Of a stretch of 64,000 nucleotides of DNA, positions 1 to 64,000 are shown piece by piece; the first letter of the stretch is position 1; each line of letters opens with the position of its first letter. The stretch lies in NCBI GenBank assembly GCA_029964075.1, contig CM057147.1:10871513-10935512 (forward strand), read 5' to 3'. Made by a program: the position numbers and the translations under genes. A model generated the notes under the pieces. That model worked only from the letters and a program-made list of their open reading frames with translations, was not told the DNA's origin and did not search any database. The stretch comes from Patiria pectinifera. Taxonomy: Eukaryota; Echinodermata; Asteroidea; Valvatida; Asterinidae.

Positions 1-5
1 TGTTA

Positions 6-387
6 GGCCAAAAAAAAAAATATTCGGTCTCTGGTCAGACCAAAGTTCCGGAATTGACGCGGCCACGCGGCTTCTTTTTTTTTTTTCTTCTTTTTTTTTT
101 TTTTTCCTTCAAGCTTGGATTGTACAGACAAGGTAGGTACTAGTTTGCTTTTTTGGTGTCCTCATGTACATTGGTGTCCTCCATAATTTGCCTTGGTGCT
201 TTCGATCATTTGCCTTGGTGCAATTTCCCATTCCTTGGTGCTCTTTGGTAAAAAAAAATTGAGGAGGTGCGGAAATAGAGGGCGCTGTTGGAGCTACCGC
301 GGAACATTTTGGAAAAAAAAAGATCAACGCGCATGATTAAAATCAACGCGCGCACTGACCAGAGACCGACTTATTTTTTTTTTGGCC
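6..387. mobile_element. PIF/Harbinger-like MITE
   Basis: Ends GGCCAAAAAAAAAATATTCG and CGACTTATTTTTTTTTTGGCC are inverted, with the shared inner block GGTCTCTGGTCAG / CTGACCAGAGACC. The flanking 3-bp direct repeat is TTA (3-5 and 388-390). The TWA target site fits PIF/Harbinger. No coding capacity. Confidence 0.8.
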
Positions 388-390
388 TTA

Positions 391-880
391 GAAGAATACT
401 TAGTGATTGTCACAGAGGAAAAAGTTTAGCAGGACGTCATAGCAACCAAAAGTCATGGTTGCGAGTGTTTGAAGGCACAAGTTGATGAAGGAGGCTGTTC
501 CATGAAAACAAGGACTGTATTTTGCATTCCTAAATGCCTAAGACAGTTTACCCATTTCTGGTTAAACCTTCACAATCTACACGTAGACATGTACAGTACT
601 AGCAGAGAGTCAGTATTTCAGAGTCCTAGATTCACCATACTTCGGTACATCTGCATTGTGCGCCACAGTACGCACGATGTACCGTACGCACCAATCTCCA
701 TATAAGGAGTTGTTTACCAGAGGGCCTTACCATTATATAGCAAGAGGGGTGTTCTGTTGAACGAAATTGTTGGAAATGTATATTTTTTGACTCTTTTTTT
801 TCTCTTGTGATCCAAAAGTTTTTTGTTTTTTTTACCGAAAGGGTACTTATGAATGGGAATAAATGTGTGCTTGGTGGGTA
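391..880. repeat. Repeat fragment shared with 19440-19670
   Basis: From about 675 to 880 this stretch (AAGAGGGGTGTT ... ACCGAAAGGGTACTTATGAATGGGAATAAATGTGTG) resembles 19445-19670. No gene seen in 391-880. Confidence 0.55.
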
Positions 881-883
881 TTA

Positions 884-1216
884 GGCAAAAAAAAAAAAGT
901 CTCCGGTTTCTGGTATGGAGCTTGCCCAAAAAGTGGTGCGGCGATGATTTTTTTGCTTCAAATGTCGGCTGATGACTGCAAATGGTGCCCGACTAAACTA
1001 GTGCAAATTATATGGGAGTCCAGAGAGGCCACATAAAGCTTATTCTCGACCAATCTAAAAACACGTTAAAATTGTGCAGCAGCAGGATTCCAGTCAAACC
1101 AGTGAGTTTGGCAGTTTTGAGACATCATCTTTCATTAAAAAAAAAACTGTTTCATTTTGCCGACGCGCATGGCTACGGCGACGCAGCATATCAGAAACCT
1201 GAGACTTTTTTTGGCC
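884..1216. mobile_element. PIF/Harbinger-like MITE (copy 2)
   Basis: Starts GGCAAAAAAAAAAAAGTCTC and ends with the inverse GAGACTTTTTTTGGCC. TTA duplications lie at 881-883 and 1217-1219. The same family as 3979-4345 in opposite orientation, sharing long internal identity around GCCACATAAAGCTTATTCTC. Confidence 0.85.
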
Positions 1217-1461
1217 TTAGCCAGTTCACGCCAGATGTTGTGTATACCTGCAAAGGTTTTGTGGTATTTGGAACGAATGATGGATAAACACGCAACGAGC
1301 TAGGCTGGAAATATCTAGCAGCGACCCGTTCGCAGTAGGCAATGCTGGAAATGTGAGTGTTGTCCGAGGTTGATGGCTTCAAACCACCTGGCATGAGGTC
1401 GACTGAAAAGTAATCCAGTGCCTTGTTTCTTTCTTGTCAAAATAATCCCGGCGTGAACTGG

Positions 1462-1549
1462 TTAAACACTCTGTATAAAACCAGTTGAAGTCTGGATGCT
1501 AATTATTATCAGCATCCAGACTCCAACCGGTCTTAAACAGAGTGTTTAA
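1462..1549. repeat. Short palindromic MITE (TTAAACACTCTGT family)
   Basis: A near-perfect hairpin with arms beginning TTAAACACTCTGT and ending ACAGAGTGTTTAA around AGTCTGGATGC/GCATCCAGACT. The same family as 19670-19782. Confidence 0.8.
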
Positions 1550-1602
1550 TACCTCCCAATCACATATTTTTTCTCTTATTTAAATGTTTGAATTGTTTTA
1601 TA

Positions 1603-2131
1603 GGTTTTCCCATCAAATTTCCTGAAATGTTCATTCACTTCTGAAAAGCGGTCATTCAATTTTGTCTTTAATGCACGTCTTTTATCCCATTTCAATTCAA
1701 CGAAAGTTCAATCATTTTCATTGTCCGTGCATTCGGTTTTGAGAAACAGATGGCCAATTACGTTACCTGTGCATTCATTTACGCAAGCATACCTTTTCTA
1801 AATTGAATTCAGGTACAGCTAATTTGATTGACGGTTAATGAAAAAGAAACCCCCAATTGTATGGTGCCGATGGCATTAAACTAAAAGTGAAATACAATGG
1901 TGAATGTTTGAAATCGCCTTCTAAAAGCGAAAAAGAAGTCTTGTTAACGAATCTGAATGGGCATAAACGAAATGTGCTGCTCAATCACTTAATTGATTGA
2001 ACTGAAATAGAATTGAATGCTGTCGGAGCAAAAATGAAATGCGTATTCAGAGCGATTCTCAAATTCAGACGAAACTGAATGATCGATTTTCAGAAGTGAA
2101 TGAACGTTTTAGGCAATTGGCCGGGAAAACC
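1603..2131. mobile_element. TA-flanked MITE with about 60-bp inverted ends
   Basis: Ends GGTTTTCCC and GGGAAAACC. The inner arms GTTCATTCACTTCTGAAAA and TTTTCAGAAGTGAATGAAC (about 1628-1668 and 2068-2108) are inverted. TA flanks both edges (1601-1602 and 2132-2133). AT-rich, without an ORF. Confidence 0.72.
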
Positions 2132-3030
2132 TATATTTATATGTTTCTTCTCAACATATTAAAAGTAAGAGTGTCAGTCTTCAATTTTAACCTGCTAATT
2201 TGTTTGATGGAGGGATTTTCCATCTACTTATTGTGCCGTTTAACAATAGAGCTATATTAAATTACAAGAGCACTATAAACTCGATGTACAAAGTAATGCC
2301 TGATGGGCGCATCCATGTTTGTGCACAAACCTATGGAGAACTCGAAATTTTGCACGTATTTTGTACGTCTGTTTGCATATCTGCATATCTGCATTTGTAT
2401 TCCATACCAGTGCATTATCAAAGCCAATACGCCCAAAACTGAAACGCACCATCAGCCAATGAGTGTGTCATTTTGCTCTACGCAAACAGCGCAATGCGCG
2501 TCCCTCCACTGCAGATGCTTTTTGCCTTGACGTTTTTTGAACTGTCATGATGCGCTTAAGTTGTTTACGCATGTTCTACTTGCGCGTTGCATTTAGAGTA
2601 CACTTTCAATCCATCTCATTTCATTATGTTCTACAAACACGCACATGAATTCAAAATGTCTGCGCCCAGGACGGCTTGAAAGCGTCTCCACGCGCAAGAA
2701 TGAGGAGTTAGCGCTCTAGTAATTTAATATAGCTTTATGCTTTTAACTTTTAACAACTGAACAAAACGGAGCAATGGGGTGATCACATGAGCCACTCGTA
2801 TTGAGCCAATACTAATCAATGTTTGCTTGCTTTATAGCTTAATTTGGTATCTTATTCACACAAAGAGGGAAAAAGTTAAAATAAAAACCAAATTATCTGG
2901 TTTAGGAAGTAATACTGAACACTACGAGCAACAGATAAGATTTTGAAACTGCCGGACATTTTGGAACAATTATAGATTGAGAATACTTTTGGTTTCCCCG
3001 AATGACAGGCTGACATTGTTTTCTTGCCAG
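2132..3030. other. No feature recognised; DEPDC5 intron side
   Basis: AT-rich sequence upstream of the first visible DEPDC5 exon. Small ORFs here have no recognisable motif. It is presumably an intron of DEPDC5. Confidence 0.5.
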
Positions 3031-3230
3031 GAATGGACTGGAAATCTTTGACAGCCACTGCCTGTTTCCCTATTACCACTGACTACTACCCGGATAGCCT
3101 GACCGTTGAGAAACAGTTTATGGAGAACAATTACGAGCTTCTAGCAGATGACCACGATGAGGTAGCAGGCGGGCAGAGACAGACAGGCGAGGGCGTCTTT
3201 CAGGAGATTATATCGCAACGACTGATGCAG
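3031..3230 (+). CDS. DEPDC5: DEPDC5 exon a (GMDWKSL block)
   Basis: Acceptor TTCTTGCCAG just before 3031 and donor GTTGGT at 3231. It starts with two bases of a split Gly codon and then reads MDWKSL, ITTDYYPDS and, at its end, ISQRLMQ, which align with the corresponding vertebrate DEPDC5 blocks. The exon ends in phase 0. Confidence 0.93.
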
Positions 3231-6200
3231 GTTGGTTGGGTAGACTGGTGACCTGATTTCATATCACACATGTGTACATGAGGAAATGTACACCAGAAGA
3301 GGTTCTGAATTTGTAATGGTTGATATGAGCCTGACAGTATAAGTTATCCTGCGAGTGCGAGTGGAACAGGAAATATTATCTTCAATTAAACTTGAATCCT
3401 CGATCCTGATTGGTCGATCCATGGCAACAACAGTGTGACATGAGACTGTATTGCACGGTCCATATCGCACCCTGCGTATTGCGCTATTCCAAGATGCGAG
3501 CGACATTCCAGCTGCATGCGCTAAACCACTAAAAGGTTCGTGTAAAGCGATGGTCCAACTTTACTACGCGTCAAATTTGCTCGCGCTCGTGGAACATGGA
3601 AAATGTAGTGCGTCTGTGCCCCACATACCACTCAGCCTTCGGCCTTGTGGTATGTGGGGCACAGAGGCACTATATTATTTCGTGTTCCACTCGCGCTCGC
3701 GGGATAACTAATAATATCACACTGTTGTTGCCATGGATCAACCAATCAGGATTGAGTATACAAGTTTGCTTGAAGATAACGGTGCTTGGCCTTGTTGCTC
3801 TTTAGTGTGTGAACAAGTGGAATTTAGAGCCTATTCGTGCATGTTGAAATATTGAAAAGAGTTGAAAGGTCATGAGGCCAATCATACATGTACTTTAAGT
3901 GAGAGATATTGAGTCTGTGTGAAGACTAGTCATTGTGGCAGCAAACTAAACACATGGACGCAATTATAATGATGGTAAGGCCACAAAAAAAAGTCTCCGG
4001 TTTCTGGTATGCGCGCGCGTCGCCGTAGCCATGCGCGTCGGCAAAATGAAAAAGGTTTTTTTCAATGAAAGATGATGTCTCAAAACCGCCAAACTCACTG
4101 GTTTGACTGGAATTCTGCTGCTGCACAATTTTAACGTGTTTTTAGATGGGGTTATGGTCGAGAATAAGCTTTATGTGGCCTCTCTGGTCTCCCATAATAT
4201 TTGCACTAAGTTTAGTCGGGCACCATTTGCAGTCATCAGCCGACATTTGAAGCAAAAAAGACAGGTAAAAAAAAAAAAAAGCCGCATCGCCGCACCACTT
4301 TTTGGGCAAGCTCCATACCAGAAACCGGAGACTTTTTTTTGGGCCTAATACAATGTTGGTACATTTTCTGATGTTTTATTTTTCTCTGAAATGTATTATA
4401 GTGTAATATTTGAGAGAATACCCATCTCAGCATACAAGATAAGTGTCTGTTATCATTCATGCAGGGATTCCAAATGGTTGTAGTTCCAAAATCCTTTCTA
4501 TCCATCGTACAAGGTCGCCGAAGTAAAGACATCCTGGTCACAGATCCAAACAAGGTAGGTTTTGCCAAGCATTTTCGTTTTACATAATGAAGTGAAATTT
4601 ACATGAATATTAGGGCTCTACAAAATGTTTTGTATGGAGGGGCCCTGTTTATGGGAACATTTACATCATGGGCATTGTCAAAGCAATAGGTATTGGTGGT
4701 GTTATCACAAATTTTCTGATGGGACCAAACGAGCATTAATGCAAACAAAAATATTTTCCTGAAATTTCACTGACTCCAAGAGCTTTAAACAGTCAGATTT
4801 GGTGGCTGTATATCTGACATCAGGGTGCACCTCACAGGGTGCACAAGACTTAACACTATCTGACACTAGGTGGCGCTGTTCTTGTATGGCTCTTTTGCTA
4901 ACACACTTTTTCTGTATTCCAATAGCGTCATGTTTATTATGTTCATGAGTTCACTAGTGGTATTATAGCGTTCTTATCACCTGGTAACTTGTATATATTC
5001 ACCAGTGGTGAACTGGAGGCGGAATTTTCTTCTTGAGTTCACAACTTGACAAAAATATTAGCGGGGCCAATGTGCATGAAGGCCTGTGCGCATGTGTGTT
5101 GATGAGTAGCATTAGAATGCAATCCACTGGTGAACTAGGAGTAATTCACGGTGAACACAATAAACAGGACGCGATTGGAACGCAGCATTTGGTAACAAAA
5201 ATGATGCATTCCCATGTGATTCTCAGTATGTACTCGACATCATTGTAACAAGTATTTTGTGGCCAATTTGACTATTTTCCAAAATCTAGTAGTTTTCTTG
5301 GTTATTTGTTCATTCCAGCACGAGTACGTACTCAGTATCGGTCGTATCTTCCACAAACTGGTACTCCATCCTCACCAAAGAGCAATCTCGGTTACTGTGT
5401 ACAAACCAAGGTAAGGCTAGATGTTTTTTTCTTCCACAGTCCTCCCAATCCACTGGGAGGCTTTGGAGGATTTTATTTTAGATCCGAGGAAAGGAGGTGC
5501 TCAATGCCCCATGAAATACAAATACACTGTTTTTGTGACTCGGAACAGTAGATTTGTGCAAGAATGGGCGAGGCAAACTTAGCATGAATCTGCAGTTCCT
5601 TGTCCATTCTTTATAACAGAATATGCCATGTGGTTCCTGTACAGTAATTTGGAGGATTCCGGAGGTTCTTTGTAAAATTTATTGTACAATCTGAAAAAAA
5701 AGGGTTAAAGGGAAAATACAACATTTGCAAACATCAAAAAATAAAACTACCAAATCATTTTGAAATACCTTGCTGGACTGTTAGTGAATGACAGTGTAAA
5801 GCATCCTGTAAAATCATGGCACCTGGTATACTGTCATTTTCAAGAAAAGTGGTATTTTTGTATCAATTTCCAACGCTGGTCGGCCGACCAGCGTTGGAAA
5901 AAAACTGGCTTTTTTTCAAATACTGGCCCCAATTGACCATCGCACTTGTTTGCAATCGATTACACACCTATGAACGGGTACAAGCCAGCTAGACTGGTTC
6001 CCTGACCCCAATGTATGTAAACTGCTTTGTTTCTTCTTATATGGAGTCAGGGAACCAGACTACAGGAAAATAATTGTTTTTCTTGGTTTTTATAGCATTT
6101 TCGAACCCAAAACCTCAAAAAAGTCAGTGTAATTATATTTTTGATATATATTTCCAACCCCCAATTCCATCCATTTCCGAAAATTACAGCAAAAGCAAAT

Positions 6201-9200
6201 GATGTATATTCCCTTTAATACACAGTTGTAGTACCATTGGTGTAATGACTTGATTTAATCAAGGCAATGATATGGCCCATGGGTTTTAAACCAATTTTTC
6301 TGTAGAAATAGATGGAAATGGAAAGATTATTTGTTGTCTTTTCTTCTCTGTTACCCAAATTTGGAGATGCTTTATATGAATTCAGAAAAGGAAATTTTAA
6401 CTTGAGGAATAATAAATATGACATATCAACAAATTTGATGTAGGAAAACCTGTACTTGATATGCAAATGTAGACTAAATTGTACCTTATTAGCAATTATG
6501 TGTGATCATGTCTGAAACAGTTTAACAAAATCAAATAGTCTTCTGGAAAACCCAAGAGCTCTTAACTTTTTAATCTTGCGTGCAGATTACTGCAGCTAAG
6601 CTTATTCTGATTCTGACAGTGATTGATTTGATTTTGCTCATTACACATGTTGTAGGCATCTGACTATTTCTCGTCCAGTCTACTACACCTACCAGCTATG
6701 GTCGGCTCACAACTCTGGCTATCAGCCATCCAGCGTTAACTTCCAACCCTACATGCTGGAGAACTTCAACTGGAACTATCTCGATAACTACGTGTCCTCA
6801 AAAGGCATTGACTTTGGCCCTATGGAGGTGAGGTCGTCTGTTTGATTGGGTGTAATTTTTTTGTTTAATACCATACAAATATAACATCATTTGAGGGGAT
6901 GTAGTGCAAAAGTATTGGACCTTACGACCTCCTGACATGAGTAAAGGAGGTTGATAAATCAGCCAACACTGAGGGATTGTGCACTTCTTTCCTCTCTCAT
7001 GTTTAGCTTAATTATTAAGTGATTAAAAAAGTTGCCAGCATGTTTAAATCAGTTGGTCTCCCGTGATAATTACGCAGTTAACAGTGTATTTTGTCTGTCA
7101 TGAAGCATTTGGTGTGAAACCACAATTTTCTACTTTGCATTGTTGGTAGTCCAGAAGCTGCTGTACAACTGCAGAGAGTGCCACCAAGCAGCTAGAGTTA
7201 GTCCTTGAGATTTGTGTCTCGGAGTTTGCTACTCTTACTTCCCTTCTGTGTTGGAACACTTACAAATGAAAAACAAGCTGATGAATATGTGTCATTTGCA
7301 TGCGTTTCAGGATCTGGTAACATGGCAAGATTAGCTACAAACATGAGATTTTACGAAACTCATCTTATCTTACGACTCATCTTAGGACTTAAGATGAGTG
7401 TCACTCTAAGATCGATCTTAGCTAAGACACGTCCTAAGACCGATTTCACAAAACCCGTCTTAAGGAAGATGCATCAAAACTACCAATTTGATGGCTGTTT
7501 CATGTTTCTTTGTACTGGTTGACGAAACAGTCGTGGGTCATTCTATAAATTTGGGGTCCACTTTTTTTCCCGTCCCTGTTACATCTGACATCTACGATTG
7601 TATAATTCTGATGCACTCCTTAATGCAGTCATCCTCCAAGAGTGATTATGAATAGCAAACTACCTACCCAACAAATAAACAATCATTTGAAGTCACTTTT
7701 AATGATGCTTGAATGGCAAATTACAAAGTACCAAGGTAACAGGGACGGGAAAAATGTCACACTTTGGACCCCAAATTTATAGAATGACCCTCAAATTAAC
7801 GCACTCATTAATGAGATGAGACAACCCGTCTGACCGATCTTAAGTTAGGACAAGTTCAGCCGTGTTGCTAAGGAAGTAAGGATGTGTTGAACGCCTCTTA
7901 AGTTTGGTGAAATTGATCATAGGATGAATCGCGAGTTAAGACCAGTTACCCTTCCTTAGACGCATCTTAACGTTGCATGAAATCGACCCCAGGATTTGTA
8001 CCAAACACCTTCTTATGAATTGTTACAACTCACTGCTCTTGTTGACAAATTTGATTTCAAAATCTGGAAGGTTCCTGTGGTGACACTGCAGTCTTCAACC
8101 CTAACAGAACTCAACCCTTCAAACCCCAACGGCATGTTTTTTTTAAATCTGTCGGGATGGGTACAGTATCCCTAAACTGACAGTATCTTACATTAGGTTG
8201 GCACACCTCCAGAATCAAAGTCAGAAATATGTGTGTGCAGTTTCCCATATGGTGTTGGAATTTGCCAGGATGGGTATGGTTCCTAGTAAATCATGCTAGG
8301 GAGTTAAGGTTAATGAGATCATTTTTTTATGTTATATTTCTGTCTAGTCACTGAAGCTCTGGCGAAGCAGGTTCCTCCTCTTGCCAACACTTTGCTCCAA
8401 GAAGAAGCGCATCCTTGAAGACCCTGCCGCTCACTTGGACATCTTCCCGGAGGTGGATAACCAGGAGGAGGCCCATCAACAAACTGAGGGATTTATCAAG
8501 TTCCTGGAGACGTTGAATAGGCTCCGTAGGCACCACAGTGGAGGTAGAAGGTCCAAGGTACTTAGTGGTAGCTTGCCAATTCTGGTTCTGTGATTGGTTA
8601 AGAGTTTATCACATGACATTGATGAACTAACAAAGAAACAATTTCCACCCTAGAAAAAAACTGGTGCAGTCTGGAGTAGAGTGGCATAATACTGATCATG
8701 AATACGGAAGGCTGCCTGATATTCACATGTGAAGTAAATGTGATATTATGAAACAGTTATGATGAAACTTTCTGGTGTGTTCAACTTTTTGTCAATTCAC
8801 AGTGCAATGTCAGAAAGTCCTTTTTGCATTCACTTTCTAGCTGAGTATGAGGCTGCCTTTATGCATGTGCTGTTGAATGGAATACGATTACTATCTTGTC
8901 TGCTTATTTGTCTTGGCAGATAAATGTGTAATTATAATAATAATTATACAACCGACATACAGATCCTTTTCATTTGATTGGTGGAACTCACATCACGTGA
9001 CATTTGTTATTGCTTCACCTCATGAAATGGAAAAGTCCAGATTTTACCTTGCGGTAATATTCCTCCCATTCCACGCTGAGCCACTCAATATTTGTATACA
9101 CTACAACAGTTCTTACAGAGCATTTCACACAGATGTCCCGAACTGCTAGTAAAGCAATGCAGCACAAGAGGAATGCAAAGTCCACATATCTGATTGCCAA

Positions 9201-12200
9201 ATCTCTCTGCACACAAACTTCTACTTTAGATCAGCACTGAAACACAACTTCTTAGTGGTGCACAGAACAAAATCCCAATCTAAAATACACATCCATGAAT
9301 GGCTGCAAGCCAGCTAGTCCATGGTTCCCTGACCTGACAATTCCCAGACATCTATTGCTCCGTTTTGGTCTGAAGTAGGGTCAGGGAGCCAGACTACAAG
9401 AACAGCACTTTTTTCTTCGTTTTTCCAGCATCTACGAACACAAAACTTTAAACAGATCAGTGTAACAATATTTGCTACAAAATACTAACCCCCAAATCCG
9501 TCCATTTCTGAAAATTACAACAAAATAAATGTTGCATATTAACTTCAAATATTCAGAATTTTTTCATCATTAAAATTATATTTTGTACTTTAATTTGTAA
9601 TCTTTTTTTAAATTCTTGTTGAAGAATTCAAATTTTCAATTCTGGTGTAAACATACTAACAGCATTTGTGACTGGGTATCTAAAACTAGACAGGATTGTG
9701 ACTTGAAATTTTGATTAAAAAATACGAACATTCATCTCAATAGCATTGGACTTCATAATGATCCACAAAGGTTGGGTTTGGATTGAAAAATACAAATAAA
9801 AATGGTGTTGCCTGCAAATATTTTTAAGTAAAGCCTTTACAGTGTACACTATACACCAGCCTCAAAAGTAAAAGGACCGGTGTCATATGAAAATCTGACT
9901 CCTATGAACATCGGACCCCTTTTCCCAATTATTGGTTAATCCCTCGCACGTGACAGGTCACTCTCACAAAATGATCCTAAAAATAGCATAGTATCGTGCT
10001 CACGCATGTGCAATACTACCAATGAGTCCACATTTCATGGAGTCGGATATTCACGCTACACCGGTATCTGGCTAGTCTTGATCTGGGGGACACAAAATCT
10101 ATTGGCTCGAAATAAAATTCACCTCACACAGTTAATGATATTAAGAAGTTACTTTTTTCTTTCTAATTTTGTCATCTGTACCAGAAGAAGTTTTAATACC
10201 GTATCCAAAGCCTGTCTAGTTTTATACCCATGACGTCACTGGTTACTTGTTGGTTAGCATATAGAAATGAGCATCTAGAGATCAAGTTAAAGGGGTACTA
10301 GGTCCTGAAATACCCGAAAATGTTATGTTTTGGATTGTTTACTTAGCCTATTTCAAACATCTGGTTGAAAGGAAACCAACTTAATGTCTTACCGTTCTCG
10401 AGAAAAGACGAAAAACCCCCGATTGTTTACATCGGACATGACGGAGTACGAATACGTTTTTCGTGTCATTCTCATGTACGCTATACACGTTGTGTGTCTC
10501 GGGAACAGCGTGCGTTGACCAATCACCAATGCAAAAAAATTGTGGTTTCTTCAACGTCTGTGAAAGGCGAACACTTTACGCGTACGAATGAAATCACAGC
10601 TAGCATCCAAACAGCTCGAATTTATGGGGTCGCAAAAGTAGACCCCGAAATTCGTTCTCGCCTGCATAATACAGGAATAACACAAAACGCCCAGTTTTGA
10701 AAGGATAGTTGTGTGGATGTTTATATCCTACTTTTAAAAGTTATTTCCGATTATCATCTCGTTCAAAGCGCGTTTTGTAGCCCAATTGGGCTGTTCCAGG
10801 ACCTAGTGCCCCTTTAATGTGATGGGACTGAAAGGCTGAAAGGGTCAACTGATAGTTTCTTAATTAACACAATCTTTCTTGTTTCCGAATCTTCTTTCTT
10901 TTGTTAACTCTGTTTAAACTAACACTCTGACCTCTATTAACACCCAAATCAGGCTGGCTCTTTCTCTGTTAATCTTGGCTCTGTGAAATCTGCCGAACTT
11001 CGTCGGTCCTCTCTTGCCAGCGTTCATGGTCACTCCAGGAAGAGTAGCGATGGTAGCTTAAAGGTACTAACCCATAGGGCCTGAAAACTTTCATTGGGGT
11101 GCTGTGGTCCAGTGGTTAAGGTGTTCGACTCGTGTGCCGTGGTACATGGGTTCGAATCCTGACTGGGGGAACATGGTGCTTGTGCTCTTGAGCAAGGCAC
11201 TTTACCATTATTGCTTCGTCCTCAGATGGGATGTAAAGCCGTAGGTCCCGTGTGTTGTGCAATGCACATTAAAGAACCCAGTTACACTTATCGCTAAGAG
11301 AAGGGGTTTGCCCCGGTGTTTCTGGCAGTGGCTGCAATATGCGCCGCAGCACTTTGTAAATCCTTATAAAGGTGCGACACAATGGGTCTCATAGTTCTCA
11401 TTAACTTGAGGGCCTCCATGGAAAGCAGTGCTTTGCACTGATCGGAGTTTACCCTCATTAAAGATGACGTAAAAAAAACAACTTAAGGTACAAATATGTA
11501 CAGGTACAGATGAGTTCAGTCACCAGTTAAGCCCGGTTCATACTTCACGCAAAAGCTAGTGCGGAACGAAATTCAGCCGTCAACCATTCAGGACGTGCTT
11601 CGAACGTTTTGGTGACATCACAAATTTCGCACTGCTTTTGCTTTCGCTTGAAGTATGCACCGGGCTTTAGATTAAGTACCAGTAGGTTCACGCACGGAAC
11701 CTGTTTACAACTAACAAGTTACTTCCTTTGTCATGTTTGTACATTCAAATGTCTATATGTGGGCCTGTCACAAATCCTGACAAGTACTGATGATCTGTTC
11801 TATCTTCCAAGTTTTAACAAAAAATGCATCACTAATAGTAGTAAAGATTTCAAAGTCCTGGTGGCTCAGGTAAATTTTACTTGTGGAAAAGGATCATAAA
11901 ATTGTGTTATAAAATACACAGTGTTTGCTTTCCCATCAGCAATGTTCTTAAAGAATAGGATCATTCTGTGTTTTCAGATGCTCCGTTTTAGCAGATCTTG
12001 AATTTGGATGGCATCAAAATCATTTGTATGCCTGCAAAATGGCACCTACATGTATTTGTCAAGTCTCTTTTTGACTCTGTGTGGTTCTGAAAAGGACCAG
12101 TTTGGCAACTCACATTGGTGCTTTCCAGAATCACACAAGACATTTTGGCTACATGGTGCGACTGTAAACCTGACATCTATAGTTGTAATTGTCATTGATC

Positions 12201-15200
12201 TAGACTAATGTTGTGCAAACCCGAACCGAAACCAATCCCACCGAAACCAACTTCGGGTCGGGTCGGGTCGGTTTTTCTATCATTTCAGTGGGGTAGAGTC
12301 TGTTTCGGTTTTGCGTTTGCGATTTTATGGTCGGGTTGGGTCAGATAAGCCATCTTGTAAAAAACACGAAATAAAAAATTCGCCCGGCGCAATATTGTGG
12401 CAGAGTTATCGTGCCCAGTATGACCAAGGTCCAACCCACCGCGCGAATCTGCGTGTGGTTTGCGGTCTATCACACACTGTCTATATATAACGTGTGGGCC
12501 CACCAGTAGGTAATGTTATGAGTCTTTACCTTACTGTACGGTACGATTCTTTACTGAGAGGCGACAATTTTCATGCGATGCTGGTAAGTTCAGGTACAAA
12601 AAGTGGACACAGTTGCCCAAGCCAGATATTCAGTATTTCGGGTTGGTTCAGGTCGGTTTTTCTTGAATTTTTGCCAGGTCGGATTTGGGGAGTTTGGATT
12701 GGTTTCAGTTTGAATTTGGTTTATATCTATAATGTTTTAGGTCAGTTTGGCCAGGTCAACCCGACCAGATGCACAACATTAATCCAGACAATAGCTCTAG
12801 ACAACAGATTGGGACATGTCTGTATATTGGTAATGATATTTACTGGGCTTTGGTTTATTCCAGGCATTGATATCTGCTGTGGCTGGTCTCACTCCAAGCA
12901 GACAAACAGTCACCAGCACCCTACCCTCTTCCAATGCCCCTACCCAAGGGCCTGGAGTATTAGCTGAGTCAAGTACCTCTCCAAGAAGCCTGAAGGAGGA
13001 AGGCGAGGATGGGGAGTTGGACACGGAGGGGGAATGGGAGGATAGAAGCAAACTCACCCTCTGCACACCACTCTGGGAGATTGCTAAGGCCATGCGAGAA
13101 CAACAGTAAGCCACATCTTGACCCTTGGCCCCAAGGGGGAACATTTTACAGAAATAGACAAAGCTCATATTATTTGCCTAGAAAAGTGAGGTTACCAGTC
13201 CACATGTCATGCAGGGTACATGGCTTGCGGCATATAAATTTATCTCATATACACCGCATGAAAGGTGGTGCGTGTGAAGCAAAGATGTTATAGCGCCGAA
13301 GGCGCAAGATGGGGAACTCCATAGAAATTGCGAAATCGCCATGGACGCCATTCGAGCAAGCAAACCATTGTGCAAACCATTATTTGCACAATGGTATGCT
13401 CACTCGAAGCAAACCATTGTGAAACAATGGCTTTCACAATGGTTTGCTGGCTCAAATGGCTTCCATGGCGATTTCGCAATTTCTATGGAGTTCCCCATCT
13501 TGCGCCTTCGGCGCTATAAGATCTTTGGTGTGAAGGGCCCACGCGCCTCACAAAGCAGAACTGGTACGAAAATTCACAGTACTCTATAGATTACAGGGTG
13601 TCCCCAAAAAATGTCCCTCTCATGGTTGTAGCAGAATTTCTTAAAAATTTTCTGTAAATTTCCATTGGATTTGGTTCACCGGTTTTCCAAGTAAAGGCTA
13701 TTATGTAACGCAGTGCTATTTTGCACCATTCCAAGTTTAACATTTAGCTTAAACTGGATTTTTGATTGAAACTCGAAACAGTAATGTGGTTTACAAACTT
13801 GCACAATTCCTCTGTTATTGAGGAAACAGGCTCAAGAAGGCATTTTAGCTGCTTTGACCCCGGCTTGCTGCTCACTGTAGTTTTTCCACCATACTCTTAC
13901 AACTGAGTGTAGACTACATCAATAACCAATTCAATTGAAATCTTCAATAGCACTAATAGCAACGTGCGAACGTCTCTAGTCAAACGCTGGTCAAAATGTC
14001 ATCTGGATCCTGGCTCCCTGCTGTAGGTTATGAATGCGTGCGGCTATTGGTTACCAGTGATGCAACCAGCCCCAGTAGGTTGGTTCCAAATAGTCGACTA
14101 GCGTAGTCAACCACCGTCGACTAGACAGGGTTCAGGCTAACTTCAGTCCAACTATGGTTAACCAATGGTCAACAATAGTTCTTGCGCGAACTTGCCCCTA
14201 TCTGTAGAACATTCACTGGTCCAGATGCAGCAGAGAAATCTCAATTTTGTGGTTGGAATGGAAAAGCAAAACAAGATTGTATTTGTGAAACCTTTTTTGA
14301 AATTTCCTGGAGCTGTAACTCCATAATAATACATCAGATTTGTAAATCTTTTTCAATGCTTTTTTTGCTCAACCTTTTTTCCCTCTTCTTTTTTCCTTTC
14401 CAGAGGCGGATTACTCTTTCTACCTTCAGACCAGAGAAAGATCCCATCTAATTGTTTTATGGCCAGTGAGGCAGTGCATTGGATAATGTCCACTCTTCAA
14501 GGTGATGTGACACAAGAAGAAGCCGTTGAAATACTTCAGGTAAAGTTGACAAAACTGTTAATGTTCTTATAGATTCTATGTAGGAGCACCTATGGCGCTG
14601 TGTTGCATACAAGTCAAATACAAGTCTTCCTATAATTCCAGGAATCTCTGTGCATCGGTCTGTGTTTCGATTATCTCCTGAACCAGGCGCTGTATGAAGT
14701 TGAAAATCGGGGGGTGTATTGCTCAGGACCCAAGAATGTACAGTGTCAAGTTTGAAGTTGTTTGGATGAGCAGTTCTCAAAAAGCTGCAAAAAAGCAGCA
14801 ATACCAGAGGCCTACACCATACAAACGTGTATATACAGACCGCGCCACGCACTGCTGCACATTTTGAATTTTGAGGGCACTGGACTCTTTACTGCGCCAC
14901 GGGTCCCACACATGCAAAATGGTGGTTGGCTGTATGGGCTCGACCATTTATTGAAAAGGGAAGATCATGTAACGGTCAGATGGACCTTAACCATTTCTTG
15001 AAGAGGGAAGATCGCGCAACGTGTTATACGGGCACTGCACTCTATATCGCGCCACGGACACAGGTAAACACATGTGCCAATGGTGGTTGGCTGTATGGAC
15101 TCGACCATTTCTTAAAGGGGAAAGATCACTCATTGGTGAGGTGGGCCTCGACCATTTTTTTGAAGGGGACGATCGCACAACGGGGAGGTGTAGATGTGGT

Positions 15201-18200
15201 GCGATGCTATACGGGCACTGCACTCTATACCGCCACGTTTGCGGGTCTACCGGAGGCCAAGCAATTTGCCCGTTCCAAACAGGGAAGTTTTGAACAGGCA
15301 CTGCACTAGTCCCCTTTAACTTGTGACAGGACCTGTGAACTAATGTGGAATTTGCTTGTTGCCAGAGTTGAATTGACTTGTGATGGACTCTAATACTACA
15401 TCCTTATTGACTACATGTATGTGTCTTTGCACACCCAAGTTATCAAACCTGTCATTTTATTTGAAGAGATTGGTTTTTTTCGTTGTCAAATGATGAAGCA
15501 CTGTTCTCTTTGCTAGAATATGACTGAAGAAGGATTGATATGCCATGCTTCAGGCAACCCCAACCACCCCTTCTGGCATGGTTTCTACTTGTACTACATA
15601 GTCAAGGAGGAAACCCACAACAAAGGTTTGTTGAGTTTTAACATCATCAAGCTTATCTTGGATGGCACAATTAGATACAGTGGAACGTCGCTATTACGAA
15701 CACCGCTATACCGAAACTTTGGCTATACCGAACATCAGCCTTGGCTCCCGATTTTTGTGTACAAAACGTACCGAACATTGTTGTTGGAAGATGTCAACAG
15801 AAGAGTGACAAATGGCTATTCCCCAAGGAAAAGAAGGGAAAAGCCACCCATGTCAGCTCAAAAACTGTAATCACATGATTCGATAGTCGCATGTGTTTGA
15901 AGTCGTCTTTCAGTAACTACCAGGGCGTGCGTGGTGAAGTTCCGCTTACGGAATTGAAAAGATTAACGGAGCGTGTTTGGCAACTCCGCGCGTGGTTTGT
16001 AAATGCCACTATGCTATAACAGCGGTCAAAAGAGGGTTCCACAAATGTGTGAAAATCGCTATAACGAACAATTTTTGTGGATCCCACATTGTTCGTTATA
16101 GCGACGTTCCACTGGATTGGGTTTTGCCCTTCTCCCTAGTAAGCCTGTGCATTTTTTCTCACAAGCCCCCTGGACAGTACTGAGCATACAGTGTTTATAA
16201 AATAGGGCCAAGTTCGGGCAAGGACCATTAGTCGACTAGTGGTTGATTTGTGACGTACCTTACACCTGTGCACTGATAGCAACGTGCGAACATCTCTAGT
16301 CAAATGCTTGTCAAATGTCATCGCAAAACTTCTGGATCCTGGCTCTCTGCTAGCGTTATGAATGCACGCGGCTGTTGGTTACCAGCGAAGCAACCAACCC
16401 CAGTAGGCTGGTTCCAAATAGTCGATTAGCGTAGTCAATCACCGTCGACTAGACAGAGTTCGGGCAAAGGTTAGTTAACCATTGGTCAACTATAGTCCTT
16501 GCGCGAACTTGGCCTGCGTCGGTGAAAGTATAAACCCAGTGTAAAGTTTACATCTCCTCCATGCAAATTCTATCTCATAAAAGTATTGCACAATTCTTTG
16601 GTGCATGTCATTGCCAGGTTTTTGTATTGAACATGAATAATACTTCTCCACATCATATTTCATATTACAAAACACATCTCTAGTTTCTCTTGTATTTGTC
16701 ACCCTCATTGTACATTGTTTATGTATACTGTAATTCACAAAAGACTAGACTTTTTTTTACCACTTGGTTACAACTAGTCTTACTCCAAAATCAGTATGGG
16801 TGTGTGTGTCCTTAGAACTGTGGAGAAAAGCGTGAATTTCCGGTGTGGGTCGGATAACATTTTACATCTGATATCACACATGACCAAACTTTGATGACCC
16901 CTCCATATATTTTGACACAATTTGTGAAAGTAGAAACTATACTCTGAGATCAGGAGTGAAATGTACTAACCTGATGAATCAGTGAAAGTAATATGTCACA
17001 TGTAGTTAACAAGGGGAAAAGCTTAAAAAGCAGACAAGCCCAATTTTATGTCACACAGTGACCAAAGAATGGCCCAGCTGCAGCTCAGCACAGAAATTTG
17101 CTGAGCATGGAAAAGTTACATGCCAAACAAGTTACATGCAGCTAAGAGCAAGTTTGAGTGAGGGTTGTGGGCTCTGCTCAGTGGTAAGGAAAGGGAGAGT
17201 TGGGGTATACCACTGGGAGAGACATTCGAACGCATTGTTTACAGCGCCTGACGCTCATGTTAAGACGTACATGTACGTTCAGAATAAAATTAGTCATGCG
17301 TATTTCATGCTATCCGCTCCGTTCACAAGTACCCCGTCACCGGCAAAGGAAGTACAGTTGGGGGTGCGCGGCCACTGCGTGTACATAGAACAAATCCCCT
17401 GGTGTATGCCCGTCACACACAAGGAACGGTGCGCGTCAACCAGCGAAAAGTACCGCCCGTGGGACGTCGTTGCTAGGTAAAAGGGCGCCCTCTTTTGGAA
17501 GCGCACGGAGCTCATAGGACGTTGACCAGTATCCACCGAAAAGCAGTGAGTTCCGTACATGGGGCTCACGAAAGTTGTAAAAAAATGCCCTCTCGTGTGA
17601 AACCGAGCCCACGGTTAGCAACAATTCAATTAACTTCACAAAATGCAGGACAGTTGGACTTCTGCAGTCAACTTCTCTAGTCAACTATTTGGTTGTGGTT
17701 TCACGGTTGGTTACTGATAGCTATGCGCATCGTGATGCACAGCAGAGTGCCAGGATTAAGTGTTGTGAAGACATTCTGACCAGCAAGACGTTGTTGTTAG
17801 TGCACAAGGGTATAAAAGTTATGTCCTGAATCAAGCAATAATTGAATAATAGTCCGTGCCCGAACTTGCTCTAATGTTGCTCGTGTCCACGGCCCAATTT
17901 CACAACGCTGCTAAGCACAAAAATTTGCTTAGCACTAAAAAATCTGGCTTATTAAGCAGGTTACCAGCCAAAACTCCATGTGATGTATATTGCTGGTGAT
18001 TAGTATTCATCTGTTGTTTGCATGGAGTTTTGGCTGGTAGCCTGCTTTTATAGGCCAGACTTTTATGTGCTTGGCAAATTTGTGTGCTTAGCAGCGCCGT
18101 GAAATGTGCCCCTGCTCTCAACTGGGCCCAATTTCACGGCGCTGCTTAACAGTTAGCAGAAAAGTTGTGTTTAGCATAGCAGAAAAATTTGCTAACCTTA

Positions 18201-21200
18201 AGCACTATTTCACGGCGTGTGTGTGCTAATGGTCGCGCGTGCCTGGAGATTTCTATTGTTACGTCACTAAGTTAAGCGAATTTTTCCTCTGAAGTTAGCG
18301 TGCCTTTTGCTGTGCTTATGCTTACGGTCTCCATGAAATAGACAGAGGCTCTGTTAGCAGAAAATCGTGTGCTTAGCAGCGCCGTGAAATTGGGCCCAGA
18401 TCTTTGCTCAACATATAAATTTGCTCAGATTTTTTTTTCTGCTGAGCAGACAGTTTTCCTTTTGGTTTACATTGGTGCTGTCAGATAAGTCCAGGAAATC
18501 TCCATCAAGACAGAGCTCCACATCCAGTGGTCACCACAGCCTCGCCTACTCCAAGATCAACGACAACTTCCACAACGAGTGGTTTGAGGTCGCCGTCTGC
18601 AGTCCCTCTGCTCCACCCTCTGGTGTCCCACAATTCTTGCTACCTGTCCTGCCCCGCCCTGTGTCGCCAGCCACAACCATCATGACCAGCTTAGTGGAAA
18701 CGATACACGGCACTAGCATGGACTCTGATGAGGAGGCTCAAGAGATCAAGTCTGAAGGTGAGGGCAATACAAATGTCCTGGGTTCGAATCCCGGTAGACA
18801 CGTTGTGAATATATCACTTGCAGGGGGTAATGAATGTCTTAAACATCTCTGCTTCTCAATTAATATTCCTTAATTAGTGCTCAATAATGAAAAAGCGTAC
18901 CGTCAAAGCAGAACAGACAAATGAAGTACCATTGGGGGGGGGGGGGGGGGGTGAAACTGCAGTTGAACATAAGACGTTTAGAGGCCGTTTAGAGATGTTT
19001 AGTTTGGGCTCAGAACTGATCGTACTTGGCCACATATCAGCAGTTTCTTGTTTCTAGCGTCACCCATTACATTGATTCATTTTCATCCCTTGGTGATACA
19101 TACTCTTACCCTCAAATTGTACCCTCTAATAACAAACTCATGTATGAAACTCCTTTCACTACCCTTACCCATACCCTTTATTCATAAATACCTAAGGACA
19201 GTTTACGCATTCATATTGGTCGAGAGCCCGTCATGTGGCCGGTCTTAAATGGATGATAAAGACATGGCTAGCTGGTCTTAAACACTTTCCCAGTGTCACA
19301 TGAAATTTGGACTCCCATAAAATCCGGTTGAACGTTCACATTCCTCACGTATGCATGCACAATAGTACCAGTGAATAAGTTTTTCATCATGAGTCCGAAA
19401 TTCACACTACACCAGCCCAGCTGCGTTTTGCGCGAAATTGCGCGGTACGCGCGACACGTACGCCAATGTCCTTATAAGGTAACGAGTTGTGGAGGGGCAT
19501 TCCATATTATAGTCAGAGGGGTGTTTCGTAAAACATGAAGTAAAATTGTTGAACAAAATGGTTGGCAACGTCTAGTTTTTGACTTTTTTTTTATTTTTGG
19601 ACCGAAAAGATTTGGTTTTTTGACCGAAAAGGTATTTATGAATGGGAATAAATATGTGTTCGGTCGGTATTAAACACTCTGTTTAAGACCGGTGGGAGTC
19701 TGGATGGGTGATAATTACCCTCGGCTTCGCCTCGGGTAATTATCACCCATCCAGACTCCCACCGGTCTTAAACAGAGTGTTATAATACCTCCGGAACACA
19801 CATTTACTCGCTTAGTTATGCTACCTTTTAACTTCTTTTCACCCTTCTTGTACCCCATCACTCCATGATGATTGAGTTACCCCCACATACCCGATATAAC
19901 TTTTGTATTACCTCCCCATCCTAACCCCTTGTAACATCCATGTACCCACAAACCCTTCCTTTTTCTCCCATTTGTATACCTTCTTTGTACCCATCCAACC
20001 CATCATACCCTTCTTTACCCTTTAACAACATACATCAGAATAAAATCCTGTGTACAAGGTAAGTAATGTTCCTGGGGTGTACATGCCTGTATCTATGCAG
20101 ATATGACCAAAACATTGAATTAAATGTGTTTCAAACTGAAAAAGAAAGGTTCTCTTGACTAATCTAATTACCTTATTTAGTACTTCCTGTGGACGAAAAA
20201 TATCATATAAAAATATAATACTCATGGTATAACCAAATACTTATTGGCTGTTGTGATACCCTTGTGGGTTAATGGCACCCTTGGCTTTGTCTTGGGTGCA
20301 CTAACCTCCCTCCCCTGGGGTGTATTAAACATCTTAAATAACAGCAGACAACACTGAACAGTTTGATCTCGTTGTTGATGCAGTTGTCAAGCCAGCTTCT
20401 CTGAAGAGCCTACTGTATGACAGCTACACAGCAAAGACAGACCGAGTAGAATGGTGTCACATCAACTACAATGGCTGTTTCTGTGCGGATGAGGCCTGGG
20501 GCTTCCAAGTGGAGTGGCTGGTATCCACCCCGAGTCTCCTCGTGGAAGTGGTGGGTTGCTCTGAATTCCTATTTTAATGTTAAAGGTAAAGTCCATCATT
20601 TGTAATTTGTGCATTTTGTTCGTTTGTAGCAACAAAAGTGTTCAAAATCTAATGAAGGATACTGAACAACTAACCTGATGAAGTTTCAGCTCAGCTTCAG
20701 CTGTATATTCCGAGAAAAACAGCATTCTAGGATCTCAATTTCAAATCAAAAGTTGCTGAATCATGTTTTGAATTGTTTTGAATTGCAACTATACAAATTA
20801 TAGCAACCGCGCGCGCCTGTGCGTCATGCCAATGCTTGCGCGTGCTGCGCCAAATAACAAAACGAACTACTAATTTAAATTTTCCTACGGTGCGTCTTAA
20901 GAAGCACCGTTGGAAAGGCCTTCTTTCGTTGATTACTTCAAAATGATAGCTTGCCAGAAAGATTAATTTCACAGGGAGTTTAGTCCACTTACTATCTTTC
21001 AACAAAGTATGTTTTTCAACAATAATTACGCCAGTTACTTTTTCGGATGGCTGCAAATGATGGACTATAGCTTTAAAATTGGGTTTTGCCCTCACACAAC
21101 TTGATAAGCACTTGATATTCAATGCGGTCTCAGAACTTGAAGGAGTTTTAATGACTTGAGTAGTGTCTCAATTTGAGTCTGGCTCGAGTCACAATTTTTT

Positions 21201-24200
21201 GCGATTCACTAGGCTCAATTCCCAATGGGTAACTGACTTATTTGACTCAATTCACTGCGAGAAAATGACTTGACTCAACCCATCTCAAGTCCCTCGTCAG
21301 AGGACCTGACTCGACTCCCAAAACTGTGCGAAAATATATTTACAGTGACTTACAGTAACCAGAGCAAGATCGCTCATCAGTCCTCACAAAACTTGAACTT
21401 TGCCTTAACGACATTAAGGCATGGTCCGCCACTAATAAATTGAAATTGAATGAAGAAAAGACAGAGGTGATCCACATTACGTCTCGTTTCAGAAACCATT
21501 CCCGCCTTAGATCAATTTCCCTTGGCAGTTTTTCAATAGAACCTGTACAGAAAGTGCGTGATCTAGGTGTCACTGTTAAGACCAATCTCCAGATGGACAT
21601 CCATGTAAATAACATCTGCAAATCATCATACCTGGCATTACACAAGATTGGACAAATTCGCAAATTTCTCGACAAACCTACCACAGAAAAACTAGTTCAC
21701 GCTTTCATCACATGCTGCCTTGATTTCTGCAACAGCCTTCTTCTTGGCCTACCTGACTCAACAATCTCCAAGTTACAGCGAGTTCAGAACTCGGCAGCCA
21801 GATTGGTCACCCGAACCAAAAGTAGTGACCATATTTCACCAATCTTCCGCGACCTACACTGGCTTCCGGTTAGGCAACGGATTGTGTACAAAGTACTTAC
21901 GTATAACTGCATCCATGGCCATGCGCCAACATATCTACAGGATCTTATTAACAAATATGAACCTCCACAAAAACTCCGCTCCCACTCACAATCCCTACTC
22001 ACCTGTTCATCGTCATCTACAAGGACATACGGCCAGCGTGCTTTTTCTACATCGTCGCCCACTCTTTGGAACAAACTCCCCCAAAGCATCAAAGACGCAC
22101 AAAGTCTGGATCAATTCAAATGCCTCCTCAAAACCCATTTGTTCAATTCTGATTAATTTTTGTCCTATATTTTTAATTTGTACAGCGCATTGGGACTCCG
22201 TGTGTAATGCGCTTAATAAGAACGGTTTTATTATTATTATTATTATTATTATTTATTTTCGCATACCTCACGTATCCGTCAAGTTTGAGGCTGCTTATTA
22301 CGTAGAAATAAACTGGTGCCTTGTATTCCTTCTTCCATTCTGTAATTGGATGATGATCAAATATCGGTGACTTGAATTGACTCCAGCATAAATTTGACTT
22401 GACCTGACTTGACTCGATCACACACTGTGACTCGACCAAACCTTCTTAACCTAATGATTCGACTTAACTAGAGTCACTTCCTTTAAATGACTCGACTCAC
22501 CTCCAGTCACAAAATTCAGTGTCTGGTTACACCTCTGGCTTGTGAGAGAAAAGTCACAACTTTGGGTTTGTTTTGCTAAGCCTATGAGCATTTGTTAAAG
22601 TGCCTTTCAAAAAGATCAGAGCCCATATTACAGCATCAAAAATACCGTGGAAAAGTAAACATTTAATAAGATGGAATTTGATTTGGGACAATTTGTCAGG
22701 ATTTCCACCTTAACTGATTGTGCTGAAAGTGCATTCTTGACCTAAATACTACATACTGTATTTTGGACCTGATAAGCTGGGCAATATTAGAACATCAACT
22801 GACAAGGACCATAAGACATTCCATAAAACTGTGTTATTTTCAAGCATTATGACAACCACGCTGTGGTGTCATTGCATAGTCCCATAAACACAACACTGTT
22901 AAGATGAATACACATGTATAATCGCATTTTATGTGAGCATTGGTACTAGTTGCATCTGTACTAAGGCTGAAATGATACATTGATATATCGGTGCATCGCG
23001 ATACATTTGTTCACGATACGATATATCGCTACGAATGTTTGATATCGATATTATTAATAATAATATAATAAATATCACCGGCAGTGCACCGAAACAAAAT
23101 TGCAAGCAACTGCGATGCATGAGAAGCACGAAATGTAAAAATAATAATGCGAAGAGTTGAAGTCTCACCTTTCCGAGCACACGCACGTGAAAAGTTCATG
23201 TGGACTCTCTGTCATGTCCGTTTTCTTCAGGTGGTGCATGCATTTCGTATTATCAGAAATGAGTAGAGACAGATTAAAGAGGACTTAGACCGTGATTAAG
23301 TTCATCTGTTATGATATATTTATTTTTTTATACCAAGATATATCGCGATATATATCGTATCGTTTGATATGTATCGTGATACTTATCATATCGTGACACA
23401 GGCATATCATTTCAGCCTTAATCTGTACTGTGAATCAGGTTTGCTTGAATATCCCACTCAAGCTTGTGGCACATGACAAATGTAGTGCATCTGTGTTCCA
23501 TATTTGACTTTGTGGCATATGAGACACAGCAGTAAGCAACAATTGTTTTGTTATACCATGGTAATAGATTACTAACGTCTGAAACTGTGGGTCTCTTGCT
23601 GTTGTGGTACAGAATTTGCGAACTTTTCGCCCATAAGTTTCAGTATTTTTCGGTGCTGATGCTGTTCAAAAATCAAATGTTTGATCTCGTCTTTTGAAAA
23701 ACCTCTTCTTTAATTGGAAGCGAACTGTTGTCATCTGCCAACATTACTACGGTGAAATTACAGCGAAATTTGCATTGTTAAGAAAGCATATGAACAGTGA
23801 CGAATGGTGTAAACAACAATGGCGGTCATAGCAGAAATGATGCTTCACTGTCCCCCATGGCACGTATGTAAAAACATGCATCGACAATACGTAGTACCAG
23901 AGGTCACACAAATATAATACAACGCGATGGAAACAACTTTTTCAACAGCGGCAAAGAAAACGGTAATGTACACCACTCCTGTACCACGCACATGCGGCGC
24001 ACATCGCTGTACATGTTTGTGGCATGATACGTGATCGATAATGGACCAATAAAAATTCACAATCTATTACCATGGTATAATACTATTTTGTGTTTAATTT
24101 GCGCTCTTGGCCTAAGCTTTGTTTGTTGCCTCTGTGTTCACCTCCGATTCAGCTGCAAGGTTGGGCTCGTAAAGCTGTCCAGTGTGGCTTCCATCTTGTT

Positions 24201-26852
24201 CCTGCTCCCATGGATGCCTTCAACCAATGTCCTCACTTCAACAACCCGCTCTCCTGCCCTCGCTTCATCCCACTTGACATTCAGTGTCTTCAAGCAGGCA
24301 CAGGTCAAAGGTTATTTGAGCACATTGACCCTAGCAGCCAAGAGAGGAGAGTTCACTTACTCCAGGAGACAATTCTGAAGAGGTACGTTTTGCTATTATT
24401 ACGTTTTGCTTTTATTTGGGGTGATCCGCCATCACCCCCATCGACCCCCATCATGCCCAAAAACATTTCCTTCAAAAGGAACAATGCATGAACTTGACAC
24501 TTGCTGTGAACATCAAGCTCATACAGAAACACAACTGTAGTGTCATGTTGATGTCATCATGTATCAGATTACAAATGGTTTTAGTTCAGTTATTTGAGTA
24601 CTCTGACGTCATCAAACTGAAGTGAAGTGTCAATCAACACATACAAATATGAATGTGTCATATTAAAGGGAATGTGCATCATTGGCTTTTGCTGTAATTT
24701 TCAGAAATGAACTATTTGGGGGGTTAGTATAATAGATCAAATATTGTTACACTGACATGTTTGAAGTTTTTTGTTCGAAAATGCTGGAAAAAACCAAGAA
24801 AAACAAAAATGTTCAAGTAGTCTGGTTCCCTGACTCCACCAAAGATAAAATGGATCAATTTCCAGATGCCGGAAAATTGTAAGGTAAGGGAACAAGTCTA
24901 GCTGGCCTGCACCCGTTCATGAATATGTAACCAATAAAAAATGGTAAATTTGGAGCAGTAGATGCAAAATAGTTAGGTTTTTCCAACGGTGGTCGGCCGA
25001 CCACCGCTGGAAATGTATACAAAAATAAGATTTTCTTGAAAATGACTTCACACCAGGTGCCATAATTTTACAGGATGCTTTAGACTGTCATTTACCAACA
25101 TCCTAGTAAGGTATTTCGTAAAAACTTGGTAGTTTTATTTTTCAATGTTTGCAAATGTTGTTTATTCCCTTTAAAGAAAATGTTTTCCTTTCACTGCTTT
25201 TTGGTCAAATGATCAAATGCTAAAGTAGAAATATTGCGGGTAACACCATGTGGAAAGTAATCTTTTCAGAACCACACTTCCAAGAAGAAAATACTTTCCA
25301 CATGGTGATACCCGCAAACTCTCTGCTTTATCTCATCCTTCAGGCAAAGCTTCAATTCATGGATGAAATGCTAATCTGATATATTAATCACAGATTTATC
25401 ATTTTAACCATGTTGACAGCGTCAATTATATATACGGCACTGTACAGTGTACGATGCGCCCATTGAACCTGCATACGTAACCACCATGCTAAACCTCTAG
25501 ATTTAAAGTTGTTTTGTTATTTCTGATAATGAAATTAAAAATTCCCCCCCCCCCCCCCCCCCCCGAATGCACAAGCACTTAAGTTCCTTGGGAGGCCTAT
25601 AGAGAGAAGACATTGAAGAAATGTTTTTATTTCGGAGATGGGAGAAGAAACCCAGATTGCCATCCCAGGGAAAACCCACGGAATTATGCACAGACTGAAA
25701 ACCCAATCCACATATGGGTGGGATTCGCACCTTGGTCACAGAGTTGGAAGGGATGGAAATATACCAACTATGTGACTAGCGTTGCTTTTTACTTTTGATA
25801 ATAAGAATAAGCATATGGTGACTGTTCTATGTTCCGACACCCCTATGTTCCGACACCCCTATGTTCCGACAACCAGCACATAAGATTGTGTTACTCCCGG
25901 TTAGGGTTAGGGATAGGAATAGGAATATGTGCAGCCGGAACATAGGGGTGTCGGAACATAGAGGTGTCGGAACATAGAGGTGTCGGAACATAGAGGTGTC
26001 GGAACATAGGGGTGTCGGAACATAGAGGTGTCAGAACACAGGGGTGTCGGAACATAGGGGTGTCGGAACATAGGGGTGTCGGAACATAGGGGTGTCGGAA
26101 CATAGAGGTGTCGGAACATAGGGGTGTCGGAACATAGGGGTGTCGGAACATAGGGGTGTCGGACCATAGAGGTGTCAGAACATAGGGGTGTCGGAACATA
26201 AAGGTGTCAGAACATAGGGGTGTCGGAACATAGAGGTGTCAGAACATAGGGGTGTCGGAACATAGAGGTGTAACTGAAGCATATCACTCTTTACTTTTTC
26301 ATTTTGCGTACCAAAATATTACAATGAAATCCACCACTGCCAATTTTGAAAGTCCATAATGATCTTTTTCCCCTGTACAGGTTTGGTTTCATCAAGGCCA
26401 GCGAACCCTTCCCCCTCTCTCCCATCACATCCCAGCATTCCATTAAAGACCAAATTCAATATGTCCATGTGACAGGCATGGCGCTCATCCTCATCGTACC
26501 ACCCACCAATCAGGACACTAGATTCTGGGATGACCTTTTGCCCATTTACGGTGCTTCGACCTCCGGAAACAGCCCAACGGACCAGGAGGCAAGGACACAT
26601 GTCAAGACAGAGCCTGATCAGAAAGGGCTTCCAATGCAAGACCGGGCATCAAATTTGGTTGCAGAAGTGGGATTCCTGTGGGTGCCCAACTACCTGCTAA
26701 CCAAACGCTGGCGCACAAGCTCCTCCGGAGATGAGAAGTTTCTTGAGAGACTGTTGCAGGATTTCACAAGCTTCTGTGAGAACTGTGACAATCGTCTGAG
26801 TGAATTCTGGGAGAAAAGCAAGAAGGCTTGCCACTCTGCAACCCAACAATAG
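3031..26852 (+). CDS. DEPDC5: DEPDC5 orthologue, C-terminal part (13 exons; N-terminal half lies outside the window)
   Basis: GATOR1 complex subunit (yeast Iml1 family). In the known family GATOR1 is a GTPase-activating complex for RagA/B at the lysosome that switches off mTORC1 when amino acids are low. Thirteen exons join as 3031-3230, 4465-4554, 5319-5410, 6656-6827, 8348-8557, 10953-11063, 12864-13105, 14404-14539, 15517-15625, 18485-18757, 20345-20550, 24153-24382 and 26381-26852. All introns are GT-AG, all phases agree, and the sum is 846 complete codons plus a split first codon and a TAG stop. The product follows vertebrate DEPDC5 from the GxDWKSL block through the DEP domain (exons 8-9, SEAVHWIM ... 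ITHASG-like ICHASG) to the C-terminal domain ending near GDEKFLERLLQDFTSFC. Vertebrate DEPDC5 is about 1,600 residues, so this is roughly the second half. Poorly conserved linker exons (10953, 12864) are serine-rich and acidic. No frameshift or stop was seen, so the gene looks functional. Confidence 0.94.
3340..3800. repeat. Complex inverted-repeat element in DEPDC5 intron
   Basis: The block GATCCATGGCAACAACAGTGTGA (about 3414-3440) recurs inverted near 3715-3742, as do GAGTGGAACA / TGTTCCACTC and CCTGATTGGT / ACCAATCAGG. The centre is a hairpin at about 3607-3669 with arms TGCCCCACATACCA and TGGTATGTGGGGCA. The sub-blocks are in a different order in the two arms, so this is a rearranged palindrome. 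Confidence 0.65.
3979..4345. mobile_element. PIF/Harbinger-like MITE (copy 3, inverted)
   Basis: Starts GGCCACAAAAAAAAGTCTCC and ends GGAGACTTTTTTTTGGGCC. TAA lies at both edges (3976-3978 and 4346-4348). It is the reverse complement of the 884-1216 element along most of its length, about 120 bp before DEPDC5 exon b. Confidence 0.85.
4465..4554 (+). CDS. DEPDC5: DEPDC5 exon b
   Basis: Acceptor CATGCAG and donor GTAGGT. Thirty codons in phase 0 begin GFQMVVVPK, matching the vertebrate GYQIIVQPK strand directly after the QRLMQ block. The exon lies 119 bp downstream of a Harbinger-like MITE (3979-4345). Confidence 0.88.
5319..5410 (+). CDS. DEPDC5: DEPDC5 exon c
   Basis: Acceptor TTCATTCCAG and donor GTAAGG. 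It reads HEYVLSIGRIFHKL, matching vertebrate QYWLSMGRTFHKV. It ends with two bases of an Arg codon completed in the next exon. Confidence 0.92.
5709..6214. mobile_element. TTAA-flanked MITE (family K1, copy 1)
   Basis: Starts AGGGAAAATACAAC and ends GTATATTCCCT, with TTAA on both sides (5705-5708 and 6215-6218). Inside are a 28-bp hairpin CCAACGCTGGTC/GACCAGCGTTGG (about 5873-5900) and the inverted pair CTGGTTCCCTGAC / GTCAGGGAACCAG. TTAA plus an AG-rich end fits Kolobok-like elements (piggyBac ends start CCCT). Copies lie at 24667 and 39385, and a fragment at 9280. Confidence 0.8.
6656..6827 (+). CDS. DEPDC5: DEPDC5 exon d
   Basis: The acceptor is TGTTGTAG and the donor GTGAGG. One base completes the split Arg, then 57 codons follow, including YYTYQLW and MLENFNWNYLDNYV. 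The last block aligns with vertebrate EEYKWNYLDQYI. Phase 0 end. Confidence 0.92.
7330..7985. repeat. CTTAAGATGAG-rich repeat with a nested inverted-repeat MITE
   Basis: Outer parts (7345-7470 and 7810-7985) are dense in ATCTTAG/CTTAAGA words. The element at 7535-7790 is inserted between them. Confidence 0.55.
7535..7790. mobile_element. MITE with about 45-bp inverted ends
   Basis: Arms GGGTCATTCTATAAATTTGG at the left and CCAAATTTATAGAATGACCC at the right, extending inward to CCCGTCCCTGTTAC / GTAACAGGGACGGG. Target duplication not clear. Confidence 0.75.
8348..8557 (+). CDS. DEPDC5: DEPDC5 exon e
   Basis: Acceptor TCTGTCTAG and donor GTACTT. Seventy codons start SLKLWRSRFLLLPT (vertebrate SLKFWRTRFLLLPA) and continue to GFIKFLETLNRLRR (vertebrate GFVRFVEGLNRIRR). 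The end is a basic RRHHSGGRRSK stretch. Phase 0 at both ends. Confidence 0.94.
9280..9555. mobile_element. Fragment of family K1 MITE
   Basis: It shares CAAGCCAGCTAG, TGGTTCCCTGAC, GTCAGGGAGCCAGACTACA, and CCATTTCTGAAAATTACA with the 5709 copy, in the same order. The left half is missing. Confidence 0.7.
10291..10813. mobile_element. TTAA-flanked MITE (family K2, copy 1)
   Basis: Ends AGGGGTACTAGGTCCTGAA and TTCCAGGACCTAGTGCCCCT, TTAA at 10287-10290 and 10814-10817. 523 bp. The 111-codon open frame inside it is also partly kept in the copy at 47968, but it shows no known domain. Confidence 0.85.
10953..11063 (+). CDS. DEPDC5: DEPDC5 exon f (Ser-rich linker)
   Basis: Acceptor CAAATCAG and donor GTACTA. 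It holds 37 open codons (AGSFSVNLG ... RKSSDGSLK) in phase 0 with both neighbours. It has no recognised domain and falls in the linker that varies between species. The call rests on splice sites, an open frame and phase fit. Confidence 0.75.
11095..11475 (+). mobile_element. tRNA-derived SINE
   Basis: The head looks like a tRNA with an A box (TGGTCCAGTGG) and a B box (GGGTTCGAATCCT). The central body has CTTGAGCAAGGCACTTTA and GATGTAAAGCCGTAGGTCCCG, followed by TTAAAGAACCCAG, blocks seen in invertebrate SINEs. It ends in an A run at 11471-11478. About 380 bp, in the intron after DEPDC5 exon f, same strand. Confidence 0.85.
12206..12781. mobile_element. hAT-like MITE (TAATGTTGTGCA ends)
   Basis: TIRs TAATGTTGTGCA and TGCACAACATTA, 8-bp duplications ATCTAGAC / ATCCAGAC (7 of 8 match) at 12198-12205 and 12782-12789. 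Inner ends carry GGGTCGGGTCGG-type repeats. A fragment of the same right end lies at 47505-47600. Confidence 0.82.
12864..13105 (+). CDS. DEPDC5: DEPDC5 exon g (acidic linker before DEP)
   Basis: Acceptor TTATTCCAG and donor GTAAGC. It reads a Ser/Thr/Pro-rich segment, then an acidic EEGEDGELDTEGEWED stretch, then LWEIAKAMREQ, which corresponds to the vertebrate TEILEAMK helix before the DEP domain. It ends with CA, completed as Gln by the next exon. Confidence 0.86.
13288..13519. mobile_element. Palindromic MITE (TTATAGCGCCGAAGGCGC ends)
   Basis: About 60-bp inverted arms run from TTATAGCGCCGAAGGCGCAA to TTGCGCCTTCGGCGCTATAA. The centre has several AACCATTGTG / CACAATGGTT palindromes. TA may be the target site. 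The near-identical ORFs on both strands are by-products of the palindrome. Confidence 0.85.
13930..14205. mobile_element. GTCGACTAG-type MITE, diverged copy
   Basis: Shares AGCAACGTGCGAAC, GGATCCTGGCT, CCCCAGTAGG, CACCGTCGACTAGACAG and CTTGCGCGAACTTG with the 16206 element, in the same order. The left end is degraded. Confidence 0.72.
14404..14539 (+). CDS. DEPDC5: DEPDC5 exon h, first half of the DEP domain
   Basis: A long pyrimidine tract and CAG precede 14404; the donor is GTAAAG. In the correct phase it reads IPSNCFMASEAVHWIMSTLQ and continues to EEAVEILQ, matching vertebrate PYCFISAEVVHWLV. A shadow frame gives a stop shortly before the Met, so the phase matters. Confidence 0.94.
14830..15310. 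repeat. Local tandem duplication in DEPDC5 intron
   Basis: Three or more diverged copies of TGGTGGTTGGCTGTATGG...CTCGACCATTT and of ACGGGCACTGCACTCTATA. The open frames here arise from the repeats and are not genes. Confidence 0.65.
15517..15625 (+). CDS. DEPDC5: DEPDC5 exon i, second half of the DEP domain
   Basis: Acceptor CTTTGCTAG and donor GTTTGT. It reads NMTEEGLICHASG then FWHGFYLYYIV, the conserved end of the DEP fold (vertebrate LEEQLITHASG ... YGFYFYKIV). It ends in phase 1. Confidence 0.95.
15678..16114. mobile_element. Pogo/Tigger-like MITE
   Basis: TIRs CAGTGGAACGTCGCTATTAC and GTTATAGCGACGTTCCACTG. TA precedes the left end (15676-15677); the right TA is mutated. CAGTGGAACNTCGNTATAAC ends are characteristic of Tigger/pogo elements. 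It lies in the intron after the second DEP exon. Confidence 0.8.
16206..16514. mobile_element. GTCGACTAG-type MITE
   Basis: TIRs GGCCAAGTTCGGGCAAGGAC and GTCCTTGCGCGAACTTGGCC (19 of 20 match when inverted). Internal TAGTCGACTAG and GTCGACTAGAC words. A shorter relative lies near 17680-17880. Confidence 0.78.
17891..18111. mobile_element. Palindromic MITE, GGCCCAATTTCAC family (copy 1)
   Basis: Arms GGCCCAATTTCACAACGCTG and CAGCGCCGTGAAATGTGCC, plus inner AGCCAAAACTCCATG / CATGGAGTTTTGGCT. Confidence 0.78.
18124..18398. mobile_element. Palindromic MITE, GGCCCAATTTCAC family (copy 2)
   Basis: Arms GGGCCCAATTTCACGGCGCT and AGCGCCGTGAAATTGGGCCC. It directly follows copy 1, in the intron before DEPDC5 exon j. 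Confidence 0.8.
18485..18757 (+). CDS. DEPDC5: DEPDC5 exon j
   Basis: Acceptor GCTGTCAG and donor GTGAGG. After a basic Ser-rich start it reads NEWFEVAV and PQFLLPVLPRPVSPA, matching vertebrate RKWFEVAF and PAFLLPWLPSRPA. The tail is acidic. Ends in phase 1. Confidence 0.93.
18758..20344. other. DEPDC5 intron: poly-G tract, TACCC-rich runs, nested palindrome
   Basis: It contains a G17 run near 18935-18951, degenerate TACCC repeats at 19060-19200 and 19810-20035, and a repeat at 19445-19670 related to 675-880. The hairpin at 19670-19782 interrupts that repeat. Confidence 0.6.
19670..19782. repeat. Palindromic MITE (TTAAACACTCTGT family, copy 2)
   Basis: Arms TTAAACACTCTGTTTAAGAC and GTCTTAAACAGAGTGTTATAA around a perfect GGGTGATAATTACCC stem. 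Same family as 1462-1549. Confidence 0.82.
20345..20550 (+). CDS. DEPDC5: DEPDC5 exon k
   Basis: Acceptor AATAACAG and donor GTGGGT. It reads KTDRVEWCHINYNGCF and FQVEWLVSTPSLLVEV, matching vertebrate RTDRLEWCSCYYHGNF and the IKLHWMAVTAAVLFEM strand. A second AG three bases downstream would break the phase, so 20345 is the start. Confidence 0.93.
21355..22156 (+). pseudogene. Non-LTR retrotransposon reverse transcriptase, C-terminal fragment (L2/CR1-like)
   Basis: The open frame reads LKLNEEKTEVIHI (the KLNxxKTE motif), then LGVTVKTNLQM, LVHAFITCCLDFCNSLL, LQRVQNSAARLV, HWLPVRQRIVYK and LWNKLPQSI, and stops at 22154-22156. These are the usual motifs of the RT thumb and C-terminal part of CR1/L2/Rex-type LINEs. 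The catalytic palm (YxDD) and the endonuclease are absent, so this is a 5'-truncated copy. The 3' UTR (about 95 bp) ends in a (TTA)n run at 22225-22255, consistent with a LINE tail. The element sits inside a degenerate TTGACTCGA repeat. Confidence 0.9.
22157..22256 (+). repeat. LINE 3' tail with (TTA)n microsatellite
   Basis: Directly follows the RT stop. It contains a GC-flanked GCGCATTGGG...GTAATGCGCTTAATAAG stem typical of L2-like 3' ends, then (ATT)n. Confidence 0.75.
22962..23420. mobile_element. hAT-like MITE with perfect 8-bp duplication
   Basis: TIRs TAAGGCTGAAATGATA and TATCATTTCAGCCTTA, direct repeats ATCTGTAC at 22954-22961 and 23421-23428. Inner ends are rich in CGATATATCG palindromes. 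Confidence 0.9.
23552..24081. mobile_element. TA-flanked MITE just upstream of DEPDC5 exon l
   Basis: Ends TTATACCATGGTAATAGATT and AATCTATTACCATGGTATAA form a 20-bp inverted repeat. The right end is about 70 bp from the acceptor at 24152. Confidence 0.78.
24153..24382 (+). CDS. DEPDC5: DEPDC5 exon l
   Basis: Acceptor CCGATTCAG and donor GTACGT. It reads LQGWARKAVQCGFHLVPAP, then PRFIPLDIQCL, then RVHLLQETIL, matching vertebrate GWHRKATSCGFLLVPV, FIPLNISCL and MHLFQEAI. It ends with AG, completed by the next exon to give the conserved RFGF motif. Confidence 0.95.
24667..25170. mobile_element. TTAA-flanked MITE (family K1, copy 2, inverted)
   Basis: Starts AGGGAATGTGCATCATTGGC, ends GTTTATTCCCT, TTAA at 24663-24666 and 25171-25174. 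504 bp, reverse orientation to the 5709 copy. It keeps the inner hairpin CCAACGGTGGTC / GACCACCGCTGG. Confidence 0.82.
25235..25316. repeat. Short hairpin MITE
   Basis: GCGGGTAACACCATGTGGAA and TTCCACATGGTGATACCCGC are inverted around about 30 bp. Confidence 0.7.
25828..26272. repeat. 16-bp minisatellite with an inverted short arm
   Basis: About 21 copies of GGAACATAGGGGTGTC (variants A/G) run from about 25938 to 26270. Three copies of the reverse complement (GACACCCCTATGTTCC) lie at 25828-25875, with a 60-bp spacer between. It is in the last DEPDC5 intron, 110 bp before the acceptor. The long minus-strand ORFs are products of the repeat. Confidence 0.92.
26381..26852 (+). CDS. DEPDC5: DEPDC5 terminal exon
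   Basis: Acceptor CTGTACAG. It reads FGFIKA, then QYVHVTGMALIL, VPNYLLTKRWRTSSSGDEKF and DFTSFCENCDNRLSEFWE, which parallel the vertebrate C-terminus (QYIHVTGTVFL, MLTKTWRSSATGDEKF, DFCINRDNRLVTFW). The stop is TAG at 26850-26852. Confidence 0.96.
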
Positions 26853-27972
26853 AATATACCAAGACAAAGCTGTTTTTTTATATTAATGGTTACTCTTTTA
26901 TGAAGTGTTCTCGGCAGAAAGTATGATACCAAAACTGATGAAACAAGGAATGACTACTGAAAGAAAGTTACAAATACTCTTTATAAAATGTTCAATACCA
27001 AAGACCGTTATATTATGTAATCATATTTGTAGACAATTGAAAGGCATGCTTTAGTTAAAACGTTCAGAAAATCATCCATGATATCCAGACAGATAATCAG
27101 TATTCTTACTTAATTTTTCTTCAATCCAGCATTTAAAATTAACTTGGTAAAACAGATATTATAAAAGTGAAAACAAAATGGTTTTGTACAAATTTCGGAG
27201 TTATATTATGGTTTGCAGGCATAAACACATCTGGAAATGAACAAGTGTATTTCCTTAACCCTAAGCGCCCATAAAGCTACAAAATTGGTTGCAGAAGTGG
27301 GATTCCTGTTAACCCTAAGCGCCCATAAAGCTACAAAATACTACCAAGTAGTAATCGGTAGTATATCAGTACATTTCTTTCCAAGTGTGAACATCACATG
27401 TAGTACTATGTAGTATTTGGTCCCGACTCCCAAAGAGCTTTTATGGGGTTAGGGCTACATCTGTAGGCCTTCTAATTCAAATTTACATCACCTCTGCTTT
27501 CTTTTGTGCGAAGAAAAGACTAGTGCATTAGTCAGTGTCAGCTAATGATTGTTCCATTTGCACAAATCCTCTGCTCCATGACTGTTATTCTGGCCCAAGT
27601 CTTCCGCTGTTACAGCATTTTTTCTAGCACGTTAGCTACACAAAAAGCTTTAGTTACTGCTTTGACAGCTCAAAAATCATTATTGACATCTGGTGTATAG
27701 GAATGGTAGTTGGATACAATTATGTAAAATAAGAAGAAAAGAGTTGAGCCCACCATCTGTAAAAAAAAAAGTATATATATATTGAATTGTTGTAATGCAC
27801 ATAATTTGTGTATATCTGTTACCAACTCCAATATACTATGTTGTTTTGATTTGGTTTTGTTTTCCTCAAAAAGTTTACGAATACCTTTTGTTCTAATAGA
27901 TATTTGATCCGCGAATCTATATCAAATTATATTATTTTTATGTGTGAACCATAAGTATGACTTACAAATAAA
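26853..27972 (+). other. DEPDC5 3' UTR (inferred) with AATAAA at 27967
   Basis: AT-rich, no coding sequence. The first clear AATAAA seen is at 27967-27972; the real poly(A) site is not known. It contains the TTAACCCTAAGC element and the exon-copy insertion (27255-27470). Confidence 0.45.
27255..27470. mobile_element. Decayed TTAACCCTAAG MITE with duplicated left end
   Basis: TTAACCCTAAGCGCCCATAA occurs at 27255 and 27309 (30 bp repeated). The right end is AGCTTTTATGGGGTTAGGG near 27438-27463, an imperfect inverse. Between the two left ends lies a 25-bp copy of DEPDC5 exon sequence. TTAA plus CCCT fits a piggyBac-like element. Confidence 0.65.
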
Positions 27973-29020
27973 TAGTCAACATTTAATGGGGAAAAAGGGT
28001 TGATGGGGCAAAAGCAGAATGAGATTCACTCATCAACTACGGATAGTTTTATCCACAAAAAAATGGGAACTTTACAGGAATATTATCTTTATTATAACTT
28101 TAATATTGACCTCGTGTTCTTTTTCGTTATGACTTTCTCATTTCAAGTACTTGATACCTGCCATAGCATAATGAGGAATAACCCCCACCTTTGATTTTTC
28201 ACGTTATTTACATTTAAAGAGCAAATCACAGGCTTTCCATTGACAACCATTTTTTTGTCTGTAGCTTGATTGATTCCAAAGATTTGACGCTGTTACTTCA
28301 ACAGTGTCCTGCCAAGTTTCGACAACCTCCTTTCGAGAAAAACGGCTTTGAAAAAAGAGACGCATTGCGCCGCCAACGGCAGTGAAAAGTGTTATTCAGT
28401 TTTTCCAGTTTTTAGGGTATTTTTTTCTCCAACATAAATGCGTAGTGTGAATCTTGACTACTCAAAAATTCAAAACAACCAATATCAATTTGGACATGAT
28501 TTTTCTAGTATATCCAACGTTGATTACTTAAAACAAGGTTTGGGGGACATTTTTCATTTTGCCTCAGTAGGTCACATTATTAAGATATAACTGTGTTTAC
28601 CTTTCACTCCTTTCTGCACATCTCACACAGTGCCAAAGATATATTTATTTGAGTATGCTTATTTTGAATCTAATTTTCTGAAGATATATGTTTCTCAACA
28701 GCTACAGTTCCGATACAAATTGTTTTTGTTTACTCGTTGTACGTGCAATTTGGACAAAAAAAGGATGAGTTTTGATATGCTTGTGCTGATAAATTGAGGT
28801 TTTGTAAATTCATTTTATCGTCATCAATTTCGCTTTTCAATTTGTACGTTTTATTTTATAAAAATAAAACATTTATGTCTTTGCGTCTGCAACCCTCTGA
28901 AAGTGGGCCTCTTGTTTGTTGGAAAGGATAGGGTGGGTGTTTTTTGTTTATCTAAAATGTAAATTTGTTAAATGTCAATGGCTGATCAAAACAACTTTTG
29001 CAGCGCTAGAAATAAACGAT
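27973..29020. other. No feature recognised
   Basis: AT-rich intergenic sequence. No ORF with recognisable motifs and no clear repeat structure found by eye. Confidence 0.4.
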
Positions 29021-29024
29021 TGCA

Positions 29025-29122
29025 GGTCAACTCGCCCCCTGGCGGACTCCCCTCCTAGCCGACTCGCCCCCTCGCAAACATGCCTCCTAGCCGACTCGCC
29101 CCCTGACCTACTTGCCCCCTGG
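29025..29122. repeat. Short minisatellite (CTCGCCCCCT words)
   Basis: Five diverged copies of CCGACTCGCCCCCT-like words in 100 bp. Confidence 0.65.
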
Positions 29123-29155
29123 AACACATTGCATGCCCGGTCGTGTCGTGAATCT

Positions 29156-30143
29156 CAATGGAGCCAAATTATTTAACCCTAAAGGGGCCGGGTTATTTTG
29201 ACCATCTCTCAGCCGGGGGGGGGGGGCGGATTCCACCCCCCCCCCTAAGATCTCGGCCATCGAGTGACGAAAAATTTTGAAACTCGACACATGCATAGAG
29301 CAACTCTTCCTAAACATAACCAAGAAATTTCATGACTATAGGTCGAAGGGTTTTGGAATTATGGCTAATTAATTATTCATATGTACGAATGGCAATTCTG
29401 CTCTGTGTACACGACGTATATGCAAAAATTATGTTTTCACGGCGCGTAGCGCCGGAAAATTTTTCGCTACGCGGCAACCCGTGGTCCGATTTTATGTTTT
29501 TGGTATCAAAAGATGCGCAAAGCTCGAGGCTAAAAAGTCATAACAGCTCGGGTCGCGAAAAATTTTTTTTTAGAGGCTATCACGAAAAATGTTGAGGGGG
29601 GGGGGGGGGATTCCGCCCCCGGCCCCTTTAGGGTTAAACGCCATTTGAAATGATTGCTGGTACAATAACAATAATTTATTATAATAAATGGTAATAAAGC
29701 CAATAATAAAAAGGTCACACATGAAAATAAAACAATCCCTTTCCGCAAGAAAAGAGGGTAAATCACGTTCAAATAAGCTTCGTTATCTGAGTTTCGGTTT
29801 TGATCCTGAAAGTTGAGCCTCAGCTCCTCCTATAACATTGTAAGAACACCAAACAAATACCTTTTTTTTATTTTCAAAATATACATCCCTAATTATTAAA
29901 ATACTTTTTAGTGAAACTGAGGACTTAAAGTTGAGATTTACAAACGGTGAACGCGGTACATGCCGCGCGCCCGCAGTCACCATGAACGGACAGTGAAATA
30001 CACCGGCTGCTACGCGCGATATGCCCCGGACGCTCCGCGAATATCGGTACAGCTGTGCTAATGTGTTTCCAACCCAATCAATAGTTTCTTGCATTTGTAC
30101 CGGAAATCCTTCAAAAGTGGCGTTTGAATAATTTGGCTCCATT
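29156..30143. repeat. Larger inverted repeat interrupted by the piggyBac-like MITE
   Basis: AATGGAGCCAAATTATT (29157-29173) is inverted at about 30124-30141. If the MITE and one TTAA are left out, the similarity continues inward: ACGCCATTTGAAATGATTGC and GGTACA against the inverse of the 30090-30125 segment. The minus-strand open frame 30142-29783 starts inside the right arm and has no recognised domain. Confidence 0.6.
29177..29633. mobile_element. piggyBac-like MITE
   Basis: Ends CCCTAAAGGGGCCGGG and CCCGGCCCCTTTAGGG, TTAA on both sides (29173-29176 and 29634-29637). Internal poly-G/poly-C runs. It lies inside the left arm of a larger inverted repeat (29156-30143). Confidence 0.88.
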
Positions 30144-32420
30144 TGGTTTTATGCTACGATCGGGCAATGTGTTCCCGCACTGTCATTATTATTATTTTTT
30201 TCAAGATATCCTTGCATTACGGGCACACTCTTGCAAAATGTGGTTCGGCAGCTTTCTATACAAGAACCTCGTTGGCTCGGGGTTTTGTGCGTAAACCTTA
30301 TCAGTCAGCCGGTCACGCTCAATTGACTTCGGCCAAACCGCAAGTCCCATCATAAGGAATAAGTTAACCATGTTAATCGGACCATTTTTTTCCTATGACG
30401 TTTTAGGCGAACCGGATTAATGGACCGACAGGCCTATACCTTTATTAGAAAAAAAACTCCGTTTATTTCGTTGCATTCCTGATGATCATTATCGTACACC
30501 ACATACATTTATCGTGAATTTCATGTCGCGAAAAAAAACGATGTTGTAGAACTTCAATGTCTAGAAAAAAATTGCGATCATCGACAGTGTCGTGAAATAA
30601 ATTATTAAGTACGTCTTAGTTGTCCCTAGTTCGGGCCCAGGGGCGGCGAAACCGGGGTAACACTCCACCCCCCCCCCTAGATTTTCCCAAGTGCCCCTCC
30701 TGCGGACATAAATGTGCCCCCCCCCCCTTAATTGAGCATAAAATGTGCCGGCCCCCTCGAGATAAAAACAAAACTGGCTCTAAAATTTCGGATACTTGTT
30801 TTTCCCAAAATGGTATAGCCTGAGAGTTCTGATATGAGCGGGGAATATGAAAATCCGAGCCCTAAAACCTCTACAATGGGCCTTGAAAATGGGCACATTA
30901 TAAATTTCAACCGGAAATACGTCAAGCACCAAGCATTGGAATTTTCAAGTCAGAATTTCTGTCTCTTAACATAGATGACATCATCAGGGGGCCCACTTTG
31001 TTGGGGAATGGATAGGTCGATACACAATTTGGTTGAGGACTGTGTTTACCGTGACTGTTAATTCCACAATAATAATTAATACACATTGATTGATTGAACT
31101 GGTTACAGTGAACTGAGACAAAGAGAACTGGGTGAACCGAAATAGACTAGAATAGAAATGGAACAGAGTTGGAATTGAAACAGAATTGAAACAGAATGAG
31201 ATACTGCTAGTGGAGCAACACTTATATACTGGTGGAAACAGGAAGTCTTGAGAATAAGAAATACTTAAGAATGGGGAAACTTATTCATCTCATGGAGGAA
31301 TGTTCTTATTCCTCCATGGTCATATCGTGGTTTCCTTGAGTCTCAGAAAAATGACTAGGAATGAGTAATATACAATGATCTTGAAAGTAACTTGGTTGTA
31401 CTAAGAAACTGACCAAAGACTTGTGTGTGGGCAGTGAAGCTCATTTGCTCTGTATAAAAGTATAGGGACTACGCATTGCATAGGCACTGTGTGGGTGTTT
31501 GTGTATACAAGGAAAACAATGAGTAATGCATTCAAGAGAATTAATCATTAAAAAGTTCAAAAGGAACATTGATAATTAAAGTGTGATAATGAACTGAACA
31601 TTTAGACGAATTGATAATTGAGAATTGATAAAAAAATTTGAAAACGCTACAACTCATGAAAATATCTGCTCGGTCACAATGGCGTCTGCATATCACATCC
31701 CTACTGATGAGACTATGCATGCAGTATATTCCACCAGATACAGAACCAGAATAAAATGGCCGGTTTCGAAGAGCGCTCCAATTTTTGTAAACTTGGTACC
31801 AGCCCAGCCCCCCCCCCCCTTGATTTTACGGAGGCCGAGTGTCCGGTGAAAAACCCAGCTGGATACGCTGCTACACCAACGGAAGATGCCTTTTATTGAG
31901 CAAGTGCCCCGGTGATGCGACTGAAACCGGTCAGTCCGAAAATTCAACCCCCAAAAGTGGGTGCAGTACATTTTGTTTTCGTCCTTTACAAATTTATTTA
32001 AACAGGCAATTGTTTTCAACTCAAGTTGATCAGTATGAAACTGTGCCTCCCCTCTAAATAGGTCTCGTGACCAAAATGTGATCGCCCGTCGGGATTACGT
32101 CATTAGCATTCTATCCGATTCTCATTCCTAACCCAGGCTTGTGCTGAATGCACATTATGCAAATAACGTGTTTTAGAAGATTTCCACTCAGACTCCAGCC
32201 CTATTGTTACATTCATGCCTCGCTGATCACCATGGTACAGCGACCTAGCGTGCACGGGCTTTATCTTAAGCTGTTGTTTCGGTGCTGGGCTAGGCCTTCA
32301 TTACTGTCGTTGTGCTCCTCACGCTCACTGCATGCAGCTCATTACGCTGTTCAAAATTATCATTTTGGCTCTGTATGAAACTGTTTATTCTAATTGAACG
32401 TGCGCATTGTGTCCAATTTA
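30144..32420. other. Intergenic, no gene recognised
   Basis: Contains C-runs at 30667, 30719 and 31809 and mixed AT-rich sequence. Small ORFs show no motif. Confidence 0.4.
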
Positions 32421-32444
32421 TATTGTATTAACAAAGACATCGTT

Positions 32445-32501
32445 ACCATTTACTACAAGATCAACACCAAGAGGGGCAATGTCTTCAAGAGTAGGAAAGA
32501 G
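32445..32501 (+). CDS. Possible exon, weak (KINTKRGNVFKSRKE)
   Basis: An open stretch ending in a good donor (AAAGAG|GTACGT at 32502) reads DIVTIYYKINTKRGNVFKSRKE. The upstream acceptor is poor, so the start is uncertain. It would join in phase 0 to the candidate at 33116. No family recognised from this part. It may be a remnant exon of an unknown gene, or chance. Confidence 0.25.
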
Positions 32502-32703
32502 GTACGTAATACATGTCTCACATGTGTATAAAGTGTATAAGCTCTGGTAAAAGTAGAGAGTTTTGTCACCTGAAACAGAGAACTCCTTTAATTGCATTGG
32601 ATGTTAAAAAAAAAAAGTTTCCATGGAAGATGAATTACAGCAGAATTAACGTTGAACGAAAATTATTATTTTATTCAATAATAATGCAACGCCAATAGGA
32701 ATT

Positions 32704-32851
32704 TGACACGTGCAGTGACATTGTGTTCGCACGTGGGGAGAAAATACAATTTCGAAAGAATTCGTCAGACACGTGCAGTGACATTGTGTTCGCACGTGAG
32801 TTAATTTGCATAGGAATTTGATACGTGCAGCGACATTGCGTTCGCACGTGG
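32704..32851. repeat. Three tandem CACGTG-bounded repeats
   Basis: ACACGTGCAGTGACATTGTG plus TTCGCACGTG occurs at about 32706-32735 and 32770-32799, and a variant (CAGCGACATTGCG) at about 32821-32850. Spacing is 51-64 bp. Confidence 0.75.
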
Positions 32852-33115
32852 AACAGTTGAAGGGTAGCATTCCAGTGGAAGTTTTTTTTCTTCAAATTGT
32901 CCCTGAATAATTAAACTCGCTAATTTACACCAGTATTTTCAATGATAAACCTGTGACAGTGTCTCCTTCATTGTCACATTGACTTGCAGGTCTTATGTAA
33001 CTCCCTTTCAGTCTCAGAAACTAAAAAATAAATTGAAACCATATAAAACCTAGTCAACATTCTGGGCAAAACGTTGGTGCAAGTGATGCAAACAATTGAT
33101 TAGTTTTGTTTGTAG

Positions 33116-33190
33116 ATCAAGTTGGGAGGAGTGCAGACGCTGCAGGCGTGCATTATGCAGCATCCGCAAAGCAAAGCAGCTGCTGGATCT
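33116..33190 (+). CDS. Possible exon, weak (armadillo-like helix)
   Basis: After TTTTGTTTGTAG it reads IKLGGVQTLQACIMQHPQSK then AAAGS, with a possible donor GTAGGA at 33191. The pattern loosely resembles an armadillo-repeat helix. Codon use is GC-richer than its surroundings. If the donor is not used, a TAA follows shortly. It could belong to the candidate at 32445. Low confidence. Confidence 0.28.
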
Positions 33191-33424
33191 GTAGGAGTGT
33201 TAGGATAATGTTATAGGCATTTAGATTCGGCGAAATATTCTCATACGCGTTTAGAAACCTCCGCACCGCGTTCTATCGCTTTTCCGTTCGACAATAAGGC
33301 ATATTCATACGTAATGTTCGTGGTGTTTTTTTTTTGGCTTGACCGGAGACGATTTGGTACGAAGACCGTGAAGGGACATGGGAGTTATTTTTTTTTCATA
33401 ATACTATTTCGTATGTGTTATTGT

Positions 33425-33735
33425 CACGTACGTACGTAACTTACGCACGTACTTGAATATTATCACGTACGTAGGTAATATTATCACGTAGGGCCCACGT
33501 GATAATTATTACGTACGTAGGGCCCACGTGATAATTATTAAGTACGTGTACACAACGTATACTCGTTTAAGGATACACGTATTATCACTTACATATGCAA
33601 TACATGTACGTACGTAATATGTACTTATTTATCAGGTATGTACGCAATAATAATACTAATATTGCGTTAGTACGTAATATTATATTATCACGTACGTATG
33701 TGATAAATTAAATGTATCACGTACGTACGTTGTGA
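33425..33735. repeat. TACGTACG-rich satellite
   Basis: Many CACGTACGTA and TACGTA words, mixed with GGGCCCACGTGATAATTATT duplicated at about 33488 and 33519. Confidence 0.75.
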
Positions 33736-33739
33736 TTGT

Positions 33740-36340
33740 CATAGGTATAGTAGTAGGCCCTAAATAAGAACAATATGTTCATCTCCTCTTGGTCTTCGTA
33801 CCCACGTATCCGCATATCTGCAAATCCGCGTACCTGCGTAATCGCGCGATTTCGTGTACCATACTTTGAAGTGATAAAATCTAGGGAACTGTTTTAGCAA
33901 AGTGCAATGAACAGTGTTAGGGAAAACGAAGCAAACGAAAATTAGGGAGCAAGCATAGCCCGCTGCGAGCATGCGCACATTGAGCCTGCAGGCAGTGCGA
34001 TGGGGAGTTTAGAGGTTTTCACACAAAAAAAAAATAAAAAAAAAAAAAATATATATATATATATATAAATAACATTAACTTAATGCAAACGAAAATCAGT
34101 CTAATGAATAACACTGTCCCCCTAAACTTTAAACTTGAAAGTACTGGTGTATTTTATTTTATTTTCGCAATTAAGAGACTTCACTCGCAAATTTATAGTC
34201 GATTTTGTAATTGATTGAGAGTCATTTTGTGATGTTTTATCGATCAACTGGAATGATGCCCTCTATACGGACATTGGCTGGTACTTTGCCCAACTCAAAA
34301 CAATAATTAAACAAAGTTAGTAAAACAACTACAGAAAGTGGCAATGCCTGGTGCGTTGTCCACCAACGACGATATAATTTCTTTATAATTATATAATATG
34401 TTTAAGAGCAAACAAGATTCATAAAATCTAGGCCATCGGCAATTGACAGTGACCATGCCTGGTGCAGCTGCAGTGTCACTTGTAAGGGACACCCTCTTCG
34501 GTGCATATTAGTTGCGCCGATTTCCAAGAGGCCCCTTCCTTCAGAAGAACTTGAACATTAAAACTTAAACCATTTAACAAAAACACGGAAGGGTGTTACT
34601 ACTTAAATAGCCACACAGAGAAAACTGTTGGTTAATAATTAACACTAATTCCTCAATGAGCTCTCTGTTAAGGTGACATATACGCTCTTATAGTAACACT
34701 AAAAGGTCAAAAAAATCTGGGGATTAACAGCGTCTGTAAAAGCGCCGCATTGTCTATACTTCGCTAGTCTGCCGTGAGCAGTGAGGACACAGTTGACAGT
34801 TGACCATATTTTAATGATCGTAGTAAAATCAAAAGTCATAACTTTGATTAATTATACTTTGCATAAATTTGTATAAAAGACATTTTTAATCTGTGAAGAG
34901 CTTTTGAGCTCGGTTCATTATTAAGCTTATCTGTGAGTAAAAAAATGCTTACAGAGAGAATGACTTTTGGGGGGGGGGGGAAACTCGAAAGTAGATTGTA
35001 TTTTGTTTCATTGTAAATGCTGCATGTTTGTTTTTTTTTGCCTTTGTGTGCATTGCTCTCTGTGTGGTGTGATTTTTCTTTAATGGTATCCGTCTGTTGT
35101 CTCTGACAATAGACAAAATTAAAAAAATTTAAATCAAATTAATCGTTGCGGCTACGAAAATGTCAAATCGTTAAGCAAAATCGAAGCAGATGTTGAAAGG
35201 AATAATACTTGAAATCAGTGTTACTTTTTTCTCAACTGCAATACGTCGGGCAAAAAATGTTACGGTTTTGAAGAGACAAACCTCAAATTGACGAAAATAC
35301 GAAATCAACTTTAAAATGTTAGGCAGTATTGAAATAAAAAATACCTACCCGGATATTTACTTGACTACCCGTATGACGAAAACTGAAAACAAAATACAAA
35401 TCGGTCCAAAATAAATTGTAGCGAAAATCACATCGTAAACGAATTTTTTTTCCGAAAAAAAAAATCACTCCGCTTTCTACGTGTAGGCCTACACGCTAGG
35501 AAAATGATGAAAATAACGCGAGGAAAACATCACAGCGTTAGTGAGAGTAAAAATACCCGAAATCAGTATTATTTTTCTTGCCATAAAGTAAACAAAATGG
35601 GTTATCGAAATAACAAAATAACGGCATAAAAATTAATCATCCGCAACGAGAGAAGTAAATACATGTACATGTACATGCAAATTGGTGCTAATTTCTAAAC
35701 TTCCAAATTTGGCCACAGAAAAAAAGACCGAAATTAAGTTTTAAAAAAAAGTATGAAATTATGCTGAGCAGTAAATACCGGTTCTACATTGCCAATATTC
35801 GCTTTCCGACTTTTGAGGCAAACGGTGGGAAAATGACGGCAGCAAAAGAAAATGAAATTGACGAAATTACGAGAAAAGAAATCACACCATAATGAACAAA
35901 ATATCTGTTTAGAAAATGACTGAATTTCAATTATATACAGCGGCATTTCAAAAACATCAAAATTGTTGGCATTGTCGAAAAAGTGCCTTCAAAAAGACCT
36001 AATTGCCCCCCCCCCCCCCTCACCAAAAAAAGGTACATTGTGAAAGGGTACAACTTATTGGCAACCTGCCGTTATCGGTGTCGGCACATGTTCGTGTGCA
36101 TTATGACAGAAAAAGATCATGTCTGTTTTTAAAAGTAAATAGTGGAAACATGGGTAGAATCGTTTAGTTTCTATTTGGTAACAAGTGGCCTAATTACAGG
36201 TAGGCTTAGACATAATGCTTTGGAATGTATCACTTCAGTAACAAATGGGCTAGGCCCAGTGTTTTCGTAACCCTGTTCACTTAGGAAAGAGTTGCAGCTT
36301 TCATCAAAGAAACTGTTAACCTAAAAGTTGAGACTGCATA
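33740..36340. other. AT-rich intergenic, no gene recognised
   Basis: A-runs and (AT)n at 34025-34067, G-run at 34971, C-run at 36007. Sequence 35140-35960 is A-rich with recurring CGAAAT words. No motif found in small ORFs. Confidence 0.4.
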
Positions 36341-36703
36341 GATGAGCTAGGCTGCTTTGTCTGGACGAAAATCAACCCTCCAAGGCTCCAACAGCCTCAT
36401 CACACAGAAACTCAGGAACCGGAAGCAGGGAGGAGGACCGACGGATGAACGGATGACCTGCTTGCTGGGCTACCCATTACTGATTCTTGAGGTTAGTTTA
36501 CATGGTGGCCTCCTCTTCCCAGGATCAATCAAGTCACAGAACTCATCAAAATGGGCGATCTGACTCTGTTTTAATGTTCTTCCACACACGAGTTCTGGTA
36601 GCGGGCTTTGCTTTGTGGGGTTAATTCAATATTTTCTTTCCCTTTTCTAGCCCTGGCATGAATACAGCTTAATAATTAAAATGTTTCTTTCATATCCTTT
36701 CAG

Positions 36704-36884
36704 AAAAATGAGGACCACCGACTGATGAGGGAATTGCTTTACTGAGATTGATGAGCCTGCCTCAAGACATCGTCAGGGCTCCAACAGCCTTATCACACAG
36801 AAACTCGAGGAACTGGAAGCAAGGAGGAGGACCGACAGATGAACGGATGACCTGCTTGCTGGGCTTCCCATTACCGACTATCAG
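36704..36884 (+). ncRNA. Exon-like unit 2 of the tandem array
   Basis: CCTTTCAG before, GTTTGT after; 181 bp. It has stops in each full-length frame. Units 3 (37101-37281, 181 bp) and 4 (37502-37684, 183 bp) have the same boundaries and length. Confidence 0.4.
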
Positions 36885-37100
36885 GTTTGTGTACATGTAG
36901 CCTACTTAAACAGAAACAATCAAGAACTAAAATCAAAATGGGCGATCTGGCGCTCTTCTATGTTCATCTACAAACAACGAGTTCTGGTGACGGGGTTTTG
37001 CTTTGTGGGGTTATTTAATGTTGTCTTTCCCCTTTCTAGCCCTGGCACGATTACAGCTCAATAAATCAAATGTTTCCTTTCGTTATTTGAATCCTTTCAG

Positions 37101-37281
37101 AAAAATGAGGACCACTGACTGATGAGGGAATTGCTTTACTGAGATTGATGAGCCTGCCTCAAGACATCGTCAGGGCTCCAACAGCCTCATCAAACAGAAA
37201 CATGAGGAACCGGAAGCAGGGAGGAGGACCGACAGATGAACGGATGACCTGCTTGCTGGGCTTCCCATTCCTGATTATTAG
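37101..37281 (+). ncRNA. Exon-like unit 3 of the tandem array
   Basis: ATCCTTTCAG before, GTTAGT after; 181 bp, closest to units 2 and 4. Confidence 0.4.
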
Positions 37282-37501
37282 GTTAGTTTACATGTAGGCC
37301 TCCTCTTAACAGGAACAATCAAGTCTCAGAACTAATTTAAATGGGCGATCTGACTCTGTTATTATGTTCGTCCACAAACGAGTTCTGGTAGCAGGGCTTT
37401 GCTTTGTGGGGTTAATTCAATGTTTTCTTTCCCCTTTCGAGCCCTGGCACGAATACAGCTCAATAATTCAAATGTTCCTTTCGTTATTTAAATCCTTTCA
37501 G

Positions 37502-37684
37502 CAAAGTGAGGACCACTGACTGATGAGGGAATTGCTCTACTGATATGAGGATGAGCCTACCTCAAGACATCGTCAGGGCTTCGACAGCCTCTTCAAACAG
37601 AAACCCGAGGAACCGGAAGCAGGGAGGAGGACCGACAGATGAACGGATGACCTGCTTGCTGGGCTTCCCATTAAAATTCTTGAG
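37502..37684 (+). ncRNA. Exon-like unit 4 of the tandem array
   Basis: ATCCTTTCAG before, GTTAGT after; 183 bp. It keeps the GGAACCGGAAGCAGGGAGGA block. Confidence 0.4.
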
Positions 37685-37909
37685 GTTAGTTTTTAGTAAC
37701 ATGTACATACAGAATGAGCAGAAACAAAATCAAAATGTGTGATCTGGCGCTCTTCTATGTTCTGCCACAAAATAAAGAGTGCTGGTAGTGGGGCACTGCT
37801 TTATGGGGGGTAATTCGAACATTTCTGCCCCCCTCCTCTTGCTCTACCTTTCAGATATTTCTTAATAATAATTGGGATATTTCCTTTCGTCATTTGAATC
37901 TTTTTACAG

Positions 37910-38037
37910 ACATGAGGAGCACTGACTGGTGAGGGAATTGCCCAATGATGGATGAGCCTGCCTCAAGCTGCCATGAGCTGGGAGGACCGACGGTTGACTG
38001 ACACTGCCTGCTTGGTTGGCCATCACCGATTCTTGAG
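37910..38037 (+). ncRNA. Exon-like unit 5 (shortened) of the tandem array
   Basis: TTTTTACAG before, GTATGT after; 128 bp. About 55 bp of the core is missing. Confidence 0.35.
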
Positions 38038-38399
38038 GTATGTTTACTTGAAAAGAGACCAGGGATATGTAGGCCTACACTTAAACTTGTTATTCCTTTA
38101 ATACTATGTCACCTCTTACGATGCTTGATTTCCTCTTTCAATATTAATTCTAAATTTTGCTAGTTTACTCTTTTTGTCATGTTTTAGAAGATGAGGACCG
38201 CCAAGCTTGGACGAGACTGGACAATGACGAAGCTGCTCTACTGGACAAGGATGCCCTCATCGGAAACTTGAGTTAAAAAAAAACTAGCTTGCGCAATATG
38301 AAATGATAAAGCAGACTGCATAATGCAACTTCATTAATGTTATACACTAAGGCACCAACACTAAAATAAAATGAAAAGTAATTTTGATTTCATTAAATT

Positions 38400-39380
38400 A
38401 TGTATGCCTCTAAAATAATCTGAAACCGGATACTGCAACAGACAGTTAACAATGGACAATAATGGAAACTTGCTGGAAAATTAGGAAAATTTAAAGAATA
38501 AACTGTTCAGGAACTTCTATCCATCAAAAAATGCATTGCAACAGGTATAAGTGACACTCAAATTATATTTGTGTTTGTCCTTTTGTGATTAATTTCGTTG
38601 CACTTTTTTTACTCGTTTTATTTTTTACTTCGTATGCACAATTGTTTTTCTTGGTGGTTTTGCACGTCTTTTCACTTTCTTATTAATAATTAACAAACCT
38701 CACAAAAGGATAAACGCAATATATATCGAGTGTTGAACTTGCCTTGCATCAAATATTTTTTTCACATAATAGCTTAATTAGACAAAATATAGTCCTGAAA
38801 TGTTTCAAAATAATCTAGGATTTTTTTGGAGGGGGGGGGGGGGAAGGCATTCCCAAGTTTTATCTTCCCTTTTTAAAATCTTATTCACAAAATGGCGAAA
38901 TACAAAAACCTGGCTTCACCGTGTACAGTCATGTAGTCGTTGCTTATGTAATAATCATCTATTATATTATAAAGTGATTATTAATTTCTCAAATTTATTG
39001 GCCTTCTGCCCAACTTTTTTCCTCATTTTGAATCTTTTGTATTTGTTTGTATGAATTGGTTTAAATATTTGTATGTCAATAAGACTAAGGAATTAAACAA
39101 AATAAATAAAACTTGAAAGATGTGAGACATAGTCTTGATATCCTTGGAAGGTTGTCAGTATTTTGCCTATTTTTGTTTTAGTTGTTGGCGGGGGAAGGTC
39201 AAGCTACTACATAAGTAACAAAACCCAGCTGAAATGACGTTTTATTATTTATTGGTGATGGGGGGCGGGGTCGCACATAAAGGCACGTCCGGGAATATGT
39301 AATAATTGGGTGCTTTTGTAAGGGAAATCTTTACTCTTAAACGGAAATAAAAAATCTCCTAGGCTTCTAGGTTCTACCTT
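38400..39380. other. AT-rich intergenic, no gene recognised
   Basis: Includes a G-run at 38831-38843. The 84-codon frame at 38800 has no recognisable motif. Confidence 0.4.
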
Positions 39381-39384
39381 TTAA

Positions 39385-39883
39385 AGGGAATGTACATCAT
39401 TGGCTTGAGCTGTAATTTTCAGAAATGAACTATTTGAGGGGTTAGTATAATAGATCAAATATTGTTACACTGACATGTTTGAAGTTTTGTGTTCGAAAAT
39501 GCTGGAAAAACCAAAAAAAACAAAAATGTTCAAGTAGTCTGGTTCCTTGACTCCACTAAAGATAAAATGGATCAATGTATAGATGCCGGAAATTGTAAGG
39601 TAAGGGAACCAGTCTAGCTGGCCTGCACCCGTTCATGAACATGTAACCAATAGCAAACAAAATGTGGACTGAAAAAGTGTAAAGGAGCAGTAGTTGAAAA
39701 ATAGTTAGGTTTTTCCAACCGTTGGAAGTGTATACAAAAATACCATTTTCTTGAAAATGACTTCACACCATGTGCCATAATTGTACAGGATGCTTTAGAC
39801 TGTCATTTACCAACATCCTAGTAAGGTATTTCGTAAAAACTTGGTAGTTTTATTTTCGATGTTTGCAAATGTTGTATATTCCC
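39385..39883. mobile_element. TTAA-flanked MITE (family K1, copy 3)
   Basis: Starts AGGGAATGTACATCATTGGC after TTAA (39381-39384). The far end is ATATTCCC followed by ATCAA, so the right TTAA is lost. The inner hairpin has shrunk to CCAACCGTTGG. Very close in sequence to the 24667 copy. Confidence 0.8.
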
Positions 39884-40564
39884 ATCAAGATTGTCCATAA
39901 AAAGACCCGAATTTGCATACGCCGGCCAAACCACAATTTGCATGCCCCCATGGGCTTTTAAAAAGAACTTTTGCAAATGGGAAAGACACTTTGGAAACAT
40001 CCAATCAGTTTGAATATGCTTCATGAATGTCTGAATAAACGAGAACATTTTTTAACAGTATTTAATTAGTATTATTTTTCGATGTGGCGGTGGTGGTGGT
40101 TGAGGGGGTCGCTGGGGTTGGCTGGGGGCGCTAGACAGAAGATTTATCAGAAGTGGCGCAATATTAAAAACTGACAGCGGGCGCCATAATTTTGGTTAGG
40201 GTTTCAAAAATTTCTTCGTGAGTCGTTAATTTGCATAAAAAGTGCCCCCACAATATTTTGTAAAAAACGAGACCGTCTAGTTAAAGATCGGTGGAATCGT
40301 GCGAATATAGCCGAGGATCATCTCCCTAGCTTTTGGGCTATTATCTAAGACACGACCCACACAGTGCCTAAACTTTGACGGGAGACCTGCAACTGGCATT
40401 TTAATCAATGACATCTTTCTCAGGCATTGGAGTGGGCGGAGCTTAAACTACGCGCGTTGTAAAAATGCATGTACACACATGTAAATCAAATTAGGTTTTG
40501 CCCTTCACACACATGTATGTACATGTACAAGTATACATGTACATGTACTTTGTAGCACATTCTA

Positions 40565-41241
40565 CAGGGCGAGCAAAAATAAAGCGGAACCCAAACCCCT
40601 AAAATTATATTTAATTTTTAAAATATATATGTAGCACCAAAATATTAATGACTGGAAAGCCAATTTCATAATTTTTTTAGATGAAAAAGAAAAACACTGA
40701 AATTGCTCCATTTGTTCAAAGAATATCACCATTTCAAAACAATGACCCTAAAACATGTTCGTCTAAAAAAAATTTTATTGTGTATTCTGACTGCTTGGAA
40801 CAACAAAGAAAATGACATAGAATACTTGGTTCAACAACTGTCAACAACTGGAGGACACAATATCTTTATTAACAACCATGGTTAGGCAAACAATAAATCA
40901 TATTATGATTTATTAAATTCAGGTTTTTTTTATTTAAACGGGCCTTCAACGGACTTTGTTGAATATTTTAACTTTTAAACTGAGGTATTATCGCTAGTTA
41001 TGTTTGAAGACAATTATGACGACGATTCTTGAAATCGCATTTTTGGACGAAAGAGGTTATAGGGTCATTGTGTTATATGGTGATTTTCTTTGATCTGATT
41101 TAGAAATTTATAACTTTTTCATCAAAAAGTAGCTCATGAAATTGGCTTTCCAGTCATTGTTATTTTTGGTGCTACAGATTTTTTTAAATATGTCATATAA
41201 TTTTGGGGGTTTGGGTTGCGTTTTTTTTTTTACTCGCCCTG
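40565..41241. mobile_element. Tc1/mariner-like MITE (CAGGGCGAGC ends)
   Basis: Ends CAGGGCGAGCAAAAATAAAG and TTTTTACTCGCCCTG, TA at 40563-40564 and 41242-41243. The inner arms include CCAAACCCC / GGGGTTTGG and AATGACTGGAAAGCCAATTT with its inverse. 677 bp, no transposase. Confidence 0.82.
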
Positions 41242-41819
41242 TAGTTAAAAAAAAAGAAGCAAATCCATGATCTTGAAAGGATACAGAAACGAGCTTGTAG
41301 GACCATCTTAGAGAATAAGTACACTTCATACTTGGATGCGCTCAACCTTTGTAAGTACGTAATCGGATTAGATTTGCCTAACAACGGCAGACGCTTTGCC
41401 TTAGTAACCACATGTTGGTAAATGCCCACTGCAACCATGCAAGTGTGAACCACCATTTTGAGTGAGTATTTTCTACGGGGAGTACATCATGGGGTATTCT
41501 TTAAAAAAGTTTGCCCGGCAGGTGGTAAAACCCAGAGCCTCCAAAACTAGTCTACCCGGAGCTACCCGGAGCCTCCATTGTACTGTTACACCACTTTCCA
41601 ACAAACAAATTGACTTATATCTGTCAGTGCTAGTAATATAAAAGAAATAGCCCAACAGGCAACAGCATATGATGCTCAGTAGTTTACCAACATCGCCGCC
41701 TTTGCATTTGCTGAACAGCGCCCTCTGGGAATGTAGCAAAATGAAATAGTTTCTAGCATGAGGGCGCCGGATCCTAGCTGTACTGAGCACCCGGATCTAG
41801 TAGGTGAAATGGCTTTTTA

Positions 41820-42245
41820 TCAGTTAAAATACTCGGTAAAATTATGAAAGTTGCCCAGTGTATAACAGAAGGACCTTGGCATGTTGTTGTTAACGCAGTT
41901 GAGTTTATTTCAAAAAACGAAAAATACTACTGGGGCATTATTGTCAACAAAGAAATACGTCCAACTATGCGGTTGATCATTTCGTACGGGCATTGCATAC
42001 GTTCAACTGTGCGATTAAGCAGCTCGCCCATATCGAGTGCGTACCCGGAACCTAGGTTATTTTTCAGTTAAAACGCTCGGAAAAACTGTGAATTTTGCCC
42101 AATGTATTACAAAAGGACTATGTGTGAATTTTAGCGCGGTTGAGCTTCTTTTCAAATAATGAAAAATACTACGGGGCATTATTGCCTTCGTTCAACTGTG
42201 CGATTTAAAACGTTCAACTGTGCGATTAAACAACTCGCCCATATT
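41820..42245. repeat. Tandem duplication, about 240-bp period
   Basis: CAGTTAAAATACTCGG...GTGCGATTAAGCAGCTCGCC (41821-42028) recurs diverged at 42067-42242 (CAGTTAAAACGCTCGG...GTGCGATTAAACAACTCGCC). A third partial TTCAACTGTGCGATT lies between. No gene recognised. Confidence 0.72.
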
Positions 42246-42781
42246 TATAACATTCGCAGAGGGCGCTGTTATCAGCAAACGTGCAGAACAGCGTTCTTTT
42301 CAATGTACAAATTGTAGGTATGTACTCTGGATCGAAACAATCGGTTTTATTTTTAGGGCCGTTTCTTTTATCAACAGCACTGAAAGGCAGTTTCGTACTA
42401 TAATTTCATTGATTTTGAGAGAAATAACGTTATTTTATATAGGCTCCGGGAAGCTCCAACAGGGTCCGGGACACAAATCTGGTAAATTCCTTCCATTTGA
42501 AAGGACACAAATCTGGTAATTTCTAATTTTGTAAGGAATACTCAGAATTTTTTTCTGGACTCTCTGTTGACTTTGTACACAAAACGCGGAAATGGCGTCT
42601 GGATACTACATATTCGGTCCCTTTATTATACCGACCTTTTTTAAAAAAATTAAGAACAGTAAATTGGGAGAAAATGCAACCTTCTTGCCTGATTTTCCGA
42701 AAACGAGCATGCAAATTGACACACTTTATTGCTGCACTGCGCGGGTACAGCAGCATGCTGGTCGTGGTAGGGAAGCTAGTC

Positions 42782-43154
42782 TCAGGGGTGGATCCATGAA
42801 CTTTTGCAGGGGGGGGGGGGTCATCAGCAAATCAGTGCTGAAATGTAAACAGGGGTTTTTTTCTCCGGACAGTCGGCCTCTGTAAAATCAATAGGGAAGG
42901 AGGCTGTTAAAATCCGAAAATCACGAACACTATATTACAGAAAAGTGTACAAATACCACCGTACCCCAGCTGGTTCTGTCCGAATGCCATGCACAGGCAG
43001 ATATTATTAGCAGTATTTATTGTTCATAATTTCTTTGGGTGTCAGAGCCTTGGGGAACAATATTTTGTAATACATTTATATCAACAACTTTTTTTGAGTC
43101 CGAGCTGGGGAGGGGGTTTCGACCCCCAAAACACCCCCTCTTGATCCGCTCCTG
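42782..43154. mobile_element. hAT-like MITE, degraded
   Basis: Ends CAGGGGTGGATCCA and TTGATCCGCTCCTG, imperfect inverses of the CAGGGGCGGATC-type hAT end. No clear 8-bp duplication. The body around CACAGGCAGATATTATTAGCA resembles 60640-60740. Confidence 0.6.
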
Positions 43155-43968
43155 AGTCATGTTCCCAAATCAAAAGATTCTGACTACATTTGTATTTTTA
43201 ATGAATCTTAGGCTTTTGGTCTGGGAACCAGACTAGTAGCACGCTGTGCTGGTACATCAACCAATCCCCAACGGTCTACCAAACCAGCTTGGACACTAGG
43301 GCCTTTATCCAAGTTTTTTTTTGTCAGTGTTTGCATTTTTGTCAACATCATTTTTACTTAGAAATTGCAAAAAAGGTATTTCATGCCTGTGATTTAGAGA
43401 CATGTTTGCTTTGTCCCCAGGCTGATCACATTTACCAACGCGCCGTAGGCCACAGGTTAGAGAGCAGTGGCTTAAAGTCCTCAACCGGGCTGATCCACAA
43501 CACCAACACCGGTTCCTAAGGCCATCGAAGGACGAAAGAGTTTGTTCAAGGCATTTTGGGGGTAAGCAATTAGCAGGGGCGAGCCAGCCTCATGATGGGG
43601 GTGGGGTGGTGGTGACAGGAGTCAGAGTGGAACTGAACGTCGAAATCTTGAGCCATTTAGGTTTAGTACAGAATTCACACCGAAAGACATGGGCACTACA
43701 ATATAATACGGTTGATTACCATTTTTGCTGACATTTCAAGGTAGTTTAGCCTACTAATTTCACAACTGTTCTTTCTATTGACCACAGATTGTAAACCAAC
43801 GGAGAAGAACCCTCTTCCAAGTCTGTACCTTGGGTATATTTCAACGCCTATTTGAGAGGCTGCAGAAGCACGTAAACGGTGAGCTGAGAAAAGGAACCTA
43901 CGCAGACATCGGGTAAAAAAATCTTGTAGCACCGGGCCCCAGACCGGTGCAGCAACTCTTCCATTACG
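43155..43968. other. No gene recognised; left flank of the decayed transposase
   Basis: Probably includes degraded parts of the ISL2EU-like element, but no end could be placed. The 43289-43519 frame has no known motif. Confidence 0.35.
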
Positions 43969-44490
43969 TTGTGTTCAGTTCATCATAATGCTGCTTCTCA
44001 AAGTCATTATAAATTTAAACAAGACTATTCACGTCAAGTCACTGCTCTCATCCGTGAGAATAAAGCACTGATTAATAAAATTCGGTATATTGGAAAAGAA
44101 CTAAAATGTGAACGATCAGCTTCCTTGGCAGATGATCTCCGGAAGACGGACAATGATGCGTGGCTCATAGCTTTAAATTCTGTGGTGGGCAGATTTGTGC
44201 AATGGCCAGCCAAGGAACATGTGAAAACAACTATGCCTGGACGTTATCAGCATTTGCCGGACCTAAGATGCATAATTGACCGCACAGAAGTCTTCCTTGA
44301 GACGCCAAAGTATCTGTTTCAATACAAGCACCATAATACCGGAAAGTTCCTGATAAGTGTAGCGCCGAATTCTATGATAACGTGTGTCCCGTGTGTGTGG
44401 TGGGCGAGTGTCTGATAATAGAACTGACGGTTCAGTGTGGATTTCTTGACCTGTTGGAGCCTTATGACATGGTTCAGGCAACCAATGGTT
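43969..44490 (+). pseudogene. Decayed DDE transposase, ISL2EU / IS5-PIF-like
   Basis: The open frame from 43969 begins with a coiled-coil-like charged segment, then reads WLIALNSVVGRFVQWPAKEH, RYQHLPDLRCIIDRTEVF and YKHHNTGKFLISVAPNSMIT. This is the DDE_4-type core of eukaryotic transposases (known pattern: WPSRE, a VIDCTE-like motif holding the first Asp, then YKxHNTxKFLVGVxPxG). A frameshift near 44390-44410 moves the rest (CGFLDLLEPYDMV) into another frame. The second catalytic Asp, normally in a LADRGF-like motif, is lost (QATNGF here). The domain then stops abruptly, and the region between the coiled coil and the core is shortened. It is non-functional. It converges with the YqaJ gene fragment on the opposite strand. 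Confidence 0.82.
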
Positions 44491-44765
44491 TTCTTAAACA
44501 AATCTACCTTTTTTTTCAAATTTGCTATATTCTTCTGTCAAATAACCATTTTTGCAGAATTCTGCCAGAAATCCGCCATAAAAATCCGTTCTGTCAAATT
44601 TTCTGTCAAATTCGTTTTGAAACAAAAAATCTGTCAAAGATAGCCGAAAATCGGCTAAAACGATCACCATGCAAGGAAGTCCCCTTACCTCACTTCCAAG
44701 ATTCCCATTTGGAATCGGATCTGAAAATAGTAGGACGATGTTCGAGATAGCTGACCCTGACCATT

Positions 44766-46590
44766 CTAAACTTTCAAGTGCTTATAATTATCGATGGTTA
44801 GAATTTCTGATTTTAGTGAATAGGGACACTTAATTTCACATACACCCCTCCCATGACACAAGCAGGAAACGACAAGGTCTGGGGATGCACCAAGAAACTG
44901 CTTCTTGTGGGAAATAATCAGACCACTATCTTTTCCTTGGAATTTCTTGTGTTGTCTAGCCATTATCTTCTTTTATGCCAATTTTGCATGCGGCTCAGTT
45001 GAATTGCCAAACCTCATGGCAGCTGATTTGGGAACATTTTTATAACCCAGTATTACTTCGACCAATGAGGAACCATCAAGCGTGGGGTCTCGCTTCAGTG
45101 ATGCAACCCATGTAAATACATTATGAATTTTGCTTGCGGTTATCCTCCCTTGTCGATGTTCCACCCACTCACTGGAAGATACGGAAGCTTGAATTGCCTT
45201 CCGCGTTACCGCGTTACCGCGATAATTTATCGCAGAAATCCAGAAATCAGAGATAATTCCTTCCGCGATACCGCGTTACTGCGATAATTTATCACAGAAA
45301 TCCAGAAATCAGAGATACCTATTCCGTGATACCGCGTTACTGCGATAATTTATCTCAGAAATCCAGAAATCAGAGATACCTATTCCGCGATACTGCGTTA
45401 CTGCGATAATTTATCACAGAAATCCGGAAATCAGAGATAATTCCTTCCGCGATACTGCGTTACTGCGATAATTTATCACAGAAATCCAGAAATCAGAGAT
45501 ACCTATTCCGCGATACTGCGTTACTGCGATAATTTATCACAGAAATCCGGAAATCAGAGATAATTCCTTCCGCGATACTGCGTTACTGCGATAATTTATC
45601 ACAGAAATCCAGAAATCAGAGATACCTATTCCGCGATACTGCGTTACTGCGATAATTTATCACAGAAATCCGGAAATCAGAGATAATTCCTTCCGCGATA
45701 CCGCGTTACTGCGATAATTTATCACGTATACGGAGCTTTAAATTCATATGTGTCTCCAACCTCGTCCCCAGTGCTTACTTTATTTCCAACCGTGTTTCCA
45801 ATAGTAAGAGAGCAGGTAGTGGTGGGCGCCCTGCTCGACACCCTGGGGACGAGGTTGATGTGTCGCCTCTCTACAATCGATGAGTGCGCGGTGTCACGTG
45901 ATAAATTATCACGGTAACGCGGTATCGAGGAAAAGGTATCTCGGATTTCTGGATTTCTGAGATAAATTATCGCAGTAACGCGGTATCGCGGAAGGAATTA
46001 TCTCTGATTTCCGGATTTCTGTGATAAATTATCGCAGTAACGCGGTATCGCGGAATAGGTATCTCTGATTTCTGGATTTCTGAGATAAATTATCGCAGTA
46101 ACGCGGTATCCCGGAAGGAATTATCTCTGATTTCCGGATTTCTGTGATAAATTATCGCAGTAACGCAGTATCGCGGAATAGGTATCTCTGATTTCTGGAT
46201 TTCTGTGATAAATTATCGCAGTAACGCAGTATCGCGGAATAGGTATCTCTGATTTCTGGATTTCTGAGATAAATTATCACAGTAACGCGGTATCACGGAA
46301 TAGGTATCTCTGATTTCTGGATTTCTGTGATAAATTATCGCAGTAACGCGGTATCGCGGAATAGGTTTCTCTGATTTCTGGATTTCTGTGATAAATTATC
46401 GCAGTAACGCGGTATCGCGGAAGGATTTATCTCTGATTTCTGGATTTCTGCGATAAATTATCGCGGTAACGCGGTAACGCGGAAGGCAATTCAAGCTTCC
46501 GTAGGAAGACGACCGTCGGGCCGTGAGTTCAGTACTGATATCCTCTTTTGTAAGACAAACCTTGGGGACAAGCTGTGCATGATGTTGCAT
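44766..46590 (-). pseudogene. YqaJ-like exonuclease of a DNA transposon, split by a foldback insertion
   Basis: On the - strand the gene reads from 46590 to 46504, is interrupted by the element at 45180-46503, and resumes at 45179 down to 44766. After the break it reads SEWVEHRQGRITASKIHN, GNSTEPHAKL, SGLIISHKKQFLGASPD and GVCEIKCPYS. This is the YqaJ/lambda-exonuclease fold, with the metal-binding Asp (SPD) and the E-x-K pair visible. There is one in-frame TAA (44973-44975) between HAKLA and KKIMARQ. The later part of the family domain is missing. Removing the insertion plus one target-site copy (1,330 bp) puts the two sides in the same frame. In known ISL2EU elements a transposase and a YqaJ protein are paired, as here. 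Confidence 0.82.
45180..46503. mobile_element. Foldback transposon with tandem-repeat arms (1,324 bp)
   Basis: The two ends are perfect inverted repeats starting TACGGAAGCTTGAATTGCC and continuing identical for at least 60 bp. A 6-bp direct repeat GGAAGA flanks it (45174-45179 and 46504-46509). Each arm is a tandem array of 61/62-bp units (about 8-9 on the left, 9-10 on the right) built on CCGCGATACCGCGTTACTGC and GATAATTTATC. Most units alternate between two forms ending ATAATTCC and ATACCTA, giving a 123-bp higher-order period. A 170-bp spacer (about 45727-45898) contains its own inverted pair (CAACCTCGTCCCCAG / CTGGGGACGAGGTTG). No ORF of its own, so it is non-autonomous. The superfamily is not clear. 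Confidence 0.9.
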
Positions 46591-46599
46591 GTCATGTGG

Positions 46600-47500
46600 T
46601 ACTATTACTAGTCTCTATTTCTACACATTTCCCCATCCATTGTCAGCCACAAGACTAATGTCAATGATAATGAATGATGAAGAGGTCAGTCTTCTCAAAC
46701 AGTTGGACCATGGTTGGCATGGATGGACGTGTACCAGTCTAGTCTTTAGCCTCGTTTTGAAATCACTTGTCTTCCCTGTCATGTGCAAAAAATATTGGAG
46801 AAAAGTCTCCTTTAAAAATTGACAAATGATTGAGTTGAGCATGGTGAGTTTTCAAACGTGTCAAAATTCGGGATGAAATAATAACTAAAATTTTGTTATT
46901 ATTAGTTTAGTCTAAATTAAACTATCTAATCTGAGAGCACTGAGGACCTTTTTTTAAATTCTTTGCCCAAGAAAATTGCCCAAGAAATTTGTCGGAGAAT
47001 TGTGTCACAGTGTCAGCTGAAGAGAAAGTAAAGTTGGCCTGATGGTTTTGTTTTTCATGTTTTTCAGCACTCAATATCCCTGAGTCTGGCCCTAGCCCGG
47101 CCCATTGCACGTATGATGTAGGCAGTACATGTACAGCATTGACCACAGCACAGTGACAGTTGACTTGACTGATTCAAAAATGATTCGGAAAGAAAACTAA
47201 CGGATTTGAATACTGAATGAACTGCAGGGAGATGGATTTAATGTATCACTATTATCAATGTCAGCCTAAATATTAATGTGAGGACACAAAGTTTTGATCT
47301 TGTCCTATTCGCTGGGAAATCACATGCGAAATTGATTATATTATGACAGCGCTTACGCTTACCGTTACTGCCGCACACCTCGCCGTCATTTTGAAACTTT
47401 TGATCGCAACTTCAAAATGAGGCTCTTTCACGCATGCGCATTTTTCGAAGTGTAGGCCTAAACCTGTGTATAACGATAGGGCCTTTTCGGGGGTTTTTTT
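46600..47500. other. No gene recognised; right flank of the YqaJ fragment
   Basis: The YqaJ gene may extend upstream here on the - strand, but the reading frame breaks and no motif could be followed. Confidence 0.35.
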
Positions 47501-47504
47501 CGGG

Positions 47505-47600
47505 TAAAGTTTTGATCGGTTTCGGTTCCGATTCGGTTTATATCTATAATGTTTCGGGTCGGTTTGGCCTGGTCGACCCGACCCGATGCACAGCATTAGT
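47505..47600. mobile_element. Fragment of the TAATGTTGTGCA hAT-like MITE
   Basis: GGTTTATATCTATAATGTTT and GACCCGATGCACAGCATTA match the right end of the 12206 element. The left part is missing. Confidence 0.7.
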
Positions 47601-47967
47601 ATTGGGCGGTTCCGGATTTTTTGGAGGCGGTTGATGAAATTGTTCCTACGTAAGATTTTCACCTGCAACATTTCCGAACAAAATACCCCCTACCTCCCTC
47701 ACAAACTAAACAAAAGGGGGAAAATGCAGAAACGTTGCAAAGTTAAAATTGCTTATAACGATGACGGCCATATTGCACTGCGCTGTGACATTTTGTTTGT
47801 CGAAAGCGAATACTTGACATATCTGGGTAAAGAAATCATACTTTTGACTTAAAAAACCCTACATTTATTAATGGTATATAAAAAAGATAACTTAAATTTA
47901 TGAAAACCCAGTTATTTTTAAAGAAGTCATATTTTCAGTTACTTAGACCAATTTTACGGAGACTTAA

Positions 47968-48683
47968 AGGGAAACTGGGTCCTAGAACAACCTAATTGGG
48001 CTACAAAACGCGCTTTGAACGAATTGATTTTAATCTGAAAGAACATTTAAAAGTAGGGTATAAACATCCACACAAGTATCCTTCAAAACTGGGCGTTTTT
48101 GTGTTATTCCTGTATTATGCGTGCGAGAACGAATTTCGGGGTCCATTTTTGCGACCTCAAAAATTCGAACTGTTGTGATGCTAGTTGTGATTTCATCCGT
48201 ACTCACAAGTGTTCGCCTTTTGCGGACGTGTAAGAAACCATATGTGCGTTGGTGATTGGTCACCGCGCGCTGTTCGCGAGCACGATGCTGTGTATAAACA
48301 TATCGTACGTACATTGAAACAGTGGCGTCACCAGACTTTTCAGTCTGGGGGGACACAGGGGGCACCAGCATTTGATGGGGGCACTTAGGTGAATATATAT
48401 ATTTTTTTACCAACCCAAATCTCAGATGGGGGGGGGGGCACTCGGGGGGCACTAGGTTTTCCAGGGGGCACGTGCCCGGCCCCCTTGGCGACGCCACTGC
48501 ATTGAAAACGACAGGAAAAGCGTATTCGTACTCCGTCGTGTCCGATGTAAACAACCGAGGTTTTTTTGTGTCTTTTCTTGGGAACGATAAGACATTAGGT
48601 TGGTTTCTTTTGAACCAGATGTTTGAAATATGTTAACAATCAAAAACATGACATTTTCGGGGATTGCTGGACCTAGTGCCCCT
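47968..48683. mobile_element. TTAA-flanked MITE (family K2, copy 2) carrying a nested hAT MITE
   Basis: Ends AGGGAAACTGGGTCCTAG and CTGGACCTAGTGCCCCT, TTAA at 47964-47967 and 48684-48687. Inverted relative to the 10291 copy. It is about 190 bp longer because of the hAT-like insertion at 48320-48499. Confidence 0.85.
48320..48499. mobile_element. hAT-like MITE with 8-bp target duplication
   Basis: TIRs CAGTGGCGTCACC and GGCGACGCCACTG, with perfect 8-bp direct repeats CATTGAAA at 48312-48319 and 48500-48507. 180 bp, G/C-run rich, inserted into the K2 MITE. Confidence 0.9.
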
Positions 48684-48771
48684 TTAAAACAGCCGTCATT
48701 ATTTCGGCATACAATTACCACCACTGACATTATCGTATACGTAGTGGAGCAGACGGGTATCACTATCTTAC

Positions 48772-48889
48772 GGAGCCCCTAAGGGACATGCATGATGAAT
48801 TTTTTTATGTGAAATAATATTTCGAGGGTGCGAAATAAAAAAAAAATCATCATGCCTGCCCCTTTAGGGGCTCCGTACTATCTTGCCAT
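48772..48889. repeat. Short palindromic MITE
   Basis: TTACGGAGCCCCTAAGGG and the inverse CCCTTTAGGGGCTCCGTA, with inner ATGCATGATGA / TCATCATGCCT. Confidence 0.78.
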
Positions 48890-48899
48890 TTTGCATCAT

Positions 48900-51480
48900 T
48901 CTTATGAATGCTACATTCATGTTTCCACGTTCTTAATCCTCTAAAATCTTATTTTAGATGAATGACAGAACCCGTTCGATTGGCAATTCGCGGATAGCCT
49001 TGTATGTAAGTACTACACACTGGTGCAATTTCAGCTCACAACACATTGCGGAATTAAACGTGAAGGATGGAATGTTTTGACTTAAAATCAACACATAGCG
49101 ATATCTTCCCATAGGCCTACTACATTAGTGTATCCGCATGGTGTATTTGCTATGGGTTCACAGGAATGTGCCATGTTCACGAAAGGGTCATGCATAATAA
49201 TGTCGCGATCGCGAGGTCATGATGCTCTGATGTGTTCTACGTTAGGGTTCAAACTCGACAGACAGCGCGGCCGTTCAACTTGCGTGAACTCGCTACATGC
49301 TACTATCACTCGAGGTCGAATTGTTTCAACCATCAAGCACAATTGACTTTTGTCTTTTTGTAGTGTTTTTTCCCTTATCCGAGCAGACAAGATGTCAGTT
49401 AAGGGAAATGCGGCTGATAATATGAATAAAAACCCGGTCTTGATTCGTTTCTTTATTTTTTGACCGGTTTTTACATACTGGAGAATAGGCATCAAATAAC
49501 AATACATCGGGATAAAGCAACCAAAACTATTGTGGGCGTGTAGTTTAAAAAGAGGAGAAAAAAGGGAGTTGTAATGGATTAAAAAAACACAAGTATCCCT
49601 TGAATGTACCTTTGTGTACCATAACCTTTTTTTAATCTTCCTGTTCCCATTTTAAGGGCGTCTTGGTGCCATTGTGGTTTCTAATTCTGCGCTAATGCAA
49701 ATTTCCATAAATACAAGCAAAACTGTGATATCATTTGAGGCAGAAACCTACGTTTTGCATGTGCTTCAGCATAAAAAGTCACCTGAACTCTAAAAAGTAA
49801 CCTGTGGTTGTTTTTCTGTTTTCAGCGGTTCATTTGTGTATGACAGTATACAATGGGAAAACATTATGCCCACATGCTTTCAACAAGCAGAAGTATGAGA
49901 GTCTTTGGATAACGAATGTGTTCCTAAGGTGACATCACAGCAACAACACCCCTCAGTTGTAAAAGCACTTTTCCTGCACTTTCCATTTTTCCCCCAAAAT
50001 TGATGTCTCATAGCTTTTGAACATTTCCGAGGAAGGGATACTTGCTACAAATATCATCCAGTGTAAAATTCATATGATGAATTCTTTAAATTGACCATTT
50101 CTTATATTCAAATTCATCAGAGAAAAATTCCACATGCTTAGAGCTGAATCAATTTGGGCATTTTTATCATTTTATTTCAAGTTTTGGTCAACCTATTTTT
50201 AATTAGTACTTGGTCAGTGATATTTGTCAGCATTCAGACATATCGAATTCGTCTTATATCAATCAATTTAATCAATCAATTTGCATGGTGTTATGTAAGT
50301 GTATTTAACTCTGAGAGCAGTTACCAAAGAAAAGTGTAATTATATATTTACCAAAAACGACAAAATATAAATTATTTTCAAATTTATAAACTAATAAAAC
50401 AAGTGTAAATGAAATAAGAACATTTCTAAAAGTACGATGACACTTAGTTCTCCGTGTGGCATTGCGTGTGCCCAACATGTGCTCTCACCTGTTTTAAGAA
50501 GATCAAACCAAAAGAAACCAACAATAAGTTTATACAGAAATAAGGAAATAAAAAAAACGTTTAAAATATTTTTATCTTATCAGCCACTGAATTAGGAAGA
50601 AGCATATAATCCACTGATAACAATAAATTTGCACTTTATCTACTTATTGTCTCTTCATAAATATATTGTTTGTTTAACGGTAATCCGGAGGTCATAGGTT
50701 CAAACCCCCATCCAGTCAATTTCGTTGTTCAACTTTAAAATATTATAATGCACCTAGTCAGTTTCCCTGTGTGGTTTCTTTGAAAAGTTTTAAAAATACG
50801 TTCGATTCATTTGTTTTGGCACTTGAGGCATGGTGTTACATCTTAGTTTTGACATTTGTTTGTAATGTTTAGCAATTATTCTTCTCGTTTGTTAATTCAA
50901 ATTTAGTTAATGTGTTTATTGGTAATCTTTACATTTTTCTTTTGGTTATTGTTCTCTGACTTCAGTACACGTAAAGTCTGATAACTGATTACATAATGCG
51001 AACGAACGTGCCGGATTATGCTCGAGAACGCATCGAAAATTCTTAAGCACACACCGAACTAATTTACTTAACACAAGGTCTTTTGGGGCAGGGTCCTTTT
51101 TGGGGGGATGAAAATATTTTAAAAACAATGCGATGTCGAGATAATATCAATTGCGATGTCGTGAAATATATTATGTACGGCATTGTTGTCCCTTCAGGGC
51201 CATCATAGATCATTATGAACATGTGTTTGCGACATTAACAATATGCATGACCCCTTCTTCAAAAAAAAGCACTTAACTACATGCTTCAATAGCGATCACG
51301 TGGTATGCAAAAACAATTAATAAAAAAAAATCGCAGCCCGGTTGCGCAAGCGCAGTAAATTCAATATGGCCGCAACGGACAGCGATTTCAACAATTGCGA
51401 TGAAAAATTGAGAAAATCACCGTTTTGAGGTAAAATCATCAATCCAGACAGGGTAGCCTGGATAAATGAGTTGATCGCTA
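48900..51480. other. Intergenic, no gene recognised
   Basis: AT-rich with only short ORFs. The stretch from about 51480 to 51782 would hold the PTCHD3-like 5' UTR and promoter; no clear TATA box or initiator could be picked out. Confidence 0.4.
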
Positions 51481-51782
51481 GATCGTTTGGAAGGCCTGGA
51501 TTTTTGGAGACGTTGAAATGAGCTCAAGTTGCAGTGGTACAAATGTCATATGTAACGCCCTGTTGTTTTTCATCAGCCTGGAAAAGGAAACAAGTTAGCG
51601 TCGGGATCCATAGCCTAGATAGCGAGCTGCATTAAGCCACATAACAGGGAAATCGGCCTGTGGTTAAGCGTTCTCTGCACAGCAACGCGGGAACACCACA
51701 GACGAAGGCAGTTACTCAAACTCTGGCATTTAAACAGACTGACATCACGTCCATATAACGGAGTCGATTGTGTAGAATTAAA

Positions 51783-52785
51783 ATGGCGTTCGATTGCATC
51801 GACAAAATCGTCAGGTTGTGCTTCTTCAACTACGGTGGATTCATCGCGAGGCACCCGATTCCCTTTCTTCTGGTGCCGCTACTTGTTGCCGGAGCACTGG
51901 GGGCTGGGATGGTGTTTCTGACGGAGGAACAGAGCGTGGAGAACCTGTTCACTCCTGAAAATGGCCAGGCCAAGACGGACAGAAACACGGTGGAAACATT
52001 ATTTGCCGAGCACGGTGACAATGACACGCTGGTGTCACGTCTGACGAGACTTGGTCGGGCTGGCAGCGTGATTATACGGCACAAGGATGGACAGAACATC
52101 CTGACCCAGGCGGCCATGGATGACATTTTAGATTTACACGAGCAGATCATGACCACCAGCATCAAACACGAGAACAAAAACTACACATTCAGCGATCTCT
52201 GCGTGAAATGGAACGGTGTTTGTAACGAAAACCCCATACTGGCTGCCTATGATTACAACTCGTCTAAGGTTCCGTCGACCACCCTGACATTTCCCCTCTA
52301 TACCTCACCAGCCGATAACACCGTAACTTATTTTCTCGGTGGAGGACTAGGTGGAGTGACTTTTGTATCAGGTTCTCAAGATGATGTCCTCTCGGCTGAG
52401 GTCATTAAGTTGTCCTACTTCTTACGGTATGAAGACAGCGTGGAGGACCAGCAAAGCGCCTTGTGGGAGAAAAAGTTTCTGGAAGTGGCTGAGGCTTTCA
52501 CGTCATCGGTCATCACAGTAACTCGCGAGGTGTCTTCTACTCTAGAGAGCGAGTTGGATAAAGCTAGTTCCAGTGTCGTTAAGGACTTTTCTATCACGTT
52601 CACCATCGTGATCACGTTCAGTATCTGTTCTTGCGTGATGCTAGACTGGGTGCGTAGCAAGCCCTGGCTGGCCGCTTGTGGTGTCCTATCTGCCGGCCTG
52701 GCCGTACTTTCATCATTCGGGCTGATGAGCTATATTGGAGTACCGTACATTAATGTCGTCGGCTCAGCACCATTTCTCATCCTCG
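51783..52785 (+). CDS. PTCHD3-like exon 1
   Basis: 334 codons plus one base. The donor is CTCG|GTGAGT at 52786. It carries TM1, the first extracytoplasmic loop with Cys residues (SDLCVKWNGVC) typical of patched-related loops, TM2, TM3 and the start of TM4 (PFLILG). Confidence 0.93.
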
Positions 52786-55700
52786 GTGAGTAAACCTTAC
52801 TTTACGGAGCATAAAAAAAAACCACTTTATAATCCCACGTGTACAGTAACACCTGCGAGGGATTTAAACAGACGACAGAATATCCCAATGTAGTAGGTAA
52901 CTAAATTCTTCAGACATAATTATTTTTTTTTCTGATAGGGTGACAAGTTTGTCATGTAGTTCATATCTGTAATTAAAAGTACAATATGAAATACAGGACT
53001 AGACATCCTCAATGTACACTTTTTCAATCATGTGTTACACGAATCAACGGTAAATCAGTCTGGTTCTGATGTTAATGTTATGACGTCGTGTCAAAGAATA
53101 GGACCAGCAACTGATTTCAGGAGACTCATCTTAACTTACGATGCATCGCAGCACGACAAACAGAACATAATGCTTTTTCGCATTTACACAAAGTCATGTT
53201 TGCTGTGTTTGTCCTTTCCAGTCCCTTTTGAGAGTGCATGATACTTCAAAATGCTCAGAATAATTAGAAAAACAACGCTTTATCACATGCCTATTCTGAA
53301 TTCAATTTGACATTTCATGTCAAACTATGCACACAGAAAAATAAATATTCATTTTATAAAAATGAATAAAATATTAGTTGATAACGTCATCATGACACCA
53401 TTTCATATTGCAATACTTTTATCATTATCTAACTTCCCACCAATTTTCATCACGATCGGACCTTCCCTTGTGCCTTGAAAAAATAAATTGACTGACTGAC
53501 GTCATCATGACGTCACACCTTTTACAAAATTGTGTGCACATACATATGACCTAAGAACCCTAATGCAAAAAGAATTTCGAATTTTGCATGGTGGGTTTGA
53601 GATATGTGGCTAAGAGGTAAAAAACAACAAACAAAAACAATTTAACATATAACACATCCCGGTCTATACATACCGAGTTTCGACCCAATCGGACTTACAG
53701 TTCTGTAGATATAGGATTTTAAAGTATGCATATTTGTGACCACGTCACGTGAGCCATGATGACGTCATCATGAGTCACTCTTCGGGACACACCTTTTTAT
53801 AGGGACTATGCCTATGCTGACTTACAACGATTTACGACAAAGATGAATGCCAAACACTGAGCGGTACAAACATCGTGTACAAAGTCTGGGTCATTTTTCA
53901 TGGAACAAACAGAAGAAAGAAACTAGAGGTCTATGTCTGTTTGAAACAGAACATAGGGCTTTTCCGCATTATATTTTTTGTATGACTTTGTGCTTTTTAG
54001 ATTATATAATAGTACATGTTTTTATGTACATTATTTTCTAAAAATAATGTACATGTACATGTACACGCAACATGTACATACATGTACATGTACATGCGGT
54101 CGTATTAACGTAGATAGGCCTAATACAGGGCACATGGAAATGGGGAGAAACACTGTTTTGTATACGACGTCTATGTGGCTTGGAATCTGATCATAATGTC
54201 ACCAGAAAGCAACTTTTTTTTTTAGACAATTGCATACGGATTATGTCGGGGCACAGGAAAACGCGGAGAGATACTGCTTCACTTTCGCCGTAAATGACCC
54301 GCGCAATTGTACTCACAACATGTATATGGGTGTACCAGTACATGATTTGTATAAGTTCGAAACATGCATATGCACTGTACGGGGCACAGTGAAACGCGTA
54401 GAAACACTACTAAATACAAAGTCTATGTGGCTTTGCAAACTATACTGATTGAGACAAAAATCTGATTGTAATGTCACCCGAATGCAACTTTATTTTAGAA
54501 AATGAGAATATGTTAATGTGGTCTTGGTCTGTACCAAATTTTGAGTCGATCAGATCAAAAACTGTCAATTTTTCTGATAAAAGAAACAATCTTTAAAAAA
54601 AAAAAAAAAAAATAAAAAAAATCAGCCCATGATGTCATTATGACGTCACTTTAGATTTTGCATACTAGTACCATTATCTATTTATTTACCAAGTTTCATG
54701 ACGATCGGATCTTCCCCGTGTCGAAAATGGCATTTTTAATGACGTCATCATGACGTCACAGACTTGTATTTTTGTTTGTGCATACATGTACGCCCTAACA
54801 AAGCCGTAACATTTTTTTTTTTTTGAATTTGGTGAGGTGGTCTGCCCTACTTTGATTCTAGGGTTGGGGTCTGTCCACTAATAAAAGATGGATGAAGCTG
54901 GACACCAATCGGTGACTTTGTATTGTTTATTCAGAAATGCTAGGGAATAAGAAGCCCAAGGTCAGTCTAGCCTTGATGTTGTCTCATAAATCAAGTGGTG
55001 GCTGCACGTTCTGCCTGCCTGGAACTGATCACCAACAATCCACAATCCGTTCAATTTTTTGGAAGGCATTTGCGTGTACCCATGCATGTGTGCAAATTGC
55101 TCACCGTGCTGTCCGCACGCATGAGTTCTCATCGGGAAAAACCCATCAGCACGCAATACACGGAGGCGGTGTCATAGCAAAATGGAACCCCACATCTTTT
55201 TCGAGCGAATTCGTATGCATGCACAGCCGCGGTTTCGTATAAAACCGAATAATTCGTATAATACACCCACAACTTCCCTGCTGTTATGCCATGCGACCCG
55301 AATGGCACGTATGTTCACGACCATGATGTAATGTTGAATGTTGGTGTACGGAATGGGGTTTGTGGAGGTAGTTATGGACAGCTCGAACTTGTCAATGCAC
55401 ATTTTTGCATTGTGGTCTTGGTTTGTACATAGCTTGAAGTCAAGCCAATGAAAGGAATTGTTACATTTTTGAAGCGGAATGAAATTGTAAATAGTAAAAA
55501 AAAATCATTTAAAAAAATCAACCGATGGCGTCATGGTGACGTCTTTTTAGATTTTGCATACCAGTGTCATCTAGCTATCCACCGAGTTTCATAACGATCG
55601 GACTTTCGCTTATATTTTTTTTTCAAAAGTCGCATTTTTGATGACCGTTATGATGACGTCACACATTTTCCATTTTTTTTGCATAAACCTATTATCTAAC

Positions 55701-58700
55701 AAACCAAAAGCAAAAATAACTTAGAATTTAACTTGCTACGTTCGTGAGATATGGCATAAAAGTACAAACATTCAAAAAAATCGTTTAAAATCACACGATG
55801 ACGTCATTATGACGTCACCTCAATTTTTATCTATAACACATCAATAGGACTGACAGTTTTGTAGATAAAGGTTTTATCCTGTAAAGTTGGTATGGTGTCC
55901 TTGAAGGACACAAATAGTTATGAAATGTAGATGCGATGTAGTGTAGTTTTCATGACTAGTTAAAAAATTGTGATGACGTCTAAACGTTTTGCCACAAAAA
56001 AAGTCATGAAAGGGTAGCGGCTCGTCATTTAATTTTCTGACACCGTATTTTGTTTTGCAAGTACGTTCATTGGTTTTGCAACGTCGTGATTTTTTGAAAA
56101 TACATTAAATTACATTTTTCATTGTCATTCATGAAATTTGTCACGGGTATATAGTGGACTATAATCGTAAAGATTGTCACTGTTACAATACACATTTATT
56201 TTGACTTCCAAATGCATGTAACTTTACACCAAGGAATATGGCTAAAATGCAGATTCCCTCAGGAAGATAGAGGATTTGGTGCCCCCTGTCTTGAGGACAA
56301 GAAATCTCAGGATCTACTTTGTACAACCCCTTTACAACGTCCTGTCAGGTCATGTTGGCCTTCTTGAAGAACCCCACGACCAAAACAATTATATATGCAC
56401 TAAATCTCGAAAATGTCTGACGTCATCATTACGTCATCATTACGTCATCAAAATGTGATTTTTGAAACACTTTTGAGGGAATTTTTATCGTTATTAAACT
56501 CGGTGAGTAGGTAGGCATTGATAATAGTTTTCAATACCTGAAGTGACGTCATGATGACGTCATCAACTGTTTTTATTATTTTTTTACTTTTAATCTATTC
56601 TTTCTCATTGCAAAATTTAACATGATTTTTTTTCAAATACAATCCAGTTAAAACTGGACACATACTTAGACCACCATCTGAAGATGCATTTCAAATCATG
56701 ACGTCATGATGATCTCATCGGCGACAACGTGACATACCCTTAAAGTTGCATTTTGTTTGCAGGCTATATCCGGAAGTACATGTTCGACTGAGTTGGACGA
56801 TTGGATTAAATTTGTGTACATAGTAAGGGATGTGTAATTGATGAAAACTGAAGTGATGTCATCATGTGAATTTTTATCGATTTCTCATTTTTCTGTATTC
56901 ATCTCATGATCGAAACGTGACTTTTTGAAACACATATAAGGGAATGAATGATCGTTATCAAACTCGGTGGGTAGTTAGATATTGATACTAGTATTTATAA
57001 TATGAGGTGACGTCATGATAACGTCATTAACTTGTTTTACAGATTGACTTCAACTAGGCATAGACTAAGACTAATGCATCTTTGCTAAAGTTGGTCCTGA
57101 ACTAGTGACATTGTGATGGCGTCATCAGTGGTTGTGTGATATCATCTTAAGGTGCTTAAATTAAAGTTCTATATTAACCGATTTTGTTGAACTTTTGTAT
57201 ATAGACAGGGAGGTGTTAAGTATGAATATTGAAATGACGTCATGTTGACGCCATCATGTGATTTTATTTAGATTATTGAAATTGTACAGTTTATTGCAGT
57301 ATCTCACATACGCAATGTGCAAAACATCTATGTATTTTTTTAGCTGTATGCACAAAGTTTCAAATAATGTGTGACGTAATCGGAACGTCATCAAAAATTA
57401 TAGTATTTTGAAAACATATGAGAAGAATGCCCGGATGCTTGGAACTTGCAGGGTAGTTAGATAATGTCAATGGTATTCACTGTGTGAAACGACGTCACGA
57501 TGATATTCATCAGTTGATTTATTTTGCAATTGTAATAGTTTTTAAGTTTGAAAGTTATATTTAAACGTCCTTTAACTAAACAGTTAACATGACTGCATAT
57601 GGTCCAAAAAAGCTGAAACCGTTTCTAAACTATGAAATGCGGAAAAGCTGTATGCGCTGTTCATCGAACAGAAATAGACCTAGTTTAGTTGGTATAATTT
57701 ATTTGTTTGTTCAAAGTTTAAATGTGCAGATGTCAATGCATAACATTTAGCAAAATAACCTAACCCTAAAAGTAACCTAATAAAGAAAAAAAAGGAAAAA
57801 AAAAATATTAATCAATGTTACTGACTAAAAAGCTTAAAATTAAGAACTACATTCATTGGGTGATATTTGTACTTACTACTGGATCCAGTCTGTAACATTA
57901 AACAGCAAAATGGATCAAGTTTTGGTTTCTAGATTTTATTGGCAGATGGGAAAATGTGCCTTGATTGGAATTTACTTTTGAAAACAAATGACTGTCGAAC
58001 ATAATTGAACACGTACTTGTTTATCAGGCATGTGAGACAAAAACACCCTGAAAGTAGTTTAGGAAGGTAGCATTGTGATATAAATATGGGGAAACGCATA
58101 GTCATGTCATCATAGTAGCTGGTATCAGAAGAGATACAAGTACGGATTCCTTGTCAATGGAAGATAGTGTATTATTGGAAAGCAATTATTTGGTCTGACA
58201 ATTTGTTTTCAAGATTTCTTAATTGTTTCCCTCTTTCTTAACAGGTATTGGAGTTGATGATATGTTCATCATGTTGGCTGCTTGGCGACAGACTGACGTC
58301 AGATGGCCAGTGGAACTACGCATGCGCCATGCCTTCTCTGAAGCCGCCATGTCTATTACCATCACGTCCGTTACAGACTCTCTGGCCTTTGGAATTGGCG
58401 CCATTACGTTCTTCAGATCCGTCCGTATATTCTGCATGTACACGGGTGTGGCCGTCATCTTTGCCTACGCCTATCAGATCACTTTCTTCGGCGCCTGTAT
58501 GGTGCTGACTGGTCGTCGCGAGGCAGCTAACCGACATTGCATGTCCTGCCTCAAAGTCCGACCTAAGAGTGAGTCTAAGTCAACAGCCTACACCATATTC
58601 TGCGCTGGTGGTTCTCCCCACCAACCCAGAGTCAGGGATGGTGGTGACACTAACGACCACGCCCTGATGCTGTTCTTCAAGAATTACTACGGCCCATTTA

Positions 58701-59806
58701 TCACGCGTTGGTGGGTGGTGATTCTGACTATATTACTGTTTCTGGGCTACCTGGGCACCGCCATCTACGGATGCACCCAGGTTCGCGAAGGTCTCACTCT
58801 CCGCAACCTTGCCAGAGATGACTCCTACGCAGCCCACTTTTTGGATGATGAATCGCAGTTTTTCACGACGTACGGCCTTCAAGTTTCGCTGGTCTTCACG
58901 GAGCCCATAGACGTGTGGAATCCTGTGGTGCAAGATCTCATAGAGGAAACCTTAGCTAAGATGGAGGCGAATGAGTATGCGTACGGTGAGGATCGGAATC
59001 TGACTGGGTCTTGGCTAAGAGATTATCTGGCATTTCTCGACACCATCGGTCTCAGCAATGCAACCCAGACTCAGTTTGTAGACATATTGCGAGAGAATTT
59101 CCTGAAGATTCCAGCCTACCAGAAATACTCCTTAGATGTCGTCTTCTGTGACAATGGCACCACTGTGGCGGCAACAAGATTCTTTGTCACCACCAAGGAC
59201 TTGGATTCCACAGACAAAGAGCGATTCATGATGACAGATATGAGGGAGATAGCTGAGAACTCAGAGCTTCCTGCTATAGCTTACCATCCAGCCTTTATTT
59301 TCTTCGATCAATATATAGCCATCCTACCTAACACACTTCAGAACATGGGTATCGCGGTGGGCGCCATGTTGATCGTGGCTCTGCTCATGATCCCCAACCC
59401 CATCTGTTCTCTCATTGTCACCCTTTCCGTAGCCTCTATCGTCACAGGGGTGGTCGGGTTCATGACCCTGTGGCAGGTCAACCTCGACTCCATCGCCATG
59501 ACCAACCTCATACTCTGCATAGGTTTCAGTGTGGATTTCTCAGCCCACATCACCTATGCTTACATAGCAGCTAACACAGGCCGTCGTCGCAGTAACGTTA
59601 TTTACGCCCTATACTCCCTTGGAATGCCGATCGTTCAAGGATCCCTTTCTACCATACTCGGTGTCGTAGTTCTCGCCTTCACAGACTCTTACATCTTCCG
59701 GACTTTCTTCAAGACCATGTTTCTCGTGATCTCCCTTGGAGCGCTGCACGGCCTGCTCTTTCTGCCAGTAATGTTCTTGCTCACAATTCCCGTTAAGTCT
59801 CGCTGA
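51783..59806 (+). CDS. Patched domain-containing protein 3-like, complete, two exons
   Basis: Patched/RND family membrane protein, most like PTCHD3 and nematode patched-related proteins. Exons 51783-52785 and 58245-59806 give 854 residues. The start ATG at 51783 (context AAAATGG) is the first in-frame ATG. Visible domains: TM1 near residues 25-47; a large non-cytoplasmic loop with N-glycosylation sites (for example NYTF); TM2 (FTIVITFSICSCVML) and TM3; then the sterol-sensing-type TM4 motif GIGVDDMFIM, formed exactly across the splice junction. A second half follows with its own loop and the TM10 motif GFSVDFSAHITYAY. These paired Asp-bearing TM4/TM10 motifs are the usual patched/RND proton-relay positions. 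The 3' end VFLLTIPVKSR is followed by TGA. Cargo and cell role cannot be told from sequence. No defect was seen. Confidence 0.93.
52786..58244 (+). other. PTCHD3-like intron, rich in TGACGTCA palindromes
   Basis: GT-AG intron of about 5.5 kb with no coding sequence recognised. Between about 53380 and 57500 it holds more than a dozen clusters of TGACGTCA or near matches, often paired as TGACGTCATCATGACGTCA. A longer unit recurs near 53438-53520, 54690-54770 and 55580-55665: a pyrimidine-rich stretch, then CGATCGGA, then the paired palindromes. Near 54000-54090 there is a (TGTACA)n-type run. Confidence 0.75.
58245..59806 (+). CDS. PTCHD3-like exon 2
   Basis: Acceptor TTCTTAACAG precedes 58245. 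The first two bases complete Gly and give LGIGVDDMFIML. It encodes the rest of the first six-helix half, a second large loop, and the C-terminal helices with GFSVDFSAHI. Stop TGA at 59804-59806. Confidence 0.94.
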
Positions 59807-60762
59807 GTGGAGGACTCTAGTCAGAAGATTTGACCGTGTCCACCGCAGCCCACACAAAAGTCCGCGTAGACCTTTGAAATAGGGCAATGCTCCCTATAAC
59901 ATATTTCGTCGGGTCAAAGCAGAAAGGGCTTATACCATGCTTTAGGTCATTTTTTGTTTTTTAATGGTAACTGTTTACTCTCAGTACAGTCTTTATCCCA
60001 AAGAGGTTTTATGTTAATTTTTCATCCAATTAAGGAGTAATTAAGAAATTGGAAAAGGACTTATACTGATCTTGGCATACAACTGGGAGCAAAAAGGCCT
60101 TATAAGCTCATACGCCTTTTTTCCTTTAAACAGGCAGTCATTACAGTTTGAAATAACTGATATTGTTGGGAAATGCAAAAAGGGCTCAAGAGCTTGTAGG
60201 ACCTTTTTGCACGCACCCTTTTGTCCTTTTGTCATTTCTTTCAGTGTAATATTGGGAAGCACCAAAAGGTTTTATTTTTTTAATTAGCTGTAATTAAATA
60301 ATTAAGTTACAAAAATGGCAAGTAATACTTAACTGTTGAGTTAAAGAACCCCCTTTAACAAAATGCATAATTTAAACTATTTAAATAACATTTTGCAATT
60401 TTCAAAGCAGTGTGAATCTTCAAACTCGATTATCTTGAAATACTGGAAAATGCTGAATAGGGCTTATAAGTCCTTTCTGTTTTGTCCTGACGATTTGATT
60501 GATTATAAAAAATCACTCCAGAAATTTAGTGTTGTATTATTCAACCAGTATCTATCCATCGAGGGTGGGGGAGGGGTGGGGTGGGCTCGTACCATACTGT
60601 CAATGGGGGTGCCGTTCAAATCCAACGATCTTTAACACTACATTACAGAATAGTGTCGAAATACCGCTTTAACCAAGTTGGCTCTGACAACATTTTGTGC
60701 ACAGGCAGATATTATTAACAGTAGAATTATCATAATTGAAATTACTGCCAAAATTGTTTTAA
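59807..60762. other. PTCHD3-like 3' flank, with part of a hAT-like MITE
   Basis: No ORF with motifs. The part at 60560-60750 (GGTGGGGGAGGGG, then CACAGGCAGATATTATTAACA) resembles the body of the degraded hAT-like element at 42782. It resumes after the insertion at 60763-61249 with GAGCTGGGGAAGGGG. Confidence 0.45.
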
Positions 60763-61249
60763 CCCTGCGCAGAGTGACCTGCTACCCTTTGAGCCCCAGG
60801 TAACCGATTTTTTAAAAAAAAAACAAAGTGAGGGCCAATAACGTTCACCTCCTATCTAATCCTCATTCAACCCTGGCCAAATCAGCTGGTTCAATGAACT
60901 TTGCAGCCAGGGCTACACCCAGGCCGTGTCAACAAACTTTCGACCAGGCCTCCTGCCAAATCTCATTGAAAATCAACAAAGACCTGTAACTTGACACAGT
61001 CATCTCCCTTCATAACTGCATACCACAGCCGCCAGTTAATTATCTTTCCAGCGCACTGTCTGGCAACTGTTTGGACACTGTCTGGCACGTGGCTTTTTGT
61101 TGTATTGCTATGAATAGGGTCTTGCGTAGAGCGGGAAAGTACCTGCTGCCCAGAGGGCAGCAGGTACTTTCCAACTGCTCGTCAACTGCTGCCCAGAGGG
61201 CAGCAGTTGACGAGTTGTTGTAAAGTTTTTTTGTAAACGCTGCGCAGGG
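60763..61249. mobile_element. piggyBac-like MITE with twin hairpins
   Basis: Ends CCCTGCGCAG and CTGCGCAGGG, TTAA at 60759-60762 and 61250-61253. Near its right end are two perfect hairpins sharing the core CTGCTGCCCAGAGGGCAGCAG, one with stems GAAAGTAC (61134-61170) and one with stems CTCGTCAA (61177-61213). Confidence 0.85.
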
Positions 61250-61259
61250 TTAAGACAGA

Positions 61260-62680
61260 GCTGGGGAAGGGGCGACCTCCCCCCCTTCGGATCCGTGCCG
61301 GTACTCGGACCATTTGAATGCCTGACGTCCACATAACTATGTGGACATTGTGTAAATCCATTAATAAAAATGCAAATTACCGATTGCCTACAGTGACCCA
61401 AACAATTAGTTTTATTCATTTTAATAACCAGTAAGTACTCTCAGACACTAACTTAAAGGGCAAATATCCATCATTTTTGTTCATCTTGTATACATGAACA
61501 CTTAACTTCTTTGTCAATGTAAGATAAAATTGTCTACTTATGTGCCGTCTGTATGTAATTTAAAAAAATAATAAATGCACACTGTTGTTTTTATGAATAA
61601 AGTAACTATCATTTAAGCAAACACCTCAAAAATGAAAGGGCTTTTGAAGTTGATTAAATGTAACCTTATCAAAAATGGCTGAAATATACCAGCCTTCAAA
61701 TTGTTCATCAATTATTGGACGTAGACAGTAGTCCCGTGTGACTGCTTGATGTGCTCTCCCTCCCCCTACCCCACTCAAAATGTTAAGAAGCAAATAGTGT
61801 AATGTTTCAAAAAATGCAGTATGTTCGGCATAACTTGTCAATTTTTCATGTGAGTACATTGACATTTGGTACAAACAGTTTTTTCTGAGGTGATGATAAT
61901 GATAAATCAAATTAACAAGTTTTGGCGCTGAATGACGCTATTCCAACCTTAAGAAATTTCTGCAGAGAGGTAAAAACACTAAAAGCGGCTTTATAGGCGG
62001 AAGTGGCGGCCATCTGATTCCCAGTGTGTATTAAAGTTGGTACCGTGGGAATACATTTTGGGCGTACTTAGAGAGCTTTATAGAGCCTGGCAAAGAAAAC
62101 ATGATTGATCACAACGATGCAGTTTTCTTTCTTGTTTCCTCGTTGGTCCTATGACCCTGAAGTTTTGTTGATAATGAAAGGGTAATTTAAAAAAAAAACA
62201 CTCTTTATTTCATTGCGTTCATTAAAAAATTAGTGTTCATTCAAATGATTGTCATTGCGAGTAACCTCCACTAGAAACTTCCGAGAAAAAACAGTCAATG
62301 TAATTGTAAACTGGCCAGCCCTCTGATCTATCTTAATCCTTTGTCCAAACGGTGGTTTAAAATCCTTAACACTTAGTGTAATAAAGCCACATGCGCTGTC
62401 ACACAGCTGATAGTGATGAGTGCAGGGGATTCGCAGTCGTATCTGATAACAGGGGCCAGTTTGTTGTCAAAGGGATTAACAAGATCAGTACTGTTTTCTT
62501 TCGGAGTTTACGGGCCCTAACTCGAGAAGCTGCTAAAGCACTTACACCTGATGGCAATCAAAACTTTCATTGCAATTTTGTATGCAAAGAGGTTCTACAA
62601 AATGAAGGACTGTGAATTTTAGAAATGATTGTCCGAACTGATTTAATTAAGTCATACTATTTTATCGTGCAATTTAAAGA
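61260..62680. other. No gene recognised
   Basis: Mixed AT-rich sequence and short ORFs without motifs. Confidence 0.4.
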
Positions 62681-62689
62681 TAAATTATT

Positions 62690-63180
62690 CTTAACTTATA
62701 TTTTATTATACTTTTCTCATTTCAACTTGTTAAATTGCATTTCCGAAGCTCAACTTGTTTGTTTCTGCAGTTCCTTAATTTATTTTATAATACTTGACTG
62801 CAGGTGTGTATTGTATTTCGATAAAAAAATTACCACTTACAGTATTTGTAATTATCGTACATGACAATATGGTAAAGACATGGTTTTTGGATAAACAGTA
62901 AGCAATGGAAGACAGTCTAGAGTAATTTTACATATTTTGTTACTTTGCACTAAGTACGTCATTCAAACTTGTAAATTTGACATATTTTGTTACTTTGCAC
63001 GAAGTACGTCATTCAAACTTGTAAATTGCGTATCCGAATTTCGCTTCATTTGTTTCTGCGGTTCCTAAATATCGCATTAATACTTGGCTGCAGATGTATG
63101 TCGTATTTCGGTAAAACTTTTACCTCTCACAGTATTTGTATTTATCATGTATGCATGACAATAAAAGACAAGCTTCTTGC
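62690..63180. repeat. Tandem duplication of about 320 bp with an inner 50-bp duplication
   Basis: CTTGTTAAATTGCATTTCCG...ACAGTATTTGTAATTATC (62726-62870) recurs diverged at 63018-63165. Inside, CATATTTTGTTACTTTGCAC with GTACGTCATTCAAACTTGTA occurs twice in a row (62930 and 62980). Confidence 0.75.
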
Positions 63181-63189
63181 ATTAAAGTT

Positions 63190-64000
63190 GTAATGGACGA
63201 CCGTGTGGAATAACTCCTTTCGGACCGTTGGCTACGCGCGAGCGTACACAGGCTTGAGTTTTTGTTTTACTACCCCGCCCCCAAACTTATTTCCTTTCCC
63301 CCAATTGCCCCCGGCCAAATGTTAGAGTCTGGAACCGCCACTGAATGGACTCGCCGACTTTCAATGTTCCAACTATCTATCTAAACAAGTTGAGTACTTT
63401 ACTTCCATGCCATCAACACTTTTGGTTGAAGGAACTATAGACGAGTTGTTGTTGCATGTAATTTGTCGAGCAGAATTTAAAGGGAAATTCCCAAGTAATG
63501 CCGGTTTCTTGTTTCGAATTACTTCCTTAATGTTGGGAAGTTTATTCAAGGACATTTGAAAGATTGTCTGCTCGCAACCGGATAACACTACTCTGAAAGT
63601 CGTGTAAGGAAAAACCTCCGGGTTCATACACCTTCACCGTATCAAGGACCGGGGTATTTTGGGGTCTTCTCGGGACCGAGGGGGGGGGGGGCAACATCCC
63701 ATCCTAAATCCTGTATTCGACTGCAGATTATCCTGAACATTTGCAGAAATGTTGATTGGCCGAAATTCTACAACATGAAGGCATTTGGTTTCAATGCGCT
63801 GACCACAAGAGGAACCTTTATTTATTGCATTTTCCCCATTTTCGGTGAAAAACAGTATTTTGGGCAGAGACTTGAACATCTTTCATTCAAAAACATTAAA
63901 ACTTAGGTCAACAGGTTTTTTTGTGGTCATCAATAATCAAATCAGAAATTTCGATAATATAGTGCTTGGGTAGTTTACGGTGCTACAGTGTATTATTTAG
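63190..64000. other. No gene recognised
   Basis: C/G-runs at 63280-63310 and 63680-63690. Short ORFs without motifs. Confidence 0.35.

Follow-up and report, generated by a model that had tools for sequence, protein, structure and literature searches.

A foldback element inside a probable transposon relic

The window, a stretch of 64,000 nucleotides of Patiria pectinifera DNA (contig CM057147.1), contains a foldback element of 1,324 bp inserted in a YqaJ frame, which itself most likely belongs to the relic of another transposon. The features of the locus are given below in window positions, with the strand where one applies.

43426..43731, plus strand: THAP domain fragment of the host relic
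43930..44415, plus strand: DDE_Tnp_4 fragment of the host relic (20.9 bits, under the curated cut-off of 24.8)
44766 to 45173-45179, minus strand: YqaJ piece of the host relic (Pfam match; one in-frame stop)
45174..45179: left target-site duplication, GGAAGA
45180..46503: foldback element, 1,324 bp, with IS3EU-type ends TACGG..CCGTA and TACGGAAGCTTGAATTGCC at both termini
45180..45256, plus strand: perfect outer arm, left, 77 bp
45199..45725, plus strand: left-arm array, 8.6 units of 61/62 bp
45723..45728, plus strand: CACGTA at the inner edge of the left arm
45729..45894, plus strand: spacer, beginning with the end-like motif TACGGAGCTTTAAATTCATATG
45758..45857: nested MITE of 100 bp in the spacer, with inverted ends AACCTCGTCCCCAG and a 10-bp duplication, ATGTGTCTCC / ATGTGTCGCC
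45895-45900: CACGTG at the inner edge of the right arm
45898..46484, minus strand: right-arm array, 9.6 units of 61/62 bp
46427..46503, minus strand: perfect outer arm, right, 77 bp
46504..46509: right target-site duplication, GGAAGA
46510..46614, minus strand: upstream piece of the YqaJ open frame, without a Pfam match alone

The borders that an earlier note on this DNA had proposed for the foldback are exact, with TACGGAAGCTTGAATTGCC at either end, and so is its 6-bp duplication GGAAGA, which lies directly outside each terminus, while the perfect outer arms, put there at 60 bp, measure 77 bp instead. The two arms are 96.9% identical and collinear across 544 bp. They are built from two main unit types, one of 62 bp with an ATTCC end and one of 61 bp with a CCTA end; the two forms described earlier are hence present, but they do not strictly alternate, their order being mixed in this copy (successive spacings of 62, 61, 61, 62, 61, 62, 61 and 62 bp in the left arm and of 62, 61, 61, 61, 61, 62, 61 and 62 bp in the right arm) as well as in others. 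With long inverted arms of tandem repeats, a short spacer and no long frame (open reading frames of at least 120 amino acids are absent from the window copy), the element has the architecture of a foldback.

Regarding the insertion site, dropping the element together with one GGAAGA (1,330 bp) leaves the frame open across the site, as had been claimed. The YqaJ profile starts in the left piece, whose in-frame stop lies between 44766-44972 and 44973-45179; the right piece has no Pfam match. ISL2EU elements are described, in the accessible part of the source, as encoding a THAP/DDE transposase in one ORF and YqaJ in another (PMC4482050), and the target shows this layout, with THAP, DDE (its match below cut-off) and YqaJ side by side. 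Because of the adjoining THAP and DDE_Tnp_4 fragments, the disrupted frame is most likely a transposon gene and not a host gene. The probable target of the insertion is an ISL2EU-like relic with a THAP, DDE and YqaJ set, which is no part of the foldback. An empty site was sought with a 200-bp query of the joined flanks; its four matches are the flanks of this locus and of the second copy described below, and none spans the junction.

A mobile family in the genome

The earlier note had suggested a genome search with the element end and an alignment of copies, and this was carried out in the genome containing the window (613.5 Mb in 1,020 contigs). The exact 19-bp end occurs 235 times, 116 forward and 119 reverse, with none for the reversed pattern used as control, and a query with the terminal 81 bp gave 40 full-length matches (40/282 candidates scored). 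A young subfamily, in which the end is followed by TTCCGCGTTAC, accounts for 77 ends. Elsewhere, the 19-bp end was found 0 times in viral contigs and once in prokaryote contigs, about the chance expectation. Present in such numbers, these long inverted repeats may affect assembly and recombination in the host genome.

Thirty loci around the 40 full-length matches were sampled, 31 with the window; as copies were picked by best end match, the sample is tilted to young and intact ones. Both ends are present in 27 of the 31 loci; the other four (L013, L019, L024 and L031) lack one exact end within the fetched stretch, with an exact end just beyond it at L031. One of the two-ended loci, L014 (C19:10946900-10949600), repeats the window locus (44409-47109) at a distance of 30,979 bp, with the same insertion and GGAAGA and an identity of 99.59% over the 2,701 bp compared; the locus either underwent segmental duplication recently or was duplicated in the assembly, which leaves 26 independent copies.

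An exact 6-bp target duplication flanks 22 of these 26 copies. The flanks match at 3, 5, 7, 8, 9 or 10 bp in none of the 26 and at 4 bp also in one, and mismatched flank pairs, taken as control, match at 6 bp in 2 of 650 cases. Both control matches trace to L011 and L029, unlinked copies with a common target duplication, CGCAGT; a weak target preference of the family is possible. The four exceptions comprise L009 and L034, where five of the six bases match, and L021 and L033, where this is not so. GCAG, which resembles CGCAGT, adjoins copies L040 and L049. With duplications at many sites, the mobility of the family is shown.

The copies are far from uniform. Element length ranges from 477 to 1,632 bp among the 26 independent copies and the number of units from 2 to 14 per arm, with a left-right correlation of 0.43 (27 elements, including the duplicate), and the unit types are mixed in order across copies. 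The two arms of an element resemble each other about as much as randomly paired arms do (0.958 vs 0.956; permutation p = 0.098, not significant, 26 elements).

A shared spacer with an end-like start

The spacer is common to the family, with a mean pairwise divergence of 2.2% and a maximum of 8.8% in an alignment of 23 of the 27 elements, duplicate included, in which two of the 23 excised spacers extended into the array. The nested MITE is missing in L018 and L022 and, among the loci read at the inner motif, in 11 more, which were selected by an uninterrupted motif, a choice that favours older copies; at L066, also read there, the sequence diverges. In L018 the unoccupied site is ATGTCTCTCC, one base off the duplication. 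The MITE-less copies and this site indicate that the MITE arrived later, with its 10-bp duplication.

In the MITE-less copies the spacer starts with TACGGAAGCTTTAAATTCATATG, the first 11 bases of which are identical to the outer end of the family. This inner motif has 21 genome matches at up to two mismatches (control 0). An ancestral one-armed copy was sought among them, and in 13 of the 21 matches read, the motif lies directly behind an arm in 13 of 13. It is flanked by CACGTA on the left, and CACGTG stands to the right of the spacer. When its 57-bp spacer is removed, L018 leaves a nearly perfect central palindrome. These features suggest that two arms were joined at a palindrome, into which a short insert, its start resembling the family end, then intruded. 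Against this, a matching end is lacking on the right of the insert, and both CACGT copies could be plain arm sequence.

An integrase-bearing relative with related ends

Within one foldback copy, L054, a second element starts, with the end TACGGAAGCTTAAAGTGACC, which has 308 genome matches at up to two mismatches (control 6). A profile search of the genome with PF24764 (rva_4, integrase core), which we take as a marker of IS3EU/GingerRoot transposases, gave at least 87 matches. Among them, those at C3:6122040-6122585 and at C7:16144347-16144892 are each situated 1.6-1.7 kb inward of a TACGGAAGCTTAAAGTGACC-type end. At the C3 locus, ends are found at 6108026 (plus strand) and at about 6124245-6124264 (minus strand), 16.2 kb apart, and most likely bounded one element, since the duplication GGATCG is common to both. 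The part of this relative that was read comprises 101 bp of left-hand and 2,801 bp of right-hand sequence.

The right part holds an open frame of 453 amino acids, P0001, which matches PF24764 rva_4 with an E value of 2.3e-36 and PHROG 157, a transposase, with 1.9e-10. Its Pfam matches below cut-off are rve (5e-4) and HTH_21 (0.0089), and it has a weak IS481 match (0.0045); compared by sequence with solved structures, it gave no meaningful match (best E value 0.11). Its catalytic triad is likely formed by D193, D252 and E293. Among the matches listed, P0001 has one second copy in the genome, at 98% and with one stop, and fragments at 76-94% on C7 near 3.22 Mb, the remaining ones standing at 57% or less.

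The terminal 80 bp of the relative's right end align with the foldback end with a score of 78.5, the first 11 bp being left out, against a mean of 25.8 (sd 6.3, maximum 55.5) in 2,000 shuffles, that is z = 8.4. The left end aligns with the foldback end too, over the 65 bp read, the shuffle test covering the right end. Past base 11 the ends of the two families are divergent, and because of this divergence cross-mobilisation of the foldback is something that we infer. The relative's right end moreover carries 21 copies of a 31-bp tandem repeat, and a second such end, at L042, carries 24; the 31-bp arrays at these two places indicate that tandem-repeat ends are common to both relatives, with differing units.

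Several observations touch on this second family. Its ends sit within foldback copies L042 and L054, a repeated nesting of two related families. Pairs of TACGGAAGCTTAAAGTGACC ends among the first 100 of the 308 places reveal a short sibling family, with elements of about 870-1,030 bp. At L054 (857-2900; C7:16085856 onward), the repeat array of the TACGGAAGCTTAAAGTGACC element is followed by a gene-like stretch with splice sites apparent by eye (VKILVENTAGEKEALLVNPTDDLRK..), two pieces of which have no Pfam family above cut-off; it is possibly an accessory gene of an autonomous element. Contig C7, with 44.9 Mb about 7% of the genome, holds 38 of the 87 rva_4 matches listed; it is possibly a transposon-rich or a sex chromosome.

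Search for an autonomous partner

An autonomous element with exactly TACGGAAGCTTGAATTGCC ends was not found among the loci and matches listed. The transposase matches compared with the ends were the best candidates, at least 87 from the rva_4 search and at least 97 from the P0001 search. None of the transposase matches listed comes closer than 50 kb to any of the ends compared, which were the first 100 of the 235 and the 77 of the young subfamily, past the first 100 the coverage being complete for the young subfamily only. The shortest distance among the matches listed is 59 kb, between the foldback end at L054 and the C7 copy, and the next is 115 kb.

Among 20 loci with unpaired or odd ends, no transposase with exact ends was recognised in the long frames of 12, which were read by eye and of which four, from L050 and L054, were compared with Pfam. 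At L050 (3815-7361), endonuclease and reverse-transcriptase frames mark a non-LTR retrotransposon beside or in a foldback array, and retrotransposon-like frames were seen by eye at L039, L045 and L054. L068 was considered as a coding insert after the inner motif and set aside, no frame being recognisable by eye. L054 was followed for 7 kb further, over which its right end was not found.

Probable assignment to the IS3EU/GingerRoot lineage

IS3EU elements have TA..TA termini and target duplications that are usually of 6 bp (PMC10045372), and the families of rust fungi have TAYGG..CCRTA ends, 6-bp duplications and terminal inverted repeats (TIRs) of over 30 bp (PMC12730594, section 3.1.3), as far as the accessible text of both sources goes. 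The foldback agrees on each count, with TACGG..CCGTA ends, a 6-bp duplication at most copies, as at the 16.2-kb relative with its GGATCG, and 77 bp of perfect TIR, the published figure for the latter being that of the rust-fungus families. An integrase-type DDE frame, as in IS3EU/GingerRoot, is present in the same-genome relative, whose ends are homologous to those of the foldback but not identical. The foldback is unlike these elements, as published in the parts of the two sources at hand, in its foldback form, its arms of 61/62-bp repeats and its want of a long frame (PMC10045372, PMC12730594). The window element very probably belongs to the IS3EU/GingerRoot lineage, as a non-autonomous DNA transposon of foldback form that would be moved in trans. 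The earlier interpretation thus stands for the foldback, the 6-bp duplication and the insertion in the YqaJ frame, and has to be given up where it left the element without a nameable superfamily: the IS3EU signature fits its ends and duplications, and an integrase-bearing relative with homologous ends resides in the same genome.

An undescribed superfamily, as that note suggested, would accord with the failure to find, among the loci and matches listed, an autonomous copy with exactly the same ends; it is improbable, given that the IS3EU features in the accessible text of the published descriptions match both the ends and the duplication length and that the homologous relative has an integrase-type DDE frame. 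Also improbable is a foldback of another superfamily (Mutator, P type or hAT6) whose TACGG start would have arisen by chance. Most foldbacks seem to be Mutator elements, with exceptions, according to the available part of one account (PMC4079207), and hAT6 elements, in what could be consulted of their description, likewise give 6-bp duplications. Against this origin, Tetris, the foldback assigned to Mutator, has duplications of 8-10 bp (same source, same part), a length found in 0 of the 26 copies here, 22 having exactly 6 bp, and the rva_4 integrase element of the same genome has ends homologous to those of the foldback. The tandem-array arms, by their resemblance to local satellite growth, might also bring to mind an immobile satellite or an inverted duplication formed in place; this can be dismissed, since the copies lie on many contigs, their ends are exact and their 6-bp duplications vary in sequence.

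The family may be without a name of its own, or it may possibly be catalogued already with these ends. In the literature, searched by title or start of abstract, no foldback assigned to IS3EU was found, and the sole co-mention of foldbacks and IS3EU was in an oyster satellite survey, where, in the text accessible, the two mentions are unrelated. Foldbacks often lack a known mobiliser; here the assignment is drawn from the ends, from duplications at many copies and from an integrase-bearing relative in the same genome.

Comparison with known foldback elements

The sea urchin TU and Drosophila FB elements have inverted arms of short tandem repeats, as the window foldback does, and differ from it in their duplications of 8-9 bp and in other unit lengths. 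Two further systems are compared here from the accessible parts of their descriptions. Tetris of Drosophila virilis is, like the present family, an apparently non-autonomous foldback with tandem repeats in its TIRs; it differs in its longer duplications and its repeats of about 220 bp, and its authors suggested Mutator (PMC4079207). Galileo, of the P superfamily, shares long, internally repetitive TIRs with our element and differs by a P-type THAP transposase and other ends, the 1.2-kb TIR of Galileo-G having four long direct repeats (PMC3688188). The Galileo repeats contain extra sites bound by the THAP domain of the transposase, a binding seen in vitro (PMC3688188).

A proposed mechanism

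In the mechanism that we propose, a transposase of the IS3EU lineage would bind the homologous ends and excise the foldback, acting in trans, and the excised element would be ligated into a target site opened by a cut staggered by 6 bp. By the analogy with Galileo and in view of the tandem repeats in the relative, the arm units may serve as repeated secondary transposase-binding sites. They would be gained and lost via unequal exchange or slippage, with arm lengths coming to vary between and within copies. The hairpin itself may have originated when two array arms met at the palindromic centre, split afterwards by the short insert. The MITE would next have landed in the spacer, the MITE-bearing subfamily spreading recently, and the window copy would have entered the YqaJ frame of the ISL2EU-like relic, to be duplicated later along with its surroundings.

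The step concerning the arrays has a serious rival, which leaves the assignment untouched. The arm arrays could be neutral by-products of unequal exchange with no binding role, and this is quite possible, if somewhat short of probable: unit number varies freely, from 2 to 14 per arm, and the types are mixed, while tandem repeats with a different unit at the end read in the relative, together with the in vitro binding of Galileo TIR repeats by a THAP domain, in the accessible text of that study (PMC3688188), speak for binding sites. A bolder reading, to which we give tentative and rather doubtful standing, is that in this genome the transposase-binding sites of an IS3EU lineage have time and again expanded into arrays (31-bp units in the relative, 61/62-bp units in the foldback) and that the foldback joins two of these arms at a palindromic centre, where a later insert left a third, fossil terminus.

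If this reading were true, no foldback family would have been assigned to IS3EU before this one, whose genome also harbours its integrase-bearing relative. Its natural series of arms, from 2 to 14 units, would moreover allow a direct test of the help that tandem TIR repeats give to transposition.

Other features of the window

Two further repeat structures are found in the window. A 397-bp unit is present in about 3 tandem copies at 36381-37967, and 16-bp repeats, CTATGTTCCGACACCC and, inverted, CGGAACATAGGGGTGT (21 copies), make up a small inverted tandem-repeat structure at 25827-25871 and 25936-26271. Finally, open frames at 51768-52793 and 58223-59806 match Patched/sterol-sensing domain families and are probably exons of one gene.
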